A program made the position numbers and the translations under genes. DNA of 23,977 bases from a virus. The notes beneath the pieces are model-generated. The model did not search any database. It was not told where the DNA came from and was given only the letters and a program-made list of their open reading frames with translations. Below, in pieces: positions 1 to 23,977 of the stretch; the first letter of the stretch is position 1, and every line of letters starts with the position of its first letter. The DNA lies in IMG/VR virus record IMGVR_UViG_3300031839_001355, positions 1 to 23,977 of that record; one strand, 5' to 3'.

Positions 1-2
1 GC

Positions 3-254
3 ATTGGCTGGTCGCCGGCCGAGATCCACCACATCACGGAGTGCGGCCGGACGATCAGTCAGGACCACACCATCGGGCTCTGTTCCTGGCACCACCGCGG
101 CGTGACGCACTTCAAGCCCGATCAGGCGACCACGATCTATGGCCCGAGCCTTGCCCGGGGCAGCAAGCCATTCAGGGCGCACTTCGGCACGAACGAGGAG
201 CTGCTGAGGCAGCAGAACGAAACGTTGAGGATGGCCGGCTATGCAGATCACTGA
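3..254 (+). CDS. Ref-like RecA-dependent nuclease (HNH), 5'-truncated by window edge
   Basis: This is the C-terminal 83 residues of a protein whose start lies before the window; the open frame reads from base 3 to the TGA at 252-254. The fragment has the paired-histidine HNH-type pattern of the P1 Ref / RecA-dependent nuclease family: IHHITECGRTISQDHTIGL, then C-x-W-H-H-R-G, then GPSLARGSKPFR and a helical tail rich in E, L and Q. By family knowledge such proteins nick DNA at RecA-formed displacement loops and stimulate recombination. Its neighbour two genes downstream is a RuvC-like resolvase, which fits a small recombination module in the phage middle operon. The frame overlaps the next gene by 14 bases. 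The family call rests on the motif pattern only, and the missing N-terminus cannot be checked here. Confidence 0.72.
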   Translation: MGWSPAEIHHITECGRTISQDHTIGLCSWHHRGVTHFKPDQATTIYGPSLARGSKPFRAHFGTNEELLRQQNETLRMAGYADH

Positions 255-459
255 GCGCGAGCGGGAGCTGCTGGAGCGCGCCCTGGACACGATGTTCGAC
301 CAGTGCGAGCCCGACGACATGCCGCTGTCCGACCTTTACTGCCAGGCCATCAGCATCGTGCGCGAGCGCCCGGATGACGTGCGCCGGCTGCGCAGCGACT
401 TCAACCAGCGGCGCCCAACCCCTCAGGCCGATATGCCGCTACACCGGAGGCAATCATGA
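241..459 (+). CDS. Small hypothetical phage protein (72 aa)
   Basis: I do not recognise the family. The product is a short, charged, mostly helical protein. It starts with ITERERELLERAL and carries an acidic stretch QCEPDDMPLSD near residues 21-31. No membrane segment, cysteine motif or HTH is evident. It begins inside the end of the Ref-like gene (14-base overlap), and its TGA overlaps the ATG of the resolvase gene in an ATGA junction, so it is almost certainly co-translated with both. The overlaps and coding-like composition are the main support for it being real. A function in recombination would be guilt by association only. Confidence 0.6.
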   Translation: MQITERERELLERALDTMFDQCEPDDMPLSDLYCQAISIVRERPDDVRRLRSDFNQRRPTPQADMPLHRRQS

Positions 460-965
460 CGTTTCGCATCACCATCGGAATCGACCCCGGCCAAACCGGC
501 GCGGTGGCAGTCATCGCCGACGGCGCATGGGCAGGCTTCCACGACATGCCGACGATGCCGCGACCGGGAGGGAAGGGCCTGCACGTCAACGGTGCCGCGC
601 TGGCCGAGGTGCTGCGCTACGTGTTGACGGCGCACCCCGGCGCCGACGCGCTGGCGGTGCTGGAGGAGGTCGGCGCCATGCCCAAGCAGGGCGTCACCAG
701 CACTTTCAGATTCGGTGAGGGGTACGGGGTCATCCGGGGCGTTCTCGGGGCACTGCGAGTGCCGTTTGTCACGGTCCGTCCAGACCGGTGGAAGCGCGAC
801 CTGAGGCTGTCGGGTCTGGCCAAGGACAGCGCCCGTACCGCCGCGATCCAGCTTTTCCCAGAAGCAGCCGGCCAGCTCGCCCGAAAGAAGGACGGCGGCC
901 GGGCGGACGCGCTGCTGATCGCCCACTGGGCGCACGCCACCGAGCAGATCGGGGAGGCCGCATGA
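456..965 (+). CDS. RuvC-like Holliday junction resolvase (phage type)
   Basis: This 169-aa protein has the RNase H / RuvC fold signature. The N-terminal strand ITIGIDPGQTG carries D10, a central LEEV carries E70/E71, and the C-terminal RADALLIAH carries D151 after D146. Together these give the acidic residues expected to bind two metal ions and cut four-way junctions. Length matches RuvC-type nucleases (about 160-175 aa). By family knowledge, phage versions resolve recombination or replication intermediates so that DNA can be packaged as unbranched concatemers. The start ATG overlaps the preceding stop, and its TGA overlaps the next ATG. The exact substrate could be Holliday junctions or flaps, which the sequence cannot decide. 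The fold assignment is strong. Confidence 0.85.
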   Translation: MTFRITIGIDPGQTGAVAVIADGAWAGFHDMPTMPRPGGKGLHVNGAALAEVLRYVLTAHPGADALAVLEEVGAMPKQGVTSTFRFGEGYGVIRGVLGALRVPFVTVRPDRWKRDLRLSGLAKDSARTAAIQLFPEAAGQLARKKDGGRADALLIAHWAHATEQIGEAA

Positions 966-1159
966 GGACGCACGCCCAGGAGATCGCCAGCGCACTGACC
1001 GGCCAAGAAGCCCGGCAGGTCGTCGAATCATTCCTGAGGGCAGTTGAGCGGCTTGACCAGCACGGCCGCCCTGACAGATTCGTGGCCGACACCCAAAAGG
1101 CCGTTGCCCTCGCTGAGCGCCTAGCCCTGCAAGCGGAGGATTTCCGCCTTGCCGCGTAG
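962..1159 (+). CDS. Small hypothetical phage protein (65 aa)
   Basis: I do not recognise this gene. It encodes a 65-aa protein, predicted all-helical, with alternating charged and aliphatic residues (EEARQ-like and ERLDQHGRP-like stretches) and no cysteine or obvious DNA-binding motif. The ATG at 962 overlaps the resolvase stop (ATGA) and its TAG lies 11 bases inside the following TTG-started gene, so it sits in an unbroken translational chain. A longer frame extends upstream, but that part shadows the resolvase gene and is not credible. It may be an accessory factor of the middle operon; nothing in the sequence gives a specific role. Confidence 0.6.
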   Translation: MRTHAQEIASALTGQEARQVVESFLRAVERLDQHGRPDRFVADTQKAVALAERLALQAEDFRLAA

Positions 1160-1685
1160 GACCCGCACCATCGATGACCGACTGGTCGATGCGGCCCTGG
1201 CCAGCTGGCTGGAGTGGCTGATGGCTGAGTTGGTGGAGCTGAGGTCGCCCATGCGGAGCCCCAGCAACAACCAGCCGCCCGAAGTGGCCGAGAAGGTGTG
1301 GGAGGTCTTCGCTTCACGGATCCGGTCGAACGTGGACCACAGCGACCCCGTACTGTCCCGCCTGTGTGAGCAGGAGTACATGCCGGACTTCTGGCCAAAG
1401 GGCATCCACGGGATCATCATGGCCATGCCCGAGCTGTGGCGCCTGGTGCTGCTATGCAAGGCCTGCGGCTTGAACCAGTCGCAGACGGCCGAGATGCTGG
1501 ACCTGTCCCAGCAGCACGTGAGCGCCTTGCTGTCCCTCGTCAGATCCCGGTTCGTGCCCAGCCTGCGCATGCTGGCCGGCACTGCCATCAGGGTTAAGGG
1601 CATGGTGGAGAGGCCGCAGGGCATGTGGGACTTGCGTACCCGTAAAAAAAGGCCCAGGATTGGAACTGTGAAGAAGTGTCACTGA
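1149..1685 (+). CDS. HTH regulator in the antiterminator-Q position (late gene activator)
   Basis: This 178-aa protein has a clear helix-turn-helix near residues 108-130 (LNQSQTAEMLDLSQQHVSALL), similar to sigma-70 region 4 or antiterminator-type HTHs. The preceding region (about 60-105) is helical with several tryptophans, and the C-terminus is basic. The start chosen is TTG at 1149, because a GGAGG lies at 1135-1139 with a 9-base spacer; an internal ATG near 1221 is an alternative. It lies at the end of the middle genes, immediately before a hairpin and the HNH-terminase block, exactly where lambdoid phages place gene Q. I infer it lets RNA polymerase read through terminators into the late operon. 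It lacks the zinc-finger cysteines of lambda-family Q (only two internal Cys plus one near the end), so a plain transcription activator remains possible. Confidence 0.6.
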   Translation: MPRRTRTIDDRLVDAALASWLEWLMAELVELRSPMRSPSNNQPPEVAEKVWEVFASRIRSNVDHSDPVLSRLCEQEYMPDFWPKGIHGIIMAMPELWRLVLLCKACGLNQSQTAEMLDLSQQHVSALLSLVRSRFVPSLRMLAGTAIRVKGMVERPQGMWDLRTRKKRPRIGTVKKCH

Positions 1686-1710
1686 AGCCCTGCCAACCGC
1701 GGGGCTTTGT
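1685..1710 (+). terminator. Hairpin downstream of the Q-like gene (possible terminator)
   Basis: AAGCCC at 1685-1690 pairs with GGGCTT at 1702-1707 around an 11-base loop, overlapping the stop codon of the Q-like gene. Only a weak T run (TTT then GTCGTTT) follows, so as an intrinsic terminator it is modest. The position between Q and the late genes matches the lambda tR' site that Q acts on. Confidence 0.4.
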
Positions 1711-1724
1711 CGTTTCTGGCCCCC

Positions 1725-2033
1725 ATGCCCTCAAGACCCCTAACGCTGAAGGCCAAGCGGATGCCTGGCCGGCGCCCTGCCGCCAATCGCCAACGCACGC
1801 GCGAGTGGCACACCGGCAGCAAGGTATGGCTGGCCATCCGTGCTGAGGTGCTGGCCCGTGACCGCTACCAGTGCGCCGCCTGCGGCAAGTACGGCAACCA
1901 GGTCGACCACATCGACGGCAACAGCCGTCACAACCCAGCCGATGGCAGCAACTGGCAGACGCTGTGCCACAGCTGCCACAGCGCCAAGACCCTGAGGGAG
2001 GTGACCGGTGGACAGCATCGAAGCCCGCCTTGA
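1725..2033 (+). CDS. HNH endonuclease of the packaging module
   Basis: This protein of about 102 aa has a basic N-terminus (many R and K) followed by an HNH nuclease domain. Two zinc-type pairs flank the core: C-A-A-C and C-H-S-C. The core contains VDHIDG (His), an Asn-rich turn, then LCHSCHSAKT (final His). By family knowledge (HK97 gp74-type), HNH proteins beside the terminase stimulate TerL cleavage at cos sites. The start is uncertain. ATG 1725 avoids overlap with the upstream hairpin, but no good ribosome site precedes it; TTG 1707 and ATG 1761 are alternatives. The gene precedes the terminase genes, separated only by the short ORF at 2008, which supports the packaging role. Confidence 0.86.
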   Translation: MPSRPLTLKAKRMPGRRPAANRQRTREWHTGSKVWLAIRAEVLARDRYQCAACGKYGNQVDHIDGNSRHNPADGSNWQTLCHSCHSAKTLREVTGGQHRSPP

Positions 2034-2160
2034 CCGGATCGAGCAGAAGCTGGACACCCTGATCGCCGCCCTCGCTGAGGACGATGACCAGGAAGGCCCA
2101 ACCATGGACCTGGAAGGCAACACGCTCCCAGCAGCCCGAGAGGAAGGCCAGGAGCTGTGA
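2008..2160 (+). CDS. Small acidic coiled-coil protein (50 aa)
   Basis: A GTG at 2008, preceded by a strong GGGAGGTG ribosome site, opens a 50-aa frame that ends at TGA 2158-2160 and overlaps the HNH stop region. The N-terminal half has a heptad-like pattern (IEARLDRIEQKLDTLIAAL), a short coiled coil often seen in tiny proteins next to phage terminases. The rest is acidic (EDDDQEG). I do not recognise a named family. Its position between HNH and TerS suggests an accessory to packaging or an oligomerisation element, but that is only inference. Confidence 0.55.
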   Translation: MDSIEARLDRIEQKLDTLIAALAEDDDQEGPTMDLEGNTLPAAREEGQEL

Positions 2161-2280
2161 TCAACAGCCCCAGACCCCGGGGGGTGGGCGGAAAGTCGAA
2201 AGCCTGCCCTTTGCGGCACGCGCCCGGAATCGTTTTTTCACACGTGCGATTGGTTTGAACAGGAATTTTCGAGGAGTGTC
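2161..2280 (+). other. Non-coding gap before terS; candidate cos region
   Basis: About 120 bases lie between the 50-aa gene and TerS. A G/C-only inverted element, ACCCC-GG-GGGGT at 2174-2185, is followed by an AT-rich tract (TTTTTTCACACG, then a run ending AATTTTC), and a GAGGAG ribosome site precedes the GTG at 2281. In cos phages with P27-type terminases the cohesive end site usually lies just upstream of TerS, so this is the most likely place for cos. No overhang can be read from the sequence itself. Confidence 0.3.
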
Positions 2281-2697
2281 GTGGGACGAGCCCGTAAGCC
2301 AGTAGCGTTGAAAGTGATCAGCGGGACGGACCAGCCGTGCCGGCGTCCGGAGATCCCGCCGGTCGACTTCGCGCTCGCCTCCGAGGTGCCGGCGCCGCCG
2401 GACTGGTTGCCGAACGCGCATGCGACCAAGGAGTGGCACCGGCTGGCCCCGATCTTGTGCCAGGTCGGACTGCTGACCGAGGCGGGCACTTCGGCACTGG
2501 CGATGCTTTGCAGCCTGCACGGCAAGATCGTGCAGCTCTACGCGGCCGGTGAGGCGCCGACCGGACACATGGTGGCCCAGTACCGGGCGCTCACGAACGA
2601 CTTCGGCCTCACGCCCGTGGCCCAGGGCAAGGTCAAACCCGTTGGCCAGAAAGAAGAAGGCAACCGCTTCGCCCGAAACGGCAAGCGGCCCTCGTGA
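2281..2697 (+). CDS. terS: Terminase small subunit, P27 family
   Basis: This 138-aa protein starts with the P27 hallmark N-terminus (GRARKPVALKVISGT), then a proline-rich linker (RRPEIPPVDF and PAPPDWL). The helical core AHATKEWHRLAPIL-x-x-x-GLLTEAG follows, then a second helical region and a basic C-terminus. By family knowledge it recognises the packaging site and regulates TerL. The GTG start follows GAGGAG at a 5-6 base spacing. Its 3' end overlaps the TTG-started TerL frame, typical of coupled translation. Length is a little short for the family (about 140-160). Confidence 0.88.
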   Translation: MGRARKPVALKVISGTDQPCRRPEIPPVDFALASEVPAPPDWLPNAHATKEWHRLAPILCQVGLLTEAGTSALAMLCSLHGKIVQLYAAGEAPTGHMVAQYRALTNDFGLTPVAQGKVKPVGQKEEGNRFARNGKRPS

Positions 2698-4384
2698 TTA
2701 CGTAGAGATCGCCAAGGCCTACGCCAAGGCGGTCCTGGCAGACAGGGCAGGGAAGCGGCACGGCGAGCTGATCAAGGCGGCTGCGCGGCGGTTCCAGCGC
2801 GACCTGAAGCGAGCCCGTCAGCGCGGTGCCCGGTTCAAGTTCGACCCTTGGCACGCGAACGACGCCTGCGACTTCATCGAGAAGCTGCCGCACGTCGAGG
2901 GGGTGTGGGACACGCCGAACATCGAGCTGCACCCGTCGCATGTGTTCTTCGTCGTTCAGCTGTTCGGTTTCCGGAAGCTGGACGGGACACGGCGGTTCAG
3001 CTCGGCGCTGTTCTGGGTGGCGCGCAAGAACGCCAAGTCGACATTGGCCGCCGGCATCCTGCTGTATTGCCAGTGCTGTGAGGACGAGCCGGGCGCGCAG
3101 ATCATCAGTGCGGCAACCACCGGCAGCCAGGCGCGGATCATCTTCAACGTCGCGAAGAAGATGGCCGAGAAGACCGCGGACCTGCGGGAGGCCTTTGGCC
3201 TGGAGTGCTGGGCCAACAGCATCAGCAGGCTGGAGACTGGCAGCAGCTTCAAGCCGATCAACGCGAAGGCATCGACCCAGGACGGTCTGAACCCCTCGCA
3301 CATCGGGCTGGACGAGATCCACGCCCACAAGACAGCAGACCTGGTCAACGTGCTGGCATCTGCTGCCGGCGCCCGGCGGTCGCCGCTGACGCTGTACACG
3401 ACGACCGAGGGCTACGAGTCCCCCGGCCCGTGGGCCGATCTGCGGATGTTCGCCACCCAGATGCTGCAGGGGGTGTTCGGTGACGACGCCGACCACTTCC
3501 TGGCGGTGTGCTTCACCGTCGACAAGGACGACGAGGACTTTGACGAAACGGCCTGGATGAAGGCCAACCCGCTGGCCGAGAGCAACCCGCATCTGGTCAG
3601 CGCGATCCGGCGGGAAGCGATTGAGGCCCGGCAGATGCCGAGCAAGCTGGCCGAGTTCCGCATCAAGCGACTGAACCGGCGGGCGAGCAGTGCCGACGGG
3701 CTGATCAACATCCTGAAGTGGAACGCCTGCGACGGCCCGGTAGACCTGGACGAGCTGGAGCAGTACCCGTGCTGGGGCGGCCTGGACCTCGCCAGCACCA
3801 CCGACCTTTGCGCATGGCGACTGGTCTGGCGCCTGCCGGGTCAGTGGGTGACCTGGGGCCGGCGCTGGGTGCCGATGGATGCCGTGAAGCAGCGGACAGC
3901 CCGCGGCACCGTGCCTTATGCCGGCTGGGTGGAGCGCGGCCTGATCGTGCAGACGCCCGGTGATGTCACGGACTACGCGGTGGTGGAGCGGGACCTGATT
4001 GCCGACTGCGCGCGTTTCAAGCCACAGGCAATCGCATACGACAGCTGGAACGCCCAGGAGCTGGCGCCGCGGCTCGCCGCTGCTGACCTGCCCATGGTGC
4101 AGTTCATCCAGGGGCCGAAGAGCTACCACCCAGCGATGCAAGAACTTGAGCGCGCCTACCTGAGCGGGGCGCTTTCCCATGGCGGTGACCCGGTTCTGGC
4201 GTGGTGCGCCAGCAACCTGGTCGCGCGCCGAGACGAGAACCTGAACATGGCCCCCAGCAAGAAGCGCTCGCCGGAGAAGATTGACGACATCTGCGCCCTT
4301 CTGATGGCGATGGGTGCGGCCCTGGCCAGCGAGCAGATTGGTGACCTGGAAGGCTTTCTATCAAACCCGGTGATCGGATCGTGA
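2642..4384 (+). CDS. terL: Terminase large subunit (P27-partner, HK97-type)
   Basis: This ATPase-nuclease motor translocates DNA into the procapsid. From the TTG at 2642 it is 580 aa, the usual size; the open frame extends back to 2549 but that part shadows TerS. The deviant Walker A is ARKNAKS (about residues 127-133, K132), and Walker B plus catalytic carboxylate is HIGLDE (D224, E225). The C-terminal RNase H-like nuclease has WGGLDLASTTD with D382, YDSW with D467 and IDDICALLMA with D549. The frame is preceded by AAGG. It overlaps the portal GTG by four bases. The Walker A carries Ala where many relatives have Gly (RKNGKS), which is tolerated in this family. Confidence 0.95.
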   Translation: MARKKKATASPETASGPRDYVEIAKAYAKAVLADRAGKRHGELIKAAARRFQRDLKRARQRGARFKFDPWHANDACDFIEKLPHVEGVWDTPNIELHPSHVFFVVQLFGFRKLDGTRRFSSALFWVARKNAKSTLAAGILLYCQCCEDEPGAQIISAATTGSQARIIFNVAKKMAEKTADLREAFGLECWANSISRLETGSSFKPINAKASTQDGLNPSHIGLDEIHAHKTADLVNVLASAAGARRSPLTLYTTTEGYESPGPWADLRMFATQMLQGVFGDDADHFLAVCFTVDKDDEDFDETAWMKANPLAESNPHLVSAIRREAIEARQMPSKLAEFRIKRLNRRASSADGLINILKWNACDGPVDLDELEQYPCWGGLDLASTTDLCAWRLVWRLPGQWVTWGRRWVPMDAVKQRTARGTVPYAGWVERGLIVQTPGDVTDYAVVERDLIADCARFKPQAIAYDSWNAQELAPRLAAADLPMVQFIQGPKSYHPAMQELERAYLSGALSHGGDPVLAWCASNLVARRDENLNMAPSKKRSPEKIDDICALLMAMGAALASEQIGDLEGFLSNPVIGS

Positions 4385-5670
4385 GCAGATTCGGTCAGGC
4401 TTTGACGCGCTTCCGGGCGGCATTGACATCGATCCTGGGCTGGGATTCCGGATATGTGTCTGACCAGATAGCTGCGACCTCTGGGGCCGGCATCACGGTG
4501 GACGCGGATGGAATGCTCAGGCTGTCAGCTGCCTGGGCGTGCATTCGACTGATTTCGGAAACCATAGCGACGATGCCGCTATCGGTCTATGAGCGGACGC
4601 CGGCGGGGAAGCGAGTTGCAGAGCAGCACCCTCTGCACATGATTCTGCACAGTCAGCCAAACCCAGACACGACATCGTCTGTGATGCTGGAGGCTATGAT
4701 TGCTGCGATGCTGGCTCGCGGCAACGCGCTATGTGAAAAGCTGATGGCGGGCAATCGGCTCGTCGGGCTGAAATTCCTCGATCCTCGGCGCGTTTCTAAC
4801 GTGTGCTGGGGGCACGCTGGGCAGAAGGTGATTCGGTACACCGAGCGAGACGGCCGCCAACGAGAAATCCCGGTGGCTCGCATCTGGAAAATTCCAGGAT
4901 TTAGCCTGGATGGAATCGACGGTGTGTCGGTAATTCGTTACGGCGCGGAGGTTTTTGGATCTGCCCTCGCAGCTGAGCAAGCAGCGAGCGGGACTTTCAA
5001 GCGCGGCTTGATGCCAACGACGGTTTGGAAGTATCCGAAGGCCCTTCAACCCGGCCAACGTGAGCAGGCGCGCGAGATGATCAAAAAGATCTCTGGCGCT
5101 GTAAATGCTGGTGAGCCGGCCATTCTCGAGAACGGGATGGATGGCGATCAGATCGGGATAAACCCTAACGATGCTCAGCTTCTTCAGTCGCGAGCGTTCA
5201 GTGTCGAGGAGATTTGCCGATGGTTCCGCGTGCCGCCCTACATGGTCGGGCATGCGGAGAAGTCAACTAGCTGGGGTACCGGCATCGAGCAGCAGATGAT
5301 CGGATTTCTGACATTCACGCTGCGCCCCTGGCTCAAGCGTATTGAGCAGGCGATCTCGAAGGACCTGATGACTCCCGCAGAAAGGCTGCGCTATTACGCG
5401 AAGTTCAATGTCGAGGGCCTGCTACGTGCCGACAGTGCTGGCCGTGCCAGCTTCTACTCGGTGATGGTCAACAACGGGATCTACACCAGAGACGAAGTCC
5501 GGTCCCTTGAGGACCGGGAGGCCAGAGGCGGCAATGCCGATGTGCTCACTGTCCAGTCCGCGATGATCCCGCTGGACGATCTTGGGGTCACAGATCAGCA
5601 GGCGCAACAAGTTCGCGCCTCACTCCGCGCCCTGCTGGGCATTGACGACGCGCCGCCCCCGGCGCACTGA
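4381..5670 (+). CDS. Portal protein, HK97/SPP1-like family
   Basis: This 429-aa protein forms the dodecameric ring at the capsid vertex through which DNA enters and to which the connectors attach. Diagnostic stretches are AWACIRLISETIATMPLSVYER (first helix and strand), a central region with DPRRVS and HIPGFSLDGIDGVSVI-like motif, then VEEICRWFRVPPYMVGH and the SSWGTGIEQQ-like motif that precede the stem/crown helices. The GTG start overlaps the TerL stop. The codon use is visibly more AT-rich than in TerL, hinting at a mosaic boundary between the packaging and head modules. Confidence 0.94.
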   Translation: MSRFGQALTRFRAALTSILGWDSGYVSDQIAATSGAGITVDADGMLRLSAAWACIRLISETIATMPLSVYERTPAGKRVAEQHPLHMILHSQPNPDTTSSVMLEAMIAAMLARGNALCEKLMAGNRLVGLKFLDPRRVSNVCWGHAGQKVIRYTERDGRQREIPVARIWKIPGFSLDGIDGVSVIRYGAEVFGSALAAEQAASGTFKRGLMPTTVWKYPKALQPGQREQAREMIKKISGAVNAGEPAILENGMDGDQIGINPNDAQLLQSRAFSVEEICRWFRVPPYMVGHAEKSTSWGTGIEQQMIGFLTFTLRPWLKRIEQAISKDLMTPAERLRYYAKFNVEGLLRADSAGRASFYSVMVNNGIYTRDEVRSLEDREARGGNADVLTVQSAMIPLDDLGVTDQQAQQVRASLRALLGIDDAPPPAH

Positions 5671-5678
5671 GGAAAACC

Positions 5679-6548
5679 ATGAGTATCAAGAACCTGCCGG
5701 GCGCCCCGGAGGGCCGAGTGCACGCTGCAGTTTCAAGTCACCTGAGCGCCCGGGCCTTGGATCGATGGAATCCCAGTGTCCATGCAGCTGATGGCCAAGA
5801 GGACGAGCGCTCGATCAGCGTCTACGACGTGATCGGCCAGGACTTCTGGACCGGTGAAGGCGTGACCGCAAAGCGGATCGCCGGCGCGTTGCGGCGGATG
5901 GGAGCTGGCCCAGTAACCGTCAATGTGAACTCGCCCGGCGGGGACATGTTCGAGGGCCTGGCGATCTACAACCTGCTGCGTGAACACAAGGGCGAGGTGA
6001 CCGTAAAGGTTCTCGGCCTTGCGGCGTCAGCCGCCTCCATCATCGCGATGGCCGGAGACACTGTGCAAGTCGCCAGAGCGGGCTTCTTGATGATCCACAA
6101 CGCGTGGGTTGTCGCTGTCGGGAACCGGAATGACCTGCGGGACTTTGCCGACACGCTTGAGCCTTTCGACACGGCTATGGCGGACATCTATGCAGCCCGA
6201 ACGGGGCGTGACCAGAAGGCCATGGCAAAGCTCATGGATGCCGAAACCTGGATCGGCGGCGCCGCTGCTGTTGAGGACGGATTTGCAGACGAGCTGTTGC
6301 CTTCTGATCAAGTCAGGCAAGACGCATCGAAGGCCAGCGCGTCGGCCGTAAGGCGGGTGGAGACTGCATTGCGCGCAGCTGGAATGCCCAAGTCCGAGGC
6401 CATGCGCTTGATCAGTGAACTCAAGTCCAGCGCGGGTGATCCCGCTGGCAGCGGTGAGGGTGATCCCACCGGACAGGGGGCGCAGTCGCTCTCCCTCAGT
6501 GCAACCGCCGCATTGGCGGAATCCCTCACACACTCATTCAAGGGGTAA
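5679..6548 (+). CDS. Head maturation protease, ClpP-like (S14 family)
   Basis: This protein (289 aa) has a ClpP-type fold. VNSPGGD appears near residue 85, a nucleophile in GLAASAAS (S117 by alignment with ClpP), the catalytic His in MIHNAW (H140) and an Asp in LMDAETWIGG (D187). By family knowledge it sits inside the procapsid and cleaves the N-terminal scaffold from the major capsid protein and itself. The C-terminal 60 residues are Ser/Gly/Ala-rich and could be its own scaffold-binding tail. It lies between portal and capsid, the standard order in HK97-type heads. Confidence 0.93.
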   Translation: MSIKNLPGAPEGRVHAAVSSHLSARALDRWNPSVHAADGQEDERSISVYDVIGQDFWTGEGVTAKRIAGALRRMGAGPVTVNVNSPGGDMFEGLAIYNLLREHKGEVTVKVLGLAASAASIIAMAGDTVQVARAGFLMIHNAWVVAVGNRNDLRDFADTLEPFDTAMADIYAARTGRDQKAMAKLMDAETWIGGAAAVEDGFADELLPSDQVRQDASKASASAVRRVETALRAAGMPKSEAMRLISELKSSAGDPAGSGEGDPTGQGAQSLSLSATAALAESLTHSFKG

Positions 6549-6552
6549 CACC

Positions 6553-7761
6553 ATGTCACTCGAAAAAGACATCGAGAGCATCAACAGCAGCCTGAAGCAG
6601 GTCGGCGACCAGCTTCGAGCCCACGCCGAGAAGGCGGATAAGGAAATCAAGGCACACGCTCAGATGAGCGAGGAAACCCGCGCCAAGGTCGATGAACTTC
6701 TCGTCAAGCAAGGCGAACTGCAGGCCAACCTCCAAGCTGCCGAACAGAAGATCGCCATTTTGGACTCCGGTGGCGGAAGCGCCGAACGCCCGAAGACGTG
6801 GGGCGAACAGCTCACCGACGCCGACGGTTTCAGCACCTTCGCGAGCGCGTCTCGCCATGGTTCTACGATCAGCGTTCCGATCAATGCCAAGATCACCAGT
6901 GACTCCGGCTCCGCTGGCGATGCTGTTGATCCCATGCGGCTGCCAGGCATCATTCGCCCTGGCGAACGTCGGTTCTTTATTCGTGATCTCCTGAGCTGGG
7001 GGCGGACGACCTCCAATGCGATCGAGTTCGTGCGGGAAAGCGGCTTCACGAATGCAGCGGAGGTGGTCTCTGAGAATCCGAGCGCCGGGAAGCCCGAGGC
7101 CGATCTGACCATGGAGTTGGATTCCCAGGCGGTGGCGACCATCGCGCACTGGATTCACGCTTCCAAGCAGATCCTGGCTGACGTGCCGATGCTTCAAAGC
7201 TATGTCGATGGCCGCCTCCGCTATGGCCTGAAGCTCAAGGAGGATGCACAGCTTCTCAAGGGCTCCGGCGTCGGGCTGAATCTCAACGGCATTTACACTC
7301 AGGCCAGCAGCTACTCCAACCCGGGCGTCGACGTTCAGGCCGAGACGCGAATCGACCGTTTGCGGTTGGCGATGCTGCAGGTTGCCCTGGCGGAGTACGC
7401 TGCCGACGGCATTGCCCTGCATCCCGTGGACTGGGCGGCCATCGAGCTCACCAAGGATTCTCAGAACCAATACCTGATCGCCAACCCGCGGGCAATTTCC
7501 GGACCGACCCTTTGGGGTCTCCCGGTAGCTGCGACACAGGCCTTCAACGTTGGCGAGTACACCGTCGGTGCTTGGCAGCAGGGAGCACAGGGCTGGGACC
7601 GTGAGGATGCCAAGCTGATCGTGTCCCTCGAAGACCGCGATAACGTCATCAAGAACATGGTGACTATGCTGGTTGAAGAGCGCCTTTCGCTGACGGTCTA
7701 TCGGCCCGAGTCCTTCGTGAAGGGGACCTTCGCCGACCTGGCCGCCTCGTCCGGCTCCTGA
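6553..7761 (+). CDS. Major capsid protein, HK97 fold
   Basis: The start is ATG 6553, with GGGG upstream, giving 402 aa; the longer frame from 6415 shadows the protease gene. Residues 1-75 are a charged coiled coil (repeated K, E and Q heptads), the delta scaffold domain. The mature shell follows, with HK97-type motifs: GIIRPGERRFFIRDLLSWG, a P-loop/E-loop region, HWIHASKQILAD, and the C-terminal VSLEDRDNVIKNMVTMLVEERLSL-like strand set. The ClpP-like protease directly upstream probably removes the N-terminal domain. A strong terminator follows, which lets the phage set capsid protein dosage above downstream genes. Confidence 0.94.
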   Translation: MSLEKDIESINSSLKQVGDQLRAHAEKADKEIKAHAQMSEETRAKVDELLVKQGELQANLQAAEQKIAILDSGGGSAERPKTWGEQLTDADGFSTFASASRHGSTISVPINAKITSDSGSAGDAVDPMRLPGIIRPGERRFFIRDLLSWGRTTSNAIEFVRESGFTNAAEVVSENPSAGKPEADLTMELDSQAVATIAHWIHASKQILADVPMLQSYVDGRLRYGLKLKEDAQLLKGSGVGLNLNGIYTQASSYSNPGVDVQAETRIDRLRLAMLQVALAEYAADGIALHPVDWAAIELTKDSQNQYLIANPRAISGPTLWGLPVAATQAFNVGEYTVGAWQQGAQGWDREDAKLIVSLEDRDNVIKNMVTMLVEERLSLTVYRPESFVKGTFADLAASSGS

Positions 7762-7779
7762 TCAGGCTGGGGTGATCGT

Positions 7780-7810
7780 GCGGAGGGGGCTTCGGCCCCT
7801 TCCGCCTTTT
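7780..7810 (+). terminator. Intrinsic terminator after the capsid gene
   Basis: An 11-bp stem (GCGGAGGGGGC with GCCCCTTCCGC, one G-U pair) closed by a TTCG tetraloop is followed by CTTTT. It is a textbook rho-independent terminator inside the late operon, so downstream genes depend on read-through. Confidence 0.9.
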
Positions 7811-7821
7811 GGGAGGCAGCC

Positions 7822-8073
7822 ATGCCGGTAGTTCAAGCCATTCAGTCGTTCGAGCACAACGGGTCTCGAACGGTTGGGCAACGGTTCAACGTCTCGGCGT
7901 CAGTCGCTGATCAACTGTTCAAGCGCGGGCTCGTCGTGATTCTTGGAGGGGCGCACCCTCAGAAGGCCGGTGGTGGGATGTCGTCTGCATCGCCAGCGGC
8001 CCGAGTCTCACCGCAGACGACGTCGACCGTGTCAAAGCGTGGCGGCAAGCGGCGCCGTCGGGGCGTCGAGTAG
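7822..8073 (+). CDS. Small head-associated protein (83 aa), hypothetical
   Basis: The ATG follows GGGAGG with a 5-base spacer. The first 45 residues look like a genuine small folded domain (VVQAIQSFEHNG, then GQRFNVSASVADQLFKRGLVVIL), a type often found after capsid genes in siphophages. From about residue 50 the protein becomes a low-complexity Ser/Thr/Arg tail that ends in KRRRRGVE. That tail shadows the frame encoding the first SGPS-motif protein, so it may not be conserved. I cannot assign a function; a head-completion or head-decoration role is inference from position. Its overlap with the next reading frame is unusual and treated as a separate finding. Confidence 0.6.
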   Translation: MPVVQAIQSFEHNGSRTVGQRFNVSASVADQLFKRGLVVILGGAHPQKAGGGMSSASPAARVSPQTTSTVSKRGGKRRRRGVE

Positions 8074-8573
8074 TCGTTGCAAACACATCATTCCGCGCTG
8101 CCCCTTGGGCGGACGCGCTGTTCGCGATGGACCGAACATGGTGGGACAAGCACATCATCGAGGTCCGGCAGACATTCAGCGGTGCGCTGTTCACCACTTC
8201 GCACCAGTGCAAACGGTATGGCCTGGAGCCGATGGGCACCTATGGCCGCGGCTTCGACCCGTGCGGCAACAGCGGCGCAGGCTGTATCGCGCTCGCCCAC
8301 CTGTTCGGCGCCGCACGTGTTGGGCTTCTTGGGTATGACTGCGCGCTCACAGGCGGTCGAACGCATTGGCACGGTGACCACCCCAAGGGGCTGGGCAATG
8401 CCGGGTCGGTGGGAAAGTGGCCGGAACAGTTCCGGCGCCTGGCGGCACACATTGGCGGGCTCGCAGTGTTCAACTGCAGCCGCAGCACGGCCCTGACGCA
8501 ATGGCCCCGGCAGACACTGGAGCAGTTCCTGGCGTTCGATTCGGTCGAGTCGATGTCCGCGCTCGCCGCGTAG
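7971..8573 (+). CDS. SGPS-motif transferase-like protein 1, start codon not evident
   Basis: The open frame runs from 7911 (after a TGA at 7908) to TAG 8571-8573. From about 7971 it encodes WWDVVCIASGPSLTADDV, then VVVANTSF, WADALFAMD, a central CGNSGAGCIALAHLF, and GAARVGLLGYDCALTGG followed by HWHGDHP. The (A/G)SGPS loop after a first beta strand followed by a Rossmann-like core resembles MptE-like (DUF115) and GT42 sialyltransferase proteins, so a nucleotide-sugar or glycan transferase role is plausible. No ATG, GTG, TTG or CTG exists in this frame before ATG 8127, which lies after the conserved motif. The start is therefore unresolved: frameshift from the 7822 gene, non-standard start, or sequence error. 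It is a paralogue of the following gene. Confidence 0.62.
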   Translation, partial: WWDVVCIASGPSLTADDVDRVKAWRQAAPSGRRVVVANTSFRAAPWADALFAMDRTWWDKHIIEVRQTFSGALFTTSHQCKRYGLEPMGTYGRGFDPCGNSGAGCIALAHLFGAARVGLLGYDCALTGGRTHWHGDHPKGLGNAGSVGKWPEQFRRLAAHIGGLAVFNCSRSTALTQWPRQTLEQFLAFDSVESMSALAA

Positions 8574-9184
8574 TGATCGCCGGCAGCGGGCCGAGTCTGG
8601 CGGCGATGGTCCGGCAGTCGATTCCCTTCTGCCAGGTCGTCGCGGTCAACGGCGCGGTGCACCAGGTGCAGGCGGACCACTGGTTCACGCTGGACCCGAG
8701 CATGGCGAATCGGGACCGGATGCGGCGGCCGATACCGGGCGTCCGCTACTGGGCCGCGGTGCCGCCAGATTACGGCACGCCATCGGCTCAGACCACGGAG
8801 ATGCGGGCGCCGGCAGACGCGCACGTCACCTACCTGCAGCGGCTGGTTGGGGACGGGACGCTGGGCAGCCGTCCGGGCCTAAGCAGTGATCCCGGGGCCA
8901 TCCACACCGGAAACAGCGCCTATGGCGCATTGGGGCTGGCCTACCTGATGGGGGCTCGGCGAATTGTCCTGGTGGGTGTGGACGGGGCGGGTGGGTACCA
9001 CGGAGCAGCTGGCGCGCCGCGAGACCTGCGGCACCTGCCGGACCTGTTCGCCAGCGCGGTGCCGCAGCTGTCCGCCGCCGGCGTGCAGGTGGTGAATGCG
9101 AGCATGGAGAGCACGATCCAGTGCTTCCCGAAGATGCGGTTCAAGGAGGCATTGCGATGGATGTGGCAGACCGCGAGCGCGTGA
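8573..9184 (+). CDS. SGPS-motif transferase-like protein 2 (203 aa)
   Basis: The GTG at 8573 overlaps the TAG of the preceding gene. It reads straight into VIAGSGPSLAAM, the same Rossmann-type nucleotide-binding loop as protein 1, then VVAVNGAV, DHWFTLD, a substrate-binding middle, TGNSAYGALGLAYLMGARR and IVLVGVDGAGGYHGA. GT42 sialyltransferases and MptE-like pyrophosphokinases share the G-x-GPSL loop, so a sugar- or nucleotide-transfer role is inferred, not shown. An upstream in-frame ATG at 8501 would add 24 residues and extend the first beta strand, but it lacks a ribosome site. Tandem arrangement with protein 1 suggests duplication. The gene runs into the methyltransferase gene, whose ribosome site lies within it. 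Confidence 0.72.
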   Translation: MIAGSGPSLAAMVRQSIPFCQVVAVNGAVHQVQADHWFTLDPSMANRDRMRRPIPGVRYWAAVPPDYGTPSAQTTEMRAPADAHVTYLQRLVGDGTLGSRPGLSSDPGAIHTGNSAYGALGLAYLMGARRIVLVGVDGAGGYHGAAGAPRDLRHLPDLFASAVPQLSAAGVQVVNASMESTIQCFPKMRFKEALRWMWQTASA

Positions 9185-9714
9185 AGTACGAAACCATGTG
9201 GGCGCAGCCTGCCTATCGGGAGCGGTCGCCTGGCATGCGAATGGCCGAGCAGGCGCATCAGCAGTTGCGGTGCCGGCCCGGCGCCACCCTGTGTGATTGG
9301 GGCGCCGGCACCGGCCGGGCGTCGGCATGGTTCGCCGCCCAGGGCCTCGATGTCACCGCCGTGGACATCGCCGCCAATGCAGTGACCGAGTTCGATGGAC
9401 CGGTTGTGGTGGCCAACCTGTGGGAGCTGCCGGACGAGCTTGGCCCGTTCGACTTCGGGTTCTGCTGTGACGTAATGGAGCACATCCCGCCGGAGCACGT
9501 CGAGGCCACCCTGCGCGGCATTGCCCAGCGCACGCGCCGGGCCTGCTACTTCCAGATCGCGCTGTTCAAGTGCCACATGGGGGAGGCCCACGGACTTCAC
9601 CTACACCTGACGGTGAAGTCGGCCAATTGGTGGCGGGCGGCGCTGGAGCGGCAGTTCATGTACGTGGACCTACAGGCGGACAGCAAGTACGCGTTGGCGA
9701 GGGCCATCCCGTGA
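9157..9714 (+). CDS. Class I SAM-dependent methyltransferase
   Basis: This protein is 185 aa from ATG 9157, with AAGGAGG at 9143-9149 placed 7 bases upstream. The Rossmann motif I is CDWGAGTGRAS (residues 46-56), the acidic end of strand 2 is VDIA (D70), and the motif II/III region is DFGFCCDVMEHIPPEHV, typical of small-molecule or sugar methyltransferases (methyltransf_11/23-like) and unlike DNA methylases, which would carry DPPY or PC motifs absent here. Substrate unknown. It sits between the SGPS proteins and the glycosyltransferase, so methylation of a sugar or glycan is the simplest inference. Its TGA overlaps the next GTG. Confidence 0.85.
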   Translation: MDVADRERVKYETMWAQPAYRERSPGMRMAEQAHQQLRCRPGATLCDWGAGTGRASAWFAAQGLDVTAVDIAANAVTEFDGPVVVANLWELPDELGPFDFGFCCDVMEHIPPEHVEATLRGIAQRTRRACYFQIALFKCHMGEAHGLHLHLTVKSANWWRAALERQFMYVDLQADSKYALARAIP

Positions 9715-10328
9715 TCGTCGCCTGCGTGCTGCGCTCCGGCGGGCACTACGACGTCGAGTACGTCGAGCGGCTTTATCGGGATGTCCGCTGGCACACGCCG
9801 GCGGCTCGGTTCGTCTGCCTGTCGGACGTGGACGTGCCCTGCGAACGGATTCCGCTGATCCATGACTGGCCGGGCTGGTGGGCCAAGATCGAGCTATTCC
9901 GGCCGGGCCTGTTTCATGGGCCTGTGCTGTACCTGGATCTGGACAGCCTGGTGGTGGGCGACGTGACTCCGCTGTTCCGGAAGCGGTTCACCGCCCTGGC
10001 CGACTTCTATCGGCCGTCGAGCGGCATCGGCTCCGGCGTGATGGCTTGGGAGGGTGACATGAGTCACCTGTACCACACGTTCCGCGAGACCCCGGACATC
10101 TGGCAGAACCACTGCACGTCCCGGGAATGCTGGGGCGACCAGGGGTTCATTGCCCTGCACCAGCAGGCCGACAAGTTTCAGCAGCTGCTGCCTGACCTCG
10201 TTCAGAGCGTGAAGCTGCGGGCGCCGCGGGCCAAGGCCCGGGTGCTTTGTTTCCATGGGCGTCCGAAGCCGCGGGACGTCAACTGGCGCGCCCCGTCGGG
10301 CGTCTACACCGTGAGGAGCCGCGCATGA
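9711..10328 (+). CDS. GT-A type glycosyltransferase (GT8-like)
   Basis: This 205-aa protein starts at GTG 9711 (overlap GTGA). It has the GT-A features: an N-terminal strand VIVACVLRSGG, an FVCLSDVDV strand, PLIHDWPGWWAKIELFRPG, then the metal-binding YLDLDSLVVGD (D76, D78) and a C-terminal FHGRPKPRD (H182), which in GT8-type enzymes completes the metal site. By family knowledge it transfers a sugar from a nucleotide-sugar donor to an acceptor. Expression in the late operon suggests acting on virion proteins or on the host surface at lysis. The acceptor is unknown. Its stop overlaps the connector gene start. Confidence 0.83.
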   Translation: MIVACVLRSGGHYDVEYVERLYRDVRWHTPAARFVCLSDVDVPCERIPLIHDWPGWWAKIELFRPGLFHGPVLYLDLDSLVVGDVTPLFRKRFTALADFYRPSSGIGSGVMAWEGDMSHLYHTFRETPDIWQNHCTSRECWGDQGFIALHQQADKFQQLLPDLVQSVKLRAPRAKARVLCFHGRPKPRDVNWRAPSGVYTVRSRA

Positions 10329-10684
10329 CCACAGTCACCGTCGCCGAGGTGAAGCGCTTTCTCCGGGTGGTGCACGCCTTCGATGACCAGCTGCTGGGCG
10401 AGCTGATCGCGTCCGCTGAGTCCGAGGTGTGCCGCTTCCTCAACCGGACCTCGTTGCCAACCCTGCCGCCCGACCTTCCCGGCGAGTACGACAGCAACGG
10501 GATCTGGGTGCCGGGTGCCGAGCAGGAGGCATCGAGCGAGGATCCTCTGGCCCCCGATGTGCGGCTGGCGATCAGCTATCTGGTGCAGGCCGCCTACGAA
10601 GGGTCCAAGCCCGAGGATCGCGCTAAGATGCGCGAGGCGGCCGAGACCATCCTGATGCCGTATCGAACCGGGCTGGGTGTGTGA
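10325..10684 (+). CDS. Head-tail connector (gp6-like)
   Basis: This 119-aa protein has an N-terminal TVAEVKRFLRVVHAFDDQLL and helix-rich LIASAESEVCRFLNRT, the usual pattern of HK97 gp6-type connector proteins that form a ring under the portal. The C-terminal half (DVRLAISYLVQAAYEG) is the second conserved helix pair. Its ATG overlaps the glycosyltransferase TGA, and its own stop overlaps the next gene. Position right before the adaptor protein supports the call. Confidence 0.85.
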   Translation: MTTVTVAEVKRFLRVVHAFDDQLLGELIASAESEVCRFLNRTSLPTLPPDLPGEYDSNGIWVPGAEQEASSEDPLAPDVRLAISYLVQAAYEGSKPEDRAKMREAAETILMPYRTGLGV

Positions 10685-11019
10685 TGCAGGCCCAGCGCTA
10701 CCGACACCGGGTGACCTTCCAGCAGAAGGTCGAGGAGCAGGACAGCAACACCGGCGACATCAGCTACGAGTGGGTGGACTTCATCGCGAACGTGCCGGCC
10801 GAGGTGCTGCTGGGACCGGGCCGGGAGTTCGAGGCAGCCAACGCGAAGCAGGCGGAGACCACCGCCCGAATCAACTGCCACTGGTTCCCGGGCCTTGTGG
10901 CCACGATGCGGATCACCTGGGAGGGTCGCCAGTTCGATATTCAGGAGATTGGTGCCGACGCCACCGGTCGCCGTGAGCACCGGCTGCGCTGCTCGGACGG
11001 GGTGAACGATGGCGCGTGA
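10684..11019 (+). CDS. Head-tail adaptor / stopper (SPP1 gp16-type)
   Basis: This 111-aa protein has a beta-rich profile matching Phage_H_T_join family members: Q-x-YRHRVTFQQKVEEQD at the start, YEWVDFIANVPAEV, RINCHWFPG, and RITWEGRQFDIQEIG near the end. By family knowledge it closes the channel under the connector ring and holds DNA. ATG 10684 is taken as the start; GTG 10681 immediately precedes it and would add one residue. It overlaps the gene upstream by one base and the one downstream by 11. Confidence 0.85.
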   Translation: MQAQRYRHRVTFQQKVEEQDSNTGDISYEWVDFIANVPAEVLLGPGREFEAANAKQAETTARINCHWFPGLVATMRITWEGRQFDIQEIGADATGRREHRLRCSDGVNDGA

Positions 11020-11509
11020 AGTCGTCCGCATTGAGGGCTTGGAGGGCGTGCTGGACACCCTGCATGCGCTGCCTCCCGAGATCGTCAGCAAGCGCGGCGG
11101 GCCGGTGCGGTTCGCGCTGCGCAAGGCCGCGCAGGTGCTGCAGAAGGAGGTGCAGTCCAACCTCCAGCAGATCATCGACACGCCAAACAAGGACGGCCGA
11201 GACGAGAGCACCGGCCTGACCAAGAAGAACATCGTGATCACGCGCGGCCGGCGCCGGAACTTCAAGGGCGAGAGCATGCTGGTTCGGGTGCGCAAGAAGA
11301 ATTTCCCCGGCGGCGGGAAGGACCGCAACACAGCCGCCAACGCTCGCAGGTTGGAGTACGGCACCGAGAACCGCCCGCCGATGCCGTTCATCCGGCCGGC
11401 GTTCAATACGAAGCGCATGGAGGCCCTGGCGGTCTTCTCGCGCGAGATCAACAAGAAACTGGCTGCGATTCAGCGGAAGCTGGAACGCGAGAACCGGGTG
11501 ATCACCTGA
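11009..11509 (+). CDS. HK97 gp10-like tail component
   Basis: This 166-aa protein starts VVRIEGLEGVLDTLHALP and contains LRKAAQVLQKEV, typical of the HK97-gp10 family, which caps the tail tube near the head. The central segment is basic (TKKNIVITRGRRRNFKGES), and the C-terminal third has NARRLEYGTENRPPMPFIRP, the diagnostic element of the family, where the PFIRPAF motif is nearly invariant. It overlaps both neighbours by a few bases. Confidence 0.88.
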   Translation: MAREVVRIEGLEGVLDTLHALPPEIVSKRGGPVRFALRKAAQVLQKEVQSNLQQIIDTPNKDGRDESTGLTKKNIVITRGRRRNFKGESMLVRVRKKNFPGGGKDRNTAANARRLEYGTENRPPMPFIRPAFNTKRMEALAVFSREINKKLAAIQRKLERENRVIT

Positions 11510-11886
11510 TGTTGCCCTCCGTCTTCCCACTGCTGCGGGCTGCCTCGGCGGTGACCGCCCTGATCGGGACCAATCCGACGCGGGCCTACCGCCATGGGAG
11601 CGCCCCCCAGGGTGTTCAGGCGCCCTATGTCACATGGTCCGTGATCAGTGGCGTACCGCAAAACGCGCTGGACGAGGTGCCGCGCGTCGACCAGCTCAGC
11701 GTGCAGGTGGACTGCTGGAGCAACAACACCGGCACCGGCAGCGCCGCAGTCGAGCAACTGGCCATCGCAGTGCGTGATGCCCTGGAGCCACACGCTCACA
11801 TGGTGAGTGGGCCGGCGGACAGCCGCGACCCGGAGACGATGCGATACCGCATCACGATGACTTTCGACTTTTGGCGGTCCCGATAA
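11509..11886 (+). CDS. Tail completion protein (DUF3168-like)
   Basis: This protein (125 aa) resembles the DUF3168 / gp17-type tail terminator family. It begins SVFPLLRAASAVTALIGTNPTRAY and carries PYVTWSVISG, VQVDCWSNN and a C-terminal strand YRITMTFDFWR. By family knowledge it forms the ring that ends tail polymerisation and docks to the connector. It starts at the A of the previous gene's stop (TGATG). A strong terminator lies 16 bases after its stop. Confidence 0.86.
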   Translation: MLPSVFPLLRAASAVTALIGTNPTRAYRHGSAPQGVQAPYVTWSVISGVPQNALDEVPRVDQLSVQVDCWSNNTGTGSAAVEQLAIAVRDALEPHAHMVSGPADSRDPETMRYRITMTFDFWRSR

Positions 11887-11902
11887 GGGTCCCCCGTCAA
11901 CC

Positions 11903-11925
11903 AGCCCGCCTTGAGCGGGCTTTTT
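11903..11925 (+). terminator. Intrinsic terminator before the tail tube gene
   Basis: AGCCCGC at 11903-11909 pairs with GCGGGCT at 11915-11921 around a 5-base loop and is followed by TTTT. It separates connector genes from the tail genes; transcription of the tail needs read-through or a nearby start. Confidence 0.88.
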
Positions 11926-11947
11926 CATGCCCACAGGAGGGCTTGTC

Positions 11948-12433
11948 ATGACCACTGGTACCGTAAAAACGCAGGGGACCCGACTGTTCTTCGCAGTGTC
12001 GGATTCCGAAATCCTCAAGGTCGCGTGCCCGACCGGCATCACCGGCTTGGGTGGGCCTGGAGGCCAGATCGGCACCACCTGCCTCGACAGCGAGGAAATG
12101 GAGTACGAGCGCGGCATGCTTGATCCCGGCCCGCTGACGGTGCCGATCAACTTCATCCCGCGCTCGGCCGCTCACCAGGCCCTGATCGATCTGCGCGAGA
12201 GCGGCGAGAAGATCAGCTGGATGATCGTGTTCTCGGATCGCACCGGGGCTGGGCCGACCACGCTCGACAGCAATGGCCGTCTGGTCTCGCCTGGTCCGAC
12301 CACTGCCGAGTTCCTGGCCTATGTCAGCGACTTCGCGTTCGACATCGCCACCAACGAGATCGTGCGCGGCACGCTCACCCTGCAGCGCAGCGGTGCGGCG
12401 GAATGGAACTTCCCGGGGGCTGATCTCGCATGA
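11948..12433 (+). CDS. Major tail tube protein
   Basis: The start is ATG 11948 with ACAGGAGG at 11933-11940; a longer ORF from 11927 runs over the ribosome site and is unlikely. The product is 161 aa, beta-rich, with TQGTRLFFAV, then CPTGITGLGGPGGQIG, and a C-terminal VRGTLTLQRSGAAEW, the ending common to siphophage tail tube proteins. It polymerises around the tape measure to make the tube. It is followed by G-type chaperones and the tape measure, the lambda order. Confidence 0.85.
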   Translation: MTTGTVKTQGTRLFFAVSDSEILKVACPTGITGLGGPGGQIGTTCLDSEEMEYERGMLDPGPLTVPINFIPRSAAHQALIDLRESGEKISWMIVFSDRTGAGPTTLDSNGRLVSPGPTTAEFLAYVSDFAFDIATNEIVRGTLTLQRSGAAEWNFPGADLA

Positions 12434-12789
12434 GCGACTTTCTGACGGAAGTGCTTGCGGCCGACAAGCCGGTCTCGCGTGAGGTGGACTTCGGCGGGCG
12501 GATCGGGACGGTGTGGTTCCGCCGCCTGTCCGCCGGCCAGCGCGCCCAGCTGCTCAAGGGTCAGAAGGTCAGCACCAAGATGGGCGAGACCGCCGAAGTG
12601 CAGGTCGACCTCGGCGAGAACGAGAACACCAAGCTGCAGATGCTGCAGTTCTGTGTGTGCCACGAGGATGGCCGGGCCTACTTCAAGGACCTGGCCGCGG
12701 TGCAGAAGATCCCGCAGGACAAGGCCTCGGTCCTGTATGAGCACGCCTCCGAAGTCAATGGCGAGGTGGGGGAGCCGGGAAAGCCCTGA
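12430..12789 (+). CDS. Tail assembly chaperone, gpG-like
   Basis: This 119-aa protein is the unshifted product of the G/T pair. It is charged, helical, with FLTEVLAADKPV and a central QVDLGENENTKLQML-type segment. By family knowledge G coats the tape measure to direct tail assembly. At its 3' end, codons GGA AAG follow a G to form the slippery GGGAAAG (12777-12783), six codon-bases before the TGA at 12787. A fraction of ribosomes slips here and makes the G-T fusion (see next entry). Confidence 0.86.
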   Translation: MSDFLTEVLAADKPVSREVDFGGRIGTVWFRRLSAGQRAQLLKGQKVSTKMGETAEVQVDLGENENTKLQMLQFCVCHEDGRAYFKDLAAVQKIPQDKASVLYEHASEVNGEVGEPGKP

Positions 12790-13112
12790 CCGACAGCCCG
12801 GAGCTGCGGCGGCTGTGCCGCTTCTCTGTGCTGTACCGCCGGCCGCTGCATGAGGTGGCGGCCTGGCCAGAGCTGCACCTGGCCCTGCTGGAGCATTACC
12901 TGAGCCGGCAGCCGGCACCAGAGGAACGCATCGAGGTGGCCGTGGCCACGCTGTGCACCTTGTTCCGCAACCGACACCGTTCTGAGAACGAACCGGCCTT
13001 CGAGGTCGAGCAATTCCTGCCGTACCGCACCCCGTGGGCTGAATCCCCCGCTGAGCGATACAGCGAGGTGGATCGGTCCTTCTTCGCTGCGTTTGGAGTT
13101 CGCGTGAAATGA
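12430..13112 (+). CDS. Tail assembly chaperone G-T, made by -1 frameshift
   Basis: The zero frame is read from 12430 to the GGGAAAG at 12777-12783, then shifts back one base (AAA at 12780-12782, GCC at 12783) and continues to TGA 13110-13112, giving about 227 aa. The T part reads ALTDSPELRRLCRFSVLYRRP onward with no start of its own before the shift. It contains LHEVAAWPELHLALLEHYL and a C-terminal PAERYSEVDRSFFAAFG. This is the same slippery heptamer as lambda G-T. The T domain is thought to recruit tail tube protein. The stop overlaps the tape-measure ATG. Confidence 0.86.
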
Positions 13113-15139
13113 TCATCCGGATCGTACTGCAGGCCATGACCGGCACGTTCGAGACGGACACCGATCGTGCGCGCAAGGCCTTCGAGCGCGACATGAAGCG
13201 CATCGAGGACTCGGCCAAGAAGGCCGGCAAGGTCATCGGTGGGGCGCTGGTGGCCGGTGCTGCTGCCACCGCGGCAATCGTGCGCCAGGTGACCGACTCG
13301 GCGCGCGAGGTCCAGAACCTGGCCAACATCGCCAACACCAGCGCCCAGGAGTTTCAGGCGCTGGCGTTCGGTGCGCGGTCGGTGGGGATCGAGCAGGAGA
13401 AGTTCAGCGACATCCTCAAGGATGTGAACGACCGCATCGGGGACTTCATCAACACCGGCGCCGGTCCGATGAAGGATTTCTTCGAGCAGATCGGCCCGCT
13501 GGTCGGCGTGACCATCGATGACTTCCGCGAGCTGAGCGGCCCGCAGGCGCTGCAGTTGTACTACGACAGCCTGGAGAAGGCGAACCTCTCCCAGGCGGAA
13601 ATGACCTTCTACCTGGAGGCCATGGCGTCGGACACCACGGCGCTGATCCCCCTGCTGCGTGACGGTGGCAAGGGCTTCCAGCAGCTGGCCAACGATGCCA
13701 ACCAGTTCGGCCTGGTGCTGGACCAGCAGACGATCACCGCCAGCGTGGAGTTCCAGCGGCAGCTGGGCATCCTCCAAGGTTTGGTGACAGGCACCGGCAA
13801 CCGCATGACTGCGGTGCTGCTGCCCAGCCTTCAGGGCTTTGCCTCGCTGGCCTTGGATGCCGCTCGCGACTCGCAGTCGCTGAACGGTGATCTGCGGGAT
13901 GCTCAGGTCCGGTTCATCAGTGTGGCCGCTGCGGCGCTGGAAGCGGGGGACAAGGTCCTCAAGTACGCCGAGGCGGCACGCAACCTGAACCCGCTCGGGC
14001 TGGCCTTCAACTTTGCGGCACGCGGTGAGAGCCCGCTGGAGGTGGTGGATCGCATTCGCGCCCGGTTCAACGAGCCTGGCGCGGGCGATGTGTTCTTCGA
14101 GTCAGCGATGGCATCGCTGGACGAAATGGAGCGGCGAGCGGCGGAAATCGTCAGCCAGACTCGCGCACCAGGTCGCGCCCTACCAACGATTCCCGGTACC
14201 ACGGCACCTGCGGCAGGCCCCCGCGAGAGCGAGGCCGAGAAGCTGCTTGCCAGTCTGGAGCGGCAGATCAGCCTGTACGGCGACCTGACCAACCTGGAGG
14301 AGGTCCGGATCGGCTTGGCCAACGGCTACTACGGCGTGGTGTCCCCGGCCCAGTCCGACGAGCTGCAGCGCCTTGCCCGGATCCTGGACCAGAAGGACGC
14401 CCAGCGGGATGCCGAGCAGGCACTGCTGGACAAGCAGCGCGAGGCTGCAGCCGTCTACGCCGAGACCCGCACGCCGCTGGAGCAGCTTCGCGCCGAGTTG
14501 GAACGGCTGAACGAACTGCGGCTGACCCTGTCGGCTGACGGTGTGCCGCTCTTGGACCCGGAGACCTACCAGCGCGCGGTCGCGGCAGCCCAAGATGCCT
14601 TCGCACGTACTGAGGCCAATGCGGTCCTCTCGGTGCAGACCATGGAGGAGTTCAGCCTGCAGGCCGCCCGGAATGCTCAAACGGCCTTTGCCGACTTCCT
14701 GTTCAACCCCTTCGACCAGGGCGTGAAGGGGATGGTGCGCAGCTTCGCCCAGGCCCTGCAGCGGATGGCAGCAGAAGCTGCGAGTGCGGCAATCCTGAAC
14801 GCCATCCTCGGTGGCCCACCCGGCGCTGGTGGTGGCGGGGGTGGCCTGCTGGGTTCGATTGCCGGTCTCTTCGGGCGGGCGTCGGGCGGGCCTGTCGCTG
14901 TCGGATCGGCCTACATGGTTGGCGAGGTCGGTCCTGAAATGTTCGTGCCGACCACAGCCGGGCAGATCATCCCCAACCGCTCACTCGGCGGTGGCAGCAC
15001 GGCGGTCCGCATCGTCAACGCCTTCGATACAGGTGTCATCGGCGACTACCTGGGCACCTCGTCCGGCGAGCAGCTGATCATGAACGTGGTGTCCCGCAAC
15101 GGCACCACCATTCGCAGCATCGCGGCGGGGCAGCAGTGA
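13109..15139 (+). CDS. Tail tape measure protein
   Basis: This protein (676 aa) sets tail length; at about 0.15 nm per residue it predicts a tail close to 100 nm. Residues 1-40 are charged helix, then a hydrophobic GG-rich patch (KVIGGALVAGAAATAAIV), a QEFQALAFGARSVGIEQEKF motif typical of lambdoid tape measures, long coiled coils through the middle, and a Gly-rich C-terminus ending with the conserved AYMVGEVGPEMFVPTTAG and IIPN. It has no evident peptidase domain. It overlaps the chaperone stop and the next start by four bases. Confidence 0.93.
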   Translation: MIIRIVLQAMTGTFETDTDRARKAFERDMKRIEDSAKKAGKVIGGALVAGAAATAAIVRQVTDSAREVQNLANIANTSAQEFQALAFGARSVGIEQEKFSDILKDVNDRIGDFINTGAGPMKDFFEQIGPLVGVTIDDFRELSGPQALQLYYDSLEKANLSQAEMTFYLEAMASDTTALIPLLRDGGKGFQQLANDANQFGLVLDQQTITASVEFQRQLGILQGLVTGTGNRMTAVLLPSLQGFASLALDAARDSQSLNGDLRDAQVRFISVAAAALEAGDKVLKYAEAARNLNPLGLAFNFAARGESPLEVVDRIRARFNEPGAGDVFFESAMASLDEMERRAAEIVSQTRAPGRALPTIPGTTAPAAGPRESEAEKLLASLERQISLYGDLTNLEEVRIGLANGYYGVVSPAQSDELQRLARILDQKDAQRDAEQALLDKQREAAAVYAETRTPLEQLRAELERLNELRLTLSADGVPLLDPETYQRAVAAAQDAFARTEANAVLSVQTMEEFSLQAARNAQTAFADFLFNPFDQGVKGMVRSFAQALQRMAAEAASAAILNAILGGPPGAGGGGGGLLGSIAGLFGRASGGPVAVGSAYMVGEVGPEMFVPTTAGQIIPNRSLGGGSTAVRIVNAFDTGVIGDYLGTSSGEQLIMNVVSRNGTTIRSIAAGQQ

Positions 15140-16275
15140 TCTGGCCGTTCTGCCCCCGCGATGGGATGTTGGAAAGCCTGACCTGGCGCACCAGCGTGAT
15201 CCGCGCCTTCGATACCCAGCAGCGTGCGCGGTTGGTCGACGTGCCGCGGCGCACCTTCAACGCCCAGTACACCTTCGACGCTGGCCGCTATGAGCGAGCC
15301 CGGCAGATGATGCGGCAGCGGCTGCCGTCCCCCTTCGAGGTGCCGGACTGGGGTGAGTTTGATCGGGTGACCGCTTCGGCCGGGGCCAGCAGCCTTGTCA
15401 TCCCTTCCGGCCCCAGTGCCTTCGTTGCAGGCGGTCGGGCCATCGTGTGGGCCAATGACAGCCGGTTCGAAGCGGTCACGGTTGATGCCGTGGCAGACGG
15501 CCTGATCACACTGACCGGCCCGCTGGGAAACAGCTACCAGAACGCGGTCTTCGCGCCGCTGCTGTTGTGTGATGCGCCCAACGGCATGGAACACGCCCAC
15601 ACGGTCCAGCCCTGGCGCGAGACTCAGGTGGAGTGGAACAGCTACGCCGGCCCGGATCTGGCGGATATTGGCAGCCCGCCTACGTACCGCGGCTATCCCA
15701 TCCTGACCCAGCCCGCCAAGCTGGGGGACGGCACGCTGCCTGAGCGCATCACGCGCGCCACGGACCGCGTCGATAACGGCATGGCTGTGCCGTTCCTCGA
15801 TACCGCCGAGGGCTATCCGGTTCAGACCCTGGGCGCCGCATGGCAACCGATGACGCGAGCGGACCGCTGGAGCCTGCGCCGTTGGTTCTATGCCATCCGT
15901 GGTCGCCAGTCTGCCTTCTGGCTGCCGAGCTGGAACCACAGCATCCGTCTCGGGGTTGACGTGCTGGCCACCGACACCGAGATCCGCATCGAGCCCGCCG
16001 GCCTCGCCAATGGCCCCGGAACCGGTGACCTGTTCCTGCGTCGGCGCAATGGGAGCTTCGTCGCGGTGCAGTTCACCGATGTGGAGGTCGACAGCGACGG
16101 CTTCGAGGTGCTGACCCTCACCGGTCAGGTGGGCGAAGCCATCGCAGCCGCAGACCTCTACTGCAGCAGCCTGATGTGGCTGGTGTGCCTGGCCGCTGAC
16201 CGAGTGGAGTTTGAGCATCGCGCCGGTGTCGGGCCGCGAGTCATCACCAGCTGCGAAGAGATCCCGGTGCCATGA
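15136..16275 (+). CDS. Tail protein of the TIGR02217/DUF2460-like distal tail group
   Basis: This 379-aa beta-rich protein has no membrane segment. It starts GTG 15136 (GTGA overlap). Features include TWRTSVIRAFDTQQRARL, RRTFNAQYTFDAGRYERARQ, PWRETQVEWNSY and WSLRRWFYAIRGRQSAFW with PSWNHSI, the last being a conserved stretch in siphophage distal tail proteins placed between tape measure and BR0599-like proteins. By position it is the counterpart of lambda gpM/distal tail protein that links the tube to the tip. The family name is from pattern memory, so moderate confidence. Confidence 0.72.
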   Translation: MIWPFCPRDGMLESLTWRTSVIRAFDTQQRARLVDVPRRTFNAQYTFDAGRYERARQMMRQRLPSPFEVPDWGEFDRVTASAGASSLVIPSGPSAFVAGGRAIVWANDSRFEAVTVDAVADGLITLTGPLGNSYQNAVFAPLLLCDAPNGMEHAHTVQPWRETQVEWNSYAGPDLADIGSPPTYRGYPILTQPAKLGDGTLPERITRATDRVDNGMAVPFLDTAEGYPVQTLGAAWQPMTRADRWSLRRWFYAIRGRQSAFWLPSWNHSIRLGVDVLATDTEIRIEPAGLANGPGTGDLFLRRRNGSFVAVQFTDVEVDSDGFEVLTLTGQVGEAIAAADLYCSSLMWLVCLAADRVEFEHRAGVGPRVITSCEEIPVP

Positions 16276-17099
16276 GCTTCGAGAGCCGCGAGATCAGCGC
16301 CCTCCAAGGGGCGCCCATTGAGCTGTACCGCTTCGCCCGTGGTGCAACGGTTTGGCGTTACACGTCGGCCGAGAAGGACGTCGTATTCGACGGCCATACC
16401 TGGACCAGCCAGCCGCTGACGCGGTCCAGCATCGAGCAGACCCCGGAGCGCCCCAAGAACAACCTGACGGTGACCGGCCCACGGAACCTGCCGATTGCCG
16501 ACATCTTCCGCGTGACCAGCCCCACCGATGTCATCTCGCTGACTTTGCTCGGTACCCACCGCGGCGAGACCGAGAGCGTGGTTCTGTGGATGGGCCGGCT
16601 GCTCAACGTGATGTGGAAGGGCGCCGCTGCCGAGCTGATGTGTGAGCCGGTGTCGACCTCCCTGCGCCGGCAGGGCCTGCGCCGGCTCTACCAGCGGCAG
16701 TGCCCCCTGGTTCTCTACAGCTGCAACTGCGGCGTGAGCCGGGGCATGTTTTCCCATGTCACCAACGTGGCCGCTGTGTCCGGCACCAGCCTGACCGTGG
16801 ATTCGCTGATGGACAACGGCGAGTCGGAGCCGGTGTTGCTTCCCTATGGCGGTGGGTACATCGACTGGACGCAGCCGGACGGAAACGTCGAGCGGCGGTT
16901 CATCCGCTCCCACGTGGGGACTGAGCTCGTGCTCTCGCACCCGTTTCAGGACATCGCAGTCACCGATGAGGTGACGGTGTACCCCGGCTGTGACCACACC
17001 ACCGCAACCTGTTCGGGGGTGTTCAACAACCTGCCCAACTACGGCGGATACGCCTACATCCCCCGCAAGAATCCATTCGACGGCACGCCGATCTACTGA
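16272..17099 (+). CDS. Minor tail protein, BR0599/DUF2163-like (gpL counterpart)
   Basis: This 275-aa protein shows the BR0599 family pattern: SSIEQTPERPKNNLTVTGP, VLWMGRLLNVMW, the cysteine cluster QRQCPLVLYSCNC (C144, C151, C153), and the C-terminal GCDHTTATC (C240, C247) followed by NNLPNYGGYAYIP. Lambda gpL, at the same place in the tail, binds an iron-sulfur cluster with four cysteines, so the clusters here probably bind a metal. By position it joins the tube to the tip. It overlaps both neighbours (ATGA, TGATG). Confidence 0.87.
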   Translation: MSFESREISALQGAPIELYRFARGATVWRYTSAEKDVVFDGHTWTSQPLTRSSIEQTPERPKNNLTVTGPRNLPIADIFRVTSPTDVISLTLLGTHRGETESVVLWMGRLLNVMWKGAAAELMCEPVSTSLRRQGLRRLYQRQCPLVLYSCNCGVSRGMFSHVTNVAAVSGTSLTVDSLMDNGESEPVLLPYGGGYIDWTQPDGNVERRFIRSHVGTELVLSHPFQDIAVTDEVTVYPGCDHTTATCSGVFNNLPNYGGYAYIPRKNPFDGTPIY

Positions 17100-17335
17100 T
17101 GAGCTTCTTCACCTACTTCATTGTCCTGGTCGTCTCCACCGCGATCTCGATCGCGCTGGCGCCGAAGCCGCCGAGCCCGAAGCCCGCGACCCTTGCCGAC
17201 TTTGACGTGCCCACCGCCGAAGAAGGGCGCCCCATCCCGGTGGTGTTCGGCACCAAGGTGATCCGGGGCGCCAACGTGGTGTGGTACGGCGACCTCAGTA
17301 CCCAGGCGATCCGTAAGAAGGGTGGCAAGAAGTGA
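17099..17335 (+). CDS. Small tail protein with N-terminal membrane helix (78 aa)
   Basis: The product has a hydrophobic first 20 residues (FFTYFIVLVVSTAISIAL), then a proline-rich APKPPSPKP, then PIPVVFGTKVIRGANVVWYGD, an element that also occurs in lambda J-type N-terminal regions. Similar small proteins sit just before the tail tip in related siphophages. The hydrophobic segment may insert in the host membrane during injection or help assembly. Role unproven. Confidence 0.72.
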   Translation: MSFFTYFIVLVVSTAISIALAPKPPSPKPATLADFDVPTAEEGRPIPVVFGTKVIRGANVVWYGDLSTQAIRKKGGKK

Positions 17336-17544
17336 TCGTGACGCACCGTCACCTGCGCACCGTGCCGCTTCTCGGCCACAAGGCCGGCTACTGCAACCGC
17401 GGCGCGCGTCTATGGTTCCAGCGGCACGGCCTGAGCTGGTCTGAGTTCCTGCGTCATGGGTTGGACGAGAACACGCTGCTGGCCACCCGAGATCCGATGG
17501 CAAAGAAACTGGTCGAACACGCGAGGGCGAGCCATGGGCGGTAG
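17332..17544 (+). CDS. Conserved small tail-tip-associated protein (70 aa)
   Basis: The GTG at 17332 opens a 70-aa frame with THRHLRTVPLL, GYCNRGARLWFQRHGLSWSEFL and GLDENTLLATRDPMAKKLVEHA. The pattern RxWFxRHGLxWxxFxxxGI/L followed by LATxDxxAxxLVxHA is one I recognise from phages with BR0599-type tails, always just before the tip gene, but without a known function. It overlaps the following ATG at 17534 by 11 bases. Confidence 0.68.
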   Translation: MIVTHRHLRTVPLLGHKAGYCNRGARLWFQRHGLSWSEFLRHGLDENTLLATRDPMAKKLVEHARASHGR

Positions 17545-20500
17545 CAGCAAGCAAACCGTCGGCTACCGCTACTTCATGGGGCTGCACTTCGCACTGTGCT
17601 ACGGACCAGTGGATGCCATCAAGCGCATCCTCGTCGGCGACCGCGAGGCGTGGAGCGGCAACGTCGACCGAAACAGCGTCATCAACATCGACAAGCCCAG
17701 CCTCTTCGGCGGGGACGATCGCGAGGGCGGGGTGGTAGGCGACCTGAGCGTGCTCATGGGCGCCAGCAACCAAGAAAAGGACGGCTACCTCGCAAGCCAG
17801 CTCGGCTCTGATATCCCGCACTTCCGGGGCGTGCTCACTGCGGCATATCGCGGCGGCCAGGTCAGCAGCAACAACCCCTACGTGAAGCCCTGGGCTTTCG
17901 AAGTGAAGCGCATCAAGACCGGCTGGGAGTGCCTGCCGGCTGGCGGCGACATGGAGCTCGAGTTCAGGAACGAGACCATAGATTCTTGGATTCAGGGCGA
18001 GGACCCGCGCAGCTGCTTAAACGACCATGAATACTGGGATGGATCTCAGTGGGTCGAGAGTTATCAGGACGCGTTCGATGCACTGCAGGCAAATTATGAA
18101 TACCCATTGACGCCATCCCCGATCGGATGGGGGCTCGATTCAGCAGATGCAACGGGGCAGACTCGCCTGATATCGCCTTATGACGTGCCAGGACCAAACC
18201 CGGGAGACAGACAGCAAGTTCGCATGCATTTTCAATATCAGGCCCTGTGGGCATTGGTCCCATCATCCAAGAAGTTTGGAAGGCTTGATGACAACAGCGG
18301 ATTCGGGAACAACATCTTCAAGCAGCTATTTGATGCTGACGTACAGCCGGGCCAATACGTATGGTGGAGCGGTTTAGTTGGAGGCGGTCTCACTGCAGGG
18401 GCGATTTACTTCATCAGGACAAACGCCCCATGGAACCCGCCTGTCCCAGCATCAGAGTGGTCCCTGCTGAATAACTGCGTTGAATCATTGGGGTGCCCAT
18501 ATGACGAGGACTTGGTCCCGAGCGTCTGGCGGATCGAGGACCCAACCATGCTCGTCAGACGCAAGCCGAAGCCGCCTAGCAATCTTTGCTTCCCGATGTG
18601 CGCTGATGAAAAGCCGGCCGACCCTTCAGATTCCAATTTTTGTCTGCTTGATGGGAAGTCTGGCCGAAGCCTTGAATTTCTGCGCCAATTGCCGGAAAAG
18701 TACAACACAGGGATCAGCTGGAAGGCCCTCTATAACTACAGGACCGCAAGCTCCTCTCTGAGGGCCGCGATTGCTGAATATCTTGGGGACTCCCCTCCGC
18801 CTTGTCTCCCTGTTGGTCACCCGGTGGACACTCAGGAAGTATGGGAGGGGGTTTATAACCGATGGGTCAACGCGGGGCTGATTGCGCCAGGGCTTACCTA
18901 TGGTGTCGATTACCCGTTGACGATCACATTTGTTCAGTACAAGGCCCTGCAGGAATACCTCGCAAATTCTGGCGCAACTCCCATAAGACGACCGCTCGAG
19001 CCAATCATTCCTGACTTCCATCACCGCTACAACGACGAGGACTGGTGGACTGGACATTACAACGAGGCGGTGGCCCAAGGACTGATGGCCGCTGGACGTG
19101 AATACAACGGGGTCTCTGGCGGATATCCCGAGGAACAATCCTTTATTTACTACCGCGCCCTGGCGGTTGCTGGGATCGGCGCGGACGGCTGGTATCCAGA
19201 CAAAGCCGAGGTAGGCGACGGGGACATGAACCCTGCCCACATTATCTACCAGAGCATCGTGGACTCGAACTGGGGGATGGGGTACCCGGTGGCGCAGATC
19301 GATGACGCTGACTTTCGGTCTGCCGCGGACGCGATGTTCTCCGAGGGTATGGGTCTCAGCCTGCTGTGGAACGCCCAAGACGAGATTGGCACTTTCATCC
19401 GCTTGGTCTTGGACCATTGCGCCGGGATTCTCTACAGCGACCCGCGCACTGGGAAGTTCAGACTGAAGCTGATCCGCGATGACTACGATCCCGAGACTCT
19501 GCAGGTCTTCGACCAGAGCAACATCGTCTCGTTGGAGGCCTGGCAGCGCGTCGGGTACGGCGACACCATCAACGAGATCACCGTGGTCTACGAAGACCGC
19601 GAGACGGGCAAGGACGCCGGCATTACCGTTCAGGATCTCGCCAACATTCAGGTGCAGGGCGTCGTCAGCCAGACACGCCAATACCCAGGCATCAGCAATG
19701 CCTCGCTCGCAGCCCGAGTGGCCGAGCGAGACCTGATGGCCGCCAGCGTTCCGTTGGCTAAAGGGCAGATGATCGTCAACCGAGAGGCCTGGGATCTGAT
19801 CCCGGGAGACGTCTTCAAGCTGAGCTGGCCGAAGCTAGGGCTTTCCGAGTCGATCTGTCGGGTATTGAAGGTCGACACTGGCAACCTGAATGACCGGCAG
19901 ATTCGCATCGACTTCTCGGAAGACGTGTATGGGTTGCCGGCCAGCAGCTACTCCCAGCAGCAGCCTGGTGGATGGGTTGAGCCGGACACGCAGCCGAATG
20001 TCGTTGTGGCTCAGACCGCGCTGGAGGCGCCGTACTACCTCCTGGCGCAAAGTCTCAGCGCAGCCGACCTCGACTATCTGGACGACGATTCAGGCTACTT
20101 CCTGACGCTCGCAGCGGACCCAGGCGGTGCTGCGACTGGTTACAACATCTTCAGCCGCGTGGATCCTGCCGACTTCGAGCAGACCGGCGTTGGTGAATTC
20201 AGCGCAAGCGGAACCCTGGTCGGAGAACTCTCGATCTCAGAAACCACCATCGAGATCGAGGGGGTCACCGGTTTGGCCGACCTCACTGTCGGAGCTCTCG
20301 CACAGATCGGAGTGGGCGCCAGCGCCGAACTGGTACAGATCACCAGCGTTAGCGGCACGACCTTGGGCATCGCGCGCGGGATGCTTGATACGACCCCTCG
20401 CGCTCACGATTCAGGGCAGCGCTTCTGGCAGATCGACGTGTTCGGAGAGGACGCCACAGAACGGGCCAGCAACGAGGAAGTCGACTTCAAGCTGCCGGCG

Positions 20501-20983
20501 GTGGGGACCGGAGGGCAGATCGATCTGGATTCGGCCACCGATTTCAGCGCCACGGCGGCAGCAAGGCAGATCCGGCCTTATCCGCCTGGGCAGGTGTTGA
20601 TCGGGACTTTCGATTATCCGACCGAGATCACCGAGCCCTTCACTGTCTACTGGGCACACCGAGACCGGACGCTGCAGACCGCCTATCTGGTCCAACAAGC
20701 CGAGGACAGCATCGGCCCTGAGGCCGGCACGACTTACAACGTCTTCGCCTACGACGACGACACCGGAACGCTGCTGGACAGCTCCACGGGCCTGGCAGGA
20801 ACCAGCTGGACGCCCGCCCTCGGCGGTGCCTACAACCTCCGCATCGAGATCGAATCCGAGCGCGACGGACACACAAGCTGGCAGCGGCAGGTGCGCACCT
20901 TCACCTATAGCGCGGAGGGCCGATTGACCGAATCCGGCGAGACCCGCATCACCGAAAGCGGCGACATCCGCAGTCAGGAGTAA
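17534..20983 (+). CDS. Tail tip / host-specificity protein (gpJ-like) with large insertion
   Basis: This 1149-aa protein, from ATG 17534, is the central baseplate hub. Residues 1-140 and about 553 onward match the usual tail-tip scaffold: GGSSKQTVGYRYFMGLHF, then WYPDKAEVGDGDMNPAHIIY, NWGMGYP, and NEITVVYEDRETG. Between them lies about 400 extra residues (145-552) with lower GC, seven cysteines and two copies of a 50-residue repeat. The C-terminal third is beta-rich and contains fibronectin-like strands (TVYWAHRDRTLQ and the last 150 residues), ending in RLTESGETRITESGDIR. The frame to 17456 shadows the previous gene. By family knowledge it binds receptor or adhesins and triggers DNA ejection. 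Confidence 0.88.
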   Translation: MGGSSKQTVGYRYFMGLHFALCYGPVDAIKRILVGDREAWSGNVDRNSVINIDKPSLFGGDDREGGVVGDLSVLMGASNQEKDGYLASQLGSDIPHFRGVLTAAYRGGQVSSNNPYVKPWAFEVKRIKTGWECLPAGGDMELEFRNETIDSWIQGEDPRSCLNDHEYWDGSQWVESYQDAFDALQANYEYPLTPSPIGWGLDSADATGQTRLISPYDVPGPNPGDRQQVRMHFQYQALWALVPSSKKFGRLDDNSGFGNNIFKQLFDADVQPGQYVWWSGLVGGGLTAGAIYFIRTNAPWNPPVPASEWSLLNNCVESLGCPYDEDLVPSVWRIEDPTMLVRRKPKPPSNLCFPMCADEKPADPSDSNFCLLDGKSGRSLEFLRQLPEKYNTGISWKALYNYRTASSSLRAAIAEYLGDSPPPCLPVGHPVDTQEVWEGVYNRWVNAGLIAPGLTYGVDYPLTITFVQYKALQEYLANSGATPIRRPLEPIIPDFHHRYNDEDWWTGHYNEAVAQGLMAAGREYNGVSGGYPEEQSFIYYRALAVAGIGADGWYPDKAEVGDGDMNPAHIIYQSIVDSNWGMGYPVAQIDDADFRSAADAMFSEGMGLSLLWNAQDEIGTFIRLVLDHCAGILYSDPRTGKFRLKLIRDDYDPETLQVFDQSNIVSLEAWQRVGYGDTINEITVVYEDRETGKDAGITVQDLANIQVQGVVSQTRQYPGISNASLAARVAERDLMAASVPLAKGQMIVNREAWDLIPGDVFKLSWPKLGLSESICRVLKVDTGNLNDRQIRIDFSEDVYGLPASSYSQQQPGGWVEPDTQPNVVVAQTALEAPYYLLAQSLSAADLDYLDDDSGYFLTLAADPGGAATGYNIFSRVDPADFEQTGVGEFSASGTLVGELSISETTIEIEGVTGLADLTVGALAQIGVGASAELVQITSVSGTTLGIARGMLDTTPRAHDSGQRFWQIDVFGEDATERASNEEVDFKLPAVGTGGQIDLDSATDFSATAAARQIRPYPPGQVLIGTFDYPTEITEPFTVYWAHRDRTLQTAYLVQQAEDSIGPEAGTTYNVFAYDDDTGTLLDSSTGLAGTSWTPALGGAYNLRIEIESERDGHTSWQRQVRTFTYSAEGRLTESGETRITESGDIRSQE

Positions 20984-20986
20984 CCC

Positions 20987-21742
20987 ATGAGCCAACGCAT
21001 CAGCCTTATGACCGCCGCCGCGACGCTGGACGGCAGCGAACTGGTTGAAGTTTCCCAGCTGTCCACGACGGTCACGATAAGCGCCGCCACCATCAGTGCA
21101 GCTGCCTCCGACAACAGCTACAACGACAGCGGGTCCGGCTTTGTCGCGGCCGGGTTCGCCGTTGGTGACCAGATCAATGTTTCCGGCTTCACCGGCAACA
21201 CCGCCAACAACATCTACTCGGCGCGCATCACGGAGGTGAGCGCCGGGAAGATCACGATCGGCAATAGCGACGGCGCTGTGATTGTGGACGACGCGGCCGG
21301 CGAGACCGTGACGATCAGCAAGTGGCTGACGAGAAGGTCGACGGTGCAGGAGATCGGAGATCTGGCTGGTCTTTCAGCCTCGACCCAGAACATCCCAATA
21401 GCCTGCAGCGACGAAACGACCAACCTCACGGCAGGCGCGGCCAAGGTCACCTTTCGGATGCCTTACGCATTCACGCTGACCGGCGTGCGGGCAAGCCTGA
21501 CCCAAGCGCAGGCCAGCGGCTCCATTCTTACAGTTGACATCAACGAGAACGGTACATCGATCTTGAGCACGAAGCTGACCATCGACAACACCGAAAAGAC
21601 CAGCACAACCGCAGCAGCCCCAGCAGTGATATCCGACGCCTCCCTGGCCGACGATGCCGAGATCACGATCGACATCGATCAGATTGGAGATGCCGGGGCC
21701 AAGGGCCTGAAGGTCTATCTCATTGGAGCGCGGACGGTATGA
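20987..21742 (+). CDS. Tail appendage protein (251 aa), probable fibre/adhesin
   Basis: The ATG follows AGGAG. The protein is rich in Ala, Ser, Thr and Gly with beta-strand periodicity. Residues 35-85 contain DNSYNDSGSGFVAAGFAVGDQI followed by VSGFTGNTANNIYSARI, a beta module shared by phage tail appendage proteins. The C-terminal half has an ENGTSILSTKLTID-type strand set. The gene follows the tail tip directly (3-base gap) and precedes a LamG gene. Likely a receptor-binding or stabilising appendage; the mechanism is not shown. Confidence 0.75.
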   Translation: MSQRISLMTAAATLDGSELVEVSQLSTTVTISAATISAAASDNSYNDSGSGFVAAGFAVGDQINVSGFTGNTANNIYSARITEVSAGKITIGNSDGAVIVDDAAGETVTISKWLTRRSTVQEIGDLAGLSASTQNIPIACSDETTNLTAGAAKVTFRMPYAFTLTGVRASLTQAQASGSILTVDINENGTSILSTKLTIDNTEKTSTTAAAPAVISDASLADDAEITIDIDQIGDAGAKGLKVYLIGARTV

Positions 21743-22479
21743 TTTGGACCCCGCGCCGAAATATTGTGAAGCCGCCGCGCCTTCAGGGCGGATTCCTGCT
21801 CAATCCCTTCCGGTTTGGCGGGGGTGGCGGCGATGCAGATTATCCATCCGCCGTTCTCGCTGATTCCCCAGTTGCCTACTGGCGTCTTGGGGAATCATCC
21901 ACGTCAGACGCCATGGCCGACGAAATGGGAGTTCACAACGGGACTTACAGCGGTGGCACGCTTGGTGTGACAGGGGCTATTACTGGGGATTCCGATACCG
22001 CATACACCCCAGGCGCGTCAGGATACGGATCTTCGGCGCACGCAAGCGCGCTCGGGCTGTCGTTTCCATTCAGCATCGAATTCTTGTTCAAACATACATT
22101 GACGACCAACGTGATCCTGGTCGAAAAGAACGGAAACGCTGGTATCTCTGTGCAGAGATCTGGGAGCAACCTATTAATCATGAATTTGGGCGGCACCGGA
22201 TCTGGCAATCGGGTATCAACCAACAGCGGGTGGAATAACGGAGACTGGCATCACTGCGTCTTTGTGGCAGATCCAAGCGGCGGAGGGAACAAGGTGTATA
22301 TCGATGCAATCGACGACACAGGCGACGACAACAACGCCGCGATCAATACGTCTGTTGGAAGCTGGCTTATTGGCAGCCGCTCGGGGACTTTCGGATACGA
22401 AGGGACATTGGACGAAGTTGCGCTGTACAACTATGCATTGAGCCCGGCCCGGATTGCTGCTCATTACGCCCTCGTTTGA
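21739..22479 (+). CDS. LamG-like (concanavalin A fold) tail adhesin
   Basis: The product is 246 aa. After a basic N-terminus and Gly tract it has a LamG/jelly-roll domain (residues about 35-246): VAYWRLGESSTSD, HNGTYSGG, FSIEFLFKH, the WHHCVFVAD strand, VYIDAIDD, and the hallmark ending GTLDEVALYNYALSPARI. Such domains bind carbohydrates, so it is probably the receptor-binding tip. The nucleotide composition is more AT-rich than the neighbouring J end, suggesting recent acquisition. It overlaps the previous stop (ATGA). Confidence 0.88.
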   Translation: MIWTPRRNIVKPPRLQGGFLLNPFRFGGGGGDADYPSAVLADSPVAYWRLGESSTSDAMADEMGVHNGTYSGGTLGVTGAITGDSDTAYTPGASGYGSSAHASALGLSFPFSIEFLFKHTLTTNVILVEKNGNAGISVQRSGSNLLIMNLGGTGSGNRVSTNSGWNNGDWHHCVFVADPSGGGNKVYIDAIDDTGDDNNAAINTSVGSWLIGSRSGTFGYEGTLDEVALYNYALSPARIAAHYALV

Positions 22480-22528
22480 TGGGCCAAATCTGGGCCAACC
22501 GTACTGGATAACCAACCCCGAACTCAAC

Positions 22529-22550
22529 GCCGCCTCCGGGCGGTTTTTTT
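22529..22550 (+). terminator. Intrinsic terminator before the lysis genes
   Basis: A CCGCC stem (22530-22534) pairs with GGCGG (22539-22543) around a TCCG loop, extended by a G-T pair, then a run of seven T. It ends the tail-fibre block. Lysis genes follow 16 bases later and need read-through or their own promoter, which I do not see. Confidence 0.88.
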
Positions 22551-22565
22551 ATGCCTGGAGGATTC

Positions 22566-22808
22566 ATGAGGAACCAGCTTGCCGATCTGCCACTCGAGAC
22601 CGCCAAGATCACGCCGCCGGTCTATGCATTGGTGAGTGGCATCACCTCGGAACAGATCATTGCGGTGCTGACCATCGCCTACCTGGTGATCCTTCTGGGC
22701 CACAAACTCTGGAGCTGGCGCAACGAACACGGCGACCGGCGCGAGCGTAGAAGCGGGCGCGATCGCAGGGGTGGGGCAGAGCGCCGCCAATCGGACGATC
22801 TCGAATGA
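22566..22808 (+). CDS. Holin (single-helix, charged C-terminus)
   Basis: The start is ATG 22566 with TGGAGG at 22556-22561; ATG 22551 is inside the terminator tail and has no ribosome site. It is 80 aa: an amphipathic head with LPLETAKITPPVYALVSGI, one transmembrane helix around residues 30-46 (IIAVLTIAYLVILLGHKLW), then a strongly basic tail of Arg and Lys. This is a common architecture for single-helix phage holins, including the PPVYAL-type stretch. It sits right before the endolysin, whose start overlaps its end. Family known to form the membrane hole for lysis timing. Confidence 0.8.
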   Translation: MRNQLADLPLETAKITPPVYALVSGITSEQIIAVLTIAYLVILLGHKLWSWRNEHGDRRERRSGRDRRGGAERRQSDDLE

Positions 22809-23284
22809 GTATCCGGGCACGGATCGCCGCGCTGGGGCTCGGATCCGCTGTGGCGCTAGTCGGATCGTTCGAGGGCCTGCGGCATGTGGCCTACCTGGAC
22901 CCGGTGGGCATCCCCACGGCCTGCTACGGGCACACAGCCGGGGTGGAGCTGGGCCAGACCTACACCACCGCGCAGTGCGAGGAGCTGCTGGGCGAGGAGT
23001 TCTGGGGGGCGGTGATGACCGTGCACCGGTGCGTGCCGGTGCCGCTGGCGCCGCATGAGCTGGGCGCGCTGGCATCGGCGGTCTACAACATCGGCCCGCG
23101 GCTGGTATGCGACACCGGATCCAGCACCGCGGCCCGGATGCTCAAGGCCGGGGACGTGGCCGGGGCCTGCAACCAGCTTCCCCGCTGGGACAAGGCGCGG
23201 GTGGGGGGCGTGTTGGTGCCCTTGCCCGGGCTCACCCGGCGCCGTGAGGCCGAGCGCCGCATGTGCCTGGGGCTCGCGGCATGA
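22805..23284 (+). CDS. Endolysin, GH24 lysozyme with SAR anchor
   Basis: This 159-aa muramidase degrades peptidoglycan. Its catalytic triad follows T4 lysozyme spacing: E23 (FEGLRHVAYLD), D32 and T38. An N-terminal weakly hydrophobic, Gly/Ala-rich stretch (IAALGLGSAVALVG, residues 7-20) matches signal-arrest-release (SAR) anchors of P21-type endolysins, which are exported by Sec and later released. Cys40 and others could form the disulfide that holds the inactive state. The start overlaps the holin stop; it is followed by a membrane protein. Confidence 0.9.
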   Translation: MSIRARIAALGLGSAVALVGSFEGLRHVAYLDPVGIPTACYGHTAGVELGQTYTTAQCEELLGEEFWGAVMTVHRCVPVPLAPHELGALASAVYNIGPRLVCDTGSSTAARMLKAGDVAGACNQLPRWDKARVGGVLVPLPGLTRRREAERRMCLGLAA

Positions 23285-23835
23285 ACGACCTGGGCAGCGC
23301 CCTGCTGCTGACCCTGCTGCTGGTCGTCGCCGGCCTGGCCGGCACGGTCGGCTACACCCTGGGCAGTGCCGATGCCCCGGTGCTCGAGGTGGTGCGCTAC
23401 ATGCCCGCAGTGCGCCAGCCGGACCAGTCCCTGATCGCCGAGCGCGTTCCAGACCCTGACCCGGCCCCGCCGCCGCACCGGCTGCCTGAGGGCAGCACGG
23501 AGGTCCGCAGAGTGGCCACCACCGCCCGGCCGCACGAGGGTGCCACCGATGTCCGCATCGACTGGTCGCTGATCCGGGACGACGCCGGTGGCCAGCGCGT
23601 GGTGGTGAGCAGCCCCGATGCCAGCATCCTCGGCGCGATCGATACCCCGATCATCCCCGCGCTCATCCCGGCACCGCCTCGACTTTGGGCTGCTGGGGTG
23701 AGCTACGACCCGTTCAACGACCGACCCGGCGCTTGGGTGGAGCGGGATCTGGGCCCGGTGCGGGTAGGGGCTGACCTGATGGCCGGTGAGCGCGGCGGGG
23801 TCAGGGCGCTGGTGCGGGTGGGGTGGCGGTTCTGA
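23281..23835 (+). CDS. Membrane-anchored protein in the spanin position (184 aa)
   Basis: The ATG at 23281 overlaps the endolysin stop; the ATG at 23263 is less likely because it lies inside the endolysin. The product has an N-terminal hydrophobic helix (residues 9-24, LLLTLLLVVAGLAGTVGY), a Pro/Arg-rich linker, then several beta strands that end VRALVRVGWRF. The terminal aromatic after alternating strands resembles outer-membrane anchoring ends. No Rz coiled coil and no lipobox are visible, and no embedded Rz1 frame is recognised. An envelope-spanning role, replacing spanins, is a positional inference. I do not recognise the family. Confidence 0.7.
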   Translation: MNDLGSALLLTLLLVVAGLAGTVGYTLGSADAPVLEVVRYMPAVRQPDQSLIAERVPDPDPAPPPHRLPEGSTEVRRVATTARPHEGATDVRIDWSLIRDDAGGQRVVVSSPDASILGAIDTPIIPALIPAPPRLWAAGVSYDPFNDRPGAWVERDLGPVRVGADLMAGERGGVRALVRVGWRF

Positions 23836-23887
23836 CCGTTTTTGTAAAAATCCAGGCGGATTGTAAAAACGGAAATGCCCTGAGAAG
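23836..23887. repeat. AT-rich inverted and direct repeats beside the att region
   Basis: CCGTTTTT at 23836-23843 is the inverse complement of AAAAACGG at 23865-23872. The same patch holds two direct copies of TTGTAAAAA at 23842-23850 and 23862-23870, offset by 20 bases (about two helical turns). A TTTTTGTAAAAA hairpin lies within. The composition contrasts sharply with the GC-rich neighbourhood. It is the last sequence before the tRNA and could hold integrase or excisionase arm sites, or a transcription end. Confidence 0.5.
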
Positions 23888-23963
<76 letters not shown>

Positions 23964-23977
23964 GTCGTCGAGGGCCG

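Follow-up and report, generated by a model that had tools for sequence, protein, structure and literature searches.

The four overlapping transferase-type genes that follow the capsid gene in this viral contig are predicted to act together as a protein-modification module of the phage, and synthesis of the first enzyme probably depends on −1 programmed ribosomal frameshifting. Taken by itself, the −1 frameshift is a very likely reading of the sequence. The comparison of related sequences shows a missing start, a fixed slip codon, a hairpin, a constant frame relation, a natural in-frame fusion, matching folds and the recurrence of the block; from these features we infer that ribosomes slip here, and how often. 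As far as the searched literature and the annotations show, the frameshift is undescribed; no account of it was found in a search that barely covered subscription journals.

The late operon and its overlapping genes

The window, that is the whole 23,977-bp viral contig analysed, carries an HK97-type late operon encoding a portal, a ClpP-like protease, the capsid protein, a gp6-like connector and head completion. The features of the region are as follows.

6547–7761: capsid gene (PF05065, E 9e-48)
7822–8073, plus strand: small post-capsid ORF of 83 aa (phrog_7993, E 7e-7; phrog_2616, E 7e-5; weak DUF7210 match)
7911–8573, plus strand: open frame of gene A, SGPS-1 (phrog_4603, E 9e-51)
7956–7959, plus strand: proposed −1 slip site C CCU, where CAC CCU of the small frame is re-read as CCC in the enzyme frame
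7959–8573, plus strand: predicted transframe part of gene A, the SGPS-1 transferase domain of the PmgO/HdmB family
7965–8001, plus strand: proposed stimulatory hairpin with an 11-bp GC-rich stem, arms 7965–7975 and 7991–8001 (z −2.08 in the window)
8573–9184, plus strand, GTG start: gene B, SGPS-2, PmgP/HdmC family (phrog_2111, E 4e-34; phrog_4603, E 3e-14)
9157–9714, plus strand, ATG start: gene C, class I SAM-dependent methyltransferase (Pfam Methyltransf_25, E 4e-9)
9711–10328, plus strand, GTG start: gene D, DxD glycosyltransferase, GT8-like, PmgQ/HdmD family (phrog_1962, E 1e-47)
10325–10684, ATG at 10325: gp6-like connector (PF05135)

Reading frames A to D fill the interval between the capsid gene and the connector and overlap by 1 nt (A/B), 28 nt (B/C) and 4 nt (C/D), with a further 4 nt between D and gp6. 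The matches of these genes to their families are far beyond chance. Gene B is a distant relative of gene A and has a tblastn match to P1 PmgP, and in gene C the families Methyltransf_25, Methyltransf_23 and Methyltransf_11 all exceed the Pfam cut-offs. Coordinates and profile matches together confirm the initial annotation in placing four overlapping transferase-type genes here, and the overlaps make the late co-expression with structural genes that it proposed plausible. The extent given there needs one addition: the four genes stand, but the small ORF at 7822–8073, which overlaps A, also belongs to the feature. As for the terminator said to separate the block from the capsid gene, a consensus scan found none; the sequence around 7780–7810 does, however, contain a GC-rich inverted repeat with TTTT after it. 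At the right end of the contig, on the minus strand at 23888–23963, lies a tRNA-Thr (CGT) gene, possibly host sequence or an attachment site.

The start of the first enzyme and the candidate frameshift

In the proposed mechanism, ribosomes would start the small post-capsid gene at 7822, and most of them would reach the stop at 8071–8073, giving a product of 83 aa that ends in a disordered, basic tail. The GC-rich hairpin 5 nt downstream would pause the ribosome at C CCU (7956–7959), where a fraction would slip back one base as the tRNA-Pro moves from CCU to CCC. Slipped ribosomes would read the SGPS-1 frame to 8573 and produce a 250-aa fusion (46 aa of the small domain plus 204 aa) that joins a capsid-side domain to a transferase of Maf/GT42 fold. 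Genes B, C and D would then be translated via overlapping stops and starts.

The frame of gene A overlaps the small ORF in the −1 sense and has its first ATG, GTG or TTG at 8127, 44 codons past the nucleotide-binding SGPS motif, with none ahead of it. The left border formerly set at 7971 does not mark a gene start. To place this arrangement among its relatives, 206 loci with the SGPS motif were collected and reduced to 109 non-redundant representatives (<85% identity). In 71 of these, the 40 codons upstream hold no start codon and a small ORF overlaps the enzyme frame in the −1 sense. Seven are mixed, and the remaining 31 start on their own, are in-frame fusions or otherwise miss the strict criteria. 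D3 and a few others in the mixed class have a GTG in frame upstream, which counts against the frameshift reading. The frameshift-arranged set used below (n = 77) consists of the 71 strict and 6 mixed representatives, a tally distinct from the 71 of 77 given below for the CCC codon; that the small frame is open past the motif in 77/77 is partly circular, as class membership demanded openness. On the enzyme tree the arrangement is found in a single large part that is well supported, and it has changed several times to other arrangements. Sequencing error behind the missing start was rejected because 71 divergent representatives, isolate-genome prophages among them, and D3 are all arranged in this way; the presence of the arrangement in prophages of isolate genomes also argues against assembly error.

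A CCC codon of the enzyme frame stands at a fixed place in 71 of the 77 frameshift-arranged representatives, 12–16 codons before SGPS and as a rule five codons before a conserved Trp, whereas in the rest of the enzyme ORF CCC accounts for 1.1% of codons; since the codon was sought within codons −16 to −12, the search itself contributes to the fixed position, though not to the frequency. The small frame reads NNC CCN at this place with a variable fourth base, a sequence that would allow −1 re-pairing. In the window the site has the one-tRNA form only; that C CCN is not the usual X XXY YYZ heptamer counts against the reading. Canonical heptamers replace CCC at about the same place in L103 (A AAG GGC) and L104 (G GGA AAA), and C CCA AAG, likewise counted as a canonical heptamer, occurs at the slip place of D3 and L032 and in D3-like loci. 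The C CCN of L068 and L079 lies further upstream than usual, L078 has A AAG, and in Psp6 (L088, around 3950–4030) the usual C CCN is absent and no convincing slip site was recognised. In L067, L105 and L142 a stop codon immediately precedes CCC in the enzyme frame, and therefore the shift cannot lie further upstream. A Shine-Dalgarno-like stimulator upstream of the site is not general, being found in about 22/71 by a loose pattern. Frameshifting by +1, as in Listeria phage PSA, was rejected, since wherever the two overlap the enzyme frame is −1 (or +2) relative to the small frame, and slippage of RNA polymerase is unlikely on a run of merely CCC or CCCC.

Downstream of the slip codon, at a distance of 5 nt (within the range of about 5–9 nt looked for), begins the 11-bp stem, in which GGCCGCTGGCG can pair with CGCCAGCGGCC. 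Over the 42 nt at this spot the folding z averages about −2 for the frameshift class, compared with values near 0 at 30–150 nt to either side and −0.22 at the equivalent place in own-start relatives. RNAalifold, run unaided on alignment A2, chose a different 4-bp pairing and not the 11-bp stem, which was then evaluated as a predefined structure. Its pair cells are standard in 89% (61 sequences), compared with 23–57% when slid by 1–3 columns. Double-change cells number 16, against 5.7 ± 1.9 after shuffling (0 of 500 shuffles), a covariation to be read with the caveat that many stem changes are one-sided and that both arms are also protein-coding. The compensatory changes fall at wobble positions; pair 11–51, for example, is GC, AU, CG or GU, with its 3′ base at a Gly wobble position. 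In the capsid-centred sample described below, a loose hairpin score alone gave no separation of phages with and without the enzyme, because 9/10 pairs arise by chance in GC-rich sequence.

The small ORF consists of a shared N-terminal domain of about 46 aa and a last third that is read in two frames. The same small domain is found 3′ of the capsid gene in related phages both with and without enzyme A. A phrog_2616 survey of 300 genomes yielded few capsid-linked controls, and a capsid-centred sample was used instead. In this sample most of the 41 distinct post-capsid ORFs without the enzyme retain the N-terminal domain and have unrelated C-termini, and nearly all ORFs with the enzyme carry the tail SSASPAAxxS, which is the other reading of the enzyme N-terminus. 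The small domain looks like a docking module with exchangeable tails. Among loci without the enzyme (L341–L420, e.g., L357 and L383), the C-termini of the small domain are a helical-looking tail of about 70 aa or long PEAP repeats.

Several loci serve as natural controls. In L061 and L062 the small domain and the enzyme are encoded in one frame as a natural in-frame fusion; L174 has a similar small domain but the frameshift arrangement. The Bordetella prophage L311 carries capsid, small ORF and gp6 but lacks the enzyme; the base before its proline codon is A and not C, and no hairpin was seen at the slip region (z −0.66).

Initiation of enzyme A inside its own frame, at the first ATG past SGPS (8127), would mean that the similarity further upstream is incidental, arising from the overlapping small gene. 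The seven GenBank records examined (D3 orf7, Psp6 and five D3-like phages) all begin the enzyme there, truncated and after the motif, or show no full-length gene; none is joined, and some omit the small ORF. Such a start is nevertheless very improbable. It would remove the first strand and the nucleotide-binding SGPS loop, both conserved in own-start, non-overlapping homologues, and because the stretch VCxASGPSL is kept in such homologues (P1, PAJU2, Eowyn) it must be real protein sequence. In L078, L080, L146 and L165 the first start codon lies 96–119 codons past SGPS, and conservation of the small ORF's C-terminal tail is limited to phages that have the enzyme. Slightly less probable still is a start at a non-standard codon inside the overlap, coupled to the small gene: rare start codons exist and the overlapping genes of this operon are probably coupled, but the stretch from CCC to the motif shows neither a conserved near-cognate start codon nor a ribosome-binding site, and initiation leaves the fixed CCC, the spaced hairpin and the replacement heptamers unexplained.

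The predicted −1 frameshift has parallels in other phages. The gpG/gpGT tail chaperones of lambda and the capsid genes of A118, A500, A2 and T3 also use −1 recoding in the late operon to make a short and a C-terminally extended product (PMC5009743). In contrast to these systems, the extension here would consist of an enzyme domain, the slip site mostly takes the form C CCN, and it is the post-capsid small protein that forms the short product. The cps gene of Listeria phage PSA likewise combines a proline codon with RNA structure in the head region, but shifts by +1 and extends the capsid protein (PMC5009743). The window itself also contains a tail assembly chaperone pair (12430–13112), with a canonical −1 slippery heptamer GGGAAAG at 12777 in the first ORF and a second frame open from 12741, apparently an ordinary frameshift of the lambda G/GT type. 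Among the closest counterparts of the post-capsid arrangement is orf6.5–orf7 of Pseudomonas phage D3, in which the same small ORF overlaps the SGPS-1 frame in −1 with the slippery sequence C CCA AAG. The two are annotated as separate genes with orf7 truncated and, unlike in the window, B and D are absent at this place.

Relatives of the block and folds of the enzymes

By tblastn against phage records, A, B and D match PmgO, PmgP and PmgQ of P1 and HdmB, HdmC and HdmD of P7 in the same order (gene D to PmgQ, E 1e-27), so that all three homologues are found in the order O-P-x-Q. The P1 genes pmgO-pmgP-ppp-pmgQ and the P7 genes hdmB-hdmC-ppp-hdmD resemble the window in having a fourth gene between the B and D homologues; in P1 the phosphatase gene ppp occupies the slot where the window has methyltransferase C. 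Unlike gene A, pmgO has its own start, and the P1 block, annotated as having putative morphogenetic functions, lies away from the capsid gene. Under laboratory conditions P1 can do without pmgO, pmgP, ppp and pmgQ (PMC10695390), and therefore the function of pmgO, pmgP and pmgQ may be subtle. Among the fetched loci the recurring orders are A-B-ppp-D (71 P1-like loci) and A-B-C-D (L301–L303), with further orders capsid-A-B-D (L008, L210), A-D-C-B (L293, L295) and capsid-A-gp6-Hc1-B-C-D (L154). The frameshift-arranged enzyme adjoins the capsid gene on its downstream side in nearly all loci. A second homologue of enzyme A lies downstream in the same locus in L023/L192 and L069/L078.

The block is thus known in kind, and its function is predicted. 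The same four-gene order, for which the initial annotation had proposed a search, does occur elsewhere (L301–L303), and the gene set recurs as a block. That annotation's description of the enzymes as unusual finds no support, homologues of A, B and D having been known since the P1 and P7 genomes were annotated. Nor is the term pathway supported, as no sugar-nucleotide biosynthesis gene lies within the four-gene block.

The predicted folds agree with a transferase assignment, although a fold does not tell donor or acceptor. A model of the A-type protein, built from the in-frame fusion L061 (pLDDT 91.2), matches the Maf glycosyltransferase 5mu5 with Z 16.1 over 173 residues at 2.4 Å, the GT42 enzyme CstII with Z 11.7 over 171 residues (rmsd 3.3), and MptE-type HPPK with Z 11.4; the resemblance of the SGPS proteins to GT42 and MptE folds was correctly anticipated. 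Gene A has the GT42 fold with no Pfam GT42 match at E ≤ 1, and the PHROG label alpha-2;3-sialyltransferase is annotation only. The domain likewise shares the fold of the Maf flagellin glycosyltransferases, but its match to the Pfam Maf/MptE-like family (PF01973) reaches 12–19 bits, below the gathering cut-off of 34.6. The best structural match to the fusion model is BFVD entry A0A6J5LUM5 (278 aa; 259 columns), which may be a further case of small domain and transferase naturally joined in one frame. The assignment of the DxD protein as a glycosyltransferase is upheld by the model of gene D (pLDDT 89.8), which has a GT-A/GT8 fold nearest to glycogenin (Z 18.2) and an invariant D76xD78; no Pfam family matches it at E ≤ 1.

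Possible target of the module

A, B and D may add a sugar to a head protein, and C may methylate that sugar. Glycosylation of a head protein by the block is nearly an even call, and it is conceivable, if somewhat short of probable, that the small domain tethers the enzyme to the capsid or prohead. FlmG offers an analogy: an N-terminal substrate-binding domain gives this enzyme its specificity, and it is modular like the predicted fusion, although it is not described as a frameshift product (PMC7591256).

A different target, the host surface (lipopolysaccharide or capsule) or DNA in place of a virion protein, is compatible with the frameshift and is rather unlikely. Cell-surface glycans are also substrates of GT42 and GT8 enzymes, D3 is known to change O antigen through other genes, and in P1, PAJU2 and Eowyn the block does not adjoin the capsid gene. 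Against this, the frameshift-arranged enzyme almost always follows the capsid gene and would be fused to a capsid-side domain, and its nearest fold is that of Maf, which glycosylates the self-assembling protein flagellin (PMC11339370).

With head-protein glycosylation as the target, we tentatively propose a Gag-Pol-like device, in which a −1 frameshift at C CCN with its hairpin would fuse a head-associated domain to a protein glycosyltransferase, so that a few copies of the fusion, carried on or within the head during assembly, would glycosylate it. Such a device would have been overlooked in D3 and many relatives because annotation pipelines truncate the enzyme. The predicted frameshift would place a conserved recoding site, so far unannotated, in the head region of many phages, the classic phage D3 included, and would correct a widespread database truncation of a glycosyltransferase. 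The long-unexplained pmgO, pmgP and pmgQ genes of P1 gain a concrete hypothesis in head-protein glycosylation. If the small domain docks on the capsid, the arrangement would be a phage parallel to the Gag-Pol targeting of an enzyme to the viral shell.
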